A stretch of 64,000 nucleotides of DNA from the NCBI GenBank assembly GCA_903848935.1, contig CAINHO010000030.1:1-64000 (forward strand). Reading direction: 5' to 3'. The DNA comes from an uncultured Pseudomonadota bacterium. GTDB taxonomy: Bacteria > Pseudomonadota > Gammaproteobacteria > Methylococcales > Methylomonadaceae. Every line of letters begins with the position of its first letter. Position 1 is the stretch's first letter. Under the pieces are notes generated by a model. It made no database searches, was not told the origin of the DNA, and saw only the letters and a list, made by a program, of their open reading frames with translations. Made by a program: the position numbers and the translations under genes. Shown piece after piece: positions 1 through 64,000 of this stretch.

Positions 1-490
1 CCGAAGCCTTAACGTTTGAAATGCCGGTTGAAAAAGAACCTGAAATGGAATTAGATTTCGGTAGTTTCAGTATGGGCGAAGTATCAGAACCCGAAGCCTT
101 AACGTTTGAAATGCCGGTTGAAAAAGAACCTGAAATGGAATTAGATTTCGGTAGTTTCAGTATGGGCGAAGTATCAGAACCCGAAGCCTTAACGTTTGAA
201 ATGCCGGTTGAAAAAGAACCTGAAGTAGACTTGGATTTCGGTAGTTTCAGCATGGGCGAAGTATCAGAACCCGAAGCCTTGACGTTTGAAATCCCGGTTG
301 AAAAAGAACCTGAAGTAGAATTAGATTTCGGTAGTTTCAGCATGAGCGAAGTATCAGAACCCGAAGCCTTGACGTTTGAAATCCCGGTTGAAAAAGAACC
401 TGAAATGGAATTAGATTTCGGTAATTTCAGCATGGGCGAAGTATCAGAATCCGAAGCCTTGACGTTTGAAATCCCGGTTGAAAAAGAACC
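1..490 (+). repeat. 90-bp coding tandem repeat, about 5.4 near-perfect copies
   Basis: The unit starting CCGAAGCCTT recurs at 1, 91, 181, 271, 361 and, with one change, 451, so the period is exactly 90 bp (30 codons). The first two full units are almost identical and divergence rises towards the 3' side, merging into degenerate copies up to about 645. Copy number can change by slippage without loss of frame. Confidence 0.95.
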
Positions 491-893
491 GGTCGAAGAC
501 TTGGATTTCAGTGGATTTGCATTTGCAGTTGGCGAAGCATTAGAACCTGAAGCGGTAGTTTTTGAAAAAGAACCCACTGTAGAATTGGATTTCAGTGCTT
601 TTTCAATGAACGAACCGTTAGAACCCGAAGTCTTGGTATTTGAAAAACCTGCTCCAATTAAACGTTCGCTCAATTTCGAAAAAGTCAGTCATTTAGTGGA
701 AGAAAACGTTGCCCAAACCTATTTCGATTTAGCCAAAGTACATAATACAGAAGAGGTGCAATTGGATTATTTAGAAATGAGCGATTCGCAATTTGCGGAA
801 TCGTTGGCGGCGGAAGTGCTGAAAAAATGCAAAATCAAAGAGCAATTGTGCCGCCAAAAAATTGCCCAAGAAGTGTTGAGTAAATTGTGCTAA
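1..893 (+). CDS. Acidic tandem-repeat protein, 5'-truncated by the window edge
   Basis: The reading frame is open to the first base, so the start lies outside the window; the in-frame ATG at 21 is inside a repeat and is unlikely to be the real start. The visible part has five near-perfect 30-residue repeats of the type E.ELDFGSFSMGE.SEPEALTFE, then two degenerate ones, all rich in Glu, Pro and Phe. A unique, more basic C-terminal segment of about 75 residues follows, from LNFEKVSHLVEENVAQ to the end, predicted mostly helical, with three Cys. I do not recognise the family. The repeats look disordered or extended, and the tail could be a small interaction domain. The stop overlaps the convergent truD stop by 4 bp. 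A FimV-like or cytoplasmic scaffold protein is possible, but nothing seen proves it. Confidence 0.7.
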   Translation, partial: EALTFEMPVEKEPEMELDFGSFSMGEVSEPEALTFEMPVEKEPEMELDFGSFSMGEVSEPEALTFEMPVEKEPEVDLDFGSFSMGEVSEPEALTFEIPVEKEPEVELDFGSFSMSEVSEPEALTFEIPVEKEPEMELDFGNFSMGEVSESEALTFEIPVEKEPVEDLDFSGFAFAVGEALEPEAVVFEKEPTVELDFSAFSMNEPLEPEVLVFEKPAPIKRSLNFEKVSHLVEENVAQTYFDLAKVHNTEEVQLDYLEMSDSQFAESLAAEVLKKCKIKEQLCRQKIAQEVLSKLC

Positions 894-1915
894 TCGACAA
901 TGATTTCGCGCAACACAGCGGTGGCATAACTGCCAGCGGGCAAATTAAATTGCAAGCGTAACGTGTCATCGTCGCCGAATTGCCATGTTAAATTTGAAAC
1001 ATTTACACGCAATGCCCGACGCGCATTCTCAACACCAAACGCTATCAAACCTTTTGTTAATTCCGTGTATTTTTCAAACACGCTTTTTTCCAAAACTAAC
1101 GCTTCTGAACTGACACGCGATTCGCCTTTGCCGAATAATGCCGCTGTCGGATGCAAAGCGTTTTGGGTTAATCGGGTGCCAATGTCGTCGTCAATTTCGT
1201 CGCACGCAAAACAACTGTTTGAACCATCAATCATCAACACGTCGCCGTTCAAACCTTGTGACCAAGTATTTTGTGTAATTCGTGCCGCTAAAATATGATT
1301 AAACAAAAATGACCGTGCGGCGGACAAATATAAACTACGTTGTTCACGTCCGACTTTCATACCTTGAAACATCGCCAACGCTTTCGCCACATTCTGACCG
1401 CCATGACCAAAACGCTGCGAGCCGTAATAATTTGGCACGCCGTGATTTTTTATCGCCGTTAATTGTTCAATGGCTTTCACTTTATCGCCTTGCCATTGCC
1501 GAATCGTTAACTCAAAACGATTATTTGCTAACGCCCCGCGTTTCAATTTTCGAGCGTGGCGCGTACTCGAAAGAATCGTAAAACCATCCGTCTCAAAATC
1601 TTGCCAAATCGGTTCGTCGCCTTTCGGCAACCATACGCTAAACCATTGTGTGGTGATGGCGTGTCTATCTTTCATGCCGGCAAAACCAATATCACGCTGA
1701 CGGACATTGGCAAATCGTGCCAATTGTCGCGCCACGTATTCAGTATTTTCACCTGTTTTTTGAACCTGCAAAAAAATGTGTTCGCCACTGCTCGACGGTT
1801 CAAATGCCAGCGTTTCTTCGACAATAAAATCTTCGGGCAACGTGCGAATGATGCCCTGCCCTGCTGGTGAACCGTAAGCATAAGCCCAAATCGGAAGCGT
1901 TAAATTTTCCATCAC
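890..1915 (-). CDS. truD: tRNA pseudouridine(13) synthase TruD
   Basis: TruD isomerises uridine 13 in the D-arm of some tRNAs, notably tRNA-Glu. The 341-residue product matches the family length. It shows the N-terminal [11 protein letters not shown] segment, the catalytic-Asp motif around [10 protein letters not shown] (about residues 78-87), and the [12 protein letters not shown] motif near residue 161. The start ATG overlaps the prfB stop by 4 bp, so the two genes are translationally coupled. Many gammaproteobacteria place truD near ispF and surE; here it lies downstream of prfB instead. The 3' end overlaps the convergent repeat-protein gene by 4 bp. Confidence 0.95.
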
Positions 1916-3010
1916 AAACCACTTTTCAAACTAGCTTCAATAAAAATATCTAAATCGCCATCCAAAACGCCTTGTGTGTTACCGACTTCTACACCTGTTC
2001 GTAAATCTTTAATCCGCGATTGATCCAACACATACGAGCGAATTTGACTGCCCCAACCAATATCCGATTTGCTGTCTTCGATGAGTTGCTGACCTTCGTT
2101 ACGCTTCCGCATTTCGAGTTCGTACAATTTTGCCTTCAACTGTTTCATCGCGGTGTCACGGTTTTTATGTTGCGAACGATCGCTTTGACATTGCACCACA
2201 ATCCCAGAAGGCGCATGGGTTAAACGCACCGCTGATTCGGTTTTATTGATATGCTGACCACCCGCGCCACTGGCACGATAAACGTCGGTGCGAATATCTG
2301 ACGGGTTAATATCGATTTCAATATCGTCATCAATTTCTGGCGACACAAACACCGAGGCAAACGACGTGTGACGGCGGCTTCCCGAATCAAATGGCGATTT
2401 TCTCACCAAACGATGCACGCCGGTTTCGGTTCGCAACCAGCCAAACGCATATTCACCTTCAAAGCGAATCGTCGCGCTTTTAATGCCCGCTACGTCGCCC
2501 TGTGATTCTTCGATCAATTCGGTTTTGAAGCCTTTACGTTCACCCCAACGCAAAAACATACGTTCCAAAATAGAAGCCCAATCTTGTGCTTCTGTGCCGC
2601 CCGAACCGGATTGAATATCCAAAAAGGCATTATTCGCGTCCATTTTTCCGGAGAACATTCGGCGAAATTCTAAACCGGCAACGTGTTTGTCAAAACCATC
2701 AACATCGTTGGCGACAATATCGACGGTATCCGAATCGCCTTCTTCCACTGCCATTTCGAGTAATTCTTCTGCGTCGTCCAGCCCGCGTGTGAGTTCAATT
2801 AGCCCGTTGACTACGAGTTCTAATTGTCCACGTTCTTTGCCTAATTCTTGGGCGAGCAGGGGTTTTTCCCAGATTTTTGGGTCTTCTAATTCTCGTAAAA
2901 CTTCGGTTAAACGTTCGTGTTTGGTTTCGAAGTCAAAGATACCTCCGAAGCGCGTCAACACGGCTTTTTAAGTCAGAAAGTTTGTTTTTTATTGGATTGA
3001 TTTCTTGCAT
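1912..3010 (-). CDS. prfB: Peptide chain release factor 2 (programmed +1 frameshift)
   Basis: RF2 releases peptides at UGA and UAA. The gene is split over two frames. From ATG at 3010, 25 codons ([11 protein letters not shown]...) lead to an in-frame TGA at 2935-2933; a +1 shift joins the main frame at GAC 2934, giving about 365 residues. The GGQ motif ([14 protein letters not shown]) and the tripeptide-type anticodon region lie in the second part. The next genes are truD (4-bp overlap) downstream and the PP-loop gene upstream. lysS, a frequent neighbour, is absent. The arrangement is the classical autoregulatory one: low RF2 slows termination at UGA and favours the shift. Confidence 0.97.
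2932..2947 (-). other. prfB: prfB programmed +1 frameshift site
   Basis: Read on the minus strand, codons 22-26 are CGG AGG TAT CTT TGA followed by C. The slippery CTT-TGA-C and a GGAGG Shine-Dalgarno-like element three bases before CTT are both present. The TGA is codon 26, as in E. coli. Confidence 0.97.
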
Positions 3011-3046
3011 GAGTTTTTATTGTTAAAAATGTTTGAGGGTAAAAGT

Positions 3047-4090
3047 TTAAACCTGCCACGCCGCCAATTTTGCGTCATCATGAAAAGGTTTAACGGTTAA
3101 ATCGCGTTTGTCACCATTTTTTTCAGCAATCGTCATCGTCACCGTTTCTTCATTTTTACCTTGACCGTAACGCGCCACAATACTGGCAACCAGTTCTAAA
3201 TCTTCAGCAGACGGTGTGCCGTCAATTAACGCAAGTGAACCTCGATGACTGTCAGGACGCACACTGATAAATTCTTTTTGATAGCCTTGCATAAAACGCC
3301 CTTCGCCTTCGTCACGGGCAATAATGATTTTGAAATGCGGTGCTGGTCGAATATGTCGCCCGACTTTGAGCAACATAATATCGTCAAATTCGTACTCTTT
3401 ATGTCCGTGCGCTTGCCATAAATCGACCAATTTCGCCGAATAAAATTTGTCCGTCAGAAAACAACAGCCACCTGCCGGTTGCGCGAAATCTTCAAAACCA
3501 AAATCTTTCGCCATGGCGAATTGCGGTTTGCGCGAACGTCCGGACAAATTGCCCAATTTTTCACGATCTAACCAACCTTCACGTTCGGGCAATGTCGGCT
3601 CTAAATTTTTGGCACACAATGGACGCACTAACAAATCATCCGCGCCAGATTGTTTGGCGACGATGGGAAATTTCGATTTCGTTTGCGACATCGGACGCTG
3701 CCCCAAAACTTCGCCCGTGATAATAAAATCAAAGTCGTTTTCCAGCATCCATTGTTTGGCTTTATTCACCATGAAAATTTTGCAATCCAAACATGGATTC
3801 ATATTCGTGCCGTAACCGTGTTTCGGGTTAATCAGTACGTCTTTATATTCTTCGATTACGTCGATAATATGCAGCTTGATTCCCAGTTGTTCTGCCGACC
3901 ACAGCGCGTTATTACGTTTCGGTTTTTCTTTGTCGTGATTCCGAATAGCGTGTGTGTGTCCTTCGACACAAAAGCCAGTGAAAAAGTTAATTCCTTCGAC
4001 GTAAATGCCCTGCTCTTGAATCATTTTTACCGCGAGGAGTGAATCTAAGCCGCCCGAAATTAGGGCGACTGCTTTGCGTTGTTTTGTCAT
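3047..4090 (-). CDS. PP-loop ATPase, MnmA/ThiI-like tRNA thiolation-type enzyme
   Basis: The protein has 347 residues. It begins with a PP-loop ATP pyrophosphatase motif (SGGLDSLLAVKM, residues 13-24), as in enzymes that adenylate tRNA uridine before sulfur transfer. A Cys pair at NPCLDCK (about residue 100) and a C-terminal GGCCF segment (about residue 208) resemble the paired cysteines of MnmA-like thiolases. It is shorter than, and distinct from, canonical MnmA and ThiI. Related proteins are usually annotated as predicted tRNA 2-thiouridylase or methyltransferase; the true substrate is not known to me. It starts 1 bp after the GGDEF/EAL stop and so may be the last gene of the stressosome transcript, with a short gap to prfB. 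Confidence 0.7.
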   Translation of the reverse strand: MTKQRKAVALISGGLDSLLAVKMIQEQGIYVEGINFFTGFCVEGHTHAIRNHDKEKPKRNNALWSAEQLGIKLHIIDVIEEYKDVLINPKHGYGTNMNPCLDCKIFMVNKAKQWMLENDFDFIITGEVLGQRPMSQTKSKFPIVAKQSGADDLLVRPLCAKNLEPTLPEREGWLDREKLGNLSGRSRKPQFAMAKDFGFEDFAQPAGGCCFLTDKFYSAKLVDLWQAHGHKEYEFDDIMLLKVGRHIRPAPHFKIIIARDEGEGRFMQGYQKEFISVRPDSHRGSLALIDGTPSAEDLELVASIVARYGQGKNEETVTMTIAEKNGDKRDLTVKPFHDDAKLAAWQV

Positions 4091-4091
4091 G

Positions 4092-6344
4092 TTAATTTTT
4101 AAGTTCTGCTAATAATTTGCACATATTTTCTTCGTTCAACGGACGACTGAAAAGATAGCCTTGTACTTCGTCACATCCTTTTTTTTGTAACTCGTCGGCT
4201 TGCTCTTGTGTTTCCACACCTTCGGCAATCACTTTCAAGCGTAAATTGTGCGCCATCGCAATAATCGTCGAAGCAATGGCGTTATCGTCCACATCCGTCG
4301 TGATGTCTTTTACAAACGATTGGTCGATTTTCAAGGTATCAATCGGGAAACGTTTAAGGTAACTCAACGACGAATAACCGGTGCCGAAATCATCAATCGA
4401 CAAGCGAATCCCCATTTTTTTCAACTCGGTTAAGGTGCTAATCGTCACCTCGGCGTTATCCATCAATACGCCTTCAGTCAATTCGAGTTCCAAAAACTCC
4501 GACGGCAATTTCGTTTCAATCAAAATCTGGGTGATTTTGTCGATTAAATCATGTTGTTTTAATTGCATTCCGGACAAATTTACCGAAATCCGCACCGGCT
4601 TTAATCCCGCCGTTTGCCACGCTACACTGCGTTCACACGCGGTGCGTAACACCCATTCACCAATCGTAATAATCAAATCACTTTTTTCAGCGTGCGGTAT
4701 GAAAACCGCTGGCGAAATAAACCCTAATACGGGATGCTTCCAACGTAACAGCACTTCCACACCAATCAATTCTTTCGTTCGCAAATCAAATTGCGGCTGA
4801 TAATTCAACGAAAACTCTTGGTTTTTTAACGCTTGGCGCAAATTCGTTTCCATTTCCAATTCATCCAACACTTTTTGATTCATCGTGTTAGAAAAATACT
4901 GGAAATTATTACGCCCTCGTTCTTTCGCGTGATACATCGCCGTATCCGCATTTTTAACCAATTGATTGACCGATTCACCATCGGTGGGATAAACCGTAAT
5001 ACCGATGCTGGTTGAAATAAACACTTCCCGCCCTTCCAAAAATACAGGGACGTTTAAGGCATTCAGAATTTTTTTCGCCACAAATCCGGCTTCTTCGGGA
5101 GATTTAATGTTTGTTAAAATCACCGTGAATTCGTCGCCCGATAAGCGTGAAACCATATCAACTTCACGCACACATTCGGTTAAACGTCGTGCCACTTCAA
5201 TCAATAATTGATCGCCTGCTTGATGTCCGAGCGTATCATTGATTAGTTTGAAACGATCCAAATCTAAAAACATTAACGAGGCTTCAGCTTCACTCCGCTT
5301 CGCCACTTCTAGCGTCCATTTTAAACGTTCGACAAATTGCGTCCGATTCGCTAAACCAGTCAGTGCGTCATAATGTGCCAATTGTTTCAGCTGATTTTCA
5401 GCCGCTTTACGAGCGGTAATATCACTAAAAATTCCGACAAAATGGGTGCTGGTATTATTTTCATCTTTGACGCTATAAATCGACAACCAAATCGGATAAA
5501 TTTCATCGTTTTTACGCTTTGACCAAACTTCACCGCTCCATATCCCTGTTTTCAATAACTCGCGGCGCAGTGAAAAGTAAAAATTATCCGTATGTTTATG
5601 TGAGCTTAAAAGCGATGGATGTTTTCCTAAAACTTCATCTTTTTCATAACCGGTAATCGTGGTGAAGGCTTTATTTGCGTCGGTAATATGGCTGCGTGTA
5701 TCCGTAATGACGATGGCATCGGTACTGCCTTCAAAAATCTTCGCCATTAAACGCAAGCCTTCTTCGGCTTTTTTGCGAGCAGTAATGTCACGAATAATCA
5801 CCAACCATTGACGTTTGTTGGCGTAAACCGGTCTACCCAACGTAAATTCAATCGGAAATGCCGTACCATTTTTATGGAAACCATAAACTACCGGCACGCC
5901 ACTGGGTTGTGAAATGCTCTCTTCCAGATTAAGTTGTGGCGCAATTTGATTAAATTTTGGAATTAGCTCACTGATATTGATACCAAGCAATTCATGTTCG
6001 TCATAACCAAATAATGCAGCACCCGCTGGATTCGTGGTTTCAACAATACCGGCTTTAGTAAACGTAAAAATCGTTTCGGCGGCGTGTTTTAAAATACTGC
6101 TGTATTTTTCTTCGGATTGTTCCAATTCAACAGCTAACGCAAGCAAGCCTTTATTTGTATCGGCGAGTTCGACTTGCAGTTGTTTGATAACTTCAATGTT
6201 TTCGCGCAATTTTTCCTGCTCTAAATCTTCAAGTTCCATCATCAATTGAATGATGCCTTGATTCGTTTCTTCGAGTTCGAATTCTAATTCTTCGATTAAA
6301 CGGGCTTTATCCGACAGGAGTTGTTCGAGGTCTTGTTTTTTCAT
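4092..6344 (-). CDS. PAS-PAS-GGDEF-EAL cyclic-di-GMP enzyme, stressosome output candidate
   Basis: The protein has 750 residues and no membrane segment. The order is an N-terminal coiled coil (1-78) with two related motifs (ELEETNQGIIQLMMELE at 23-39, ELADTNKGLLALAVELE at 59-75), PAS/PAC (about 80-190), PAS/PAC (about 200-315), GGDEF (about 325-485) and EAL (about 495-745). The signature reads SGDEF, a tolerated variant, and the second domain starts EVLLRWKHP rather than EAL. Whether it makes or degrades c-di-GMP, or both, cannot be read with certainty. It overlaps the HATPase/SpoIIE gene by 4 bp and is the last signalling gene of the stressosome operon. By analogy with Gram-negative stressosomes that feed into c-di-GMP enzymes, it is the likely output protein. 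Confidence 0.9.
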   Translation of the reverse strand: MKKQDLEQLLSDKARLIEELEFELEETNQGIIQLMMELEDLEQEKLRENIEVIKQLQVELADTNKGLLALAVELEQSEEKYSSILKHAAETIFTFTKAGIVETTNPAGAALFGYDEHELLGINISELIPKFNQIAPQLNLEESISQPSGVPVVYGFHKNGTAFPIEFTLGRPVYANKRQWLVIIRDITARKKAEEGLRLMAKIFEGSTDAIVITDTRSHITDANKAFTTITGYEKDEVLGKHPSLLSSHKHTDNFYFSLRRELLKTGIWSGEVWSKRKNDEIYPIWLSIYSVKDENNTSTHFVGIFSDITARKAAENQLKQLAHYDALTGLANRTQFVERLKWTLEVAKRSEAEASLMFLDLDRFKLINDTLGHQAGDQLLIEVARRLTECVREVDMVSRLSGDEFTVILTNIKSPEEAGFVAKKILNALNVPVFLEGREVFISTSIGITVYPTDGESVNQLVKNADTAMYHAKERGRNNFQYFSNTMNQKVLDELEMETNLRQALKNQEFSLNYQPQFDLRTKELIGVEVLLRWKHPVLGFISPAVFIPHAEKSDLIITIGEWVLRTACERSVAWQTAGLKPVRISVNLSGMQLKQHDLIDKITQILIETKLPSEFLELELTEGVLMDNAEVTISTLTELKKMGIRLSIDDFGTGYSSLSYLKRFPIDTLKIDQSFVKDITTDVDDNAIASTIIAMAHNLRLKVIAEGVETQEQADELQKKGCDEVQGYLFSRPLNEENMCKLLAELKN

Positions 6345-7351
6345 TTCACTATTACTATCGTTGCGTCGTCGTGGTCTTTTTGCATCGCGTTGTAAATGTG
6401 TTCAGCAATGACTTGAGCCGGATAATCGGCATATTGCGCGAAATCATGCCATTGCCACTGCGTCGAAATACCGTCGGAATGTAACGCCAATATATCGCCG
6501 GAATGCCAGATATTCTCAGTAATCACAGGAGATGGCGCGTGTTTTCCAACGATGCCACGGCGCACAATAAATTTCGGTTTTTCGTTTCCATAGCTAAATA
6601 CTTTGACTTCGATATTGCCTACGCTGGCATAACGAAATGTGCCGTTTGTCCAATCAAAAATAACCAGAGCCATGACGACACCGCGTGTTGAAGCACACGC
6701 TCTATCAACGCCTCGAAAAATATCGAGCAACGAGGATTCTGCATGACGTTCCACATATTGACGCGCGGCATTGGCGGCATGACTGGCTAATTCACCGTGA
6801 CCTACGCCATCAATGACACCGACTAACGTCGCCCCACGAATATTTTTAATAATAAACGTGTCACCATTAGCCGTTTCATTCAGTTTTGGACGCGAAAAAA
6901 CGCCGAATTCAAATGGACAATGTAACCCGTGATTTGAATTGTCGTGCAACCAGCGTTTACACACGATGCGTGTACCGGCGGCATCCTCACGTTGCAAAAT
7001 ATCGAATTCATCCATTAACCGATTGACTGCACCTAACCCTACGCCCAATGTTCCCGAAGTCGAAACGCCGTCTTTCATTGACGTGTGTTCATTGAAACCG
7101 TCGCCATCATCCTCGGCTTCAATCATCAAGCCTTCGCACTGTTCATTGCAAACCGGCGTAAGTGTAATCATGCCACGTTGCCCGTATTTAATGATATTCG
7201 AGGCAAGTTCGCTGACCACCAAGCTAATTTCTTCCCTGGCAGATTCATCGAAACCGATGTCGTGTGCCATTTCCTTCGCAATGCGGCGAATGGCAATAAC
7301 TTCGGAGGAATTTGAAATCACCATAAATTTCGGTTCAACATGAAATGTCAT
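6341..7351 (-). CDS. HATPase + SpoIIE-type PP2C phosphatase fusion (RsbX-like)
   Basis: Two domains lie in 336 residues. Residues 1-135 form a GHKL ATPase of the RsbW/RsbT type (N box SELASNIIKYGQ, then DDGDGF and GLGAVNRLMDEF). Residues 140-336 form a PP2C/SpoIIE phosphatase (GVIDGVGHGELASHAA and HSDGIS metal-binding motifs). In stressosomes RsbX removes phosphate from RsbR and RsbS and resets the complex. Here that activity is fused to a second kinase-like domain. The gene overlaps rsbT by 4 bp (ATGA) and the c-di-GMP gene by 4 bp, so production is probably coupled. I call it RsbX-like from domain and position. The HATPase could be a kinase, an anti-sigma-like switch, or a docking domain. 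Confidence 0.88.
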   Translation of the reverse strand: MTFHVEPKFMVISNSSEVIAIRRIAKEMAHDIGFDESAREEISLVVSELASNIIKYGQRGMITLTPVCNEQCEGLMIEAEDDGDGFNEHTSMKDGVSTSGTLGVGLGAVNRLMDEFDILQREDAAGTRIVCKRWLHDNSNHGLHCPFEFGVFSRPKLNETANGDTFIIKNIRGATLVGVIDGVGHGELASHAANAARQYVERHAESSLLDIFRGVDRACASTRGVVMALVIFDWTNGTFRYASVGNIEVKVFSYGNEKPKFIVRRGIVGKHAPSPVITENIWHSGDILALHSDGISTQWQWHDFAQYADYPAQVIAEHIYNAMQKDHDDATIVIVK

Positions 7352-7770
7352 TTAGCACGTCCCCATTTTTCGATGGTGATGGTCGTGCCTACGCCAATTT
7401 CGGATTTGATATTCATCTCATCCATCAATCGTTTTACGCCCGACAAACCCATTCCCATTGTCCCCGCCGTGGTAAAACCAACTTCCATTGCTTGATCAAC
7501 ATCAGGAATGCCTTTGCCGTAATCTTCAAATTCTAATTGAATACCGACCTTGCCCGATTGATACAAAATTTCCCAACGCATCACACCGTCACTTCCCGAA
7601 TGAACATAAACGTTTCGTGCCAATTCAGAAACGGCTGTCACAATTCGTGTCACATCTGTCATGCCAAACCCAGCCGCAACAGCGGCTGTCCGAATCAATT
7701 TTCGACAAGTGACAATATCGCCTTCGGACTTAATGGGATGTTCGCCTGTTTCTTCAGTTGCCATTGTCAC
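7348..7770 (-). CDS. rsbT: Stressosome switch kinase RsbT
   Basis: The 140-residue GHKL kinase has an N box (SELARNVYVHSG), G1 (DYGKGIPD) and G2 (GMGLSGVKRLMDE). RsbT is held by RsbR/RsbS. On signal it phosphorylates them and is released to activate a partner, RsbU in Bacillus. No RsbU-like PP2C with an RsbT-binding N-terminal domain is visible, so the downstream HATPase/SpoIIE and PAS/GGDEF/EAL proteins are the candidate partners. The first base of its ATG is the last base of the rsbS stop, and its own stop overlaps the next gene. Confidence 0.93.
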   Translation of the reverse strand: MTMATEETGEHPIKSEGDIVTCRKLIRTAAVAAGFGMTDVTRIVTAVSELARNVYVHSGSDGVMRWEILYQSGKVGIQLEFEDYGKGIPDVDQAMEVGFTTAGTMGMGLSGVKRLMDEMNIKSEIGVGTTITIEKWGRAK

Positions 7771-8138
7771 TACACCAATTTGAAATTATCCGTAAAAATA
7801 TCTAAAGCGCGATCAACATTCAGCGTCGAAATCGCTTTGCCTAAATGTAATCCTAATTCTGTTGCCGTAATCGCCACACTCGGTTGCATTCCCGCAATCA
7901 CGGTTTGTCCGCCCATCAACGCCACCATTTGTGTCGTTTCTGAAATCGTGCGAGCAAAAAAGGAATCCAAAATGTTCACACTCGAAATGTCCAAAATCAG
8001 CCCTTTCGATTGATACTTTTCAATGGCGTGTAACACTTTGGTTTGCAACTCGTGAATGATGTCGTCACCCGGATCATCGGGAACCGTCACGAGTAGAATG
8101 TTTTTTAATTTGATAACGGAGAGACTATTTTCGTCCAT
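7770..8138 (-). CDS. rsbS: Stressosome scaffold STAS protein RsbS
   Basis: A single STAS domain of 122 residues. Ser59 in ILDSFFAR falls at the same residue number as the RsbT-phosphorylated Ser of Bacillus RsbS. The motif MGGQTVIAGMQPSVAITA follows, as in the family. RsbS and RsbR assemble the pseudo-icosahedral stressosome core in the cytoplasm. It starts 9 bp after rsbR and abuts rsbT. Confidence 0.93.
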   Translation of the reverse strand: MDENSLSVIKLKNILLVTVPDDPGDDIIHELQTKVLHAIEKYQSKGLILDISSVNILDSFFARTISETTQMVALMGGQTVIAGMQPSVAITATELGLHLGKAISTLNVDRALDIFTDNFKLV

Positions 8139-8147
8139 TTTAATTCC

Positions 8148-9068
8148 TTACGCTTTCGACGTATCGACAACTTTTATAGAGAGCGTATCGAGTGCGACTT
8201 TTAACCCGGAAGCCATTGTCGGACGGGTAATAATGCCGCTTAAATCAATCCCTAAATGTACCAACGTTTGAGCAATGACAGGACGCACACCAGTGATAAT
8301 CACCTGTGAACCTAAAAGTTTCACGGCGTTAATGGTGTCAATTAAATGTTGTGCGGTAGCGGTGTCAATTTGCGGCACGCCGGTAATATCAATCAACGCA
8401 ACCGGCGAATTCGTGGCGACAATCGTTTCGAGTAAGCGTTCCATAAATTGTTGCGTGCGGCTACTGTCAAGCATTCCGATAATCGGCGCGGCAACGACAC
8501 CTTCCCAAATTTGAATTACGGGCGTAGACATTTCTAAAATTTCTTCGGTTTGACGCGAAATCACTTCATCTGTCGCGTGAATATACGCCGAAATTGCCAA
8601 CTCTTGATCCAAGTTAATGATTTTGTGCAACGCTAAAAAAATACCGTTTGCAGTTTCAAAATCAAATGTCGGATTACCATAAATTTGCGGAATAATCAGT
8701 TGCATGTAATAGCAATAGGTACTCATGTAAACGCGCGGCGGTAAGCCAATGCGTTGATGTGTGATACCCACTTTGATGCGACTTTTGAAATACTCTTCGC
8801 CGTATTCGCCCGAGGTTAAATCCATGAAATAGGCTTTTTGCGCGAGTTTTAAACGCATCAACATTTTTTCATCACCTAAAAAACGTTTGGTATCTGGAAA
8901 TTTCAATAAGTGATCGTAAAGTTTTTCAACAAACGTATCGGCGTATTCAATGGCGAAAGGATGTAGTTTTTTCAAGAATTCCGCATCTTCATCCGTGAAA
9001 TTTAAAAAACGTTTTTGTTCTGCCCAGCTTTTGAAGTTGGAAATATATTTTGAATTTGAGTGATTCAT
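8148..9068 (-). CDS. rsbR: Stressosome sensor RsbR with globin-type N-terminal domain
   Basis: The protein has 306 residues. Residues about 10-160 form a globin-coupled-sensor domain, with the likely proximal His104 in GITHQRIGLPPRVYM and the following Tyr-rich helix. Residues about 180-300 form a STAS domain, with Thr236 (QIDTATAQ) and Thr268 (VIAQTLV) at the positions of the RsbT-phosphorylated threonines. A His in this place is typical of haem-binding sensor globins and of the O2-sensing RsbR described in Vibrio, so gas or redox sensing is inferred. Most Bacillus RsbR paralogues lack haem. It is the first gene of the operon, 61 bp after ftsB; a promoter there or readthrough from eno-ftsB is possible. 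Confidence 0.92.
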   Translation of the reverse strand: MNHSNSKYISNFKSWAEQKRFLNFTDEDAEFLKKLHPFAIEYADTFVEKLYDHLLKFPDTKRFLGDEKMLMRLKLAQKAYFMDLTSGEYGEEYFKSRIKVGITHQRIGLPPRVYMSTYCYYMQLIIPQIYGNPTFDFETANGIFLALHKIINLDQELAISAYIHATDEVISRQTEEILEMSTPVIQIWEGVVAAPIIGMLDSSRTQQFMERLLETIVATNSPVALIDITGVPQIDTATAQHLIDTINAVKLLGSQVIITGVRPVIAQTLVHLGIDLSGIITRPTMASGLKVALDTLSIKVVDTSKA

Positions 9069-9129
9069 CGCGTTGCCCTTTTGTTATTGTTGTTAGGAAG
9101 AATGGAATGGGCGGTTAGTTTAACAGTTT

Positions 9130-9399
9130 TTATTCAATGACTTGAATGAATGTCTCACCAGATTTAATCATACCTAATTCATCACGGGCGCGTTCTTCAA
9201 CGGCTTCTTGCCCTTTGCGTAAATCTAAAACCTCCGCATAAAGCATTTCATTGCGGTGTTTTTTTTCTTCGACGCGCACCTTTAACTCGTCTAAACGAGT
9301 TTGATAAGTGCTGATTTCATTGATGCTGCCATCACCAAACCACAAGCGATATTGCAGTTGTCCGATTAAAACGATGAGGATAAGAACGATAATTTTCAT
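9130..9399 (-). CDS. ftsB: Cell division protein FtsB
   Basis: The product has 89 residues: one membrane segment (MKIIVLILIVLIGQLQYRLW) followed by a coiled coil and a short polar tail, as in the FtsQLB divisome complex. The frame extends up to 9447, but the ATG at 9399 puts the membrane helix at the N-terminus and gives the family length. eno lies directly upstream, the usual gammaproteobacterial order; ispD does not follow, and the stressosome operon takes its place. Confidence 0.93.
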   Translation of the reverse strand: MKIIVLILIVLIGQLQYRLWFGDGSINEISTYQTRLDELKVRVEEKKHRNEMLYAEVLDLRKGQEAVEERARDELGMIKSGETFIQVIE

Positions 9400-9449
9400 A
9401 AGAATTCGGAGTACAAACCTACAAACTAAGTTTGTACTCCATTTCACCT

Positions 9450-10772
<1,323 letters not shown>

Positions 10773-10822
10773 TTACTATAAAAAATTTTTGTTACAAACG
10801 TGAATCAAATTCTCAGGGCGAT

Positions 10823-12133
10823 TTAAACCAACTTGCCCCACATATCGTAATCGTCTGCATCTTCTAATTCGACTTGCACAAAATCACCGACTTTCAAATG
10901 CGTCGCACCATCGATGAAAACTTGCCCATCAATTTCAGGCGCATCGGCTTTACTCCGCGCCACTGCGCCTTCTTCGACAACCTCATCAATCAAAACGGTT
11001 TCAATTCGACCGATTCGACGTTGCAAACGTGCCGCACTAATTTCGGCTTGATGCGCCATGAAACGCGCCAAACGTTCTTGTTTAACTTCTTCGGGAACGG
11101 GATTTGGCAAATCGTTGGCTGCCGCGCCTTTGACGGGCGAATAAGCAAAAGCTCCCACGCGGTCTAATTGTGCTTCGGTTAAAAAGTCTAAAAGTTCTTC
11201 AAATTCACTTTCTGTTTCGCCTGGAAAACCCACGATAAACGTGCTGCGTAACGTAATATCAGGACACACGTCGCGCCACGCTTTGATTCGTTCCAAATTA
11301 CTTTCAGTGGCGGCGGGACGTTTCATGGCTTTCAAAATACGCGAATTTGAATGCTGGAATGGAATATCTAAATACGGCAAAATTTTTCCTTCTGCCATCA
11401 ACGGAATCACATTATCAACGTGCGGATACGGATAAACATAGTGCATTCGTACCCAAATTCCTAAATCACCCAACGCTTCCGCCAAATCATAAAAGCGGGT
11501 TTGATACGATTTACCGCGCCAATCGTGTGGCGCATATTTTAAATCCAAACCATAAGCACTGGTATCTTGCGACACCACGAGCAATTCTTTCACGCCCGCT
11601 TTCGCTAAAGTTTCAGCTTCGCGCAAAACCTCATCAATCGGACGACTCACTAAATCACCGCGCATCGATGGAATAATGCAGAACGTGCAACGATGATTGC
11701 AGCCTTCTGAAATTTTCAAATACGCATAATGGTCAGGCGTAAGTTTGATACCTTGCGGCGGTAATAAATCTAAAAATGGTTGATGTGGCGCGGGAAGATA
11801 TTCATGAACTGCACTAATCACTTCATCAAAAGCGTGTGCGCCAGTGACTTTCAAAACTTGCGGATGACGAGCGCGAATTTCTGCTTCGCGTGAACCCAAA
11901 CAGCCCGTGACAATAACTTTGCCATTTTTCGCCAACGCTTCACCAATGCTGTCGAGCGATTCTTCTACCGCTGAATCAATAAAGCCGCAAGTATTCACCA
12001 CGACTAAATCCGCTTTTTCATACGTCGGAGAAACGTGATAACCCTCGGTGCGTAACGTGGTCAAAATGCGTTCACTATCTACTAACGCTTTCGGGCAGCC
12101 TAAACTAATAAAACCAATATGTGGTGCGCTCAT
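10823..12133 (-). CDS. rimO: Ribosomal protein S12 methylthiotransferase RimO
   Basis: RimO is a radical-SAM methylthiotransferase acting on an Asp of ribosomal protein S12. Its domains are the N-terminal UPF0004 domain ([17 protein letters not shown]), the radical-SAM CxxxCxxC motif ([17 protein letters not shown]) and a C-terminal TRAM domain. The frame is open to 12280, but ATG 12133 begins MSAPHIGF, the usual start, giving 436 residues. It is divergent from minC across 129 bp, which must hold both promoters. Confidence 0.97.
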
Positions 12134-12262
12134 CAAAAAATCCGTCAAAAATAATTGAAAATAGGTGAAATTACGCGAAATTATAGCACGCACAGAAAAA
12201 TGATTTTTATCGGTAGCGGTGTTAGAATTCAAGCCATTATTTGAAACCCGTTGAATCCACAA

Positions 12263-12988
12263 ATGACGATTAAATCTCATTCTTCCGCTGCTGTAGAATT
12301 TAAAAGCAGCATTTTTTCAGTACCTGTTTTGAGTCTTGCCAGTAACGATTTAATACTGATTGAACAGTTGCTCAACGAAAAAGTAAAACTTGCGCCGGAA
12401 TTTTTCAACCATTCGCCTGTTGTGGTCGATTTGCACGAAGTGAACAAAAAACAGTTGGTCTTGGATTTTGATGATTTAGCGGCGGTGGTTCGCAAAGCGG
12501 GTTTATTTACCATTGGAATTCGTAGCGGCAATGAAGTTCAGCAAGCACAAGCGATTGCGTTAGGTATTCCAGTCAATACCGCACCGACCAGCGATGCGAA
12601 AATTGACTCCAAAGTAAAACCAATTAACGCTCCAGCAGATGCTGAATTTACAGATTCAGAATCAACTACAGTGATGATTACAAAACCCGTTCGTTCAGGA
12701 CAACGGGTTTATTCACACGGCGATTTGATTGTGTTGGCGCAAGTCGGGGCCGGAGCAGAAATTTTGGCGGAAGGTAATATCCACGTTTACGGTTCACTGC
12801 GTGGACGCGCCTTGGCGGGCGTTCAAGGTAACATCGGAGCGCGGATTTTTTGTTCTGATTTACAAGCCGAACTCATTTCAATCGCGGGTAATTATAAAAT
12901 CAGCGACGACATTCACGGGGCAATTGCAAATACGCCCGTTCAAATTTATTTACAAAAAAACACATTAGTCGTTAAACCGATTATTTAA
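12263..12988 (+). CDS. minC: Septum site-determining protein MinC
   Basis: MinC inhibits FtsZ assembly away from mid-cell. The roughly 240-residue product has an N-terminal FtsZ-binding domain, a variable linker (about 105-140) and a C-terminal beta-helix ([20 protein letters not shown], then [14 protein letters not shown]). ATG 12263 is preferred over the in-frame TTG at 12251. It is the first gene of minCDE; minD follows after 22 bp. Confidence 0.96.
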
Positions 12989-13010
12989 AAAATTCTTTTG
13001 GAGGATATAA

Positions 13011-13820
13011 GTGGCACGAATTATTGTTGTAACTTCGGGTAAAGGTGGCGTGGGTAAAACAACCACAAGCGCAGCAATTTCTATGGGTTTGGCGAAGAAA
13101 GGACACAAAACCGTTGTTATCGATTTCGACGTAGGTTTGCGAAATTTAGATTTGATTATGGGCTGTGAACGCCGCGTGGTGTATGACATTATCAACGTGA
13201 TTAACGGTGAAGCAACGCTCAATCAAGCCTTAATTAAAGATAAAAACTGTAATTTACTTTCGATTTTGCCCGCGTCGCAAACGCGAAACAAAGATGCACT
13301 CACGCTTGCAGGCGTAGAGAAAATTTTAGATGAATTAGCCAAAGATTTTAAATATATCGTGTGCGATTCACCTGCGGGAATTGAAACAGGCGCACATTTG
13401 GCAATGTATTTTGCCGATGATGCGTTTGTCGTAACGAATCCAGAAGTGTCGTCAGTGCGAGATTCTGACCGAATGCTGGGTATTCTTTCGAGCAAATCAC
13501 GCCGCGCCGAACGTGGCGAAGAACCGATTAAAGAATATTTATTGTTATCTCGTTATTCACCAGAACGAGTGAAATCGGGCGAAATGTTGAGCTTGGATGA
13601 CGTTCAGGATATTTTATCGTTGCATTTATTGGGCGTAATTCCCGAATCAAAATCGGTACTCACGTCTTCAAACGCAGGAACACCTGTGATTCTTGATGAA
13701 AAAAGTGACGCAGGACAAGCCTACGCCGACATCGTTGCGCGTTATCTAGGTGAAACTAGACCACAACGATTCATCGATGAGAAAAGTGGATTTTTCAGGA
13801 AGATATTCGGAGGCAAATAA
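13011..13820 (+). CDS. minD: Septum site-determining ATPase MinD
   Basis: The 269-residue ParA/MinD ATPase has the deviant Walker A SGKGGVGKTTTS (Lys11 and Lys16) and a C-terminal amphipathic helix (SGFFRKIFGGK) for membrane attachment. It recruits MinC and is released by MinE. The start is GTG, behind a good GGAGG at about 13001. Confidence 0.98.
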   Translation: MARIIVVTSGKGGVGKTTTSAAISMGLAKKGHKTVVIDFDVGLRNLDLIMGCERRVVYDIINVINGEATLNQALIKDKNCNLLSILPASQTRNKDALTLAGVEKILDELAKDFKYIVCDSPAGIETGAHLAMYFADDAFVVTNPEVSSVRDSDRMLGILSSKSRRAERGEEPIKEYLLLSRYSPERVKSGEMLSLDDVQDILSLHLLGVIPESKSVLTSSNAGTPVILDEKSDAGQAYADIVARYLGETRPQRFIDEKSGFFRKIFGGK

Positions 13821-13821
13821 A

Positions 13822-14082
13822 ATGAGTCTACTGGACTATTTCAGAACGTCTAAGACCAGTTCTGCGTCGTTAGCCAAAGAACGGTTACAAATTTTGGTGG
13901 CTTATGAACGTTCGTCGGACAGTCAGCCTTCTTATTTGCCTGAATTACAAAAAGAATTGCTCGCGGTGATTCAAAAATACGTCAACGTGAACAAAGACGC
14001 GATGACGATAAATTTAGAACAAAACGACAATCGAGAGACTCTTGAGTTAAACATTATTTTGCCTGATCCACACCGTGCTTAA
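13822..14082 (+). CDS. minE: Cell division topological specificity factor MinE
   Basis: An 86-residue protein: membrane-targeting N-terminus (MSLLDYFR), MinD-activating helix (LAKERLQILVAYERS) and C-terminal dimer domain. It starts 1 bp after the minD stop, and its Shine-Dalgarno (CGGAGG) lies within the last minD codons, so the two are coupled. The upstream extension of the frame only overlaps minD. Confidence 0.97.
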   Translation: MSLLDYFRTSKTSSASLAKERLQILVAYERSSDSQPSYLPELQKELLAVIQKYVNVNKDAMTINLEQNDNRETLELNIILPDPHRA

Positions 14083-14086
14083 TACC

Positions 14087-14659
14087 ATGAAAAATTTGAA
14101 ATTATTTGTCGTTTTCGTTTGTGCTTTGGCGACGTTACCAGGTTGCAGCACGAAAAGAGTTCGCGCTAATCCGCATTCATTAGAACGCCGCACAACGGAT
14201 GCCGCTGAAATCGACAAAGATGTTGAAGTCGAAATCAAAGAAACATTGCGTGAAGACGAGGATTTTCGACGTTCTGCTCATGTGAGTGTGAATGTTTATA
14301 ACGGCGCGGTTTTATTGACGGGTGAGGCGATGAATGATGCGGTAAAAGCGAAAATCATCGACATGGCGCGTGTCGTGAATCACGTCAAAATGGTGCATGA
14401 CAATTTAATCGTTGATTATCCGAGCGACAATTTATCGCGGGCGAATGACCGACGAATTACCCAAAGTATCAAGCAGGCTCTAACGCAAATTCACGAGTTG
14501 CCGAATTTTGATTCGTCGCTGATTAAAGTGGTGGTTGAACAAAGTTCCGTTTATTTGATGGGACGGGTACACCGTGACGAAGGAACTGTGGTGATTAACG
14601 TGGTTCGTCTTGAACCAGATATTCGTCAGATTATTACTGTTTTTGATTATATCGATTGA
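14087..14659 (+). CDS. BON-domain outer-membrane lipoprotein (DolP/YraP-like)
   Basis: The protein has 190 residues. A lipoprotein signal ends at LPGC (Cys about 21). Two BON domains follow (about 45-110 and 120-190), e.g. GAVLLTGEAMND and SVYLMGRVHRDE. This is the OsmY/DolP architecture, linked to outer-membrane integrity. The start is ATG 14087; a GTG at 14075 overlaps minE. It sits 4 bp after minE, an unusual partner. In enterobacteria dolP is with diaA/yraN, so the orthology is not certain. Confidence 0.85.
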   Translation: MKNLKLFVVFVCALATLPGCSTKRVRANPHSLERRTTDAAEIDKDVEVEIKETLREDEDFRRSAHVSVNVYNGAVLLTGEAMNDAVKAKIIDMARVVNHVKMVHDNLIVDYPSDNLSRANDRRITQSIKQALTQIHELPNFDSSLIKVVVEQSSVYLMGRVHRDEGTVVINVVRLEPDIRQIITVFDYID

Positions 14660-14667
14660 TTCTGTAC

Positions 14668-14737
14668 GGGCGAATCACAATCGCCCTTTCCCATTTCAAT
14701 TATTTCGTAGTTGAAAGCGGGCAAATATCATTTGCCC
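14668..14737. repeat. Two short GC-rich hairpins between genes
   Basis: Hairpin 1 is GGGCGA (14668-14673) with TCGCCC (14681-14686), followed by TTTC. Hairpin 2 is GGGCAAAT (14719-14726) with ATTTGCCC (14730-14737), an 8-bp perfect stem with a 3-base loop, 20 bases before the next ATG. The two are related in sequence and look like small dispersed palindromic repeats; the first may also act as a weak terminator. Confidence 0.6.
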
Positions 14738-14757
14738 CTACATTTGAAAAATTCATT

Positions 14758-16158
14758 ATGCAAAAAACTCTCCCCACCGAATTTTTGACTTCGTTAAAAA
14801 GCATTTTCCCCAAAAACGACATTTTAACTGAACCCGAAGAATGCTGGACTTACGGCTACGATAACAGCCGTCGCCACGCACTACCGCAAGTCGTGGTTTT
14901 TGCGACGACACACGAACACGTTTTAAAAACCGTGCAATTGTGCAATGAATTTGAAATCGCCATTACCGCGCGAGGTCGTGGAACCGGCACAACAGGCGCA
15001 ATCGTGCCATTACACGGTGGATTGGTTTTATCGTTAGAACGCATGAAACAAGTGTTAGATTTTTCGCCCGACAATCGTTATATCAAAGTGCAAACGGGCA
15101 TCACCAATCAAGAAGTTCAAGATTACGTCAAAAGTGCAGGCTTCTTTTGGTCACCCGATCCAACCAGCGCGGCATTTTGCAGTGTTGGTGGAAATTTAGC
15201 GTACAACTCCGCAGGGCCAAAAGCGGTTAAATATGGCACGCCGCGCGAAAATACATTGGGTTTGCGTGTTGTAACAGGAGCTGGCGAAGAAATGAACGTC
15301 GGTGTTTATACCAGCAAAGGTGTGGTCGGTTACGATTTAACCCGCTTAATTATTGGTTCAGAAGGCACATTGGCGATTATTACTGAAGCGACGTTGAAAC
15401 TCACACCGCTACCTGAAGCGAAAAAAACCTTACGCGCTATTTACAAAACGGTTGGCGACGCGGCTCAAGCCGTTTCAGCCGTCATGGCGCAACCTGTTGT
15501 TCCGTGCGCCTTAGAATTTATGGACGGCAACGCCATCAACATGATTCGCCATTACACCGAAACCGATTTGCCTGAAAATGCAGGGGCAATGTTGATGATT
15601 GAAGTCGATGGTCAAGCCGAAGGGTTGGATTATTCGGCTGAAAAAGTGATGCAAGCCGCGACAAATGACGGGCTAATGTCGATGCGATTGGCAAAAAATG
15701 CTGCTGAAGTGAAAGCTCTTTGGGATACACGCAAAGCTCTCTCCCCTGCCCTGCGAAAAGTTGCGCCGAAAAAAATTAACGAAGATGTCGTGGTTCCCGT
15801 CACGGAAATTCCTGCGTTAATTTCGGGTTTAGAATTGCTATCGAAACAATACGAATTGCCGATTATCAATTTTGGTCACGCGGGCAATGGCAACATTCAC
15901 GTTAATTTATTACTCGATCCCGACGACCCGATTCAAAGCAAAAAAGCCCACGCTTGTTTGGACGAGATTTTCTCGTTGGTGCTGAAATTGAACGGTACAT
16001 TATCGGGTGAACACGGCGTGGGTTTAGAAAAACGCGATTTTGTAGACCGTGAACTCGATACTAATTCACTCAACTTAATGCGTGCGATTAAACGCCAATT
16101 CGACCCCAAAAATTTATTAAATCCTGACAAAATGTTGCCACTCCAACTTCACCCTTAA
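14758..16158 (+). CDS. FAD-linked oxidase, glycolate/D-lactate dehydrogenase (GlcD) family
   Basis: The product has about 466 residues from ATG 14758 (MQKTLPTEFL). A PCMH-type FAD domain (ARGRGTGTTGAIVPLHGG, then GGNLAYNSAGPKAVKYGT and GSEGTLAIITEATLKL) is followed by the FAD-oxidase C-terminal domain with the conserved NFGHAGNGNIHVNLL and SGEHGVGLEKRDF motifs. Enzymes of this family oxidise 2-hydroxyacids and pass electrons to quinone or a partner Fe-S protein. GlcE and GlcF are not adjacent, so a single-subunit D-lactate or glycolate dehydrogenase is more likely. prmB follows after 9 bp. Confidence 0.88.
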   Translation: MQKTLPTEFLTSLKSIFPKNDILTEPEECWTYGYDNSRRHALPQVVVFATTHEHVLKTVQLCNEFEIAITARGRGTGTTGAIVPLHGGLVLSLERMKQVLDFSPDNRYIKVQTGITNQEVQDYVKSAGFFWSPDPTSAAFCSVGGNLAYNSAGPKAVKYGTPRENTLGLRVVTGAGEEMNVGVYTSKGVVGYDLTRLIIGSEGTLAIITEATLKLTPLPEAKKTLRAIYKTVGDAAQAVSAVMAQPVVPCALEFMDGNAINMIRHYTETDLPENAGAMLMIEVDGQAEGLDYSAEKVMQAATNDGLMSMRLAKNAAEVKALWDTRKALSPALRKVAPKKINEDVVVPVTEIPALISGLELLSKQYELPIINFGHAGNGNIHVNLLLDPDDPIQSKKAHACLDEIFSLVLKLNGTLSGEHGVGLEKRDFVDRELDTNSLNLMRAIKRQFDPKNLLNPDKMLPLQLHP

Positions 16159-16167
16159 AAAAATTTT

Positions 16168-17097
16168 ATGAACGAAACTTTTAACACATTAACAACACTG
16201 CGCGATTATATGCGCTGGGCTTCAAGCCGTTTTACCGCTGAAAAATTGTCTTTTGGTCAAGGCACAACCACCGCATTAGACGAAGCAGTTGCATTGATTT
16301 TATACAGCGTGAATCAGCCTTATCATTTATCCGCGAGTTTTTTTGATTGCGTGTTGACATTGGAAGAACGAAAAACCGTTTTTAATTTAATCGAACGTCG
16401 CATTAACGAGCGCATTCCTGCTGCATATTTAACGAAAGAATCGATTTTTATGGGTTTGCCATTTTATGTCGATGAGCGGGTTTTAATTCCCCGTTCGCCC
16501 GTTGCAGAATTGATTGAACAACGTTTTGAACCGTGGGTGGAAGAAGAAAGCGTCGAGCATATTTTAGATTTGTGTACGGGCAGCGCGTGTATTGCGATTG
16601 CTTGCGCGTATGCGTTCCCGAATGCGATTGTCGATGCCGTCGATTTGTCGCCCGAAGCCTTGGAAGTCGCTGAAATCAATATCGAAAAACATCAACTCGG
16701 CGAAACCGTCAACACTTATTACTCGGATTTGTTCAACAAATTACCTCCGACAAAATACGACATTATTATCAGCAATCCACCGTATGTGTGTTTGAACGAA
16801 TGGGAAAATTTGCCGCCCGAATTCCACGCCGAACCCGATATGGCTTTCAAAGGCGGCACGTCTGGTTTGGATTTGGTGTTGCGGATTTTGAGCAACGCGA
16901 AAGCCTATTTGAGTGAACACGGAATCTTGGTGATCGAAGTCGGAAGCAGCGCGGAAACGCTGCAAAATTTATTGCCCGACGTGCCGTTTTATTGGTTGAA
17001 TTTTGAACGTGGTGGCGATGGCGTATTTTTGCTGACGGCGGAACAAGTTTCCGATTTTCACGATACGTTTACCCATGCTTTGAAAAAACATCATTGA
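16168..17097 (+). CDS. prmB: Ribosomal protein L3 N5-glutamine methyltransferase PrmB
   Basis: The 309-residue class I SAM methyltransferase has an N-terminal helical domain, the SAM motif LDLCTGSACIAIACA and the catalytic NPPY (SNPPYVCLNEW). It methylates a Gln of ribosomal protein L3. PrmC is the close relative, but the length and the N-terminal segment (RDYMRWASSRF) fit PrmB. aroC, which often follows prmB, lies 3 kb downstream, with the accessory cluster between. Confidence 0.93.
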   Translation: MNETFNTLTTLRDYMRWASSRFTAEKLSFGQGTTTALDEAVALILYSVNQPYHLSASFFDCVLTLEERKTVFNLIERRINERIPAAYLTKESIFMGLPFYVDERVLIPRSPVAELIEQRFEPWVEEESVEHILDLCTGSACIAIACAYAFPNAIVDAVDLSPEALEVAEINIEKHQLGETVNTYYSDLFNKLPPTKYDIIISNPPYVCLNEWENLPPEFHAEPDMAFKGGTSGLDLVLRILSNAKAYLSEHGILVIEVGSSAETLQNLLPDVPFYWLNFERGGDGVFLLTAEQVSDFHDTFTHALKKHH

Positions 17098-17107
17098 GAA
17101 ATATAAA

Positions 17108-18283
17108 ATGAAAATTTCGTTTAAAACGCTTCTTACATTTGGTCTTTTGTTTGCAATTACCAGCACCGCACACGCTGCTACCGTCATAAAAACAATCATC
17201 ACGCAAACCAGCGTCACACCAAAGTCGGCAACGGCGGGAACGATGTTTAAATTCACGGCGACGTTAAACGCACCTTTAACCACAGGCAATAAAGTTAAAA
17301 TCGATTTGGGAAACGGTTTAGCATCGATGACCGGAACGAAAACCAGTTATTCGTTATCGCGGGTACTTTTCACCACAGGCGCACAAACTTACAAAGTGGG
17401 AATTTACAACGCTAAAAATGTGCTGCAAGGCAACGTTTCTAGCGGCAATTACAGCGTTTCAAGCAAAATAAATAATGCCCCGATATTAACATTGGTGAGC
17501 GGCAATGATTCTGCTTATTCACGCGAAGTTTATACCTTACAACTCAAAGCCACAGACGTTGACAATAATTTGCGCTCAATTACGGTTGATTGGAAAGATG
17601 GTTCAAAAGCAGAAACACAAACGGCGACAAATAACGCCCCCCTTACATTCACACATGCTTACGCAACAGTTGGAAAATTTACGTTATCGGCAACTGCGAA
17701 AGATAGTGGCACGCCAGCTTTAACTAGTAAGCAATTATCAAAAATTATCAATGTCACATCCCCATCCCCATCCCCATCCGCATATACGAAAATCTGCAAC
17801 AGCGGCGCGTTGGAAGGCGAAGAAAATTGTCCCATCAATCCAGTTTTAGGCAGTAAAGCAACCGATTGGGCTTGCACCCAAGACAACAACACGGGCTTGA
17901 TGTGGGAAGTGAAAACAACTGACGGCGGGTTGCGTGACATGGCTAAAACTTACACCAATTTCACACCCGATTACGACCCAAATAAACTTTACGGCTCAGC
18001 AACGAATGCCGATGGTTTTGTCGTTGATGTAAATTCGCAAAGTTTGTGCGGCGCGAATGATTGGCGAATGCCGACCCGAGATGAGTTGCTTGGCATTGTG
18101 AAATCTGACTTTTCTAATCCTAGTATAGATAAAAATTATTTCCCAAATACACCAAGTAGCTTGTTTTGGTCTTCTTCGCGTTTTACTTACGGTAGTGTCA
18201 ATGCGTGGTTTGTCGGTTTCGACGATGGTGTTTCGAACGGCAACGGTAGGTACAGTTACAGTAGTGTTCGGCTGGTTAGGTAG
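17108..18283 (+). CDS. Secreted DUF1566 (Lcl C-terminal type) protein
   Basis: The protein has 391 residues with a Sec signal peptide cleaved after about residue 23 (STAHA). Next comes a beta-rich region and a PKD-like segment (about 125-210). A Ser-Pro linker is encoded by a CCCATC hexamer run at about 17760-17782. The C-terminal DUF1566 domain carries TGLMWEVKT, NDWRMPTRDELLGIV, SSLFWSSSRF and ends in VRLVR. The C-terminal domain has the lectin-like layout seen in variable proteins, but no reverse transcriptase is in the window. Ligand and role are unknown. The first of the degenerate ~50-bp repeats follows the stop. Confidence 0.85.
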   Translation: MKISFKTLLTFGLLFAITSTAHAATVIKTIITQTSVTPKSATAGTMFKFTATLNAPLTTGNKVKIDLGNGLASMTGTKTSYSLSRVLFTTGAQTYKVGIYNAKNVLQGNVSSGNYSVSSKINNAPILTLVSGNDSAYSREVYTLQLKATDVDNNLRSITVDWKDGSKAETQTATNNAPLTFTHAYATVGKFTLSATAKDSGTPALTSKQLSKIINVTSPSPSPSAYTKICNSGALEGEENCPINPVLGSKATDWACTQDNNTGLMWEVKTTDGGLRDMAKTYTNFTPDYDPNKLYGSATNADGFVVDVNSQSLCGANDWRMPTRDELLGIVKSDFSNPSIDKNYFPNTPSSLFWSSSRFTYGSVNAWFVGFDDGVSNGNGRYSYSSVRLVR

Positions 18284-18305
18284 CGGACAGTGTTTTTCCC
18301 TTTTG

Positions 18306-18357
18306 TTTTGGCTTTGTGAGCGTTGGGATTTTGATTTTTTTGGGGGTTTTAATAATG
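18306..18357 (+). repeat. Junction repeat R1
   Basis: The segment has the shape TTGGC.TTGTGAG....GG.ATTTTGATTTTTTTGG.GGTTTT..ATG. It carries the ribosome-binding site and start of the first DUF4160 gene. R2-R4 are related copies. Confidence 0.65.
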
Positions 18358-18591
18358 CCGACGTTGTTAAGAATCGGAAGTTTTCGTTTTCACTTTTATT
18401 CGGATGAAGGTTCAGAACCACCGCATATTCATGTACGTTGCAGCGATGGTGAGGCTAAATTTTGGTTGATACCCGTATCGTTAGCAAATAATCGTGGCGT
18501 TCCACTTCATAATTTACGCGAAATTGAACGGTTGGTTTTTGAACACAAATTGCTGTTTATCGAGAAATACAATGAATACCATCGAAACTAA
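18355..18591 (+). CDS. DUF4160 protein, first of three DUF4160/DUF2442 pairs
   Basis: The product has 78 residues, with the family marks GSFRFHFYSDEG, PPHIHVRC and GEAKFWLIPV. The family is a small basic domain of unknown biochemical function, almost always next to DUF2442, and sometimes listed as a predicted toxin-antitoxin pair. ATG 18355 follows a GGGGG element in R1. It overlaps the DUF2442 gene by 20 bp. Two other pairs are at 36940 and 59679. Confidence 0.85.
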   Translation: MPTLLRIGSFRFHFYSDEGSEPPHIHVRCSDGEAKFWLIPVSLANNRGVPLHNLREIERLVFEHKLLFIEKYNEYHRN

Positions 18592-18844
18592 AATAGAACC
18601 TGTTGCGATTGATGTTTGGGCAGAAAAACGAATGATTTACGTCGAATTAACGGATGGGCGAGTGGTTGGTTTTCCCGCCGACCGTTTTCAAATTCTAAGT
18701 CGCGCGACAGATAAACAATTAAAAGATGTTCACATTGAAGTCAATGGACACGCGCTGCGCTGGGAAGAACTGGACGAGGATTTGACAGTTTCAGGCGTAG
18801 TTTCGGGTAGATTTCAATTGCCGTTGCTGAAAAAAGCGGTATGA
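18572..18844 (+). CDS. DUF2442 protein, partner of DUF4160
   Basis: A 90-residue protein with the typical core: a strand (MIYVELTDGRVVGFPADRF), an Arg/Leu-rich turn, and HALRWEELDEDLTVSG. ATG 18572 lies inside the DUF4160 gene, so the two are translationally coupled. Function unknown; the domain is short and looks suited to binding its partner or DNA. Confidence 0.85.
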   Translation: MNTIETKIEPVAIDVWAEKRMIYVELTDGRVVGFPADRFQILSRATDKQLKDVHIEVNGHALRWEELDEDLTVSGVVSGRFQLPLLKKAV

Positions 18845-18860
18845 TTTCACCGACCATTTT

Positions 18861-18915
18861 GTTGATTGATTTGGCGTTGTGAGTATGGAATTTTGATTTT
18901 TTTGGAGGTTTTATG
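18861..18915 (+). repeat. Junction repeat R2
   Basis: The segment starts GATTGATTTGGCGTTGTGAG and ends in TTTTTTTGGAGGTTTTATG, carrying the ribosome-binding site and start of the MazE-like gene. It is close to R1 and to the first half of R4. Confidence 0.65.
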
Positions 18916-19128
18916 TTGAATACAAATTTTGCAACACGAATACAAAAACATCGTGTGGCATTACAAGAAAAAGGATTGCGCTCCGTTCGTATTTTGTTAA
19001 TCGACAAACGCCGTGCGGGTTTCGCTGAAGAATGCCGTCGCCAATCGTTACTTTTAAAACATGATGCTCATGAAAAAGAAACAACCGAATGGCTTGAAAG
19101 CGTGGCAGATTGCGATGGTTGGCAATGA
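18913..19128 (+). CDS. MazE-family antitoxin (DUF3018-like)
   Basis: A 71-residue protein, basic in the first half (RIQKHRVALQEKGLRSVRI), with FAEECRRQSLLLK and a polar C-terminal end, as in DUF3018 'antitoxin MazE family' proteins. It overlaps the next, MazF-like gene by 4 bp (ATGA), the normal antitoxin-first order. It would neutralise the toxin and repress the pair. Confidence 0.75.
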   Translation: MLNTNFATRIQKHRVALQEKGLRSVRILLIDKRRAGFAEECRRQSLLLKHDAHEKETTEWLESVADCDGWQ

Positions 19129-19445
19129 AACGAGGTGATTTAGTCACGGTTGCTCTGCAAGGTGATTTAGGTAAGCCGCGTCCTGCGTTGATTATTCAAT
19201 CCGATTTATTTGACGCGCATCCGTCAGTAACGATTTTGCCCGTAACCAGTGAATTGCGCGATGTACCGCTGTTTTGCATTCAAGTTAATCCGAGTGAAAC
19301 AAACGGGCTACGAAAACCATCGCAAGTGATGATTGATAAACCACAATCGGTGGCGCGTGAAAAAATTGGCAATGTTTTTGGTCATTTGGATGATAAAACG
19401 ATGTCTGCTATTAGTCGTGCGTTAGCAGTATTTTTGGGATTTTGA
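19125..19445 (+). CDS. MazF/PemK-family endoribonuclease toxin
   Basis: The product is 106 residues from ATG 19125. The start MKRGDLVTVALQGDLGKPRPALIIQSD is the PemK/MazF pattern (RGD.v.v...G..g..RP.lvvq), with later VTILPVTS and SQVMIDKPQSVAREKIGNVFG. Such toxins cut mRNA at short sites. No truncation is seen. Confidence 0.88.
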   Translation: MKRGDLVTVALQGDLGKPRPALIIQSDLFDAHPSVTILPVTSELRDVPLFCIQVNPSETNGLRKPSQVMIDKPQSVAREKIGNVFGHLDDKTMSAISRALAVFLGF

Positions 19446-19465
19446 TTTTTTTTGAGGTTTTGATG
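19431..19465 (+). repeat. Junction repeat R3
   Basis: The segment TTTTTGGGATTTTGATTTTTTT then GAGGTTTTGATG overlaps the end of the MazF-like gene. Its ATG opens only a nine-codon frame; the RelE-like gene starts 13 bases later. Confidence 0.55.
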
Positions 19466-19475
19466 ATGCGAAAAA

Positions 19476-19796
19476 ATGTACACGATTATTGAAACCAAAG
19501 TTTTCCAAAAATATGTGGCTGAACTTTGGAACGACAACGAACGCGAAGAATTTGTTGCGTGGCTTGCCAAAAATCCTGAAGCGGGTGATGTGATTCAAGG
19601 CACGGGCGGATTACGAAAAGTACGTTGGTCAAAACAAGGCACAGGCAAAAGTGGCGGTGTTCGCGTGATTTATTTCAATCGATTAAATGATGGTTCGATT
19701 TGGTTATTGATTGCTTACAGCAAATCAAAATTTGATACATTACCAACCGAATTTCTCAACAAACTGAAAGCAGGCATGGAAAACTATGGACAATGA
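19476..19796 (+). CDS. RelE/HigB-type toxin
   Basis: A 106-residue protein with FQKYVAELWNDNEREEFVAWL and the RelE-fold core GGLRKVRWSKQGTGKSGGVRVIYF, followed by a Leu-Ile-rich strand and the C-terminal YSKSKFDTLP. This is the HigB2/RelE-like ribosome-dependent mRNase group. It precedes its antitoxin and overlaps it by 11 bp. The start is ATG 19476. Confidence 0.85.
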   Translation: MYTIIETKVFQKYVAELWNDNEREEFVAWLAKNPEAGDVIQGTGGLRKVRWSKQGTGKSGGVRVIYFNRLNDGSIWLLIAYSKSKFDTLPTEFLNKLKAGMENYGQ

Positions 19797-20025
19797 AATA
19801 CAACAATTTTGTGATGATTTGTTGGAATCTGTGCGTCAAATGAATGCGAACGAACGGGCAAGCGAAATGATGGTTAAAGAAACACATAAAGTTTCAGCAA
19901 TGATAGAAGTTGACGATGATGTTTTGGACTCATTTCGCAAAACGGGTGCAGATTGGCAAAATAAAATTAACGACATTTTGAAGCAATGGTTACAAACGCA
20001 CCCGATGGAACATTCTGTTTTGTAG
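19786..20025 (+). CDS. Antitoxin, apparent HigA-like N-terminus with BrnA/DUF4415-like C-terminus
   Basis: A 79-residue protein. Residues 1-25 (FCDDLLESVRQMNAN) resemble the start of HTH antitoxins that pair with this RelE group. The second half (LDSFRKTGADWQNKINDILK) is the BrnA/DUF4415-type ribbon-helix-helix end, not an HTH. It could bind the toxin with the first half and DNA with the second. It is a full gene with no sign of truncation, followed by R4 and aroC. Confidence 0.7.
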   Translation: MDNEIQQFCDDLLESVRQMNANERASEMMVKETHKVSAMIEVDDDVLDSFRKTGADWQNKINDILKQWLQTHPMEHSVL

Positions 20026-20074
20026 ATTGATTTGGCATTATAAGTTTTTAGATTTAATTTAGGATAAAAAAATG
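20025..20074 (+). repeat. Junction repeat R4
   Basis: GATTGATTTGGCATTATAAG followed by T- and A-rich sequence up to the aroC ATG. The first half matches R2 closely; the second half is diverged. Confidence 0.5.
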
Positions 20075-21145
20075 TCAGGAAACACAATAGGAAAATTATT
20101 TACCGTCACGACGTTTGGCGAAAGTCACGGCGCGGCGTTGGGTTGTATTATTGACGGTTGTCCGCCGATGATGAAATTGAACGAAGCCGATATTCAAATC
20201 GATTTAGACCGTCGCAAACCTGGAACGTCTCGCCACACCACGCAACGCCGTGAAGCCGATGAAGTAAAAATTTTGTCGGGTGTTTTTGAAGGCAAAACCA
20301 CAGGCACGCCGATTGGTTTACTAATTGAAAACACCGACCAACGCTCAAAAGATTATTCCAAAATCTCACAAGCGTTTCGTCCCGGTCATGCCGATTTTAC
20401 TTATCAACAAAAATATGGATTTCGTGATTATCGTGGCGGCGGACGTTCGTCAGCGCGTGAAACCGCCATGCGTGTTGCAGCCGGTGCAATTGCAAAAAAA
20501 TATCTGAAAGAAATCGCAGGCATTGAAATTCGCGGTTATTTATCACAACTTGGCACAATCAAAGTCGAAGAAGTTGACTGGGACATTGTCGAAACAAATC
20601 CATTTTTTTGTCCCGATGTGAACAAAATCGCAGAAATGGAAAGCTACATGGACGCGCTTCGTAAAGAAGGCGAATCGATTGGCGCACGCATTGAAGTCGT
20701 GGCAACGAATGTTCCCGCTGGTTTAGGCGAACCGATTTTTGACCGATTAGATGCTGAACTTGCTTACGCTTTAATGAGCATTAACGCCGTAAAAGGCGTG
20801 GAAATTGGCGACGGTTTCAAATGCGTTGAAGCAAAAGGCACGCAATTTCGTGACGAAATTACGCCCGATGGTTTTTTGAGTAATCACGCAGGTGGAATTT
20901 TAGGCGGGATTTCAAGCGGTCAAACGATTACTGCCAGCATTGCTTTAAAACCTACATCGAGTTTGCGTTTAGCAGGCAAAAGCATTGACCTTGAAGGCAA
21001 CGCTGTCGAAGTCATTACCGAAGGGCGACACGATCCATGTGTGGGAATTCGCGCCACGCCAATTGCCGAAGCGATGGTAGCGATTGTGTTGATGGATCAT
21101 CTTTTGCGTCAACGGGCGCAAAACAGCAAATTTTTTAACTATTGA
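20072..21145 (+). CDS. aroC: Chorismate synthase
   Basis: AroC makes chorismate from EPSP using reduced FMN. The product is 357 residues with the family motifs [29 protein letters not shown] and [17 protein letters not shown]. It is the first conserved gene after the toxin-antitoxin cluster. The macA-like gene overlaps or follows immediately. Confidence 0.98.
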
Positions 21146-21156
21146 ATTCACTACCA

Positions 21157-22338
21157 ATGCCATCTACTTCGCGTTTTCACAAATATAATTTGCTAGTTTT
21201 GCTAATTCTTGCTGTTGCAGGAATCGGTTATTTTTTCCTTACACCGAAGCAAAACAAAATCGAAGAAAAAAATGTTGTCGTTGTATCAGTCGGAGACATA
21301 GAAGAAAACGTGACTGCCCAAGGAAAACTTGAGCCAAAAGAATATGTTGATGTGGGTGCACAGGTCACGGGGCAATTGCAAAAAATTTATGTGCAAATTG
21401 GAGACAATGTTTCAGCGGGACAACTGCTCGCGCAGATTGATCCAAGAATTTATGATTCTCGAGTACAAGCTGACGAAGCTAATATCAAAAATTTGCAAGC
21501 ACAATTACTTGCTCAACGCGCCCAAGAAATATATTCCAAACAACTTTTTGAACGTAATCGTGAACTGTTAAAAAACCAAGGTATTAGCCAACAAGATTTT
21601 CAAAATAGTGAATTCAATTTTAAAAAAGCCGTTGCAACCAGTGCGTCAATTGAGGCGCAAATCCTTCAATTACAATCAACACTTACCGGCGATAGAACCA
21701 ATTTAGGCTATACCAAAATTTATGCGTCTATGGATAGTACGGTTGTTGATCAGAAAGCGCGAGAAGGACAAACATTAAACGCAAACCAACAAACACCAAC
21801 GATTTTACAATTAGCCAAATTGGACATGATGACGGTTCGCGCTCAAGTTGCCGAAGCAGATGTGATGCGTTTGCGTCCTGATTTACCCATCTATTTTTCT
21901 ACGTTAGGTTCAGTCGATAGACGCTGGCAAGGTACCATAAGACAAATTTTGCCGACCCCCGAAGTTATTAACAATGTTGTGCTTTACGATGTGTTAGTGG
22001 ATGTTGATAATCACGACCGCCAGTTGATGACGGGGATGAGTACACAAATGTTTTTTGTTCTAGGCAAAGCAGAGCAAGTGCCGTTGTTGCCAACGTCTGC
22101 ATTGGGTAAAAGAATGCGCGATCAAGACAATCAAAATGGTGTGGCGTATCAAGTAAAAGAAGTCACAGCAGAAGGCGTACAAGAAAAAATTATTCACGTC
22201 GGTTTACGAAATCGTCGTTTTGCCGAAATTCGCGATGGTTTGGTTACGGGCGCAAAATTACAAGTTAATGCGCGTGCCGACGACAACAAAGATAAGAAAA
22301 ATAAAAATCCTTCTACATCTGCCCCACCACGTTTATGA
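21157..22338 (+). CDS. macA: MacA-like periplasmic adaptor (RND/HlyD type)
   Basis: The product has about 393 residues: an N-terminal membrane anchor (LLVLLILAVAGIGYFFL), a lipoyl/barrel-sandwich part (GAQVTGQLQKIYVQIGDNVSAGQLLAQIDP), a long helical hairpin (about 95-175) and beta-barrel domains. It links MacB to an outer-membrane channel. The in-frame TTG at 21142 would overlap aroC; ATG 21157 is preferred. macB follows with a 4-bp overlap. Confidence 0.92.
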   Translation: MPSTSRFHKYNLLVLLILAVAGIGYFFLTPKQNKIEEKNVVVVSVGDIEENVTAQGKLEPKEYVDVGAQVTGQLQKIYVQIGDNVSAGQLLAQIDPRIYDSRVQADEANIKNLQAQLLAQRAQEIYSKQLFERNRELLKNQGISQQDFQNSEFNFKKAVATSASIEAQILQLQSTLTGDRTNLGYTKIYASMDSTVVDQKAREGQTLNANQQTPTILQLAKLDMMTVRAQVAEADVMRLRPDLPIYFSTLGSVDRRWQGTIRQILPTPEVINNVVLYDVLVDVDNHDRQLMTGMSTQMFFVLGKAEQVPLLPTSALGKRMRDQDNQNGVAYQVKEVTAEGVQEKIIHVGLRNRRFAEIRDGLVTGAKLQVNARADDNKDKKNKNPSTSAPPRL

Positions 22339-24269
22339 GTACACCACTACTCGAACTTAAAAACATCCAGCGATATTACCCAAACGGCGATACGGTTGTT
22401 AAAGCATTAGACGACGTATCGCTGACTATTTGGTCAGGCGAATTTGTTGCCATTATTGGGCAATCGGGTTCGGGAAAATCGACGATGATGAATTTAATCG
22501 GTTGCCTTGATAAAGCTGATGTCGGCAGTTATCACATCTTGGGTCAAGATGTTTTGCAATGCGATAGTAATCAATTAGCCGCTTTGCGACGCGATACATT
22601 TGGCTTTGTATTCCAGCGTTACAACCTTCTCAATAATGCGACGGCGGCTGAAAATGTCGAAATTCCTGCGTTGTATGCGGGATTACCGAAAATGGCACGC
22701 CATGAACGTGCTTTGCAATTGCTTGAACAACTTGGTTTAGGCAGTCGTTGTGACCATAAACCGATGCAATTATCAGGTGGGCAGCAACAGCGCGTAGCGA
22801 TTGCACGGGCGTTGGTAAATAATCCGCCTGTAATTTTAGCGGATGAACCTACAGGCGCACTCGATAGTCAAAGTGGCAAAGAAGTCATGGCGTTATTGCA
22901 TGAACTTCATCAACAAGGGCGCACGATTTTATTGATTACGCATGATGAAAAAGTTGCCGCGCACGCCCAACGCATTATTACGTTGCGTGATGGCAAAATT
23001 GTGAGCGATAACGGCGATACGAATGGCCATCTTTCAGAATTACCTCAACAAGTTAATCACTCAGGTGCAGCAAATATAGCGACAGAATTGCTCGAAGCCG
23101 CAAAAACAGCGTTGCGTTCATTGTATGCAAATTTATTTCGCACAGCATTAACCTTGCTTGGTATTGTCATTGGTGTGGCAGCAGTTGTAACTATGTTGGC
23201 GGTTGGACAGGGCAGTCAAGAAAAAGTGTTAGAACAAATGCGAGCGATGGGAACTAACATTTTATCAATCCGTCCAGGTGCGCCAGGTTTGCGGGGCGGT
23301 ACGGATGTGGCAACGTTAGTGCAATCTGATTCAGATGCTATTTCTGAATTAAGCAATGTTGAATGGGCATCACCCGAACGCAGTAGCAAACAAACCGTGC
23401 GCTATGGCAATGTTGATTATGCCACGAGTGTTCAAGGTGTTGCGCCGAGCATGACCGAAGTGCGTGAATGGACGGTTTCAAGCGGAACTTTTTTTGATGA
23501 CCGTGATATGCGTCGTTATGCACCGGTGATTGTATTAGGCGAAACAGTGCGACAAATCCTTTTTCCCGATGACATTGACCCATTGGGTTCTTATGTCATG
23601 GTTGGAAGTATTCCGTTTGAAGTTATCGGTATCATGTCGGCAAAAGGCGCAGATTCACAAGGTAGCGACCGTGACGATACCGTTTTTATCCCATTGACGA
23701 CGGGGTTAATTCGTCTATTTGGACAAAATTATTTAGGTGGCATTACCGTCAAAGTCCGCGATGTTGAACAAATCGATGAAACACAACAAGCCATTTCAGA
23801 TTTAATGCTTGCGCGTCACCGCACCGAAGATTTTCGCATTCGTAATATGGCATCAATTTTAGCGACTGCTGCTGAAACACAAAATACATTCACATTGATG
23901 TTAGGCATTGTTGCCGCGATTTCTTTGTTGGTTGGCGGTATTGGCGTAATGAACATTATGCTTGTTAGCGTCACCGAAAGAACCCGTGAGATTGGGATTC
24001 GGATGGCAACAGGTGCGCGGCGGCGTGACATTTTGTTGCAATTCAACACCGAAGCCGCCGTGGTTTGCATTTTAGGGGGTGTGATTGGTGTATTACTGGG
24101 TTATGCGGCAGGGTTTGCGTTGCGTTATTTCGATATGGCAGTTATTTTTTCACCTTTGCCCGCAATAATGGCTTTTTCATGTGCATTTGGAACGGGCGTG
24201 TTGTTTGGCTATTTACCTGCGCGAAAAGCCGCTTTATTAAATCCTGTCGTTGCCTTGTCCGCAGAATGA
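22335..24269 (+). CDS. macB: MacB-type ABC exporter (ATPase and permease fused)
   Basis: A 644-residue protein. The ABC ATPase is at 1-235 (Walker A GQSGSGKST, signature LSGGQQQRVAIARAL, Walker B VILADEPTG). Four membrane helices and a large periplasmic domain (about 300-510) follow, as in MacB. The family exports macrolides, lipopeptides or enterotoxin in a tripartite pump; the substrate here is unknown. It overlaps both neighbours by 4 bp. Confidence 0.95.
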   Translation: MSTPLLELKNIQRYYPNGDTVVKALDDVSLTIWSGEFVAIIGQSGSGKSTMMNLIGCLDKADVGSYHILGQDVLQCDSNQLAALRRDTFGFVFQRYNLLNNATAAENVEIPALYAGLPKMARHERALQLLEQLGLGSRCDHKPMQLSGGQQQRVAIARALVNNPPVILADEPTGALDSQSGKEVMALLHELHQQGRTILLITHDEKVAAHAQRIITLRDGKIVSDNGDTNGHLSELPQQVNHSGAANIATELLEAAKTALRSLYANLFRTALTLLGIVIGVAAVVTMLAVGQGSQEKVLEQMRAMGTNILSIRPGAPGLRGGTDVATLVQSDSDAISELSNVEWASPERSSKQTVRYGNVDYATSVQGVAPSMTEVREWTVSSGTFFDDRDMRRYAPVIVLGETVRQILFPDDIDPLGSYVMVGSIPFEVIGIMSAKGADSQGSDRDDTVFIPLTTGLIRLFGQNYLGGITVKVRDVEQIDETQQAISDLMLARHRTEDFRIRNMASILATAAETQNTFTLMLGIVAAISLLVGGIGVMNIMLVSVTERTREIGIRMATGARRRDILLQFNTEAAVVCILGGVIGVLLGYAAGFALRYFDMAVIFSPLPAIMAFSCAFGTGVLFGYLPARKAALLNPVVALSAE

Positions 24270-25615
24270 TGAAAAATAAATACTTGCTTAGTTTTCCAGT
24301 CTTATTTCTGACCGCTTGCAGTTTAGTGCCAGATTACCAACGTCCAACTGTCGAAATTCCCAGTAAATGGCACGATTCTGAATTAGCCGCGCAAAAAACA
24401 AGCGTTGATTCGCAATGGTGGAAAGTCTTTGGCAGTCAGGAATTAAATAAATTGATGCGCGAAGCTCTCGTTTATAACAATGACATTGGAGCGGCGAAAC
24501 AACGGGTTGAACAAGCACGAGCGCAAGCAAAAATCGTGGGTGCTGGTCTATTTCCTAGCGTGGGGTTGCAAGGCGACTTTGCGAATATGCACGATAACAG
24601 TGGCGATAGTCAGAAAATAGATATTCATCCAAGTATTTCTTATGAAGTCGATTTATGGCGAGCCAATCAAGCCAAAAGTGATGCGGGTTCGGCACGTTTA
24701 TTAAGCCAAGTATTTGCGCGTGATGCGTTGAAATTAGTGGTAATGTCAAATGTTGGACAAGCCTATTTCAATTTATTAGCGGCAACCGAACGCCGACGTA
24801 TTGCCCGTGAGTTTATGGACAACGTCGCAAAAGTTCTTCTAATTATCGAAGCGCAACATCGTGTCGGGGCGGTTTCAGCGTTAGATGTTGCACAACAACA
24901 AACGGAATTAGCAAACGCAAAAGCAAATTTGGATTTAACGATTCAACAATACACACTGGCAGAAAATGCACTTTCGATATTACTGGGTCACGCGCCACAG
25001 CAACAATTATTCGATGCACAACATTTTTTTGATGTCACCTTGCCAGCCATTCACGCACAACAGCCGGTTAATTTGTTAGAACGTCGCCCCGATATTAAGC
25101 AAATTGAAATGCAGTTAATGGCTTCAAATATCGATATTGGCGTAGCGAAGGCAGCTTTTTATCCTAAATTACAGCTCAATTTAGATACGATTCTCGCTTC
25201 ACCGCAACCTTTAGGTATTGCGTTAAATATCGCTTCGAGTCTGACTCAACCTTTATTTCAAGGAGGTCGATTAGAAGGTAATTTGGAAAACTCTCAAGCC
25301 GTTAATGCTGAATTAGTTGAAATCTATCGAAAAACAATCTTAACGGCTTTTAAAGAAGTTGAAGATGCGGCAGCAATTCACAGCAATTCCACTCGTCGTT
25401 TATCTGCTTTAACAGATGCAGTAGCAAAAGCGAAATTCGCTTATGAATTATCAGTAGAACGTTATCGTTTAGGTGCAATCGATTATCAGACATTACTCAC
25501 CACACAACGTACTTTATTAACCGCTGAAAACAGCCAAACACAAGCACGACTTGATGTTTTGGTTTCCGTGATACAAATTTATCAAGCATTTGGTGGCGGA
25601 ATTCTTATTTTTTAG
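24266..25615 (+). CDS. TolC-like outer membrane factor lipoprotein (NodT family)
   Basis: The product has about 449 residues from ATG 24266 or 24269. The signal ends in a lipobox (FLTAC). Two OEP repeats follow, with LLERRPDIKQIEMQLMASNIDIG typical of the RND/MacAB outer-membrane channel family. It completes the tripartite pump with MacA and MacB. The start overlaps the macB stop. No terminator is evident in the 28 bp before the convergent ATP-grasp gene. Confidence 0.93.
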   Translation: MMKNKYLLSFPVLFLTACSLVPDYQRPTVEIPSKWHDSELAAQKTSVDSQWWKVFGSQELNKLMREALVYNNDIGAAKQRVEQARAQAKIVGAGLFPSVGLQGDFANMHDNSGDSQKIDIHPSISYEVDLWRANQAKSDAGSARLLSQVFARDALKLVVMSNVGQAYFNLLAATERRRIAREFMDNVAKVLLIIEAQHRVGAVSALDVAQQQTELANAKANLDLTIQQYTLAENALSILLGHAPQQQLFDAQHFFDVTLPAIHAQQPVNLLERRPDIKQIEMQLMASNIDIGVAKAAFYPKLQLNLDTILASPQPLGIALNIASSLTQPLFQGGRLEGNLENSQAVNAELVEIYRKTILTAFKEVEDAAAIHSNSTRRLSALTDAVAKAKFAYELSVERYRLGAIDYQTLLTTQRTLLTAENSQTQARLDVLVSVIQIYQAFGGGILIF

Positions 25616-25643
25616 CGTAGTGTTGCTGATTAACCATCCAGAA

Positions 25644-26831
25644 TTATTCTCGACGCATCGTTTTAAGCAAAAGAAATCTAAAAGCATCAAAGGCTTTTTG
25701 CATAACAGCTGGTTTATACGGAAAAATTTCAATGGAATCTGTTGCGTGTACCCAGCATCGCGGGTCAGCTTCAAATAATAACAATTCACCATTTTGGGTT
25801 TCGGCACAATCAATCACGACATAGTCAAGGTTTAGTCTGTCAGCAATAGCAAATAACGCTTCGTGATGTTTTACAGCAAAGTCATGGTCAAAATTTTCCA
25901 TAACTGCCTGTTCTTCCGCACGTTTGTGTTCACTTAGTTCCATACCAGAAGAATTATAGTGAACTATCCAGTTTTCAGAAATTGCCAGATGACATATAAA
26001 CGGTTTTCTATCAATCAGCGCAATTCTTAATTTTCGATAACATTTATCATCGCTTATGTAGTCAATAAATACAGAAATGTAAAATTCGTCATTTTCTATA
26101 TAGCGTTCCAAATAAAGGTTTAATTCATCAGAATTATTTATTTTTTCAAAACCTTTACCTGCATGCGTATCAATCGGTCTTATAGTTATGGGAAAAGTAA
26201 ATTCATCTAATTGGTTTCGCCGCATACGATGTGTTTGCGGCATCAAAAGTCCAGGAACATTTTGGAGAATTGGCGCAATTTTGTGACGCGCACAATTCAT
26301 AATATTTTCAGGATGATTGATGTAAGGCTGTGGCAAAAGAGGAAGTATTTCTGCTATTTTTTTGAGCGTGGGATTATTTTTATCCGACTCCGCTAACGCA
26401 ATAAATACGACATCATGATTGGGTAGTGAACACGGTAAATCTTTTTCTGGTGAAATATAAAGTAAATCTAATTGAATATCGCTGTGTTCAATTAGAAAAT
26501 CTAGCGGCGTGTTATCTAGCATATTACCTGCGCCCATCATGGCAAGTAATCGTATTTTTGGTGCGGGTAGGCTGTTCACTCGATAAATACAGTTATGTTC
26601 TAATGCTTTCGTTTGCATATCTAAAGCCAACTCATTTTGACCAAGGGCAGATGCAATATAAAACATCCGCATAAATATATTGCCAAGATTCGTATCGCCA
26701 GCAGCATCATGAACCATTTGCGGTATATCGGTAATCGTTTTTCGTGTAATGGCACAATGTGATAAAACCGTAACTAAATTGTGTTCATCGAATGTGATTT
26801 TTTTAAACGAATTATTCATGTAATTCTCCAA
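25644..26831 (-). CDS. ATP-grasp-like protein of unknown substrate
   Basis: A 395-residue protein with no signal peptide. The N-terminal part is helical and TPR-like (NLGNIFMRMFYIASALGQNE). A middle region follows with LPNHDVVFIALAESDKN, and the C-terminal half has ATP-grasp features: FPITIRPIDTHAGKGFE, DYVVIDCAETQNGELLLFEADP. It resembles proteins next to TPR/glycosyltransferase genes in other bacteria, but I cannot name a reaction; an ATP-dependent carboxylate-amine ligase, for example on a peptide, is possible. The start overlaps the TPR gene by 20 bp (ATG 26819 is an alternative), so they form an operon. Confidence 0.6.
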   Translation of the reverse strand: MENYMNNSFKKITFDEHNLVTVLSHCAITRKTITDIPQMVHDAAGDTNLGNIFMRMFYIASALGQNELALDMQTKALEHNCIYRVNSLPAPKIRLLAMMGAGNMLDNTPLDFLIEHSDIQLDLLYISPEKDLPCSLPNHDVVFIALAESDKNNPTLKKIAEILPLLPQPYINHPENIMNCARHKIAPILQNVPGLLMPQTHRMRRNQLDEFTFPITIRPIDTHAGKGFEKINNSDELNLYLERYIENDEFYISVFIDYISDDKCYRKLRIALIDRKPFICHLAISENWIVHYNSSGMELSEHKRAEEQAVMENFDHDFAVKHHEALFAIADRLNLDYVVIDCAETQNGELLLFEADPRCWVHATDSIEIFPYKPAVMQKAFDAFRFLLLKTMRRE

Positions 26832-28413
26832 GCTCTTTGTTAATAACGGTAATCACGCTAGACCAATCTTGAGGCGCGTTTTGTCTAAATAATTTTGCAG
26901 ATTCATACCACGGCGTATCGTTCCTATCGAGCAACCACCTCCAATCAGAATTAAAAGGTAAAAGTATCCAAACCTTTTTACCTAACGCACCCGCCAAATG
27001 TGCAACACTCGTATCAACGGTGATAATGATGTCCATCAATGTAATCAATGCCGCAGTATCGCTGAAATCAGTTAATTCATTGCCGAAAAAAGTGATATTC
27101 ATTTGCTCTAAAAAAGGAACTTCCGTTGTTTTTAATTCTTTTTGTAAACAGTAAAACTGTGCTTCAGGATTCGTTAATACCTTGAGTTTTTCTAAAGGAA
27201 TTGAACGATTAAAATCATTCTGGTGGGCTGGGTTTCCATTCCAAACAATCCCCACCTTTAGTTTCTGTGTTGGATTTAATTTTGATTTCCACGCTTCTAG
27301 TTTGACGGAATCGTATTTCAAATACTTAACGCCCTCGATATTATTGATATTTGTTTTAAAAACGAGAGGCAGGCTTAACAATGGACAGTGGTAATCAAAA
27401 TTTGGCAATGATTCACCACGACTGAGAATTATCGAAACACCTTCTAAATTTTGTAACAACGTTTTTAATGGAGCTTGAACTTCAAGTATCACTTTTGCCC
27501 CTAATGCTTGAACTTTTTTAACATAGCGACAAAATTGAATGGTATCGCCAAGTCCTTGCTCACTGTGTAAAAGGATTGTTTTACCTTCGATATTTTCTTT
27601 GCCGAGCCAAAGTGGTTTTTTAAAGTTTCTTAGCTCAGGTACAAAAAATTCATTTTTCCATCGCCATTCGTATTTTTGCCATCCCAGTTCAAAATCACCA
27701 AGCAATAATCTACATAATCCCTCGTTCCAATGGGCTTCTGCGTAATCGGGCTTAATGAGCAGTGCTTGATGATAGCTTTCTAAAACCTCTTTATGATTTT
27801 TTAAATCCGCCAAAATCATTCCACGATTGTAAAGTGCTTCAGGATAATCTGGTTTGATGGCAAGTGCTTGGTTGTAACTTTCCAATGCTTCTGCATTACG
27901 ATTTAATTTGTGTAATGAAATGCCGCGATTGTAATAAGCTTTTGAATTTTGTGGATTGATGACGAGTGCTTGGTTGTAACTTTCTACAGCTTCTTTATTG
28001 CGACCTAGGTTAAATAAAGCAACGCTACGATTATTTAGTGCCTCTACATAATCGGGTTTAATAAAAAGTGCTTGATTGTAACTTTCTAACGCATCTTCAT
28101 TACGTCCCAAGCTAAGTAGAGCATGACCACGATTGTAAAAAACCTCGATACAATCTGATTTCACGGCAATGGCTCGATCAAATAATTTAATCGCTAACGT
28201 TGGATTGTTTCTTTGTAGGGTAATCGTTGCCAACATTTGTAAGGCATCAAAATTTTGTGGTTGTGAGCGTAATATTTTTTTGTAAATGACTTCAGCTTGT
28301 TTGAATTGCCCGCGTTCATACATTTCAAACGCACTGTCTAATCTGACTGAATTTACATTTATATCTGATAACGGACTAATTTTTTTAAGTGAATTTTTTT
28401 GTTTATTTTTCAT
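26812..28413 (-). CDS. TPR protein with C-terminal glycosyltransferase-9-like domain
   Basis: The protein has 533 residues. About six TPR units (20-235; e.g. ALESYNQALFIKPDYVEALN) are followed by a GT-B-like domain (about 285-525) with LLHSEQGLGDTIQFCRYV, GIVWNGNPAHQND and DTSVAHLAGALGKKVWILLP, as in heptosyltransferase-like GT9 proteins and O-GlcNAc-transferase-like TPR fusions. The substrate may be a protein or a surface glycan. It is divergent from the EF-hand gene and overlaps the ATP-grasp gene. A paralogue is at 60147. The TPR units give a ~102-bp DNA periodicity. Confidence 0.85.
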   Translation of the reverse strand: MKNKQKNSLKKISPLSDINVNSVRLDSAFEMYERGQFKQAEVIYKKILRSQPQNFDALQMLATITLQRNNPTLAIKLFDRAIAVKSDCIEVFYNRGHALLSLGRNEDALESYNQALFIKPDYVEALNNRSVALFNLGRNKEAVESYNQALVINPQNSKAYYNRGISLHKLNRNAEALESYNQALAIKPDYPEALYNRGMILADLKNHKEVLESYHQALLIKPDYAEAHWNEGLCRLLLGDFELGWQKYEWRWKNEFFVPELRNFKKPLWLGKENIEGKTILLHSEQGLGDTIQFCRYVKKVQALGAKVILEVQAPLKTLLQNLEGVSIILSRGESLPNFDYHCPLLSLPLVFKTNINNIEGVKYLKYDSVKLEAWKSKLNPTQKLKVGIVWNGNPAHQNDFNRSIPLEKLKVLTNPEAQFYCLQKELKTTEVPFLEQMNITFFGNELTDFSDTAALITLMDIIITVDTSVAHLAGALGKKVWILLPFNSDWRWLLDRNDTPWYESAKLFRQNAPQDWSSVITVINKELGELHE

Positions 28414-28523
28414 TTTTTATTTGATTAAAAAAATTATGGTTTTTAAAATTGATGCCGATAAATCAGCCGGTGGTTTGTGAATTATATGCAAATCAAATTT
28501 ATCAATACAAAGAGGGAAAAAAT

Positions 28524-28961
28524 ATGAGTATGTCAATTTCAGGGGCTGGAATGAGTTGGTCACAGCCTGCAGCAATGTCGGGTGCAAGTTCGCAGATGTC
28601 ATCTGAGAAGAAAATGTCTGATTTATATTCTAAAATAGATACAGGCAATGCAGGATCAATTACCAGAGATCAGCTTGCTCAAACTTTTCAGCAGGTAAAT
28701 CCACCTGTTGAATTTAAAAACATGGGTGCAGATACTATTTTCAGTAAATTGACAAATAGTGGAAGCAACAGTGTTTCCAAACAAGACTTTGTTGATGGAA
28801 TGAAAAAGTTGATGGAACAAGTTCGTAATCAAGCAGCAAGTAATAATGTTGAAACGCCAGCACCGGTTGGAAGTTTCGCACGCAGTATGGAATCACTAAA
28901 TGCTTTAGGCGCGTCAGGCGATTTAAGACCTAGCGGACAAAACGTAAATTTTAGGGTTTAG
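28524..28961 (+). CDS. Small degenerate EF-hand-like protein
   Basis: A 145-residue cytoplasmic protein from ATG 28524, with GAGGG-like Shine-Dalgarno upstream (AAAGAGGGAAA). Two helix-loop-helix units (KIDTGNAGSITRDQLA at 38-52 and KLTNSGSNSVSKQDFV at 75-90) keep the hydrophobic and helix pattern of EF-hands, but the loops lack most acidic Ca ligands. The N-terminus is Ser/Met/Gly-rich and includes SGAS at 19-22. It is convergent with apbE, 3 bp apart. Role unknown. Confidence 0.65.
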   Translation: MSMSISGAGMSWSQPAAMSGASSQMSSEKKMSDLYSKIDTGNAGSITRDQLAQTFQQVNPPVEFKNMGADTIFSKLTNSGSNSVSKQDFVDGMKKLMEQVRNQAASNNVETPAPVGSFARSMESLNALGASGDLRPSGQNVNFRV

Positions 28962-28964
28962 TTT

Positions 28965-29906
28965 TTAGACGAGGGTAGAAAAATTTCCACCTTTTCTGCC
29001 TTCGTTATCCATCCAAGTGTGTTGAACATTTAAATCGTTCAACCATTGGATACCAGATAAACCTTTTAATAATGCAATGGTGGCAATACTTCCAGCCACT
29101 AAACATTCTTCAGCAACGACACTGACTGAAGATAAACCAATCGCAGACCAGCCAGTTTTTGGATTCAAAATATGGCAGTAGCGTTTCCCAGAAATTTCGA
29201 TAAATCGCTCATAATCACCGCTGGTTGCTAATGCACCACGCGCTAGTTCGATTGTAGCCATTGAAGTATTCGGATTTCTGGGATGAGAAATTCCAATTTG
29301 CCATGGTTCCTGATTTGGATGCGAACCAATAACGGCAATATCGCCACCAAAATCAATCAAACCGTGTTGAACGCCTAGCGATTTACAAATGAATACTGCA
29401 CGATCAACGGCGTATTCTTTACCAATTCCACCAAAATCAAGTTCCATTCTAGGAACAGAAAAACTTAAACGAGGCGATTCCCAAATCACTTTTTCTAAGC
29501 CAATGAATGGCAATAATTTGTTGATTTCTGCTTGTTCTGGCAACCGTGATTCTGAAAAATCCCAAACATTTCGCAAAATCCCCGATGTAATATCAAACAA
29601 GCCATCACTTTTTTTATGACACGCAAAAGCGTAATCAAGCAGCCCATCCGTTTCTTCATCAACATCAATAAAAGAACCGTGTTTTGCGGCGAGGTTTATT
29701 TTTGAAAGTAAGCTACTTTCACAATATCTCGAATACTTCGCGTTAATTCTGAAAACCTCTTGTATTACAGCGTCTGCAATACATTCCGTCTCCGATTCGT
29801 TTTCTGCATATAAATGCAAGTGGCATTCGCTTCCAAGTGCCAAGAAAGAAATACTGTGTAATTTCAACATTGAATAATCGTCAAAAGTCGGTGATGCAAA
29901 CGGCAT
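28965..29906 (-). CDS. apbE: ApbE-type FAD:protein FMN transferase
   Basis: The 313-residue ApbE-family product has RYCESSLLSKINLAAK, SDGLFDITSG, LDFGGIGKEYAVDRA, the FAD-binding GLIDFGGDIAVIGSHPN and the late IATSGDYERF-like ALATSGDYERF segment. ApbE moves FMN from FAD onto Thr/Ser of target proteins. There is no signal peptide or lipobox, so it should act in the cytoplasm, unlike the periplasmic ApbE of Rnf/Nqr. No Rnf or Nqr genes are near. The upstream small gene ends 22 bp before it. Confidence 0.92.
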   Translation of the reverse strand: MPFASPTFDDYSMLKLHSISFLALGSECHLHLYAENESETECIADAVIQEVFRINAKYSRYCESSLLSKINLAAKHGSFIDVDEETDGLLDYAFACHKKSDGLFDITSGILRNVWDFSESRLPEQAEINKLLPFIGLEKVIWESPRLSFSVPRMELDFGGIGKEYAVDRAVFICKSLGVQHGLIDFGGDIAVIGSHPNQEPWQIGISHPRNPNTSMATIELARGALATSGDYERFIEISGKRYCHILNPKTGWSAIGLSSVSVVAEECLVAGSIATIALLKGLSGIQWLNDLNVQHTWMDNEGRKGGNFSTLV

Positions 29907-29928
29907 TTCACACCACCAAAATTTCTAC

Positions 29929-30192
29929 TTACGCAACAACAGGCGGCGTATTTACAACTTCTGGAACACCCACTGTAGCAATGAGAGGTGCCGCGTCATG
30001 ATGAATAGCATCATGACCTAATCCACCAATGAAAGCCGCGTGATGTGCGGCGGTGATTGCTGGAGCGGTATGTTGTATTGCACCATTAGCCGCTGCAGGT
30101 TTTGACAAATGCGCCATCCAATTAACAGGTAATGTTGGCGTACCTGTAGGAGCGGCGTGTAGATGTGTTGCCATGTTCAAATGCAAAGTCAT
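29929..30192 (-). CDS. Small His/Ala/Pro-rich protein upstream of apbE
   Basis: The 87-residue protein has ten His, no Cys, few charges, and a pattern such as AAHHAAFIGGLGHDAIHH. A good Shine-Dalgarno (AGAGG, 7 bases before ATG 30192) supports translation. I do not recognise it. It could be a metal-binding peptide or a modification substrate for the enzyme encoded downstream. It is not likely to be membrane-bound or secreted. Confidence 0.6.
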   Translation of the reverse strand: MTLHLNMATHLHAAPTGTPTLPVNWMAHLSKPAAANGAIQHTAPAITAAHHAAFIGGLGHDAIHHDAAPLIATVGVPEVVNTPPVVA

Positions 30193-30438
30193 AATAAACC
30201 TCTAAAAGTTATAATAAATGCCACTTGGCAATATAACGATAGCGATTATCACGCCAGGTTGATTTATTTTTTATCTATTTGATATTAAATGTTATTTTTA
30301 TAAACGTGTTACCGTTGTTCTTTCTAAAATGCAGCAAATAAACCAACGTGGGTTGTGTTGCACCGATTTTCAGTTTTCAAAAATCTAAATTTATACATTA
30401 GCGAGTGCAAAACGGTAACGCGAAACAAAATCCAAAAC

Positions 30439-30444
30439 TATAAT
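30439..30444 (+). promoter_or_regulatory. Candidate -10 box TATAAT
   Basis: A perfect TATAAT sits about 70 bases before the oxidoreductase ATG. A convincing -35 is not seen at the right spacing. Initiation here would begin at about 30451, exactly at the base of the hairpin. Confidence 0.4.
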
Positions 30445-30450
30445 GATAAA

Positions 30451-30487
30451 GGTAACGTCCAAAGGCGGGCGTTACCCCTATTTTTTT
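30451..30487 (+). terminator. Hairpin with U-tract 26 bp before the oxidoreductase start
   Basis: A 10-bp stem (GGTAACGTCC with GGGCGTTACC, one G-U pair) and a 6-base loop are followed by CCTA and seven T. It is either an attenuator of the downstream gene or a 5' stabilising hairpin if transcription starts at the TATAAT just upstream. Confidence 0.55.
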
Positions 30488-30512
30488 CACTCCGTTTTCG
30501 AGTATAGGACTC

Positions 30513-33500
30513 ATGACACAAAAAAATCTAACCCTCGGCATTGCCAATTTTAATTATGCTGATTTGTATGACTCAGCACGTTTGACTGATTTACTCGCGA
30601 TTTTCGATGAATCAGTGAAATACCACGATGCCGATTTGTACGAAAATTACATTTCGTATCGCAGCACCCAAGGCGCAGATTTATCGCCCGAACAACAATC
30701 AGCGATGTTGGTACAAGTTGCGCCATTCGTTGGAAAATTTGTTGCCAAATTGTTCAATGTTGAAGCCGAACATCAAGCACAAAAATCTCACATTCAATCA
30801 GAAATAGAAACGATTTTTACGTTTAAAAATGAAGTCGTCGAAAAATTGGGCGTAGTTTTCAAAGGTCAAACGACAGACGATTGGAAAATTCCTGACGTGT
30901 TGAATCGTTTTGATTTGTTAATCGAAGCAGGTTTCCCCGAAGCCAATTTAGATGATGACGAAGAACATCGTGTGGCAAGAGTTGGCGCGGTAATTGGCTC
31001 ATTGGCAAATCATTACAAAACCTTGGCAAAAGGCAAAGAAAGCCATTATGAAAATGCCGATTTGCAAGCCGAAGCCTTACGCGAAAAATTAAAAAACCAC
31101 GAACTTGCAGCAACCGAATTTGTAGATATTCTCAACGCGCCTGATTTCACCGAATTCACTGCTGGTTTGATGGATGTCGTGCAACGCTGGTGTTTTGTCG
31201 CACAACAAGATAACGATGTCGTGGCGGATTGGTTGAGTTTTAAATTCCCTGAAAAACGTGATTTCGAGAATTTAGTCGAACACGAACTCATCGACAAAAC
31301 CGAATTCAACGTGTGGATGGGAGAACATCGTCGCCGTCGTGATGGTTTCAAATTAACCGATTTGCGTTACAACGAACGCCAAGTTTTATCTGAAGTGAAT
31401 CATTGTATTTACTGCCACGAGCGCGATACCGATTCATGTTCAAAAGGAATGCGTAACAAAAAAACCAACACCTTCAAAGAAGACCCAATGGGCGTAACGA
31501 CCATCGGTTGTCCACTCGATGAAAAAATTTCAGAAATGAATTTAGTCAAACGTGGTGGCGACAACATTGGTGCGTTGGCGATTGTAACCGTTGATAATCC
31601 AATGTGTGCAGGCACGGGGCATCGAATTTGTAACGAATGTATGAAGGGCTGTATTTATCAAAAAACTGACCCCGTAAACATTCCGCAAATCGAAACCAAC
31701 GTGTTGACCGACGTTTTGTTTATGCCTTACGGCTTTGAAATTTACAGTTTGTTGACACGCTGGAATCCGCTTAACGTCAAACGTCCCGTGATGTTGCCAT
31801 ACAACGGTAAAAATGCGCTCGTCGTTGGTTTAGGCCCTGCGGGTTATACGATGAGTCATTATTTGCTCAATGAAGGTTTTGCGGTGGCGGGGATTGACGG
31901 TTTGAAACTTGAGCCGTTGCCTATTGCCCTAACGGGCGATGCAAACAATTTACCTGCGCCGATTGCGGATTTCAAAGACCTTTACGAAGATTTGGACAAA
32001 CGGATTTTGGCAGGTTTTGGCGGTGTGGCGGAATACGGAATTACGGTTCGTTGGGATAAAAACTTTTTGAAAGTCATGTATTTAATGTTATTGCGTCATC
32101 AAACTTTCCGCGCTTACGGCGGCGTGCGTTTTGGCGGAACATTAACAATTGATGATGCGTGGGAAATGGGCTTTGACCATATTTGTATTGCCTCAGGCGC
32201 AGGTCAGCCAACGATTATCGATTTGAAAAACAACCTCATGCGCGGTATTCGCAAAGCCTCAGATTTCTTGATGGCGTTGCAATTAACAGGTGCGGCAAAA
32301 GCCTCTTCGCTTGCGAATTTACAAGTACGTTTGCCAGCAGGTGTGATTGGTGGCGGTTTGACGGCTATTGATACCGCAACGGAATTGATGGCGTATTATC
32401 CTGTGCAAGTTCAAAAAATTCTGCACCGTTATGAAATTTTAACGAAACTTTACGGTGAAGAAAAAGTTCGCGTCCGTTATGACAAAGAAGAAATCATTAT
32501 TTTGGATGAGTTTTTAGCGCACGGAAAAGCGATTGCCGCCGAACGTCAACGCGCAGAAGCCGAAGGTGAATTACCTGATTTCCAACCGCTGGTCGAATCA
32601 TGGGGCGGCGTGACGTTGTTCTATCGCAAAGGCATTAAAGACGCGCCTGCGTATCGTCAAAACCATGAAGAAATCAGCGAAGCCTTAGAAGAAGGCATTG
32701 CATTGGCAGAATTCATGAGTCCCGTCGGTGCGAATGCCGATGAATTTGGGCATTTGGTATCGGTCGATTTCCAAAACACCAAAACCAAAGCCGATGTAAA
32801 TGTGTCATTGCGTAATTTATACGTCGCTGCGGGAACGTCACCAAACACGATTTACCAAAGCGAATATCCTGACACGTTTGTGATGGATAAATGGTTCTTC
32901 CAACGTTATGAGCCTGAATTTGAAAATGGCACGGTTTCGCTCGTTGCCAGCAACGATGAAAAAATGCCAAAAATTGGCAAACCTGCGCCGCTCACGTCAT
33001 ATCAAAAAGACGGTAAATTTATCAGTTTCTATGGCGACAATCACCCTGTTTATGCGGGCAACGTCGTGAAAGCAATGGCGAGCGCGAAAAATGGTTATCC
33101 GTATGTGGTGAAATTGTTTGAGCAAGAATTGGCGGGTTTAAATCCTTCGCAACAAGCCGAACGTGATGCGGCGGCAAAAAATCTGTTTGCTCGTTTGGAT
33201 GATTCGTTCAAAGCGACGATTGTTGAAATTAACCGTTTAACACCAACGATTGTTGAAATTGTGATTAAAGCTCCGCTTGCCGCTGAAAAATTTGAAGCAG
33301 GTCAATTTTACCGCGTGCAAAATTATGAAGCCTTTGCGCCAACCGTTGAAGGCACTGTTTTAGCGGCTGAAGGGCTGGCGTTGACAGGCGCGGAAGTGAA
33401 CAAAGAAAAAGGTACGGTTTCATTGATTGCGCTAGAAATGGGTTCATCGTCGCGCTTGTGTGCAACGTGGAAAGCAGGCGACCCTGTTGTGTTGATGGGT

Positions 33501-34172
33501 GTCACAGGCACGCCAACCGAAATTTTAACAGGTCAAACCGTGTTGTTGATTGGCGGCGGTTTAGGAAACGCGGTGTTGTTCTCAATCGGGAAAGCGTTAC
33601 GCGCGGCAGGCAATAAAGTGATTTATTTTGCAGGCTACAATTTGGCGCGAGACCGTTTCAAAGTCGAAGATGTTGAAGCGGCAGCAGACATTGTGATTTG
33701 GTCTGTCAATAAAGGCGAAAATGTTGTGCCATTCACGCCAACTCGTCCGCAAGATAAAACCTTTGTCGGCAACATTTTGGAAGCGATGATTGCTTACGGC
33801 AAAGGCGAATTAGTTGAACAACCGATTTCACTGGCGGACGTTGACCATTTGATTGTGATTGGTTCGGATAGAATGATGGAGGCGGTCAAACACGCGCGTT
33901 TTGATGTGTTGAAACCGTATTTGACCAAAGCACATCACGCCGTTGGTTCAATCAATTCGCCAATGCAGTGCATGATGAAAGGTATTTGCGCTCAATGTTT
34001 ATGCAAACACGTTGATAAAGACAGTGGCAAAGAGTTCTTCGTTTATTCGTGCTACAACCAAGATCAGGATTTGGATAAAGTCGATTTCCCGAACTTGAAT
34101 GCGCGTCTCAAACAAAACACCGTGCAGGAAAAATTGTCTAATCTTTGGTTGGATTATTTGTTGACGAAGTAG
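30513..34172 (+). CDS. Large Fe-S/FAD/NAD(P) oxidoreductase (GltB-small-subunit-like + DHOD electron-transfer-like)
   Basis: The protein has 1219 residues. The N-terminal ~280 are helical. A Cys-rich segment follows (CIYCHERDTDSC at about 298 and GTGHRICNECMKGCIY at about 370), a likely Fe-S region. Then comes a pyridine nucleotide-disulfide oxidoreductase fold (GLGPAGY at about 436, GGGLTAIDTATELM at about 610). Residues about 905-1200 form a ferredoxin reductase/PyrK-like domain (FEAGQFYRVQNYE, LLIGGGLGNAVLF) with a second Cys cluster (QCMMKGICAQCLC, about 1153). The layout suggests NAD(P)H-dependent electron transfer between flavin and Fe-S centres. The physiological role is unknown to me. 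The 3' end is the source of repeat C1. Confidence 0.8.
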   Translation: MTQKNLTLGIANFNYADLYDSARLTDLLAIFDESVKYHDADLYENYISYRSTQGADLSPEQQSAMLVQVAPFVGKFVAKLFNVEAEHQAQKSHIQSEIETIFTFKNEVVEKLGVVFKGQTTDDWKIPDVLNRFDLLIEAGFPEANLDDDEEHRVARVGAVIGSLANHYKTLAKGKESHYENADLQAEALREKLKNHELAATEFVDILNAPDFTEFTAGLMDVVQRWCFVAQQDNDVVADWLSFKFPEKRDFENLVEHELIDKTEFNVWMGEHRRRRDGFKLTDLRYNERQVLSEVNHCIYCHERDTDSCSKGMRNKKTNTFKEDPMGVTTIGCPLDEKISEMNLVKRGGDNIGALAIVTVDNPMCAGTGHRICNECMKGCIYQKTDPVNIPQIETNVLTDVLFMPYGFEIYSLLTRWNPLNVKRPVMLPYNGKNALVVGLGPAGYTMSHYLLNEGFAVAGIDGLKLEPLPIALTGDANNLPAPIADFKDLYEDLDKRILAGFGGVAEYGITVRWDKNFLKVMYLMLLRHQTFRAYGGVRFGGTLTIDDAWEMGFDHICIASGAGQPTIIDLKNNLMRGIRKASDFLMALQLTGAAKASSLANLQVRLPAGVIGGGLTAIDTATELMAYYPVQVQKILHRYEILTKLYGEEKVRVRYDKEEIIILDEFLAHGKAIAAERQRAEAEGELPDFQPLVESWGGVTLFYRKGIKDAPAYRQNHEEISEALEEGIALAEFMSPVGANADEFGHLVSVDFQNTKTKADVNVSLRNLYVAAGTSPNTIYQSEYPDTFVMDKWFFQRYEPEFENGTVSLVASNDEKMPKIGKPAPLTSYQKDGKFISFYGDNHPVYAGNVVKAMASAKNGYPYVVKLFEQELAGLNPSQQAERDAAAKNLFARLDDSFKATIVEINRLTPTIVEIVIKAPLAAEKFEAGQFYRVQNYEAFAPTVEGTVLAAEGLALTGAEVNKEKGTVSLIALEMGSSSRLCATWKAGDPVVLMGVTGTPTEILTGQTVLLIGGGLGNAVLFSIGKALRAAGNKVIYFAGYNLARDRFKVEDVEAAADIVIWSVNKGENVVPFTPTRPQDKTFVGNILEAMIAYGKGELVEQPISLADVDHLIVIGSDRMMEAVKHARFDVLKPYLTKAHHAVGSINSPMQCMMKGICAQCLCKHVDKDSGKEFFVYSCYNQDQDLDKVDFPNLNARLKQNTVQEKLSNLWLDYLLTK
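34101..34171 (+). repeat. Repeat C1: native 3' end of the oxidoreductase gene
   Basis: The segment GCGCGTCTCAAACAAAACAC and following bases up to GAAGTA, ending at the stop codon. Diverged copies C2-C4 occur at 36809-36875, 37468-37530 and 39936-40004. The shared core includes CAAACAAAACACCGTGCA and GGTTGGATTATTTGTTGA. Confidence 0.9.
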
Positions 34173-34192
34173 TTATTAAAATTTAATTTCAT

Positions 34193-34226
34193 GAGCAGGT
34201 GATAATTGCCCTCATCTGCTCACTTT
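34193..34226 (+). terminator. Terminator-like hairpin after the oxidoreductase gene
   Basis: GAGCAGGTGA (34193-34202) pairs with TCATCTGCTC (34212-34221) with one G-U pair, loop of 9, followed by ACTTTT. The T-tract is short. Confidence 0.7.
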
Positions 34227-34277
34227 TACGCTAACGAATATAAAAAATATTCATAACAAATAGATTAGGAAACGATA

Positions 34278-35369
34278 ATGTTGGAACTTGCATCCGCGCT
34301 AACACCAAAATCAATCAAGTTAGATGACTTACTACTTGATCCAAACAATCCACGATTTTCCGAATTGGGAGAAGAAATAAATCCAATTCCAGAATTACGT
34401 TTCAATGAAGAAAAAGTGCAAGAAAAGACTTTTGCTAAAATGAAAGACCCTATTTTTGGTGCTAGTGAATTACGCGATACTATAAAAACATTGGGATTCC
34501 TACCAATGGATAGAATCGTGGTACGGAAATGGAAAGGAGTAACAGAAAAATATGTTGTGATTGAAGGTAATCGTCGAGTAAGCGCGTTAAAGTGGCTAAT
34601 TTCCTTGAATGATGCGGGTAAGGAAACGTTCAGTGAGCAACAAATCAATAATTTTACTCATCTCGAATGTTTAGTTTTGGATGATGATATTGCACCTGAA
34701 ATGGCACATTTAATTTTACCTGGATTACGTCATATTTCTGGCATAAAAGAATGGGGACCGTATCAAAAAGCTAAAGTTGTTGTTGCGTTGCGTAATTCAG
34801 GTATGAGTCCACAGGAAGCTGCTCAAAGTCTAGGGTTGCATATTAGACCCGCTAATAGAGCATATCGTTGTTTTATGGCTTTGGAACAAATGCGTAAAAG
34901 TGAGGAATATGGCGAATTTGCAACTCCGAAACTGTACACCTATTTTGATGAAGCCTTAAATAAAGCACCAATAAGAACATGGCTGGGGTGGAATGACACA
35001 ACTAATCAATTTGAACAGAATGAACGATTGCTCGAATTTTATAGTTGGATAGTTCCATCTGAAGACAATGAGCTTAAATTGCCAGAAACGAGTAACGTAA
35101 GAGACTTAGGAAAGATCATAGAAGATGATAATGCAATGCAAATTTTTCGATCTCCACATGGAACGTTATTGCGTGCTTTAGCTAAATATGAAGTTGATCA
35201 TCCAGAAGAATGGAGTCCTAAAATTTCAGCTGCCAATTCGGCGTTAAAATCATTGACACCCAACAAGTTACGTACGATGGAAGAAGCAGCACTTCAGGCT
35301 ATTCAAGAACTATCAGAAACGATTCAACAAGTTCTGAAAGATAGAGATGCTCTGATTAAAAGCCAATAA
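34278..35369 (+). CDS. ParB-like nuclease-fold protein (putative defence module gene 1)
   Basis: The protein has 363 residues. The N-terminal ~110 have the ParB/Srx pattern: LDDLLLDPNNPRFSEL, a linker, GFLPMDRIVV, then VVIEGNRRVSALKWL (EGNRR at 96-100, the nucleotide-binding position in ParB-like domains). A helical, HTH-like middle (GMSPQEAAQSLGLHIR) and a coiled C-terminal end follow. It precedes an Mrr-like nuclease by 17 bp with the same orientation, and is bounded by repeats C1 and C2. It is not a chromosomal ParB: no parA and no parS-type context. The ATP/CTP-using DNA-sensor role is inference. Confidence 0.75.
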   Translation: MLELASALTPKSIKLDDLLLDPNNPRFSELGEEINPIPELRFNEEKVQEKTFAKMKDPIFGASELRDTIKTLGFLPMDRIVVRKWKGVTEKYVVIEGNRRVSALKWLISLNDAGKETFSEQQINNFTHLECLVLDDDIAPEMAHLILPGLRHISGIKEWGPYQKAKVVVALRNSGMSPQEAAQSLGLHIRPANRAYRCFMALEQMRKSEEYGEFATPKLYTYFDEALNKAPIRTWLGWNDTTNQFEQNERLLEFYSWIVPSEDNELKLPETSNVRDLGKIIEDDNAMQIFRSPHGTLLRALAKYEVDHPEEWSPKISAANSALKSLTPNKLRTMEEAALQAIQELSETIQQVLKDRDALIKSQ

Positions 35370-35386
35370 ATAGGCAGTAATACGAA

Positions 35387-36133
35387 ATGGCGAAACTATC
35401 ACGAGAAATAATAGCTCAATGGGCTATCGAGAGTTTGGAGTCAGAAGAGTGGACATTACTGCCAAAACTCTGTGAAGACAGCATAAAAAAGCAGAATAAA
35501 TTTTCTGAAAGAGAAATTGATGAATCTATAGAACGTGAATTGGAAAATGTTGCTGAACTCTTACGAAACAAGGCTGTTAGTGCTAAGGAAAATGGCGAAA
35601 TAGCTATTTATGAAATTGATGATGAAGCCCCGCCTTATATCAGAAAGTGCGGTGAAATCTATCCCGATATTTTGAAAAAATTACAACAAATGGAATGGGA
35701 TAAATTTGAAAAACTGTGTACTGATATTTTGCAAATTTTGGGATGGAATGAATCAGAAAACATCGGTGGCAGACAAGATGACGGTGTTGACTTTCATTCA
35801 TTTGGTTTTCCTAATCATCAAATTTTCGATTTACCAATGCCACCTAGCTGTAAAGTTTTAGTAATTGGGCAAGCAAAACGTTATAAGCAAAGCAACACTG
35901 TTTCAGAAACTGAAATCAGAAAGTTTGTTGGAGGCGCACTCAAAAAATTGAATGATTTTCGTAAATCAGGAAAAGTGGGTGTTTTAACTCCCGTTATTTT
36001 TGCTTTTTGGACATCTTCTGATTTCCAAGAACCCGCTAAAGAATATGCCAAAACAATGGGAATTTGGTTTATGAATGGCAGAACATTGGTTGAATACCTT
36101 AATAAACTGAATTTAGGACAATCCGTCGATTAA
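35387..36133 (+). CDS. Mrr-like PD-(D/E)XK endonuclease (putative defence module gene 2)
   Basis: The protein has 248 residues. The helical first half (1-95) is followed by an Mrr-type catalytic domain: WDKFEKLCTDILQILGW, GGRQDDGVDF (Asp135) and VLVIGQAKRYKQSN (Gln162, Lys164). Those residues are the usual catalytic set of Mrr/restriction endonucleases (D...QxK). It is in an operon with the ParB-like gene; C2 begins 7 bp after its stop. The base composition is more A-rich than the oxidoreductase. The target, for example modified DNA or phage DNA, is unknown. Confidence 0.8.
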   Translation: MAKLSREIIAQWAIESLESEEWTLLPKLCEDSIKKQNKFSEREIDESIERELENVAELLRNKAVSAKENGEIAIYEIDDEAPPYIRKCGEIYPDILKKLQQMEWDKFEKLCTDILQILGWNESENIGGRQDDGVDFHSFGFPNHQIFDLPMPPSCKVLVIGQAKRYKQSNTVSETEIRKFVGGALKKLNDFRKSGKVGVLTPVIFAFWTSSDFQEPAKEYAKTMGIWFMNGRTLVEYLNKLNLGQSVD

Positions 36134-36140
36134 CAGTAGA

Positions 36141-36875
36141 GATTGCACTGGAAATGGGTTCATCGTCGCGTTTGTGTGCAACATGGAAAGCTGGCGACCC
36201 AGTGGTTTTGATGGGTGTGACTGAAATTCCAACAGGTCAAACCGTGTTGCTCATCGGTAGCGGTTTAGGAAATGCGGTGTTGTTTTCAATCGGGAAAGCG
36301 TTACGCGCGGCGGGAAATAAAGTGATTTATTTCGCAGGTTACAATTTGGCAAGAGACCGTTTCAAAGTCGAAGACGTTGAAGCCGCCGCAGACATTGTGA
36401 TTTGGTCTGTCAATAAAGGCGAAAATGTTGTGCCATTCACGCCAACTCGTCCGCAAGATAAAACCTTTGTCGGCAACATTTTGGAAGCGATGATTGCTTA
36501 CGGCAAAGGTGAATTGGGCGAACAACCAATTTCACTTGCTGACGTTGACCATTTGATTGTGATTGGTTCGGACAGAATGATGGACGCGGTGAAACACGCG
36601 CGTTTTGATGTGTTGAAACCGTATTTAACCAAAGCGCATCATGCGGTTGGTTCAATCAATTCGCCGATGCAGTGCATGATGAAAGGGATTTGCGCTCAAT
36701 GTTTGTGCAAACACGTTGATAAAGACAGTGGCAAAGAGTTCTTTGTTTATTCGTGTTACAACCAAGATCAGGATTTGGATAAAGTCAATTTCCCGAATTT
36801 GAATGCGCGTCTCAAACAAAACACCGTGCAGGAGTTGTGTCTAAATCTTTAGTTGGATTATTTATTGATGAAGTA
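36141..36875 (+). pseudogene. Duplicated, diverged 3' fragment of the oxidoreductase gene (C2)
   Basis: This corresponds to residues about 972-1219 of the gene at 30513, from GATTGC. The copy lost 12 bp (GTPTEIL becomes EI), has scattered mainly third-position changes, and near the end a frameshift gives an early stop (QELCLNL). There is no ribosome-binding site or proper N-terminus, so it should not make a working protein. The divergence is too high for a recent local copy and suggests an allele from a related strain. Confidence 0.92.
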
Positions 36876-36885
36876 ATTCAAAATG

Positions 36886-36918
36886 CAGTGACGTAGTTTA
36901 AAATCTGCGTCACTGTTT
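36886..36918 (+). terminator. Terminator-like hairpin after C2
   Basis: CAGTGACGTAG (36886-36896) pairs with CTGCGTCACTG (36905-36915), an 11-bp stem with one T-G pair and loop of 8, followed by TTTAA. Its sequence differs from the terminator after C1. Confidence 0.75.
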
Positions 36919-36939
36919 AACCTTTAAAAAGGAAAACTA

Positions 36940-37206
36940 ATGCCAGTCATTTCTTATTTCTTCGGTATTTACATTCGGATGTATAACGATGACCATAATC
37001 CGCCACATTTTCATGTTGATTATCAAGGACAACAAGCGCAATTTGCTATCGAAAGCGGTGAATTGTTAGCAGGAAAATTACCCAGCAAAGCAGTCAAATT
37101 AGTGCGCGAATGGGCAAAAGAGCATCAAGAAGAATTACGCGACAATTGGGAATTAGCGGTTGCTTTAAAACCTTTACAACGCATTGCGGGAGCTGACAAT
37201 GATTAA
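36940..37206 (+). CDS. DUF4160 protein, second pair
   Basis: The product has 88 residues, with GIYIRMYNDDHNPPHFHVDY and a longer C-terminal helix (VKLVREWAKEHQEELRDNW). The start ATG follows AAAAAGGAAAA. It overlaps its DUF2442 partner by 8 bp. It lies between C2 and C3, so this pair is one of the cargo modules of the hotspot. Confidence 0.85.
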   Translation: MPVISYFFGIYIRMYNDDHNPPHFHVDYQGQQAQFAIESGELLAGKLPSKAVKLVREWAKEHQEELRDNWELAVALKPLQRIAGADND

Positions 37207-37468
37207 AATTATTCGAGCCTATTATTTACAACAAAAAATTTTACGACTTTATTTTTCTGATAATTCCTACGGGGATTACGATTTACAACCATTAGTCGAT
37301 AGAGATGCCGAGTTAGTTTTACTGTTAAAAGATGATGATTATTTCAAACAATTTTTTTTAGAATTAGGCGCGTTGTGTTGGAAAAATGGTTTGGAATTAT
37401 GTCCCGATAGCATTTATCAAAAACTAGCAGAAAAACAGCAATTGCATTTTGAATTGAAAGCGGCTTAA
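37199..37468 (+). CDS. DUF2442 protein, second pair
   Basis: The protein has 89 residues from ATG 37199, with LRLYFSDNSYGDYDLQPLV and FLELGALCWKNGLELCPDSIY. This variant is the longer DUF2442 type with the W-NGLEL-P segment seen in many members. The stop codon TAA at 37466-37468 is shared with the first base of repeat C3. Role unknown. Confidence 0.85.
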   Translation: MIKIIRAYYLQQKILRLYFSDNSYGDYDLQPLVDRDAELVLLLKDDDYFKQFFLELGALCWKNGLELCPDSIYQKLAEKQQLHFELKAA

Positions 37469-37530
37469 AACAAAACACCGTGCAGGAATTGCGTCTAATC
37501 TTTGGTTGGATTATTTGTTGATGAAGTAGG
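37468..37530 (+). repeat. Repeat C3: 63-bp copy of the oxidoreductase 3' end
   Basis: It starts AAACAAAACACCGTGCAGGA and ends at GAAGTAG, with all but the first part of C1. It has a 1-base deletion compared with C1 near AGGAATTG. Confidence 0.9.
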
Positions 37531-37543
37531 TATTGGTTACATG

Positions 37544-37571
37544 GGCGTATTATTTTTAACACGCCTTTTTT
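37544..37571 (+). terminator. Terminator-like hairpin after C3
   Basis: GGCGT (37544-37548) pairs with ACGCC (37561-37565), followed by six T. Only five base pairs, but the T-tract is good. Differs from those after C1 and C2. Confidence 0.55.
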
Positions 37572-37607
37572 AAATAAATTAAAAAACTTAGTCAAATAGA
37601 TTTACGT

Positions 37608-37901
37608 TTGATTATAAAAGACACAAGCGCACCATTGCATGATGTAACTTTTTTGAATGTTAAAACTGAAAAAACTCACAATCGTTACAAAAAAGCTATG
37701 CAATCAGCTAGACATTGGTATGGAATAATCGAAGTTTTAATCAAACAGGCGGAAGAAGACAAAAAAAATGCAGTAAATAATGTTGTTCAAATTTCGCAAA
37801 GTTCAATTACAGATGAAATTAAAAAACTCGCTGAACTTCGTGATATTGGGATTTTAAGCGATGTTGAATTTCAACAGCAAAAAGAAAAACTTTTAGGTTA
37901 A
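37608..37901 (+). CDS. Short SHOCT-ended protein, probably 5'-truncated
   Basis: 97 residues, if TTG 37608 is used. The C-terminal end (DEIKKLAELRDIGILSDVEFQQQKEKLL) is the SHOCT domain found at the end of many membrane or DNA-binding proteins. There is no good start or ribosome-binding site, and the N-terminal part is unfamiliar, so this may be the remnant of a longer gene cut by the junction with C3. It ends 3 bp before the AriA-like gene. Confidence 0.5.
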   Translation: MIIKDTSAPLHDVTFLNVKTEKTHNRYKKAMQSARHWYGIIEVLIKQAEEDKKNAVNNVVQISQSSITDEIKKLAELRDIGILSDVEFQQQKEKLLG

Positions 37902-37904
37902 AAC

Positions 37905-38990
37905 ATGAATACACAAAATGCCATTCGCCTTAACAGATTAAGTATCAAAAATTATAAACGGCTCGATTCATTAGAAATTGAGTTCCCGCAACCAGTGATG
38001 AAAAATGATGCTGATATTCTGGTTTTCGGTAGCAAAAACGGTGGAGGTAAAACATCTATTCTTGAATGCTGTTCTTTGTTGACATTGGCCGCGACTATTG
38101 GCGAAAAAGTTAACCGTTTTCGAGACAGTGAATTATTGTTTGACGTTGCCAGTTTGCTAATCAAAGCAGGGCAAGCCGAATCTAGTATTTCAGGTGAATT
38201 TGAAAATGGCTCAAAAAAATGTACTGTTTCTTTAACAATTGATAGAAAAAAAGGGTTTGTAATACATTCAACAAAAGGAGATAAATTCTTTGATTCTTAT
38301 CGTGAAGATAAAAAAGCGTATTTTGGTGAAATGGATTATTTTCTAAATAGTGTTTTATCGTTTTCAAGTGAACCGTTAATTGTTCCTCCGCTGTTACATT
38401 TCAATAGTTATCGCAAAGTCCAAGAATCAAACCCCGAACTTGGAATGATGTCAGATGATTATTCGTCACAACGGAATATGCGTATTTCACCAATGAGACG
38501 TAGTTTAACGCCAGTCATTAGTTCTTTTAAATTAGAAATTGTTCGTTCTTTGATGGGAAAAGCGGCTTTATTTGAAGGAATCTATCAACAAGAATCAGAA
38601 CTGGTATTGACTAAACTAAACACGCTCATTGAAAAGTATTGTGGTGGGCAAATTGAAAATTTGCGTCCATTACCAAACAACAAAGTTGATATTCGTATAA
38701 AGCCACTTGGCGGACAAGATTCGTTTTCTTTTGATGGTTTAAGTTCTGGGCAAAAAGAAATTATCGCCACACTTTTTTTAATTTGGAAAAATACGCAAAC
38801 ATATTCAGGCATTGTTTTAATTGACGAACCCGAACTGCATTTAAACACCGAATGGCAAGGTGATTTTGTCAGACAACTTCACAAACTCGCCCCCCATAAT
38901 CAATACATTTTAGCCACGCATTCAGAGGAAATTTTTCGTTCTGTTGATAAATCTTATCGGGCTATTTTGACAACTGATGAGGAAGCGTGA
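37905..38990 (+). CDS. AAA/ABC-type ATPase, AriA-like (PARIS-like defence)
   Basis: The protein has 361 residues, of the AAA_15/21 (RecF/OLD-like) group: Walker A GSKNGGGKT (42-50), a signature LSSGQKEI (about 287), Walker B IVLIDEPELHL (about 305) and an ATHSEE sensor. Next to a DUF4435 protein this gives the two-gene pattern of PARIS, in which AriA senses a phage trigger and activates the AriB nuclease. It is somewhat shorter than the PARIS ATPases I recall, so the name is by similarity of layout. It overlaps the next gene by 4 bp. Confidence 0.7.
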   Translation: MNTQNAIRLNRLSIKNYKRLDSLEIEFPQPVMKNDADILVFGSKNGGGKTSILECCSLLTLAATIGEKVNRFRDSELLFDVASLLIKAGQAESSISGEFENGSKKCTVSLTIDRKKGFVIHSTKGDKFFDSYREDKKAYFGEMDYFLNSVLSFSSEPLIVPPLLHFNSYRKVQESNPELGMMSDDYSSQRNMRISPMRRSLTPVISSFKLEIVRSLMGKAALFEGIYQQESELVLTKLNTLIEKYCGGQIENLRPLPNNKVDIRIKPLGGQDSFSFDGLSSGQKEIIATLFLIWKNTQTYSGIVLIDEPELHLNTEWQGDFVRQLHKLAPHNQYILATHSEEIFRSVDKSYRAILTTDEEA

Positions 38991-39895
38991 GAATGTCGAT
39001 GATATTCAAATTCGGTGCGGCTCCTGAAGATGTTTTACAAGGTAGCGGACACACGCTATTTGTTGAAGGAAAAAACAATCAGGCGTTTGACCCAGTTGTA
39101 ATGGAAGAATTATTGAAAAATAACGGTTTGCAAATGACGGTTAAAGCGATAGGTCATTGCGATAATGTGAGAAGTACCGCACAAGCATTGATTTCTTACC
39201 AACCCTCCTATTACTTTTTGATTGACCGTGATGACAATGACGATTTAACTGTCGAAAAATCATGGAATAGTTTTCAAGATTTAAGCCAGCATAATTTGTT
39301 GATTTGGAAGAAAAGAGAATTAGAAAACTATTTCATCGAACCAACCTATTTGTCGAATTCATCGTTTTTAAAAGAAAATATAAGTGTCGATGATTTGAGA
39401 GATCGAATTTTAGCTGGATGTAATCAACGAATTTTTATTGATGCAGCGAATTTTACGATTTTAGATTTGAATAAAAAAATAACGAAAAAACTCCGTTGTA
39501 ATTTCAGTGATTTTAGTAAATTCAAATGTAAAGAGGATGGCGAACAAGTGCTTGAACAGATGACAGAAATGGAATTAAAGAAAAATGAAATCGACGAAAT
39601 TTTAACGGTCGATTTTGTGAAGCAAATTTATTTTGAAACGATTCAAAAATTAAGCGGGGGAACATTGCCGCTTCAATACGGTTGTGGAAATTGGCTTGAA
39701 CAACTTTCAGGCAAAGAAATTATGAACAGCATTATGAATCAATGTTTTCAGGTAAAAGATAGAAACGACAAATATCTTCAAGGCGCAGACAAAACAAAAC
39801 AGGTCGTAAGAGAATTATTACATCTTCCACTTCATCAACAACCTGCTGATTTTAAAAACTTGGTTACTTTATTACACAGAAGAATCAGAACTTAA
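38987..39895 (+). CDS. DUF4435 (TOPRIM-like) nuclease, AriB-like (PARIS-like defence)
   Basis: A 302-residue protein. FVEGKNNQAFD (Glu27) and YFLIDRDDNDD (Asp80, Asp82) give the TOPRIM E...DxD set; KRELENYFIEP (about 109-119) is the DUF4435 mark. In PARIS the AriB toxin/nuclease is released by AriA and stops translation by cutting host tRNA. GTG 38987 overlaps the AriA stop by 4 bp; ATG 38993 is the alternative. C4 starts 41 bp after the stop. Confidence 0.72.
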   Translation: MRMSMIFKFGAAPEDVLQGSGHTLFVEGKNNQAFDPVVMEELLKNNGLQMTVKAIGHCDNVRSTAQALISYQPSYYFLIDRDDNDDLTVEKSWNSFQDLSQHNLLIWKKRELENYFIEPTYLSNSSFLKENISVDDLRDRILAGCNQRIFIDAANFTILDLNKKITKKLRCNFSDFSKFKCKEDGEQVLEQMTEMELKKNEIDEILTVDFVKQIYFETIQKLSGGTLPLQYGCGNWLEQLSGKEIMNSIMNQCFQVKDRNDKYLQGADKTKQVVRELLHLPLHQQPADFKNLVTLLHRRIRT

Positions 39896-39935
39896 AATGT
39901 GATGCAAGTTAATTTACCGTGTGCAGAATGACGAA

Positions 39936-40004
39936 GCGTCTCAAACAAAACACCGTGCAAGAAAAACTGCCTAATCTTTGGTTGGATTATTTGTTGATGA
40001 AGTG
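39936..40004 (+). repeat. Repeat C4: 69-bp copy of the oxidoreductase 3' end
   Basis: GCGTCTCAAACAAAACACCG and on to GAAGTGG; about 90% like C1 by eye, with no in-frame stop in the copy. It closes the hotspot; the copA gene is convergent 33 bp on. Confidence 0.9.
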
Positions 40005-40037
40005 GTCAAAATCGAAAACGAGCGAATTCATTGGCTT

Positions 40038-42473
40038 CTAATTTTTATTCAATCGCAACGAATTCACAATCACCGACACGGAACTCAACGCCATTGCGGC
40101 AGAGGCAATCATCGGATTCAAACGTCCTGCTGCCGCAACAGGAATCGCAATCACGTTGTAACCAAACGCCCAGAAAAGATTTTGTTTAATAACGGTAATC
40201 GTTTTTTTGCTGAGTTCAATCCCAGCGGTGACTTTTGAAATATCGCCTTGAACGAGTGTCATATCTGCCGATTCAATCGCTACGTCTGTTCCCGTTCCAA
40301 TCGCAAAACCGACATCTGCTGCCGCCAACGCTGGCGCATCGTTAATGCCGTCGCCAATCATGCCGACTTTTTTGCCTTGCGCTTGATAATCTCGAATCAC
40401 GCTTAATTTTTGTTCAGGTGTCGCGTTGGCAATCACAGTTTCAATGCCAACTTTGGCGGCAATATAATGGGCGGTTTTTTCAGTGTCGCCCGTAACCATT
40501 AACGTTTCAATGCCTTGTTTTTTCAAACGTAAAATTGCTGCTGCCGCATCAGGTCGCGCTTTATCGGCAATCCCAAAAACGGCCACTTCTTTACCATTGA
40601 TTGCCATGAAAACAGGCGTTTTTCCTTGCGACGCAAATTCGCCCGCCGCATTTTGTAAACCGTCAATCGAAACACTTTGTTCAATCAACCACGCTTTATT
40701 TCCAAGCAAGATTTTTTTGCCATCAATTTCGGCTTCAATACCACGTCCGGTTTCACTTTGAAAATGCGCGCAAGGTTCTAATTCGATATTTTTTTCAGCG
40801 GCATAAAGCACAATCGCTTTGCCTAAAAAATGTTCTGAATTGTGTTCAGCCGATGCCGCTAATTTGATAATGTTCGCTTCGCTTAAACGTGAAAGCTTCA
40901 ACAAATCAGTGACTTTCGGCTTGCCTTCGGTAATCGTACCTGTTTTGTCGAATACTATAACGTTCAGTTTTGCGGCGGTTTCTAAACTTTCACCGTTACG
41001 AATGTAAATGCCTTCTCGGGCAGCTTGACCGGCACCGACCATAATTGCCGCAGGTGTTGCTAATCCTAATGCACAGGGACAAGCAATCAATAAAACCGTA
41101 ATCGCATTTCCAAACGCAAAACTAAATGACGCACCCGCTGCCAACCAACCGACTAACGTTAATGCTGATAAAACCATCACGGATGGAACAAAAACCGCTG
41201 AAATTCTATCAACGTGTTTTTGAATTGGGAGTTTTGTGGATTGCGCTTGGTCAACCATGTGGACGATTCCCGCTAACACTGTATCCATGCCGATTGCAGT
41301 AACTTGAACACGCAACGCGCCACTGCCATTCACACAACCGCCGATAACTTTGTTGCCGTTATTTTTCACGACGGGCAAACTTTCACCCGTTACCATTGAT
41401 TCATCAACCGTTGAAACGCCGTGAATCACCACGCCGTCAGTCGGGATTTTTTCACCAGGTCGAACTAAAATAATGTCGTCGATTTCGAGCGCATCAACAT
41501 CAACGATTTCTTCGATGTCACCATTGATTCGCGTGGCGGTTTGCGGCTGTAAATCGACCAATTGCCGAATCGCTTCGCCCGCTTTGCCTTTGGCGCGTTC
41601 TTCTAAATATCGCCCGAGCAAAACAAACGTAATAATTGCCGCAGCCGCTTCAAAATACAAATGTCCGCTACGGCGCAAGAACGCTGGCAAACTGTAACCA
41701 TAAGCACTTCCCACACCTAACGCGATGAGCGAATCCATATTCGCGGCGCGTTGCCTCACCAACCGCCATGCTTTCGCAAAAAACGGAAATCCCGCCCAAA
41801 AAACCACGGGCGTGGTTAACGCTAATTGCATCCAATGTAATTTCCGCGACGTGGTCATTGCCATTCCCGCTAGAATGACGGGCGTGCTTAAAATAGCTGA
41901 CCACACAAAACGATTTCTTGCCGTAGTAACCCGATTTTGTTCTTTTTCGATGAGTTTTTTACGTTGCGAAAGTGTGTCCATCGGATAAGTTTTATAACCC
42001 ACTTTATCGACTAATTGCCCAACGTCATCTTTGGTTAATTGCCCTTGAACGTTCAACGTTGACGTGCCGAAATTTACACTCGCCGTTTTCACGCGCTCAT
42101 CACGTTTCAAAACCATTTCAATCAACAACGCGCACGACGCGCAACTCATGCCCTCAACAGCTAAATCAATGTCTTGAAGTTTGCCGTCAAAATGTTTCTT
42201 TTCGTGATGTGGCAACGTTGGACTTTTGTGAGCAATATTGCCTAAAACGGCATCGAGTAAAATCAACAAATTCTTTTTCGGTAAACCTGCGGGATCAAAT
42301 TCAATCGTCACCGAACCGATTGAATGAACGGTTTTCACACGCTTAATTTCAGGACGTTTTTTTAAAATAATTTCAAAAATATAAGCGCGTTCTTGGTCGT
42401 TTTTAATAATCGGCGACACGATCCGAAGACGGCGTGCGAGCTGATGGGCGATTTGAAAATTTTTTGTGGTCAC
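40038..42473 (-). CDS. copA: Copper-type P1B ATPase (CopA family)
   Basis: The protein has 811 residues. An N-terminal HMA_2-like domain without Cys (about 10-80) is followed by a normal HMA domain with GMSCASC (Cys111, Cys114). There are eight membrane helices, the metal motif CPC in [14 protein letters not shown], phosphorylation site [11 protein letters not shown] and [11 protein letters not shown]. The C-terminal [15 protein letters not shown] segment also fits Cu(I) transporters. It should export Cu(I) across the inner membrane. It lies at the 3' end of a five-gene minus-strand group of metal-related small proteins, convergent with the hotspot. Confidence 0.93.
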
Positions 42474-42485
42474 GAGAATTTACCT

Positions 42486-43106
42486 TTATTTCGCTTTGCG
42501 CGAACGAATCAACAAAAAGAACATATAAAACGTGGCAAGCCATTCATAACGGAATTTAAACGGATTGAGTAGCCACAACTTTGTAATGTGATCCCAATGT
42601 AAACGAATCAAAAATAACACCAAAATATCGTTCAAAAAATCAATCACCGCTTTTTCGGGATCTTTGAGCAATCCATTTGGCTTTTTTAATGCTAATTTTG
42701 TAACGATTTTTGCGGCTTGCAATGTTTCTTTCGCTTCAATTGTTTTCGTTTTAAACCAACGTGTCACCACAAAATTATCGGCTTTTTCACTGATTTTCGT
42801 GCCTAATTTACGCGCTAAACTTGGCTTTTTTTCAGTTTGAACAACCAATGCACCCGATTTTTCTAATTCGGCAAACAGCTCAAATAGTTGTTTCACTAAC
42901 TTCGTGAAATCACACACCGTTTCTTGAAAACGAATCGAAACTTTACCTTGCCGTGCATAAAAATTAACCCGATAAACCCCATAAATCGCTTTTATTTTTG
43001 CCGCCACATTTTCAGACACTTCCTGATGACACAACGCCGCAGGTAATTGAAATCGAACATGACCTTCGGCACGATGACGTAACACACACTGTTTTTGAAT
43101 GGACAT
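42486..43106 (-). CDS. HMA-like domain protein with C-terminal hydrophobic segment
   Basis: The product has 206 residues from ATG 43106. The N-terminal domain (LRHRAEGHVRFQLPAALC, then KIKAIYGVYRVNFYARQGKVSIRF) is an HMA_2-type ferredoxin-like fold similar to the first domain of the neighbouring ATPase. A basic middle and a hydrophobic end (LVLFLIRLHWDHITKLWLLN, YMFFLLI) follow. A terminator lies inside the longer frame to 43214, so the shorter start is right. It is 12 bp upstream of copA. Metal-chaperone-like role inferred. Confidence 0.7.
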   Translation of the reverse strand: MSIQKQCVLRHRAEGHVRFQLPAALCHQEVSENVAAKIKAIYGVYRVNFYARQGKVSIRFQETVCDFTKLVKQLFELFAELEKSGALVVQTEKKPSLARKLGTKISEKADNFVVTRWFKTKTIEAKETLQAAKIVTKLALKKPNGLLKDPEKAVIDFLNDILVLFLIRLHWDHITKLWLLNPFKFRYEWLATFYMFFLLIRSRKAK

Positions 43107-43134
43107 AAGCTCACCGAAATCAGTAGAAAAACAA

Positions 43135-43171
43135 AACGGGTTTTTCTCGCTCGATGCTAGAAAAACCCGTT
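43135..43171 (-). terminator. Terminator between the two small metal-linked genes
   Basis: AACGGGTTTTTCT (43135-43147) pairs with AGAAAAACCCGTT (43159-43171), 13 bp perfect, loop of 11. On the minus strand it is followed by a T-rich run (TTGTTTTTC). Confidence 0.85.
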
Positions 43172-43191
43172 GATAATTGGACACGGAAAAC

Positions 43192-43494
43192 TTAGTTTTC
43201 TTTGGTTTCTGCAACTAAATCTTCTAAATTTTCTTTTTGTTGCAAAACGAAATCTTTGCCTGCATCCACGACTTTCGTGGTGCTAGCGATAATATCTTTG
43301 CGGTATTTGTGAATCAAAAAACCACTGACTAAACCTAATCCAAATACCACGACTGGATGTTTGACGGCGACACTCATTACTTTACTCCCACTATAAACAA
43401 CGGCTGAGGCGATAGAGCCTTTAAAAATTTCTTTCGACATCGAATCACCGTTTTTCACGGCGTTATGTACTTGTTTTACGGTTTTGCTTCCCAT
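43192..43494 (-). CDS. Small membrane-associated protein of unknown function
   Basis: A 100-residue product with a short amphipathic N-terminus, one Gly/Val-rich hydrophobic segment (HPVVVFGLGLVSGFLIHKY, about 57-75), and a charged coiled C-terminal end. ElaB/YqjD-like membrane anchors look like this, but I cannot name it. It is between the Cys-rich small protein (14 bp upstream) and the HMA-like gene, and followed by a strong terminator. Confidence 0.65.
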   Translation of the reverse strand: MGSKTVKQVHNAVKNGDSMSKEIFKGSIASAVVYSGSKVMSVAVKHPVVVFGLGLVSGFLIHKYRKDIIASTTKVVDAGKDFVLQQKENLEDLVAETKEN

Positions 43495-43508
43495 AATTAC
43501 GCCTCGAA

Positions 43509-43667
43509 TTATTCGGCTAAAATTTGATCGTCATTCAACATTTGATAAATGCCTTTGCACCCTTCGCAACAAAAATCTTTTTGTTCGCCGTTTTTTAATT
43601 TCAAGGTAAAACCTGAAACTTCAACGGTCAACCCGCACAAATCGCAGGCTTTTTTTTCTTTACTCAT
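43509..43667 (-). CDS. Small Cys-rich metal-binding protein (P-type ATPase metal-binding-like domain)
   Basis: A 52-residue protein with Cys8 and Cys11 (ACDLCGL), then Cys33, Cys34 and Cys37 in DFCCEGCKGIYQML. That C..C...FCC.GC pattern is like the N-terminal metal-binding domain of CcoI/FixI-type copper ATPases (ATPase-cat_bd). It is free-standing here, next to CopA. Start ATG 43667; the upstream flank has no striking ribosome-binding site. It may be a Cu or Zn carrier. Confidence 0.75.
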   Translation of the reverse strand: MSKEKKACDLCGLTVEVSGFTLKLKNGEQKDFCCEGCKGIYQMLNDDQILAE

Positions 43668-43743
43668 TTTGAAATCCGTAAACGTTTAACTCGTCTGCAT
43701 AGTAGCAAAACTGAAAGGGTGTCACAATGCGGCACGTTGAATT

Positions 43744-43911
43744 TTATGAATGAACGGCTTTATTGGAGGCTTTCATTAAGGCAATTCTTAACGCACCAGT
43801 CAAACTCGCGCCTAAACCCATTCGCATTGCAACGGCAGGAAAAATAATCATTGAAGTCACGGCGAGACCTGCGCCGAGTAATAATGCGGTGTTGTTATGT
43901 TTTGAAGCCAT
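43744..43911 (-). CDS. Very small hydrophobic membrane protein
   Basis: A 55-residue protein from ATG 43911 with one or two hydrophobic stretches (NTALLLGAGLAVTSMIIFPA, GLGASLTGALRIALM). A longer frame from GTG 44016 exists, but its start is less likely. Role unknown; the place at the front of the metal gene group suggests a link. Confidence 0.55.
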   Translation of the reverse strand: MASKHNNTALLLGAGLAVTSMIIFPAVAMRMGLGASLTGALRIALMKASNKAVHS

Positions 43912-44091
43912 GATTAAAACCTCGAGTGAAATGAATAAAATAATTTCTAACTTTGTTGCACGCGGTATGCCAAAAAATAATTTGTTAAATTTCAAAATGT
44001 TAATATCATTCCTCACAATAGAATTTAAAAAACTGCGGGATATGCCGTAGTGTTAATTAGTTATTTGCCCTATTTTTATTTTCGGAAACCC

Positions 44092-45189
44092 ATGAACCAC
44101 ACACCAAATCGCTATTTTTATTACATCTTAACCATTGCTGCCGCGTTGAATCTAACGTCTTGCAGCACCACGCCAGAACGTGAAATCACCACGTTACCTG
44201 AAACCAAAGAAGTCCTGCCTCCATTACCAATTGAACCGCCACCTCCAATTGTAAAATCCACGTTGCCGGAAATCACAACGCCACTTTCAATCAATCAAAA
44301 CGTTAAAAATTTCGTTCACCAAATGGTCACGAAACACCATTTCAATGAACATGATTTAACGCAACTTTTACAATCCGCCGTGATTAAAGACGATATTTTG
44401 AAACGTATCGCGTCACCCTCGGAAGGCTTGCCGTGGCACAAATATCGCAAAATTTTTCTCACCGAAACGCGGATTGAAGGCGGCGTGAAATTTTGGCGGG
44501 AAAATGTGGCAGCATTAGCCAGTGTTTCTGAACAAACTGGTGTTGCGCCTGAAATTATCGTGGCGATTATCGGCGTGGAAACTGGTTACGGTAAAAATAT
44601 GGGCAATCATCGTGTTCTCGATGCGCTGGCAACGTTGGCATTTGCCTATCCGCCCCGCAGTCCGTTTTTTACGGGCGAACTCGAAAACTTTTTATTATTG
44701 TGCCGCGAAGAAAACATGAATCCGCGTGAACCGTTGGGTTCTTACGCCGGCGCAATGGGTTATCCGCAATTTATGCCGAGCAGTTTTCGCGCATTGGCGA
44801 AAGATTTTGAACACGATGGACACCGCGATATTTGGAAAAATCCACGCGATGCGATTGCGAGTGTGGCGAATTATTTTGAAAAAAATGGTTGGCAACGTGG
44901 ACAAAGCGTGGCGGTTCGCGCAACTGCCGTTGGCACGCAATACAAATCAGTTTTGAGTAAAGACTTAAAACCGAATTCAACGTTGGCGCAACTAAGTCGC
45001 ATAAATGTCAGCACCACTGAAAATGTGTCGGCAAATGCGAATGTGAAATTAGTCGCGTTGGAACAGTTAGATGGTGACGAATTATGGCTAGGTTTGACAA
45101 ATTTTTACGTCATCACGCGCTACAATCACAGTCCGTTATATGCGATGGCGGCATATCAGTTGAGTCAAGAAATAAAGCAACGGCGATAA
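44092..45189 (+). CDS. mltB: Membrane-bound lytic murein transglycosylase B
   Basis: The product has 365 residues from ATG 44092. Lipoprotein signal with lipobox LTSC, a Pro-rich linker (TKEVLPPLPIEPPPPIV), then the GH103 domain with the catalytic Glu in GVETGYGKNMGNH, SYAGAMGYPQFMPSSF and NYFEKNGWQRG. It cuts the glycan strands of peptidoglycan with 1,6-anhydro product. It is divergent from the small hydrophobic gene and unlinked in function to the next genes. Confidence 0.94.
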   Translation: MNHTPNRYFYYILTIAAALNLTSCSTTPEREITTLPETKEVLPPLPIEPPPPIVKSTLPEITTPLSINQNVKNFVHQMVTKHHFNEHDLTQLLQSAVIKDDILKRIASPSEGLPWHKYRKIFLTETRIEGGVKFWRENVAALASVSEQTGVAPEIIVAIIGVETGYGKNMGNHRVLDALATLAFAYPPRSPFFTGELENFLLLCREENMNPREPLGSYAGAMGYPQFMPSSFRALAKDFEHDGHRDIWKNPRDAIASVANYFEKNGWQRGQSVAVRATAVGTQYKSVLSKDLKPNSTLAQLSRINVSTTENVSANANVKLVALEQLDGDELWLGLTNFYVITRYNHSPLYAMAAYQLSQEIKQRR

Positions 45190-45335
45190 CTTTGGTATCA
45201 TACGCACGATTCGATAACGTTCGCGTGTCGATGCTTTCATCGACCTCAATCTGTCGATAGCGTTGTTATCCGATAGATGATGTCGGATGTGGATTGAAAC
45301 ATAATAATAATTTTTAAAACTTAGGAGCTTTTCAC

Positions 45336-45785
45336 ATGAAAAAAATTACTACCCCGTTTGCTGTCGCTATGGGCGCAGCGTTAATTTCCAGCTTCGCCGC
45401 AACCGCTGTGAATGCTGAAGCGAATCCGTTTGGTGCGACTGAATTGTCATCTGGTTATATGCAACTCGCTGCGGCTGAAATGGCGTGCGGTGCAGGCATG
45501 AAAATGGAAAAACCAAAAACGGCTGAAGGCGCGTGTGCTGGCAAAAAATCAGAAGCGGGTGTTAAAACACCTGAAGGTAAATGCGGCGACATGATGGATG
45601 GAGACAAAATGAAAAAAGGTATGGAATCTTCATGCGGCGCAATGATGAAAGGCAAAGAAGGTGCGTGTGGCGAAATGCACGGTGAAATGATGAAAGGTAA
45701 AGAAGGCGCGTGTGGTGCGGCACAGTCAAACGGTAAAGCGGTAGATAATTCGCCACTTTATGACGTGCATCCCTCTAAAAAATAA
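45336..45785 (+). CDS. HvfA-like secreted Cys-rich peptide (putative copper-related RiPP precursor) 1
   Basis: A 149-residue product with Sec signal (about 1-27, AVNAEA). After it come the mark NPFGATELSSGY and six Cys (51, 67, 83, 100, 111, 126) in EGKCG, EGACG (twice), EGACA, ESSCG and EMACG contexts. In HvfA/Buf peptides, EGKCG Cys are turned into oxazolone/thioamide groups by HvfB (DUF692) with HvfC, and the product binds copper. Neither gene is in the window, which makes the pair orphan. Met-rich spacers could also bind Cu. A good Shine-Dalgarno (TTAGGAGC) precedes ATG 45336. Confidence 0.75.
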   Translation: MKKITTPFAVAMGAALISSFAATAVNAEANPFGATELSSGYMQLAAAEMACGAGMKMEKPKTAEGACAGKKSEAGVKTPEGKCGDMMDGDKMKKGMESSCGAMMKGKEGACGEMHGEMMKGKEGACGAAQSNGKAVDNSPLYDVHPSKK

Positions 45786-45799
45786 TTGAGGAATTAAGC

Positions 45800-46063
45800 G
45801 TGAAAAAATTAACAACATCTTTAGCGGTCAGTGCAGCGTTAATGTCAGGCGTAGCAATGGCTGAAACAAATCCATTTGGCGTGACGGAATTGCCTGCTTC
45901 TGGCTATTTGCAATTGGCGGAAACTGAAATGGCGTGTGGTGCAAATATGAAAATGGATGCGCCAAAAACCACTGAAAAAGAAGCGGCTGACAAAACTAAT
46001 TCGGCGAAAAAAGAAGCCGAAGCAGAAGCTGCAAAAAAAGCCACTGCAACGCCTAAGCACTAA
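45800..46063 (+). CDS. HvfA-like secreted peptide 2, reduced
   Basis: An 87-residue paralogue of the previous product: signal peptide (1-20), NPFGVTELPASGYLQLA, EMACGANMKM, then a Lys/Glu/Ala-rich tail with no more Cys. The start is GTG 45800, with GAGG upstream, 14 bp after gene 1. It kept the front half but lost the EGxCG repeats, so it is either a degenerate copy or has a different role. A strong terminator follows. Confidence 0.75.
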   Translation: MKKLTTSLAVSAALMSGVAMAETNPFGVTELPASGYLQLAETEMACGANMKMDAPKTTEKEAADKTNSAKKEAEAEAAKKATATPKH

Positions 46064-46085
46064 TTATTTTTACGGTGTAAATGTT

Positions 46086-46123
46086 AAAGGCTTTGCTGGT
46101 TAAGAATTAGCAAAGCCTTTTTA
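46086..46123 (+). terminator. Strong terminator after the HvfA-like pair
   Basis: AAAGGCTTTGCT (46086-46097) pairs with AGCAAAGCCTTT (46109-46120), 12 bp perfect, loop of 11, followed by TTTAG. Confidence 0.9.
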
Positions 46124-46208
46124 GTTTTCAATCCGTTGTAATTTAACCGACCTTTCACATTTGCCTGTTAATCTTGCCGACGAAACAAATTATCCTTGGA
46201 CATTAAAC

Positions 46209-46751
46209 ATGAAAACGAAAATAGAATTTATACTTTCTGCTGACATCGTTGCGAATGCGACAAACGGACTTTTATTGGGCGACTTTAATCATTGGAATGA
46301 AGCGGCTGGCATTCCCTTGAAAAAGAAAAAAGATGGTTCATTCAAAACGACGCTGGAATTGGAAGCTGGTCAAACTTACGAATACCGTTATTTGTTAAAT
46401 GATGGTCGCTGGGTCAATGATAACCGCGCGAATTCGTCTGCTTATGCCCACGGTTATCAGGTTGAAAATTGCGTGATTACCGTTCCAGCAGCCGTCGTCA
46501 AACAAGATGATTTAACTAAAATCGAAGGCGTAGGTAAAAAAATCGCTGAATTGTTGATCGCTGAAAACATTGCAACATTTAGCGCGTTAGCCGACACGAA
46601 TACAAAAAAACTCCGCACTATCCTCGATGCAGCGGGCAATCGCTTTAAAATATACGACCCCGCTTCGTGGTCAAAACAAGCCAAATTAGCGGCAAATAAC
46701 AAATGGGACGCGCTTAAAGCATTGCAAAAAGAATTGAAAAACGCGAAATAA
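46209..46751 (+). CDS. CBM48-like glycogen-binding domain + helix-hairpin-helix domain protein
   Basis: A 180-residue protein from ATG 46209. The first half (FILSADIVANATNGLLLGDF, then EYRYLLNDGRWVND) is a CBM48/AMPK-beta-like fold. The second (LTKIEGVGKKIAELLIAENI, then LRTILDAAGNRFKIYDP) is the helix-hairpin-helix domain seen as a tail of some ribosomal and other proteins in many bacteria. The pair of domains in a short protein is known as 'isoamylase early set/HHH' type; the role is unknown. It is convergent with nadB, with 5 bp between. Confidence 0.8.
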   Translation: MKTKIEFILSADIVANATNGLLLGDFNHWNEAAGIPLKKKKDGSFKTTLELEAGQTYEYRYLLNDGRWVNDNRANSSAYAHGYQVENCVITVPAAVVKQDDLTKIEGVGKKIAELLIAENIATFSALADTNTKKLRTILDAAGNRFKIYDPASWSKQAKLAANNKWDALKALQKELKNAK

Positions 46752-46756
46752 CACGT

Positions 46757-48358
46757 TCAAGAATCCACGAAATTATTGGGCGTAAGTACGGTATTTTGCG
46801 CGGGTTGTGACATATCGAGATCGGGATAATCCAACGTGTAATGCAATCCGCGACTTTCTTTACGGTGTTGAGCGCAACGAATAATCAGTTCTGCGACAAC
46901 GACTAAATTTCGTAGTTCCAACAAATCGCTGGTGACTCGAAAATGTTGGTAATACTCGGCGATTTCTTTTTGTAGTAATTCGACCCGATTCATGGCGCGA
47001 TGCAAGCGTTTGTCGGTGCGAACAATACCAACGTAATCCCACATAAAATGGCGCAACTCGTTCCAATTGTGTGATACCACGACTTCTTCGTCGGAATCAC
47101 TCACTTGCGATTCATCCCATAATGGCAAATTTTGGGGCATTGTTAAATGGGGCAATTTTCGTTTAATGTCTTCGCTCGCACGAGTCGCAAACACTAAACA
47201 TTCCAACAATGAATTACTCGCCATCCGATTTGCGCCGTGTAATCCGGTGCAAGCGACTTCGCCCACCGCGTATAAATTTTCAATGTCGGTTCGTGCAAAA
47301 CTGTCGGTCAATACACCGCCGCAAGTGTAATGTGCCGCTGGAACGACGGGAATCGGTTGTTGCGTAATATCAATATCAAATTCCAAACATTGCTGATAAA
47401 TGTTCGGAAAATGCTCACGAATAAACGCCGCAGGCTTGTGACTAATATCTAAATACACACATTCAAGCCCGCGTTTTTTCATTTCATGATCAATCGCTCG
47501 TGCCACAATATCACGCGGAGCGAGTTCGCCACGTTTGTCGAAATGGTGCATAAACGCTGAACCGTCCGGCAAAATTAAACGTCCGCCTTCACCGCGCACG
47601 GCTTCGCTAATCAAAAACGAATGTCCGGCGGGATGATAAAGACAGGTCGGGTGAAATTGCATGAACTCTAAATTACTGACGCGACAACCCGCTCGCCATG
47701 CCACCGCCATGCCATCGCCAGTCGAACTTTGCGGATTGGTGCTGTACAAATAGGCTTTACTCGCGCCACCGGTGGCTAATGCGATTACTTTCGCGCTAAA
47801 TGTTTCGACGTGCTGCTGCAAACTATTGAACACATACGCACCGACACAACGATTATTTTTAATAATCAAATCGATGATATTGTGATTTTCAAACAGTTCG
47901 ATATTTGGATTTTCTTGAGCGCGGTGAATGAGCGACAACGACACCGCTTTTCCCGTGGCATCAGCCGTATGCACCACGCGCCGATGCGAATGTCCGCCTT
48001 CGAGATTTAAATGGAGTTTTTTTTCACCCGACGTGGTTTGCTCTTCGGTGAACATCACGCCTTGTTCGCGCAACCAATCAATAGAATCCTTACCGTGTTG
48101 AACCGTTAATTTCACAATTTCTTCGTTGCACAATCCCGCACCGGATTTGAGCGTGTCATTCAAGTGCGATTCAATCGAATCTTCGGCATCGAAAACCGCT
48201 GAAATTCCACCTTGCGCGTAATAAGTGCTACCAGCGGTTAAGGCGAATTTAGACAACACTGCCACGCGGATTTTGGCGTTAGCGAGTTTGAGAGCCAACG
48301 TTAAACCCGCGCCACCACTACCGATAATTAAAACATCAAAACTAAATTCGCCTTTCAC
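46757..48358 (-). CDS. nadB: L-aspartate oxidase
   Basis: NadB oxidises L-aspartate to iminoaspartate, the first step of NAD synthesis. The product is 533 residues from GTG 48358 ([18 protein letters not shown]), placed right after a TAGGTG element and 7 bp after accA; a longer frame runs into accA. FAD motif [14 protein letters not shown], substrate loop [12 protein letters not shown] and [13 protein letters not shown] are present. nadA and nadC are not in the window. Confidence 0.95.
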
Positions 48359-48365
48359 GCCGCAC

Positions 48366-49331
48366 CTATTTACTGGTTTCGTCAAACACGCCAAAACTCA
48401 TAATCCGCTGATAACGGTTTTCAAGTAACGTGTGAGTATCTTGACGTTTCAGTGTGTCTAAATGGCGCAATAACGTATCTTTTAAATTTAAAGCGGTGGT
48501 TTTGAAATCACGGTGTGCGCCGCCTAACGGTTCACGAACAACTTCATCTAAAAAGCCTTGTTCGCGAATTCGGTCGGCCGTAATGCCCATTGCTTCGGCA
48601 GCGAGTTGAACTTTATCGGGACTTTTCCACAAAATTGCCGCGCAACCTTCAGGCGAAATGACCGAATAAGTGCTGTATTCCAACATGATTAAACGGTCGC
48701 CCACACCAATTGCCAACGCGCCACCCGAACCACCTTCACCAATAATCGTGCAGATAATCGGGGTTTTGAGTTTAGACATTTCAAACAAATTTCGCGCAAT
48801 CGCTTCACTTTGACCGCGTTCTTCGGCATCAATTCCAGGATAAGCTCCTGGCGTGTCGATTAAACAAATAATCGGTAATTTAAAACGTTCCGCCAATTTC
48901 ATCACGCGCAACGCTTTACGATAGCCTTCGGGGCGTGGCATTCCAAAGTTACGGTGAATTTTTTCTTTGGTATCACGCCCTTTTTGATGCCCGATAATCA
49001 CGACGGGTTCACCGCCTAATTTCGCCATTCCACAAATAATCGCTTGATCGTCAGCATAAGCGCGATCGCCGTGTAATTCGTGGAAATCGGTAAAAATTAA
49101 ATCAATATAATCGAGCGTATACGGACGACCCGGATGACGTGAGATTTGCGAAATTTGCCAATCCGATAAATTCGCAAAAATAGATTCAGTTAACGCTTGG
49201 CTACGATCTTCTAATTGTTTCAGCGCGTCGGAAATGTTGATTTTATTATCGAACTGCACGTTACGCAGTTCTTCAATTTTCGCTTCTAAGACAGCAATCG
49301 GTTGTTCAAAATCGAGAAATTTTAAGTCCAT
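48366..49331 (-). CDS. accA: Acetyl-CoA carboxylase carboxyltransferase subunit alpha
   Basis: The 321-residue product has the N-terminal helix ([17 protein letters not shown]) and the carboxyltransferase core, e.g. [34 protein letters not shown] and [15 protein letters not shown]. It works with AccD to transfer CO2 from biotin to acetyl-CoA. Typical size and full motifs. It is 52 bp downstream of rarA. Confidence 0.98.
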
Positions 49332-49383
49332 ATTTTTATTTTTTTAAGAGTTGATTTAAAAGTGGCGGATAGTATAAGGCAAT

Positions 49384-50688
49384 TCAGGAAATATACGCCG
49401 CGTCTAATTCACGCAAGCGTGCGAGTTTTTCTTTGATTTTAATTTCTAAACCCCGTTCGACCGGCTGGTAATAGCGTGTTCCCGCTAAGGATTCTGGGAA
49501 ATAATCTTCACCTGCGGCGTAAGCATCAGGTTCGTTATGAGCGTAACGATACATTTTGCCGTAATCCAACGCTTTCATTAACTTGGTCGGTGCATTCCGT
49601 AAATGAATCGGAGCTTCTAATGTTCCTGTCGCTTTAACGTGTGCCATTGCGGCGTTATAAGCCATATAAACGGCATTGCTTTTTGGCGCACACGCCATAT
49701 AAATCACGGCTTGCGCTAAAGATAATTCACCTTCTGGACTACCTAAACGTTCTTGAGCTTGCCACGCATTTAACGCTATTTCCAATGCACGCGGGTCGGC
49801 ATTGCCAATATCTTCTGAGGCAATTCGCACGATACGTCGTGCTAAATATGACAAATCACAGCCGCCATCAATCATGCGACAAAGCCAATATAATGCGGCA
49901 TCGGGTGAACTTCCTCGCACCGATTTATGTAATGCTGAAATTTGATTGTGAAATTCTTCACCATGCGAATCGAAGCGTCGCACACCGCCACTTAAAACCG
50001 CTTGGGCAATTGTTTCGTCAATAATGACGCTCGATTGTGCGGCGGCGACTTCCGCCGCGAGTTCCAATAAATTCAACAATCGTCGTGCATCACCGTCAGC
50101 GGTTTGGGCGAATTGCAATTTAATTTCGTCCGAAATTTCGAGTTTCAATTCGCCCAAACCGTGTATTTTATTTTTGAGCGTATGATTCAAAATGTTGAAC
50201 AAATCCGCGTGCGTCAACGGATTCAACACATAAACTCTTGCCCGTGAAAGGAGCGCATTATTCAAAGCAAACGACGGATTTTCAGTCGTCGCGCCAATAA
50301 AATATACCGTCCCATCTTCAACGTGCGGCAAAAACGCATCTTGCTGACTTTTGTTAAAACGATGCACTTCATCGACAAACAAAATCGTGCGCCGTTTTTC
50401 AAATTTTTGAATTGTTTTGGCGTGTTCAATCGCTTCACGGATTTCTTTCACGCCAGCTAAAACCGCCGAAATCGCTAAAAACTCGGCATTCGATTGTTTG
50501 GCAATTAAACGCGCTAACGTCGTTTTGCCGGTTCCCGACGCACCCCAAAAAATCATCGAATGCAAACGCCCCGATGTGAGCGCGATTTGTAACGGTTTTC
50601 CCGCTGAAAGAATGTGAGATTGTCCGACGTAATCGCTTAATTCATGCGGGCGCATTCGTTCGGCTAAGGGTTGAAAATTTGTGTTCAT
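49384..50688 (-). CDS. rarA: Replication-associated recombination protein A (MgsA)
   Basis: The 434-residue AAA+ ATPase has Walker [15 protein letters not shown], Walker [11 protein letters not shown] and a C-terminal tetramer domain ([35 protein letters not shown]). It acts at stalled replication forks. The neighbours lolA and serS, common in gammaproteobacteria, are absent. Confidence 0.96.
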
Positions 50689-50767
50689 TTTGTGGATTCG
50701 TCTGATTTTTATTGAATGCGTTGGCGAATGTAAATCCGTCTTCCGTCACAAAACTTCTCGCATTAAA

Positions 50768-50800
50768 AAAGCCCTGCAACTATGAAGTTGCAGAGCTTTT
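50768..50800 (-). terminator. Terminator downstream of the secreted helical protein gene
   Basis: AAAGCCCTGCAACT (50768-50781) pairs with AGTTGCAGAGCTTT (50787-50800) with one mismatch, flanked by A- and T-runs, so it can act on both strands; on the minus strand it ends the gene at 50821. Confidence 0.85.
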
Positions 50801-50820
50801 TAGTTTCAGAAAGCGTGAAC

Positions 50821-51207
50821 TTAAAGAATCGATTTCAAAGCCAAAATGCCTTTGTGTGCATCTCTTAATTCTTGTTCTGCTTGTTGCGTTGAACCTTCTT
50901 TTACATGGTTACGCGCCGCTTTGATTGAATTGTTTGCTTTGGTGCTTGCGCGAAAAACTGAATCGCTTGCGTTGATTTCTTTAACAGAATCTGATGCGTC
51001 TTTAATCAATTTAGACACGGCTTCTGCGTCGCCACCAGCAATTAACGCATCCAGTGCAACTTGAATTTTACCGGCTGTAATATCAATAGCCGCTGTTGGA
51101 CTAAAAACAATACGACCTGAATCAGTTTCAGCAAAAGCAGTCGTAGAAACTGCACCGAAAGAAGCGGCAACTAATACAGCTAAAGCGATTTTTTTCAATG
51201 TATTCAT
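50821..51207 (-). CDS. Small secreted helical protein
   Basis: A 128-residue protein with a clear Sec signal (KKIALAVLVAASFGAVSTTAFAE). The mature part is helical and rich in Ala, Lys, Asp and Ser (ALDALIAGGDAEAVSKLIKD, SIKAARNHVKEGSTQQAEQELRDA), no Cys. I do not recognise the family. Similar small periplasmic helical proteins appear in Thiotrichales and methanotrophs. It is a single-gene unit with its own terminator. Confidence 0.75.
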   Translation of the reverse strand: MNTLKKIALAVLVAASFGAVSTTAFAETDSGRIVFSPTAAIDITAGKIQVALDALIAGGDAEAVSKLIKDASDSVKEINASDSVFRASTKANNSIKAARNHVKEGSTQQAEQELRDAHKGILALKSIL

Positions 51208-51344
51208 TAACGTTAATCCTCAAATTGTTATTATTTTGGGTTGTAAGGGGAAAAATAGCCACCGCAGAACGATGTGCTGACAGCAATTCTAAACACATTT
51301 ACGAATTTTTCAACCAATCCCACGATTACACACACTTTTAGTGG

Positions 51345-52175
51345 TTAATTTACCGACCATTGCACCACGCCGGTATAAGCGGTAATTAAAACAATCGCGC
51401 CAAAAACCAATCGATACCATGCGAAAACTAAAAAATCGTGCTGACTGATATAACGTAACAGGGCTTTAATCGCTAACAACGCACTGAAAAATGCGGCAAT
51501 CATTCCCAAAACAAAAACAGGTGCATCGGTGACAACATCAAGTAAATCACGGTGTTTGTACAAATCATAAACACTTGCCGCACACAACGTTGGAATCGCT
51601 AAAAAGAATGAAAATTCGGTTGCCGCTTGGCGTGAAAGTCCAAATAACAAACCGCCAATAATCGTTGCGCCAGAACGTGATGTGCCAGGAATTAGGGCGA
51701 AGGCTTGTGCGAAACCAAGTTTAAGTGCGTCTACTTTAGACAACTCATCGACAGAGTTAATTCGCACCGTATGCGTCCGTTTTTCTGCCCAAATAATAAT
51801 GAATGCACCCACAATAAATGCTAATGCTACGGAAACGGGTTTGAATAATACCGCTTTGATGTATTTACTAAATAAAAAACCCAAAATTGCAGCAGGTAAA
51901 AATGCGATGATTAAATTTAATGTGAAATTTTGTGCAGTTTTTTCTTTCCGAAACAAGCCACTAAACGTGTCGCCAATTCTGTGGCGATATTCCCAACACA
52001 CCGCGAAAATTGCGCCAACTTGAATCACTAACTCGAACAATTTGCCTTTGTCGTCGTTAAAATTCAGCAAATCTCCTACTAAAATCAAATGTCCTGTGCT
52101 GGAAATCGGTAAAAATTCGGTCAGTCCTTCGACCACGCCTAAAATCAATACTTTTACTGCGAGTAATAAATCCAT
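51345..52175 (-). CDS. uppP: Undecaprenyl-diphosphatase UppP/BacA
   Basis: The product of 276 residues has about eight membrane helices with the active-site motifs [16 protein letters not shown] and [18 protein letters not shown]. It recycles undecaprenyl diphosphate for cell-wall and glycan synthesis and gives bacitracin resistance. It is the last gene of a minus-strand operon that starts at 57417. Confidence 0.96.
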
Positions 52176-52198
52176 AAATCCTGTTGAGTGTGTGAATT

Positions 52199-52534
52199 TT
52201 AAGGTTTGACGTTAATCGTAATGCCTGCACCATCGAACGATTTTATTTTATCTTGTTCGGGATATGGCGACATAATCGCTTCAGTGCCAAGTTCGACTTC
52301 TTGTTGAATTTTTTTCGATTTTTCAATGGTAAAACTCGATTTTGCTTGCGTAATTGACGGGTCAAATTTATTTTCGGCTTGTAGCGGCAACGATAAATCT
52401 AACGTTTTAGGTGCCGATGTTTTAACCGTTAATTCAACTACATCGTGTTTTTTATGATGATGCCAACGAAAGCCCGTTAACATCGACATTATTACAATCA
52501 AAAAACTGACTAAAAATAAGCGACGTGTTTTCAT
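52199..52534 (-). CDS. Short protein with an N-terminal membrane or signal segment
   Basis: A 111-residue protein. The N-terminal hydrophobic segment ([19 protein letters not shown]) is followed by WHHHKKHD and a polar domain with no known motif. It overlaps the fumarase stop by 4 bp and ends 23 bp before uppP. Unknown function. Confidence 0.6.
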
Positions 52535-54057
52535 TTTGTTATCTCAACAACAGGAATTCTGCCAATTTTTATCTGCCATTCTTTTGGTGCAATATGATGG
52601 ATTGAAATCCCTTCCGAATCGACTGCGACCGTTACGGGCATATCTTCAACCACAAATTCATGAATAGCCTCCATTCCTAAATCAGCAAATGCCAGAATTC
52701 TTGATTTTTTTATGGCTTTCGAAACCAAATACGCCGCGCCACCGACCGCGATTAAATAAACTGAATGATGTTTTTTAATTTCGGCAATGGCGGATTCACC
52801 GCGTTCAGATTTCCCAATCATGCCGAGCAAGCCTGTTTTTTCGAGTAATGGCGCGGTGAATTTATCCATGCGCGTCGCGGTTGTTGGGCCAGCTGAACCC
52901 ACGACTTCATCTCGCACCGCATCAACCGGGCCAACGTAATAAATAAATTTGTTGGTGAAATCCACGCCGTCAGGTAACGCTTCGCCCCGCGCCAACATTT
53001 CACACAACCGTTTATGGGCTGCGTCGCGTCCTGTCAAAAGCGTGCCGCTAAGTAAAAGAGTTTCACCGACTTGCCAAGTCGTTACGTCTTCAGGTTTGAG
53101 CGTGTCTAAATTCACGCGCCGTGCTGCGTCAACATTCCAAGTAATTTGCGGATAATCTTCCAAACGAGGCGATTTGAATTCTGCGACTCCGCTACCGTCT
53201 AAGATAAAATGAACGTGGCGCGTCGCGGCACAATTCGGAATAATTGCAATCGGTAAATTCGCCGCGTGCGTGGGATAATCTAAAATTTTAACATCCAAAA
53301 CCGTCGTCAAACCACCCAAACCTTGTGCGCCGATGCCGAGCGCATTCACTTTTTCGTAAAGTTCTAAACGCAATTCTTCCAAACGATTCGACGCGCCACG
53401 TTGTTGCAATTTTTGAATATCAATCGAACCCATGCAAGCCTGTTTAGCGAGTAACATCGCTTTTTCTGCCGTGCCACCAATTCCAATCCCTAAAATTCCA
53501 GGTGGACACCAACCCGCGCCCATCGTCGGCACCGTTTTTAAAATCCATTCCACAATATCATCGGACGGATTGAGCATGGCAAATTTAGCTTTGGCTTCCG
53601 AACCACCACCTTTCGCAGCAATATCGATTTCGACTTTATCGCCCAATACAAATTCGGTATGAATCACAGCGGGCGTGTTGTCGCGCGTGTTAATCCGTTC
53701 ACCTGCTGGGTCGCTCAAAATCGAAGCTCGCAATGGATTATCAACATTTTGATAGGCACGCCGCACGCCTTCGTTAATCATGTCGGCTAAACTCAAATTT
53801 GTTTCCCAACGAACATTCATGCCTATTTTTACAAACACCGTGACGATGCCCGTATCTTGGCAAATCGGACGCTTTCCTTCAGCGCACAAACGCGAGTTGA
53901 TTAAAATTTGCGCCATCGCATCTTTTGCGGCTGGACTTTCTTCGCGCAAATACGCAGCATTCAATGCCTGAATAAAATCTTGCGGGTGATAATACGAAAT
54001 AAATTGCAAGGCTTGCGCGATGCTTTCAATAACATCTTCTTGGCGAATTTTGGTCAT
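52531..54057 (-). CDS. fumA: Class I fumarate hydratase (FumA/FumB type)
   Basis: The 508-residue product has the N-terminal alpha domain with Fe-S Cys (LCAEGKRPICQDTGIVTVF; PNCAATRHVHF) and the C-terminal beta domain (VGSAGPTTATRMD). Class I fumarases carry a 4Fe-4S cluster sensitive to oxygen and superoxide. It converts fumarate to malate in the TCA cycle. Two-subunit forms exist; here it is one chain. It starts 15 bp after the aminopeptidase. Confidence 0.95.
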   Translation of the reverse strand: MTKIRQEDVIESIAQALQFISYYHPQDFIQALNAAYLREESPAAKDAMAQILINSRLCAEGKRPICQDTGIVTVFVKIGMNVRWETNLSLADMINEGVRRAYQNVDNPLRASILSDPAGERINTRDNTPAVIHTEFVLGDKVEIDIAAKGGGSEAKAKFAMLNPSDDIVEWILKTVPTMGAGWCPPGILGIGIGGTAEKAMLLAKQACMGSIDIQKLQQRGASNRLEELRLELYEKVNALGIGAQGLGGLTTVLDVKILDYPTHAANLPIAIIPNCAATRHVHFILDGSGVAEFKSPRLEDYPQITWNVDAARRVNLDTLKPEDVTTWQVGETLLLSGTLLTGRDAAHKRLCEMLARGEALPDGVDFTNKFIYYVGPVDAVRDEVVGSAGPTTATRMDKFTAPLLEKTGLLGMIGKSERGESAIAEIKKHHSVYLIAVGGAAYLVSKAIKKSRILAFADLGMEAIHEFVVEDMPVTVAVDSEGISIHHIAPKEWQIKIGRIPVVEITK

Positions 54058-54072
54058 AAAATTTTCAGTCAG

Positions 54073-55371
54073 TTAATGTTGGAAAAAACATTTCATAACA
54101 GCAATCATCGCGCCATGATCCAAAACACCTGCACTTTCGCGGCAACTGTGCATCGCCCACATGGGATTTCCAACATCCACACCACGAATGCCTAATTTTG
54201 CTGAAACCATCGCGCCAATCGTACTTCCACACGACAAATCATTTCGATGCGAATACATTTGATACGGGACGTTTGCCTGTTCGCACCATCGCATAAACAT
54301 CGCTTCTGAAACACCGTCCGACGTGTAACGCTGATTCACATTCACTTTAATGACCACGCCGTGATTGACGTGAACCGTGTGTGCTGCGTCGTAAACTTGT
54401 GGGAAATTTGGGTGATAAGCGTGTGCCATATCCGCGCTAATCAAAAAACTTCGCGCCAAGGCTCTGACGAAATCTTGTGAACTTTGCGAAGTTGCGTCAC
54501 TAATGCGTTGCAACGTGTCAGTCAAAAAACTGCCTGATGCGCCACAATGACTTTCGCTGCCCACTTCTTCATGATCAAAAAATGCACAAACTAATGTGCT
54601 GTCGTTTTTCAAAATCGACTCATCAAGCAGCGCGTTTATCGCGGCATGACAGGATGCTAAATTGTCGATTTGTCCGTTGGCAAAAAACTCATTATTTGCG
54701 CCCCAAAAACTGCCTTTTTGCGTATCGAAAACGTTTAAATCCCACGCTAAAATCTTTTGAGTCGTTTCGGGTAATTGGGATTTTAACAACGTTAAAAATT
54801 GTGACGCGGGCAATTGTTCCACCACATTCGCGAACATTAAACCCAATTCATTTTGCTTCTGGAATTTTAAACCGTCTTCGTTGACGTTACGATTGAGATG
54901 AATCGCTAAATTGGGTAAACGTAAAAGTGGTTGTGGAAAATGCACCAAACTTTGCGCCAATTCACCGTTTGCCATTTGATAATTTACACGCCCCGCAAGG
55001 CTCAATTCGCGGTCTGCAAACGTGGTGATGATTGCACCGCCGTAAATTTCAACGTTTAGGCGTTCAAGTCCAGCCGTTGTATTAGTTGGATTTGGTTTGA
55101 TTCGTAAACTGGGCGAATCGGTGTGTGCGCCGATGATTTTAAAACCTGTTTCAGCGACCGTTTTTTCACCATGAACAAAAACGATAATCGAGGAATCGCC
55201 GCGCACGACGTAATAACGTCCGCCTGTTTTTAATGTCCACGTTTCGGTTTCGTACAATCGTTGAAATTGAAATGCCGCGAGTTGTGTTTCAAGGGTTTTG
55301 ACAACGTGCCACGGACTTGGGCTGTCGTCGATAAAATCGAGTAAATTTTGAGCAGATTGTTGAGCATTCAT
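54073..55371 (-). CDS. apeB: M18 family aspartyl aminopeptidase
   Basis: A 432-residue metallopeptidase with the metal-binding motifs [36 protein letters not shown] and GTTIGAM-like [16 protein letters not shown] plus MHSCRESAG near the end. It cuts acidic or neutral residues from peptide N-termini in the cytoplasm. Normal length. It overlaps the msrB stop by 4 bp. Confidence 0.95.
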
Positions 55372-55733
55372 GAGCGGTCTCGCAAAAGTAAAGCAGCGGA
55401 ATTAACACAATAACGCAAACCTGTCGGTTCGATACCGTCAGTGAAAACGTGTCCTAAATGCGCGTTACAATTTTGGCAAACAATTTCGACGCGACGCATT
55501 CCATGCGTATTATCGATATTTTCGGCGACACGATTTTCTAACGCTTGCCAAAAACTTGGCCAGCCCGAACCCGAATCATATTTTGTTTGTGAATCAAAAA
55601 GTGGCGCGTCGCAGCACACACAATGGTAAATGCCGTCTTGTTTGCAATCGACATATTTGCCAGTGAATGCGGGTTCGGTCGCTTTGAGGCGGCAAATGTT
55701 AAATTGTTCAGGTGTGAGTTGGTTGTCGTTCAT
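55368..55733 (-). CDS. msrB: Peptide methionine-R-sulfoxide reductase MsrB
   Basis: A 121-residue protein: two CxxC zinc motifs ([10 protein letters not shown] and [13 protein letters not shown]), [10 protein letters not shown], and the catalytic Cys in [12 protein letters not shown]. It reduces the R-epimer of Met sulfoxide using thioredoxin. In the middle of an operon with 4-bp overlaps on both sides. Confidence 0.96.
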
Positions 55734-56494
55734 GTTTTAATCCCCGTACCGCGTTGCAATAGCCACAACGCAAAAAATGTCAGTAATAAAATAAATCCGC
55801 CCGTCATCAAAAATGCCAACGAAATATCGACATCGGACACGCCAATCACGCTAAAACGAAACGCACTCACCATGTATAAAATCGGATTGCCGAGCGAAAT
55901 GTGTTGCCAAATCAGCGGCAACATATCGACTGAATAAAACACGCCGCCCAAATAACTCAATGGCGTTAAAACGAAATTTGGAATAATCGAAATGTCGTCA
56001 AAACTTTCTGCCAAAATCGCGTTGATAAATCCTGCCAGCGAAAATAACGTTGACGTTAAAAGCACAACAGCCATCGCCATTGCTGGATTTTGAACATTCA
56101 ACGGGGTGAAAAATAGCGAAATGACTGCCACGACTACGCCAACTAAAACTCCGCGTAAAATGCCGCCGCTAATATAACCTGCCAAAATCACCCAATTCGG
56201 CACCGGCGCAACGAGTAGTTCTTCGATATTGTGTTGAAATTTAGTTGAGTAAAACGATGAAACGACATTCGCGTAAGAATGCGTAATCACCGACATTAAA
56301 ATAATGCCTGGCACGATGTAATCCATATAACTCGTGCCGTGAATCGTGCCAATACGGTCGCCGATGAGTTTGCCAAAAATCAGAAAATACAACGCCGTCG
56401 TAATTGCGGGCGGCAATAATGTTTGTGGCCAAATCCTAATAAATCGATAAATTTCTTTTCGGACAATCGTATTAAACGCAATGAAGACGCTCAT
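55730..56494 (-). CDS. ABC-2 type transport permease
   Basis: A 254-residue protein with six membrane helices, e.g. [40 protein letters not shown] and [20 protein letters not shown]. That last ABC-2 motif is the YadH/NodJ type. With the adjacent ATPase it forms a simple exporter (YadGH-like); the substrate is not known. It overlaps both neighbours by 4 bp. Confidence 0.9.
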
Positions 56495-57417
56495 GATTCC
56501 CTCGCGTTTTTGTTGTCGATTAAGTTGATAAATAATTGTTCTAAACGATTACTTTTGTTTTTCATGCTGATGACATGGATATTTGCTGTGCTAAGTTGCG
56601 CGAATAAATCGTTCAATCCGCGTTCTTTTGGTACACCAACTTCTAAGATTTTTTCGCTGATTTGTTTGATTTCGTAACCGTTTAACGTTGGTAATATCGT
56701 CACCGGTTGCGCTAAATCTAAAATGAAATAATCAACATGCAAGCGCGTCAACAAACTCGCCATATCAGAATGCTCGATGATTTGACCGCTGTCGATAATG
56801 GCGATATTGCGGCACAAACTTTCCGCCTCTTCCAAATAATGCGTGGTCAAAATAATGGTCGTGCCTTGCGCGTTCACGTCTTTCATCATTTCCCACATCG
56901 AACGACGAATTTCAATATCTACGCCCGCCGTGGGTTCGTCGAGAATCAACAATTTAGGTGCGTGAACCATTGCGCGTGCAATCATCACACGGCGTTTCAT
57001 ACCGCCCGATAAACGGCGTGACATCGTGTCGCGCTTGTCCCATAAATCGACTTGTTTTAAACAGGTTTCCGTTCGTTGCAATGCCAATTTTCGCGGAATG
57101 CCATAGTAACCGGCTTGATTGAGAACGATGTTTTTGGCGGTATCGAATTGATTGAAGTTGATTTCTTGCGGCACTAAACCCAAACAGCTTTTGGCTAAAT
57201 TGCGTTGCGTTTTGACATCGTAACCGAAGATTTTTACCGTGCCGCTGGTCGCATTCACCAACGAACTAATGATGCCGATTGCCGTGGATTTACCTGCGCC
57301 ATTCGCGCCGAGTAAGGCAAAAAAATCGCCTTGTTTGACTTCTAAATCGATGCCTTTGAGAGCTTCAAAGCCGTTGGAATACGTTTTACGAAGATTGTGT
57401 ATTGAGAGTGCATTCAT
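56491..57417 (-). CDS. ABC transporter ATPase (YadG-like)
   Basis: A 308-residue ABC ATPase: Walker A LGANGAGKSTAIG, signature RRLSGGMKRRVMIARAM, Walker B LLILDEPTAGVD, H-loop LTTHYLEEAE, with a C-terminal extension. It pairs with the permease downstream. This is the first gene of the run that ends with uppP, and the upstream gap holds the cytochrome c terminator. Confidence 0.93.
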   Translation of the reverse strand: MNALSIHNLRKTYSNGFEALKGIDLEVKQGDFFALLGANGAGKSTAIGIISSLVNATSGTVKIFGYDVKTQRNLAKSCLGLVPQEINFNQFDTAKNIVLNQAGYYGIPRKLALQRTETCLKQVDLWDKRDTMSRRLSGGMKRRVMIARAMVHAPKLLILDEPTAGVDIEIRRSMWEMMKDVNAQGTTIILTTHYLEEAESLCRNIAIIDSGQIIEHSDMASLLTRLHVDYFILDLAQPVTILPTLNGYEIKQISEKILEVGVPKERGLNDLFAQLSTANIHVISMKNKSNRLEQLFINLIDNKNARES

Positions 57418-57454
57418 GGGGTCAGTTTAGCAGTTTTCAGCGTGAAAAATTGGT

Positions 57455-57488
57455 AAAAAAAAACCGCACTAGCAAAACTAGCACGGTT
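57455..57488 (-). terminator. Terminator after the cytochrome c gene
   Basis: On the minus strand AACCGTGCTAG, loop of 5, CTAGTGCGGTT, an 11-bp stem with two G-U pairs, then nine T. Confidence 0.88.
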
Positions 57489-57521
57489 CACCTTTTTAAC
57501 AACGAAACGGAGAATTTCGTT

Positions 57522-57860
57522 TTATTTGCTGCCTAAGTAAGCGAACAATGCGTCAACCGCTTGATCTTCGCCGTAGCCCGCTTTTTTAACTGGACCCACT
57601 TCCATGATTGCTGCGATAGCTTTTGGCATTCCGCCTTTGCCATCTTTCAATGTTTGTTCAAAGCTCGCACGAGTCAATTTGCCTGATTTTACTAAATCAA
57701 ATAATTGTGGGTTTGATGCGATGTCGTGGCAAGTGCCACAACCACGACCGAATGAACGTTCGTAGATTTTCGCGCCGATTTCTAATTTTTCGTCAGCCAA
57801 AACCGAACCACTTAAACCGATTAACGCGACTGCTGCTAAAGCTAAAACTGATTTTTTCAT
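57522..57860 (-). CDS. Periplasmic class I cytochrome c
   Basis: The product has 112 residues from ATG 57860. Sec signal (KKSVLALAAVALIGLSGSVLA), haem site CGTCH, and likely Met ligand in KGGMPKAIAAIM. One haem. Small cytochromes of this shape carry electrons between periplasmic enzymes; sulfur-oxidation or respiratory use is open. Followed by its own terminator. Confidence 0.88.
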   Translation of the reverse strand: MKKSVLALAAVALIGLSGSVLADEKLEIGAKIYERSFGRGCGTCHDIASNPQLFDLVKSGKLTRASFEQTLKDGKGGMPKAIAAIMEVGPVKKAGYGEDQAVDALFAYLGSK

Positions 57861-57986
57861 AATATCCTCAAGGGTAGTCAAAAAGTTGTTTTTCTTGTTT
57901 TAAACACATTCAAGTAAAAGATTGAACGCGGCAAAGGATAAGGATTTTACCGCTAAAATTCAACGCTTTTGTTGAAAAACTGCTGT

Positions 57987-59369
57987 TCATGAGGCTTTGT
58001 TTGCAAACCAATTCAGTTTTTTGTGCAAACTCACCACCGTACCAATAATAATCAGCGTCGGCGGCTGAATCGTTTCGTGTTTTACGATGTCTGGCAACGT
58101 GCTTAATGTTCCGGTAATCACCCGTTGATGCGAAGTCGTGCCTTTTTCAATCAACGCAATTGGCAAATCTGGTGAACTTCCGTAAGCAATCAGCGAGTCA
58201 CAAATTTTTTCTAAACCAAGCAATCCCATATAAATCACGACGGTTTGATTCGGTACGGCGAGTTGCGTCCAATTCAAATGCACCGAATCATCTTTCAAAT
58301 GTCCGGTCACAAAAATACACGATTGCGCGTGATCTCGATGCGTCAACGGAATGCCGGCATAACTCGCACAGCCCGTCGCAGCTGTAATTCCTGGTACGAC
58401 TTGAAACGCTACGCCTTGCTCCATTAGTGTTTCGATTTCTTCGCCACCACGCCCAAAAATAAACGGATCACCGCCTTTTAATCGCGCCACGCGCTTACCT
58501 TCTTGGGCAAGTTTGACTAGCAATGCGTTGATTTCTTCTTGCGGCACGGAATGGTTACTACGCGCTTTTCCCACATAAATTTTTTCAGAATCGCGTCGCG
58601 CCAAATCCAAAATATCAGGCGAAACTAAGCGATCATAAACCACGACATCGGCTTGCTGCATTAAGCGTAATGCGCGAAATGTCAGTAAATCCGCCGCGCC
58701 AGGCCCAGCACCGATTAAATACACTTCGCCAGTGTTTGTTAACGTTTCAGTTTGATTGATTGCGTCTGTTAATGCTTGTTCAGCAGCATCGTTTTGACTA
58801 GCAAAAATCAATTCTGCCACGCGACCTTGCAACACGTTCTCCCAAAAAATACGGCGATTCTCGGGACGAATGATTTTTTGTTTGACGGTTTCACGGAATT
58901 TTTCAGCTAATTTTGCCAACACGCCGTAAGCTGGGGGAATGAGCGTTTCAATTTTGGCGCGTAATAAACGCGCTAGAACAGGCGACGCGCCACCTGACGA
59001 AATCGCAATTGTAATTGGCGCACGATCCACAATTGCTGGAAAAATGAAATCACACAATTCGGGATTATCGACCACATTCACCCACACGCCGGCTACTTTT
59101 GCACAGTCGCTGATGTATTGATTCGTCGCCGTGTCATTGGTCGCAGAAATCACCCATTTAAAACCAAATAAATCACTTGGTTCAAAATCTTTTTGATGGA
59201 TGACTAAATCAGGTAATGTCGCTACTTGTGGGCTGATTTCACGCGCCACAACAGTGATTTTCGCACCAGCTCGCGCCAACAATTCAATTTTACGCGCGGC
59301 ACAACTGCCAGCGCCGATAACTAAACACGGTTGATCAGTGAGTTTAAAAAAAAGCGGAAAGTAATCCAT
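57987..59369 (-). CDS. cysG: Siroheme synthase CysG
   Basis: A 460-residue fused protein. The N-terminal CysG-A half (VIGAGSCAARKIELL) is precorrin-2 dehydrogenase and ferrochelatase; the C-terminal half is uroporphyrinogen III methyltransferase (VYLIGAGPGAADLLTFRAL and GGDPFIFGRGGEE). It makes siroheme for sulfite or nitrite reductases. Typical length. Divergent from the tusA-like gene over 75 bp. Confidence 0.97.
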   Translation of the reverse strand: MDYFPLFFKLTDQPCLVIGAGSCAARKIELLARAGAKITVVAREISPQVATLPDLVIHQKDFEPSDLFGFKWVISATNDTATNQYISDCAKVAGVWVNVVDNPELCDFIFPAIVDRAPITIAISSGGASPVLARLLRAKIETLIPPAYGVLAKLAEKFRETVKQKIIRPENRRIFWENVLQGRVAELIFASQNDAAEQALTDAINQTETLTNTGEVYLIGAGPGAADLLTFRALRLMQQADVVVYDRLVSPDILDLARRDSEKIYVGKARSNHSVPQEEINALLVKLAQEGKRVARLKGGDPFIFGRGGEEIETLMEQGVAFQVVPGITAATGCASYAGIPLTHRDHAQSCIFVTGHLKDDSVHLNWTQLAVPNQTVVIYMGLLGLEKICDSLIAYGSSPDLPIALIEKGTTSHQRVITGTLSTLPDIVKHETIQPPTLIIIGTVVSLHKKLNWFANKAS

Positions 59370-59444
59370 GATGTGACCTGATTTAATGGCTTGATTAGCG
59401 TGATATTATAAACGCTTTGAAATTACGCCTTAACTTAAAACTTT

Positions 59445-59675
59445 ATGATGACTTTTACGCTCGAAATCGATGCGGTCGGTTTAAATTGCCCGATGCCGCT
59501 GTTGAAACTTAAAAAAGCCTTGAACACGTTAAACTCTGCCGACGTGGTGAAAATTTTAGTGTCCGATCCCGCTGCACATTTAGATTTTGGCGTATTTTGT
59601 CAACAAGCGACACACGAAATTGTGACCATCATAAAAGTCGATAATGTGCAGACGTTTTATATTAAAAAAGCCTAA
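59445..59675 (+). CDS. TusA-family sulfur carrier
   Basis: A 76-residue TusA/SirA-like protein with the Cys-Pro motif GLNCPMPLLKLKKAL and VKILVSDPAAHLDF. It transfers persulfide sulfur in tRNA thiolation or sulfur oxidation. The link with cysG across the divergent gap and the PP-loop gene far upstream is only suggestive. The start could be ATG 59445 or 59448. Confidence 0.9.
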   Translation: MMTFTLEIDAVGLNCPMPLLKLKKALNTLNSADVVKILVSDPAAHLDFGVFCQQATHEIVTIIKVDNVQTFYIKKA

Positions 59676-59678
59676 ATT

Positions 59679-59918
59679 ATGAGTCCTACCATTTTTCGCG
59701 AACGCGGTTATCGCTTTTACTTTTTTTCACGCGAAGAATCACGAATGCACGTTCATATTCAACATTCCGCTGGTGAAGCAAAATTCTGGTTAGAACCCGT
59801 TATCGAATTGGCTCAAAACTTTGGATTGTCTGCACAAGAATTGAAAACAGTGGAATTGTTGGTTAAATCACATAAATTGGAGATTACAAATGCTTGGCAC
59901 AAACACTTCGTCAGTTGA
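59679..59918 (+). CDS. DUF4160 protein, third pair
   Basis: 79 residues: YRFYFFSREESRMHVHIQHSAGEAKFWLEPVIEL. Closest to the first copy (18355) in GEAKFWL. It starts 3 bp after the TusA stop and overlaps its partner by 29 bp. Confidence 0.85.
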   Translation: MSPTIFRERGYRFYFFSREESRMHVHIQHSAGEAKFWLEPVIELAQNFGLSAQELKTVELLVKSHKLEITNAWHKHFVS

Positions 59919-60144
59919 AATTTCAGGTGTTACAAAACACGGTTTTTGGTTGTTCCTTGACCGTGAAAAAGAAGAGCTTTTTATTTCATTTGCTGAATTT
60001 CCATGGTTTAAAAAAGCGACTGTCGAAAATTTATTTTGTGTCGAGCGTCCGTTGCCACACCATCTTTACTGGTCAAAATTGGATATTGATTTGCACGTTG
60101 ATTCAATTCGACATCCTGAAAAATTTCCTTTAATTTCAAATTAA
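59890..60144 (+). CDS. DUF2442 protein, third pair
   Basis: 84 residues: GFWLFLDREKEELFISFAEFPWFKKATVENL, then HHLYWSKLDIDLHVDSI. This variant, with PWF, is the type that many annotate as 'DUF2442'. It is 2 bp before the TPR/GT9 gene. Function unknown. Confidence 0.85.
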   Translation: MLGTNTSSVEISGVTKHGFWLFLDREKEELFISFAEFPWFKKATVENLFCVERPLPHHLYWSKLDIDLHVDSIRHPEKFPLISN

Positions 60145-60146
60145 CT

Positions 60147-61763
60147 ATGAAAAAACCCACGCCATTTAAACCAACAAAAAAAATGCCCGCCGTACCGACA
60201 TCGGCTGAAATTAACACGCTCGCCGCACTTTATAATCAACGTCAATTTTCCGAAGCTGAGACTTCCGCGCGTAATTTAATTCAACGTTTTCCGAAACACG
60301 GTTTTGGTTGGAAGGTTTTAGGTGCGGTGTTGCAAGCAGTTGGCAGAATTGATGAATCACTTGAAGCTAAACAAACTGCCGCTGATTTGTCACCGAATGA
60401 TGGTGAAGCGTGGAGCAATTTAGGCAACGCTTATTTAGAACAAAATCGTTTAAATGAAGCTGAAAAATGTTTGCGTCAAGCCATTAAAGTCGCGCCAAAT
60501 CTCGCCGTCGCGCTTAATAATTTAGGCAATACATTAGAAAAATTAACACGTTTGGATGAAGCGGAAATTTGCTATCAACAAACGATTGCCTTGCGTCCTA
60601 AATATCCTGAAGCCTATTACAATTACGGCGTGACGCTGCAAAAATTACAACGTTTTGCCGATGCAGAGAAATGTTATCGTCAATCCATTGCAATCGAACC
60701 GAATTATGCCAAAGCGCATAGCAATTTAGGGATTGTGTTAAAACATCAATCGCAATTTGTCGAATCGGAACAGCGATTTTTGACCGCATTACAGCTCGAT
60801 CCGCAATTTATCGACGCGCATTATAACTTCGCATTGTTGTTGATGTTATTGGGGCGATTAAAAGAAGGTTGGGCGCAATATCAATGGTTTTATCATCCGC
60901 AAAATACCAATCCAAGCAAACCAAATCAACCAAATTTCGCTGCCAAACAATGGCAAGGTGAACCGCTACAAGCCAAAACTATTTTGATTCATTCCGAACA
61001 AGGTTTTGGTGATTTGATTCAATTCGTGCGGTACGCCGAACATTTGAAAGCGATGGGCGCGACAGTTTTAGTTTTAGTATCTAACCCGTTAGTTGAATTA
61101 TTTAAAACGATTCCGTGGGTCGATGGTGTTATTAAAAATGGCGAACAGCAAATTGTCGCTTTTGATTTTTGGGTATTTCCATTGGCGTTGCCGTATTGGT
61201 TTCAAACCACACTTGAAACTGTGCCGTTAAATGTACCGTATTTGTCAGCGGATGAAACAAAAGTAACGTGGTGGCGCGAGTGGTTAAATCAGCACATTCC
61301 AGCAGAAAATAAACGTGTCGGTTTGGTTTGGGCGGGAAATCCTGTTCATGCTAATGACACAAATCGTTCAATTGATTTTGCGGAATTAGCGGCTTTTGAA
61401 AATGTTAAAAATGTCACGTTTGTCAGTTTACAGTTAGGCGAAAAAGCACAAAAAGAATTAGAAAATTGTCCTGAAGGTGTAACAATTTTAGATGCCGCGC
61501 CGTTCATTCATGATTTCACCGACACAGCGGCATTATTGAAAGCGTTGGATTTGTTGATTACAGTGGATTCTGCACCAGCACATTTAGCGGGCGCGTTAAA
61601 TTTACCTGTTTGGACATTAGTAACAAACGTACCCGATTGGCGTTGGTTGTTAGAACGTAATGATTCGGTTTGGTACAAAAGTATGCGTTTGTTTCGTCAG
61701 CCAGAAAGTGGTGATTGGGCGAGTGTATTGACGGATGTAAAAGTAGCATTGGAACAGTTATGA
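60147..61763 (+). CDS. TPR protein with C-terminal glycosyltransferase-9-like domain (second copy)
   Basis: The 538-residue paralogue of the gene at 26812. TPRs are at about 25-240 (LGNAYLEQNRLNEAEKCLRQ, LGIVLKHQSQFVESEQRF); GT-B-like part about 285-530 (LIHSEQGFGDLIQFVRYAEH, GLVWAGNPVHANDTNRSI, DSAPAHLAGALNLPVWTLV). Both keep the same shape, including the WRWLLERND motif. Acceptor unknown. The stop overlaps argA by 4 bp. Confidence 0.85.
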   Translation: MKKPTPFKPTKKMPAVPTSAEINTLAALYNQRQFSEAETSARNLIQRFPKHGFGWKVLGAVLQAVGRIDESLEAKQTAADLSPNDGEAWSNLGNAYLEQNRLNEAEKCLRQAIKVAPNLAVALNNLGNTLEKLTRLDEAEICYQQTIALRPKYPEAYYNYGVTLQKLQRFADAEKCYRQSIAIEPNYAKAHSNLGIVLKHQSQFVESEQRFLTALQLDPQFIDAHYNFALLLMLLGRLKEGWAQYQWFYHPQNTNPSKPNQPNFAAKQWQGEPLQAKTILIHSEQGFGDLIQFVRYAEHLKAMGATVLVLVSNPLVELFKTIPWVDGVIKNGEQQIVAFDFWVFPLALPYWFQTTLETVPLNVPYLSADETKVTWWREWLNQHIPAENKRVGLVWAGNPVHANDTNRSIDFAELAAFENVKNVTFVSLQLGEKAQKELENCPEGVTILDAAPFIHDFTDTAALLKALDLLITVDSAPAHLAGALNLPVWTLVTNVPDWRWLLERNDSVWYKSMRLFRQPESGDWASVLTDVKVALEQL

Positions 61764-63040
61764 CTAATAATTTCGTTCACTGGTTTCGCGGCTCATCGCC
61801 CTACATTCAAGCGCACCGTAATAAAACCTTTGTCATCAATTTTGGCGGTGAAGCATTACAAGATGATTCATTTCAAAATCTGATTCATGATTTTGCATTA
61901 CTTAGTAGTTTAGGAATTCGGCTCGTTTTGGTTCATGGTATTCGTCCGCAAATCGATGCACGATTACAAAAACTCAATCATCCCGCTCGTTTTCATAATC
62001 AATTGCGAATCACGGACGACGTGGCGTTGCAATGCGTCAAAGAAGCTGCCGGTTTTGTTCGCGTAGAAATTGAAGCATTACTTTCGATGGGATTAGCGAA
62101 TTCTCCGATGGCGAATTCTGAACTCAACGTTGTATCGGGTAATTTCGTTGTCGCGAAACCGATTGGCGTAATTGATGGCATTGATTACGCCAATACTGGC
62201 GCGGTGCGGCGCATTAACAGTGATGCGATTCACGCCCAACTCGAACACAATAATCTGGTGTTAATTTCACCCGTGGGTTATTCGCCCAGCGGTGACGTGT
62301 TTAATTTGTCAGCAGAACAAGTTGCAACAGCAGTGGCGATTGCGTTGAATGCCGAAAAATTGATTTTTCTTACCGAAGCGAGTTGTGTGGATACAAACGG
62401 TGAGTTGATTGCTCAATTAACGACAGACGAATTAAAACAAATTCCCATGGGATTTGCTTTAAACGCCGCGATTGAAAGCTGTGATGCGGGTATTGCTCGA
62501 GTTCATTTAATCAATCGGCACATTGATGGTGCGTTGTTACAAGAACTTTTTACCCGCGACGGTGTCGGCACGTTAATCAGTTCTGCACCGTATGAAATTT
62601 GCCGTGCAGCGACATTGAACGACATTGGTGGCATTTTAGAATTGATTAAACCGCTCGAACAACAAGGCATTTTGGCAAAACGTTCCCGCGAAAAAATTGA
62701 AATGGAAATCGCAGATTATGTGGTTATTGAACGTGATGGTTTGATTATTGGTTGTACCGCATTACACGTCAACATGATGGAAAATTGTGCGGTTCTCGCG
62801 TGTCTTGCGGTACATCACGATTATCGTGGTGGCGCACGCGGACAACGTTTGTTTTCAACCGCCTTAACATTGGCAAAAACGCGCGGCGCAAAAATGGTCT
62901 TTGTATTATCAACGCAAACGGTGCAATGGTTTGTCGAGCGCGATTTCATACGTTGCGAATGGGCGAATGTTCCCGATTTTTTGAAAGCTCTTTATAATCC
63001 ACAACGAAATTCTAAAATTCTTTTTAAAACTCTTGAGTAA
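61760..63040 (+). CDS. argA: Amino-acid N-acetyltransferase ArgA
   Basis: N-acetylglutamate synthase, first step of arginine synthesis. The 426-residue product has an amino-acid-kinase fold (FVINFGGEALQDDSFQNLI, LVHGIRPQIDARL) followed by a GNAT domain (about 285-420; ACLAVHHDYRGGARGQRLF). Normal length for the family. ATG 61760 overlaps the preceding stop; the longer frame lies within that gene. Confidence 0.95.
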   Translation: MTNNFVHWFRGSSPYIQAHRNKTFVINFGGEALQDDSFQNLIHDFALLSSLGIRLVLVHGIRPQIDARLQKLNHPARFHNQLRITDDVALQCVKEAAGFVRVEIEALLSMGLANSPMANSELNVVSGNFVVAKPIGVIDGIDYANTGAVRRINSDAIHAQLEHNNLVLISPVGYSPSGDVFNLSAEQVATAVAIALNAEKLIFLTEASCVDTNGELIAQLTTDELKQIPMGFALNAAIESCDAGIARVHLINRHIDGALLQELFTRDGVGTLISSAPYEICRAATLNDIGGILELIKPLEQQGILAKRSREKIEMEIADYVVIERDGLIIGCTALHVNMMENCAVLACLAVHHDYRGGARGQRLFSTALTLAKTRGAKMVFVLSTQTVQWFVERDFIRCEWANVPDFLKALYNPQRNSKILFKTLE

Positions 63041-63047
63041 TTCCTAA

Positions 63048-63845
63048 ATGAAATCGCCTTGTTTGTCGTTGTTACAACTCACCGATTTGCACATTTTACC
63101 GACATTAGAAAGTACGTTGTTAGGTGTGAAAACAGAGCATTATTTTCATGCTGTTTTGGCACACGCATTTGAGCGTCGGTCAGATTATGACTTGTTATTA
63201 TTGACGGGTGATTTGGCACAATCGCCTTGCGAGGCAAGCTATAATCGTATTTTGCAAACGATTGAAGAATACAACATACCGACTTTATGCTTGCCTGGAA
63301 ATCATGATGATTATTCATTGATGCAACAAATTTTTAACACACCTAAAGTGAATTGCCATAAACAAGCGATTTTGGGTGTATGGCAAATTATCATGCTCAA
63401 CAGTCAGATTGTCGGGAGTGAAGCGGGACGTTTAGCGCAAACGGAATTGGATTTTTTAGAAACTTGTTTACAAGAAAACAGCGATTTATTTACGTTAATC
63501 GCGGTGCATCATAATTGTTTGCCAACGGATAGCGCGTGGTTGGACACGATGCAAATTAAAAATAGTCAGGCGTTTTTAGAAATTGTGGTGCGTTATCCAG
63601 ACGTGCGCGTGATTACGACAGGGCATATTCATCAAGAAATGAATAAGAAATTTGATAAGATTGCCGTATTTGGTACACCATCAACGTGTTTTCAGTTTGC
63701 AGTGAATAGCGTGAATTTTGCGATGGATAGAACACCGCCTGGTTATCGAATTATTGATTTATATGAAGATGGTAACGTGGTTTCAAATGTGCATCGAATT
63801 GATACGTCGCTGAATGAATTGGAATTGAATGTGGCGGGTTACTGA
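63048..63845 (+). CDS. cpdA: 3',5'-cyclic-AMP phosphodiesterase CpdA-like metallophosphoesterase
   Basis: The 265-residue calcineurin-fold protein has the metal-binding motifs LLQLTDLHI, LLLTGDLAQSP, CLPGNHDDYS, VAVHHN-like IAVHHNCLP and TTGHIHQE. These are complete and in the CpdA layout (class III cyclic-nucleotide phosphodiesterase). It starts 7 bp after argA. A different phosphodiester substrate is possible. Confidence 0.85.
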   Translation: MKSPCLSLLQLTDLHILPTLESTLLGVKTEHYFHAVLAHAFERRSDYDLLLLTGDLAQSPCEASYNRILQTIEEYNIPTLCLPGNHDDYSLMQQIFNTPKVNCHKQAILGVWQIIMLNSQIVGSEAGRLAQTELDFLETCLQENSDLFTLIAVHHNCLPTDSAWLDTMQIKNSQAFLEIVVRYPDVRVITTGHIHQEMNKKFDKIAVFGTPSTCFQFAVNSVNFAMDRTPPGYRIIDLYEDGNVVSNVHRIDTSLNELELNVAGY

Positions 63846-63859
63846 GTTTATTGATTTAA

Positions 63860-63936
63860 TGGGGTGAACGATGGGGCTCGAACCCACGACAACCGGAATC
63901 ACAATCCGGGACTCTACCAACTGAGCTACGCTCACC
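63860..63936 (-). tRNA. tRNA-His (GTG)
   Basis: The minus strand folds as a cloverleaf with acceptor GTGAGCG/CGTTCAC, D-arm GCTCAGTTGGTAGAG, anticodon loop ATTGTGATT (GTG, His) and T-arm GTGGGTTCGAGCCCCAT. The extra G at -1 opposite C73, specific to tRNA-His, is encoded, as is the CCA end. Confidence 0.97.
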
Positions 63937-63969
63937 ATAGCGTATAACAATGAAAAAACGAGGATTTTT

Positions 63970-64000
63970 TGGTGCGCTTGGCAGGACTCGAACCTGCGAC
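63970..64000 (-). tRNA. Partial tRNA, 3' end only, possibly tRNA-Arg
   Basis: The minus-strand end shows a T-arm (GCAGGTTCGAGTCCTGC), acceptor 3' strand CAAGCGC and ACCA. The anticodon is outside the window. The order upstream of tRNA-His matches argX-hisR in E. coli, so Arg is likely but not shown. Confidence 0.8.

Follow-up and report, generated by a model that had tools for sequence, protein, structure and literature searches.

Organisation of the locus

The window, the whole 64,000-nucleotide stretch of DNA analysed here, carries a gene (X) for a 1219-amino-acid FAD/Fe-S oxidoreductase. The 3' end of X is present four times (C1 to C4) and frames three two-gene modules, with a short SHOCT open reading frame (ORF) in addition. 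The features are arranged as follows:

30513..34172, + strand, gene X, the putative recombination target
34131..34172, + strand, last 13 codons and stop of X, with synonymous sites nearly frozen in the genus
34103..34173, + strand, copy C1, native 3' end of X (71-bp query search)
34192..34222, + strand, hairpin after C1 (fold z -3.57)
34278..35369, + strand, module 1, ParB-like protein (PADLOC E 2.5e-48 and 2.7e-14)
35387..36133, + strand, module 1, Mrr-like nuclease (PF04471, E 6.3e-15)
36141..36875, + strand, copy C2, 735-bp 3' fragment of an X allele
36885..36916, + strand, hairpin after C2 (fold z -6.74)
36940..37206, + strand, module 2, DUF4160, DhiT-like toxin (PF13711, E 4e-26)
37199..37468, + strand, module 2, DUF2442, DhiA-like antitoxin (PF10387, E 2e-6)
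37468..37530, + strand, copy C3 (71-bp query search)
37543..37566, + strand, weak hairpin after C3 (fold z -1.87; 10 of 200 shuffles equally good)
37608..37901, + strand, module 3, short SHOCT ORF (PF09851)
37905..38990, + strand, module 3, AAA ATPase, AriA/PtuA-like (PADLOC PtuA 1e-25, AriAB 4e-20, AriA 1e-18)
38987..39895, + strand, module 3, AriB-like protein (PADLOC AriAB, E 2.9e-9)
39936..40004, + strand, copy C4, right part of a composite X tail
40038..42473, - strand, copA-like heavy-metal ATPase, right flank, also found in genomes G001 and G014

X matches the Pfam domain Pyr_redox_2 over its cut-off; the best NCBIfam match, PRK06567, lies below the cut-off of that model. The name copA, like hpt, nagZ, nqrM and XerC/XerD, is our presumed reading of sequence or domain matches. 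Searched with a 71-bp tail query, the genome of origin (completeness 90.8%) yielded exactly four places (E 2.5e-31 to 1.7e-16), the same four that a preliminary description had reported; its position for C1 (34101-34171) shifts to 34103-34173, and the other three are as given. C2 shares 90.6% identity with the native end. In one 90-column window it reaches 100% identity to its own X, with 13 other native sequences compared at 68-93%, and this window likely represents a conversion tract. C4 is composite: its left part derives from a different segment of X, and about 770 bp are absent between the two. As a control, we examined the window and 20 stretches of the same genome (383,066 bases), which hold 275 ORFs of at least 150 amino acids, 255 of them with enough downstream sequence. 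Among these 255, only X and its fragment C2 gave copies extending to the 3' end of the gene. Three other genes gave matches that ended before it: one match covers 34 bp, and the other two, at 71-74% identity, are paralogue-like.

The terminator-like hairpins originally described after the first three copies are strong after C1 and C2 and weak after C3, and the fold z-score test gave none after C4. A strict terminator scan detected none of the three. A known RNA family in the array was ruled out, as an Rfam search of positions 33900-40200 gave no match at the gathering threshold.

Pfam and PADLOC matches are in keeping with the three gene pairs named at the outset (ParB-like with Mrr-like, DUF4160 with DUF2442, SHOCT with PARIS-like). 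The ParB-like protein of module 1 resembles the N-terminal part of PDC-M38A and PD-Lambda-5_A in PADLOC and matches the ParB model TIGR00180 weakly, below its cut-off. In module 2, the DUF4160 protein scores 76 bits with the DhiT model, below the cut-off of 100, and the DUF2442 protein scores far below the DhiA cut-off. The SHOCT ORF of module 3 is 67% identical to the C-terminal part of a 286-amino-acid protein of genome G003. The adjoining ATPase and AriB-like genes resemble the PARIS pair AriA/AriB, both matching the AriAB profile, although the ATPase scores higher with PtuA.

A genus-wide hotspot behind gene X

We observed 19 additional copies of the X tail in 11 of the 18 genomes of the genus, which are drafts in many contigs, some stopping in or near repeats. 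The host group consists of methane-eating bacteria of lakes. DhiT/DhiA, or just the end of DUF2442, is found with a tail in G000, G003, G004, G009, G014 and G015, and the PARIS module in G000, G003 and G009; the two modules recur in relatives in another order. Varied contents follow the native X end in the 16 cases where it is assembled, and they differ in all three close pairs compared, where the species diverge from the X stop or just past it. The downstream side of X is a genus-wide hotspot. The repeated capture at a fixed site proposed in the preliminary description is upheld by the different cargo and the reordered modules, and other cargo between tail copies was likewise seen in relatives. 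Neither a fixed arrangement everywhere nor a single internal duplication lacking variable cargo was found. The expected empty site, X followed directly by copA, did not appear in strict form among the contigs examined; relatives lacking tails exist, and other cargo lies behind their X. Near the tail at valS in G015, the marker protein was found in none of the 17 other genomes, hence no empty allele is available there for comparison.

The tails resemble alleles of a working gene

The left edges of the tails vary, as had been noted: the longest tails measure about 1.6 kb, about 1.4 kb, at least 1.05 kb and 735 bp, the shortest 37 and 26 bp. The common right end was also confirmed, but not as a fixed crossover point, which it does not prove because it consists of nothing more than the place where X naturally ends and the sequence after it. 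Compared with their own X, four long tails carry 96/36, 115/32, 13/3 and 42/6 synonymous/other changes, a ratio of 0.04-0.11, against 0.08-0.10 between species. Because the differences are mostly synonymous and the ratio is that seen between species, the long tails look like alleles of a working gene rather than decayed duplicates, and their divergence from the resident gene probably arose under purifying selection. At five sites separating G012 and G016 from G005 and G013, the G012 tail matches G005/G013 at four and its own clade at none. G005 carries the module associated with this tail behind its own X, at 92.7% identity over the 423 bp available. These patterns are consistent with the claim that the 3' ends come from other alleles. 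For some tails a foreign origin is less clear: C2 (94/88) and one G007 tail (95/97) group with their own X in a tree of poor resolution, in which 13 of 18 inner branches are open. Because of this poor resolution, the G003 tails not grouping with the G003 X says little.

The tail ends vary further in detail. G004 has a hybrid leader, and because both flanking copies share the same private base, its joints would lie more than 40 bp apart unless evened by later conversion; a simple fixed-point crossover is hard to reconcile with G004 unless conversion came after. An odd change of AAATTG to TTGTG is common to the tails of several modules and also occurs in a Methylovulum genome. Allowing up to three mismatches, this variant was found among 237 genomes of the family in five genomes of the genus and in G220, whose sequence is that of the Methylovulum record L100; one more match (L186) looks like chance. 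A wider element with this tail variant was rejected on the basis of this confinement. Of two tails at loci other than X, one starts 37 bp and the other 38-46 bp before the end. The last tail in G003 is the shortest, and both distal tails in G000 are short.

The frozen end of gene X and exchange within the gene

Across the genus, the last 13 codons of X show 0.028 synonymous differences per site, compared with 0.346 over the whole gene. This block and the window one codon off are the two lowest of 661 windows. In three outgroup clusters, the block shows 0.48-0.72 synonymous differences per site, which rules out that the freezing is common to X in all genera. Such genus-specific freezing was unexpected. 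Within the tails, the last 36 bp have 33 of 504 positions changed and the preceding 36 bp 129 of 504 (14 of the 19 tails). In the six tails with X-like sequence past 72 bp, the counts are 13 of 216 and 26 of 216, and this difference, only two-fold, led us to reject a sharp conservation step inside the tails.

G011 and G014 are identical over a block of 1533 bp (-345 to +1187 of X); identity is 97.3% upstream of it and 91.9% after it. We read this block as a recent exchange within X; it describes recombination in X itself rather than relative to other core genes.

Mobility genes and viral sources

The absence of a recombinase stands: no PF00589 or PF00239 match was obtained on the 141-kb contig of the window. 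The same genome has three PF00589 matches, two of XerC/XerD size, and no PF00239 match. Neither family matched inside the arrays, many of whose contigs stop early; on X-bearing contigs, the nearest matches are located upstream of X in G014 (about 20 kb), past the array in G003 (about 36 kb) and in G007 at a distance of about 93 kb. Pfam analysis of 40 of 69 selected ORFs from arrays, flanks and ectopic loci showed one PDDEXK_2 transposase-family protein, at a locus unlinked to X. The 18 genomes gave no integron integrase over the TIGR02249 cut-off, and on this ground we set aside an integron. We also rejected a tRNA-targeted island, the only tRNA of the window (tRNA-His at 63860) being far off. 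A viral or satellite source of the X-end core was ruled out, since the core is absent from a viral contig collection (two exact patterns) and the last 750 bp of X have no match in phage or plasmid records.

Proposed recombination at the end of gene X

We lean, a little past an even chance, towards an exchange hotspot on the downstream side of X in which ordinary homologous recombination does most of the work. Incoming DNA would derive from a related cell that already has a module behind its X, and this donor X would pair with the resident X. The other end would be joined without homology, either because a circularised fragment integrates by one crossover or by homology-facilitated illegitimate recombination. 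X would remain whole, with the module behind it and a piece of the X 3' end left after the module. Later events would stack modules. Tails once longer than 1 kb would shrink by erosion to about 40-100 bp and yet keep supplying homology that travels with the module, in most cases back to the X site and occasionally to a different locus. We infer the route of uptake, the circular or linear intermediate, the dependence on RecA and erosion as the cause of short tails. In favour of this reading are the varying left edges, the largely synonymous changes in the long tails, the G012 tail, the block common to G011 and G014, the likely conversion tract in C2, the reordered modules, the separated joints of G004, the comEC-type gene in 16 of the 18 genomes and the lack of recombinase matches on the contig of the window. 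Homologous recombination poorly explains freezing of the last 13 codons in this genus only, with homogenisation by frequent exchange as a possible cause. The closely spaced starts of the ectopic tails, the TTGTG change in tails of several modules and the grouping of C2 and one G007 tail with their own X also count against it.

The main rival is an attachment-like site served by a recombinase, in which the last 37-44 bp of X form the site and each insertion leaves a copy. We regard it as a real possibility, though a rather doubtful one. The inserts could be tandem remnants of integrative elements that have lost their recombinase (cis-mobilizable, accreting like CIMEs) or cassettes moved in trans by a recombinase whose gene lies elsewhere. 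Genus-specific freezing at the DNA level, the better-kept last 36 bp of the tails and the starts of the ectopic tails favour such a site, as do the short distal tails of G003 and G000, since among CIMEs, as described in PMC5704250 and PMC7563491, decay is strongest at the greatest distance from the gene. Against it stand the distance of the nearest recombinase matches, the lack of an integron integrase, left edges reaching up to 1.6 kb into X, the separated joints of G004 and the missing core in viral contigs. A little less probable again is that the frozen 13 codons, besides coding, are where an as yet unrecognised cassette system of this genus recombines. Through it, small defence modules that end in a copy of the site would be stacked, lost and passed between species. 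Such a system would be integron-like without an integron integrase, its enzyme unknown or acting in trans (for example Xer). Homologous and site-specific recombination can be weighed here, not settled.

A single internal duplication of the X 3' end, subsequent drift of the copies and independent insertion of modules among them would fit C2 being slightly nearer its own X than to that of other species, and the G007 tail that groups with its own X. This course of events is nevertheless very improbable given the pattern of purifying selection in fragments that lack the gene start, the same module-tail junctions in several species in different order, and the foreign-like G012 tail. Slightly harder still to credit is an artefact of metagenome assembly or binning; the drafts are in many contigs, some ending in or near repeats, yet the arrays lie inside contigs of 141, 123 and 97 kb from separate assemblies with common module boundaries.

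Relation to known systems

The preferred reading, recombination at a hotspot behind X, resembles the integrase-free hotspot model, which in PMC5635113 (2017) involves double recombination at both flanking core genes. Shared features are variable cargo beside a conserved gene, with high turnover at a fixed place in all three close pairs, exchange within the flanking gene, a competence gene (a comEC-type gene, PF03772, in 16 of the 18 genomes, one partial) and no mobile-element genes nearby (no PF00589 or PF00239 match within the arrays, the nearest about 20 kb from X). Unlike in that model, every module here either brings along or leaves a stretch from the 3' end of the flanking gene, giving a tandem array. 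Long target duplication upon insertion (Nobusato et al. 2000, as related in PMC1643837) also places defence-type genes between long direct repeats of host sequence, as found here, whereas our repeats are diverged alleles in series and no strictly empty allele was found. CIME accretion, as described in PMC5704250 and PMC7563491, similarly yields integrase-less tandem islands with a copy of the 3' end of a gene between them, and decay is greatest in the parts most distant from that gene. It differs in that no integrase-bearing element with the same site was found at the X end in the 18 genomes, a test limited by contigs that often stop early, and in that the tails here span 26 bp to 1.6 kb. Integron cassette arrays consist of ORFs each followed by a short repeated site; here the repeat is the end of a gene, and no integron integrase exceeded the cut-off in the genus. 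No description of X as an integration site stood out in literature listings, which is not proof of absence. The X-tail array appears to be a variant of known hotspot behaviour, new in form.

Many defence islands lack an integrase, and their turnover is an open question. Because each module has kept part of the gene with which it moved, the donor clade, order of arrival and crossover positions are partly readable here. The genus-specific freezing of the last codons of X offers a concrete candidate recombination site. Lake bacteria that oxidise methane are of ecological importance, and to our knowledge their phage defence has been little studied. The apparent absence of a nearby insertion enzyme suggests that ordinary recombination may shuffle defence genes.

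Copies of the oxidoreductase gene end in the genome of origin

The FAD/Fe-S oxidoreductase gene, here called X, is followed by three cargo modules, each closed by an extra copy of the X 3′ end (a tail).

30513-34172: gene X, FAD/Fe-S oxidoreductase, 1219 amino acids
Module 1: ParB-like protein (like PDC-M38A and PD-Lambda-5_A) and Mrr-like nuclease
Module 2: DUF4160 and DUF2442, with a likeness to DhiT/DhiA below the curated cut-offs (DhiT/DhiA module)
Module 3: short SHOCT open reading frame (ORF), then AriA-like and AriB-like genes (PARIS module)

The preliminary description had reported four copies of the X end, and these are present in one orientation: the native end (C1) and the tails C2, C3 and C4. 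C2 is the terminal part of a 735-bp X fragment. For the module 3 ATPase, PtuA profiles outscore the AriA-like assignment. Throughout the genome of origin (G000, 90.8% complete), X-end copies were found at C1 to C4 only. The control set comprised 275 ORFs of at least 150 amino acids from 383,066 bases (the window and 20 further stretches of the genome), 255 of them comparable with their downstream sequence. Among these 255, copies reaching the gene 3′ end were confined to X and the X fragment C2; two further genes gave paralogue-like matches of 71–74%, and one gave a 34-bp match ending 41 bp before the gene end. At L213:17010-19360, elsewhere in this genome, 34 bp close to the 3′ end of a 295-amino-acid gene recur 2.2 kb downstream (94% identity), which might be a remnant of a similar process at another gene.

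Variable cargo behind X across the genus

At the protein level, 48 of 61 genomes, G000 among them, contain X or something matching it; two of these matches are weak and one spans 84 residues only. The region behind X is a hotspot throughout the genus: in 17 of the 18 genomes the 71-bp X end matched, at 35 places in all, 16 being native ends and 19 extra copies across 11 genomes. Eleven of the extra copies share a contig with native X (three each in G000 and the relative G003, two in G009, one each in G001, G004 and G012). The remainder lie on other contigs; some of these may be parts of the same array, and some are separate loci.

In all three close pairs compared, the content behind X differs. 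For G002 and G015, identity is 93% in the 400 bp leading up to the X stop; the next 0.7 and 2.15 kb have nothing in common, and then 96% identity returns over 3.7 kb. G009 and G010 diverge from the X stop onwards, G012 and G016 from about 48 bp past it. The cargo behind X includes Septu genes (PtuA 4e-158, PtuB 6e-96) with a type IV restriction-like helicase in G003, BrnT/CopG in G004, YefM/YoeB in G012 and a pair resembling PDC-M31A/B in G015, as well as genes with no defence match, for instance an aldehyde dehydrogenase family protein (G006) and a sensor kinase (G001). Defence and toxin-antitoxin genes are therefore frequent but not exclusive, with Pfam annotation covering 40 of 69 selected ORFs and PADLOC 10.

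The modules also change rank. The DhiT/DhiA module is second in G000 and G009, third in G003 and first in G004; its DUF2442 end with tail further occurs at a contig start in G014 and behind hpt in G015, where DUF4160 is mostly gone. The PARIS module takes third place in G000 and first place in G003, and in G009 it is part of the first unit. Four genomes (G000, G003, G004, G009) have similar DhiT/DhiA tail junctions, those of G003 and G004 carrying a small deletion, and a composite PARIS tail is common to G000 and G009: tail and module move as one.

X tails at other loci

In 10 of 18 genus genomes, a gene that we take to be hpt-like is followed by one presumed to be nagZ-like. In G002 and G015 (L136:10232-10268; L134, reverse strand), an X tail or modules follow the hpt-like gene, and then an nqrM-like gene; this locus is a second exchange site with rearrangement. 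A short sequence reading TIIGHKPLIEYP... closes the cargo of G002 at both the X locus (L036, ~4200) and the hpt locus (L136, ~11030), and is possibly the tail of another gene in like use. Beside valS in G008 (L137:5055-5080), a 26-bp X tail sits between two genes running the opposite way, followed by a hairpin-forming stretch resembling that behind several native X genes. Two outgroup X loci from other genera, L100 (Methylovulum sp. STC_68) and L119 (a Methylococcales MAG), carry short tandem X-end copies right behind X.

Probable foreign alleles and exchange within X

Differences between the long tails and their resident X are mostly synonymous: 96 synonymous to 36 other changes in the first G003 tail (ratio 0.105), 115 to 32 in the second (0.077), 13 to 3 in the first G007 tail (0.056) and 42 to 6 in C2 (0.040). 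These ratios resemble between-species X values (0.08–0.10), and in-place drift of a start-less fragment would not give them; a comparison of the native G003 and G011 genes that fell out of frame is discounted. In a weakly resolved tree of tails and natives (13 of 18 inner branches open), the G003 tails fall apart from the G003 X, while C2 and one G007 tail group with their own X (94/88 and 95/97). C2 contains a stretch identical to its own X, suggesting gene conversion. At five sites dividing its clade from G005/G013, the G012 tail is G005/G013-like at four and host-like at none, and the YefM module of G012 also lies behind X of G005 (92.7% identity over 423 bp). Furthermore, the X genes of G011 and G014 have 1533 bp in common without mismatch, flanked by 97.3% identity upstream and 91.9% downstream, a block in which exchange within X is seen directly. 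The C-terminus of X is itself changed in G011 (L051, in-frame insertion of ~54 bp) and G014 (L046, end replaced).

Conservation of the last 13 codons

Unexpectedly, the ten closest native X genes show 0.028 synonymous differences per site in the last 13 codons, whereas the full comparison of 673 codons gives 0.346. Of 661 windows, this one and its one-codon shift rank lowest. The same codons in three outgroup clusters (12, 7 and 4 sequences) give 0.608, 0.719 and 0.476, each above its gene average. Four natives of a clade diverged by ~20% have nearly identical codons at the X end. One 21-mer is common to 10 of the 14 intact native genes, whereas the 65 outgroup loci, drawn from several genera, have 45 different ones. 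In these comparisons, the freezing of this block is genus-specific.

Tails depart from native X at 33 of 504 positions within the final 36 bp and at 129 of 504 within the preceding 36 bp, a contrast that is inflated because gaps were counted and at least five tails begin inside the 72 bp. This set holds 14 of the 19 tails (five module repeats dropped, the DhiT/DhiA module kept twice), two of them compared with a relative's native end. Six farther-reaching tails give 13 of 216 versus 26 of 216, only a two-fold difference. Several tails share an AAATTG to TTGTG change, also present in one Methylovulum genome; no native X among the 65 outgroup loci has it. The tandem copies at L100 carry this change.

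Mechanism of tail and module placement

The preliminary description had noted no recombinase nearby, and indeed the contig of the window is without a tyrosine or serine recombinase match. In the whole genome there are three PF00589 matches, of which two have the size of XerC/XerD; PF00239 has none. Among the other contigs with X, the closest PF00589 matches lie ~20 kb upstream of X (G014), ~36 kb past the array (G003) and ~93 kb from X (G007); many contigs stop soon after X, and in those genomes an enzyme could lie farther out. No integron integrase scored above cut-off in the 18 genus genomes, and 16 of them have a comEC-type gene.

Each half of the behaviour of this locus has published precedents. 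PMC5635113 treats hotspots without mobile elements that operate via flanking core genes, PMC1643837 insertion with long target duplication, PMC3240628 homology-facilitated illegitimate recombination as well as single crossovers that involve circularised DNA, and PMC7563491 and PMC5704250 CIME accretion, in which the elements lying farthest from the gene are the most decayed. Our literature search found no description of the present combination, in which diverged gene tails stand in series, defence modules are shuffled and the coding end is frozen.

We lean towards homologous recombination plus illegitimate joining as the main means by which tails and modules would have been placed, because the left edges form a continuum up to 1.6 kb, the alleles are coding-like, exchange is seen in X, G004 has a hybrid leader and the enzyme is missing. 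That the X end instead serves as an attachment-like site seems less likely to us; the genus-specific frozen block speaks for it, as do the edges of ectopic tails (those at non-X loci), two of which begin 37 bp and 38–46 bp from the X end. Under homologous recombination, frequent exchange via short tails could also be what keeps the last X codons alike across species. Both homologous recombination and an attachment-like site may be at work.
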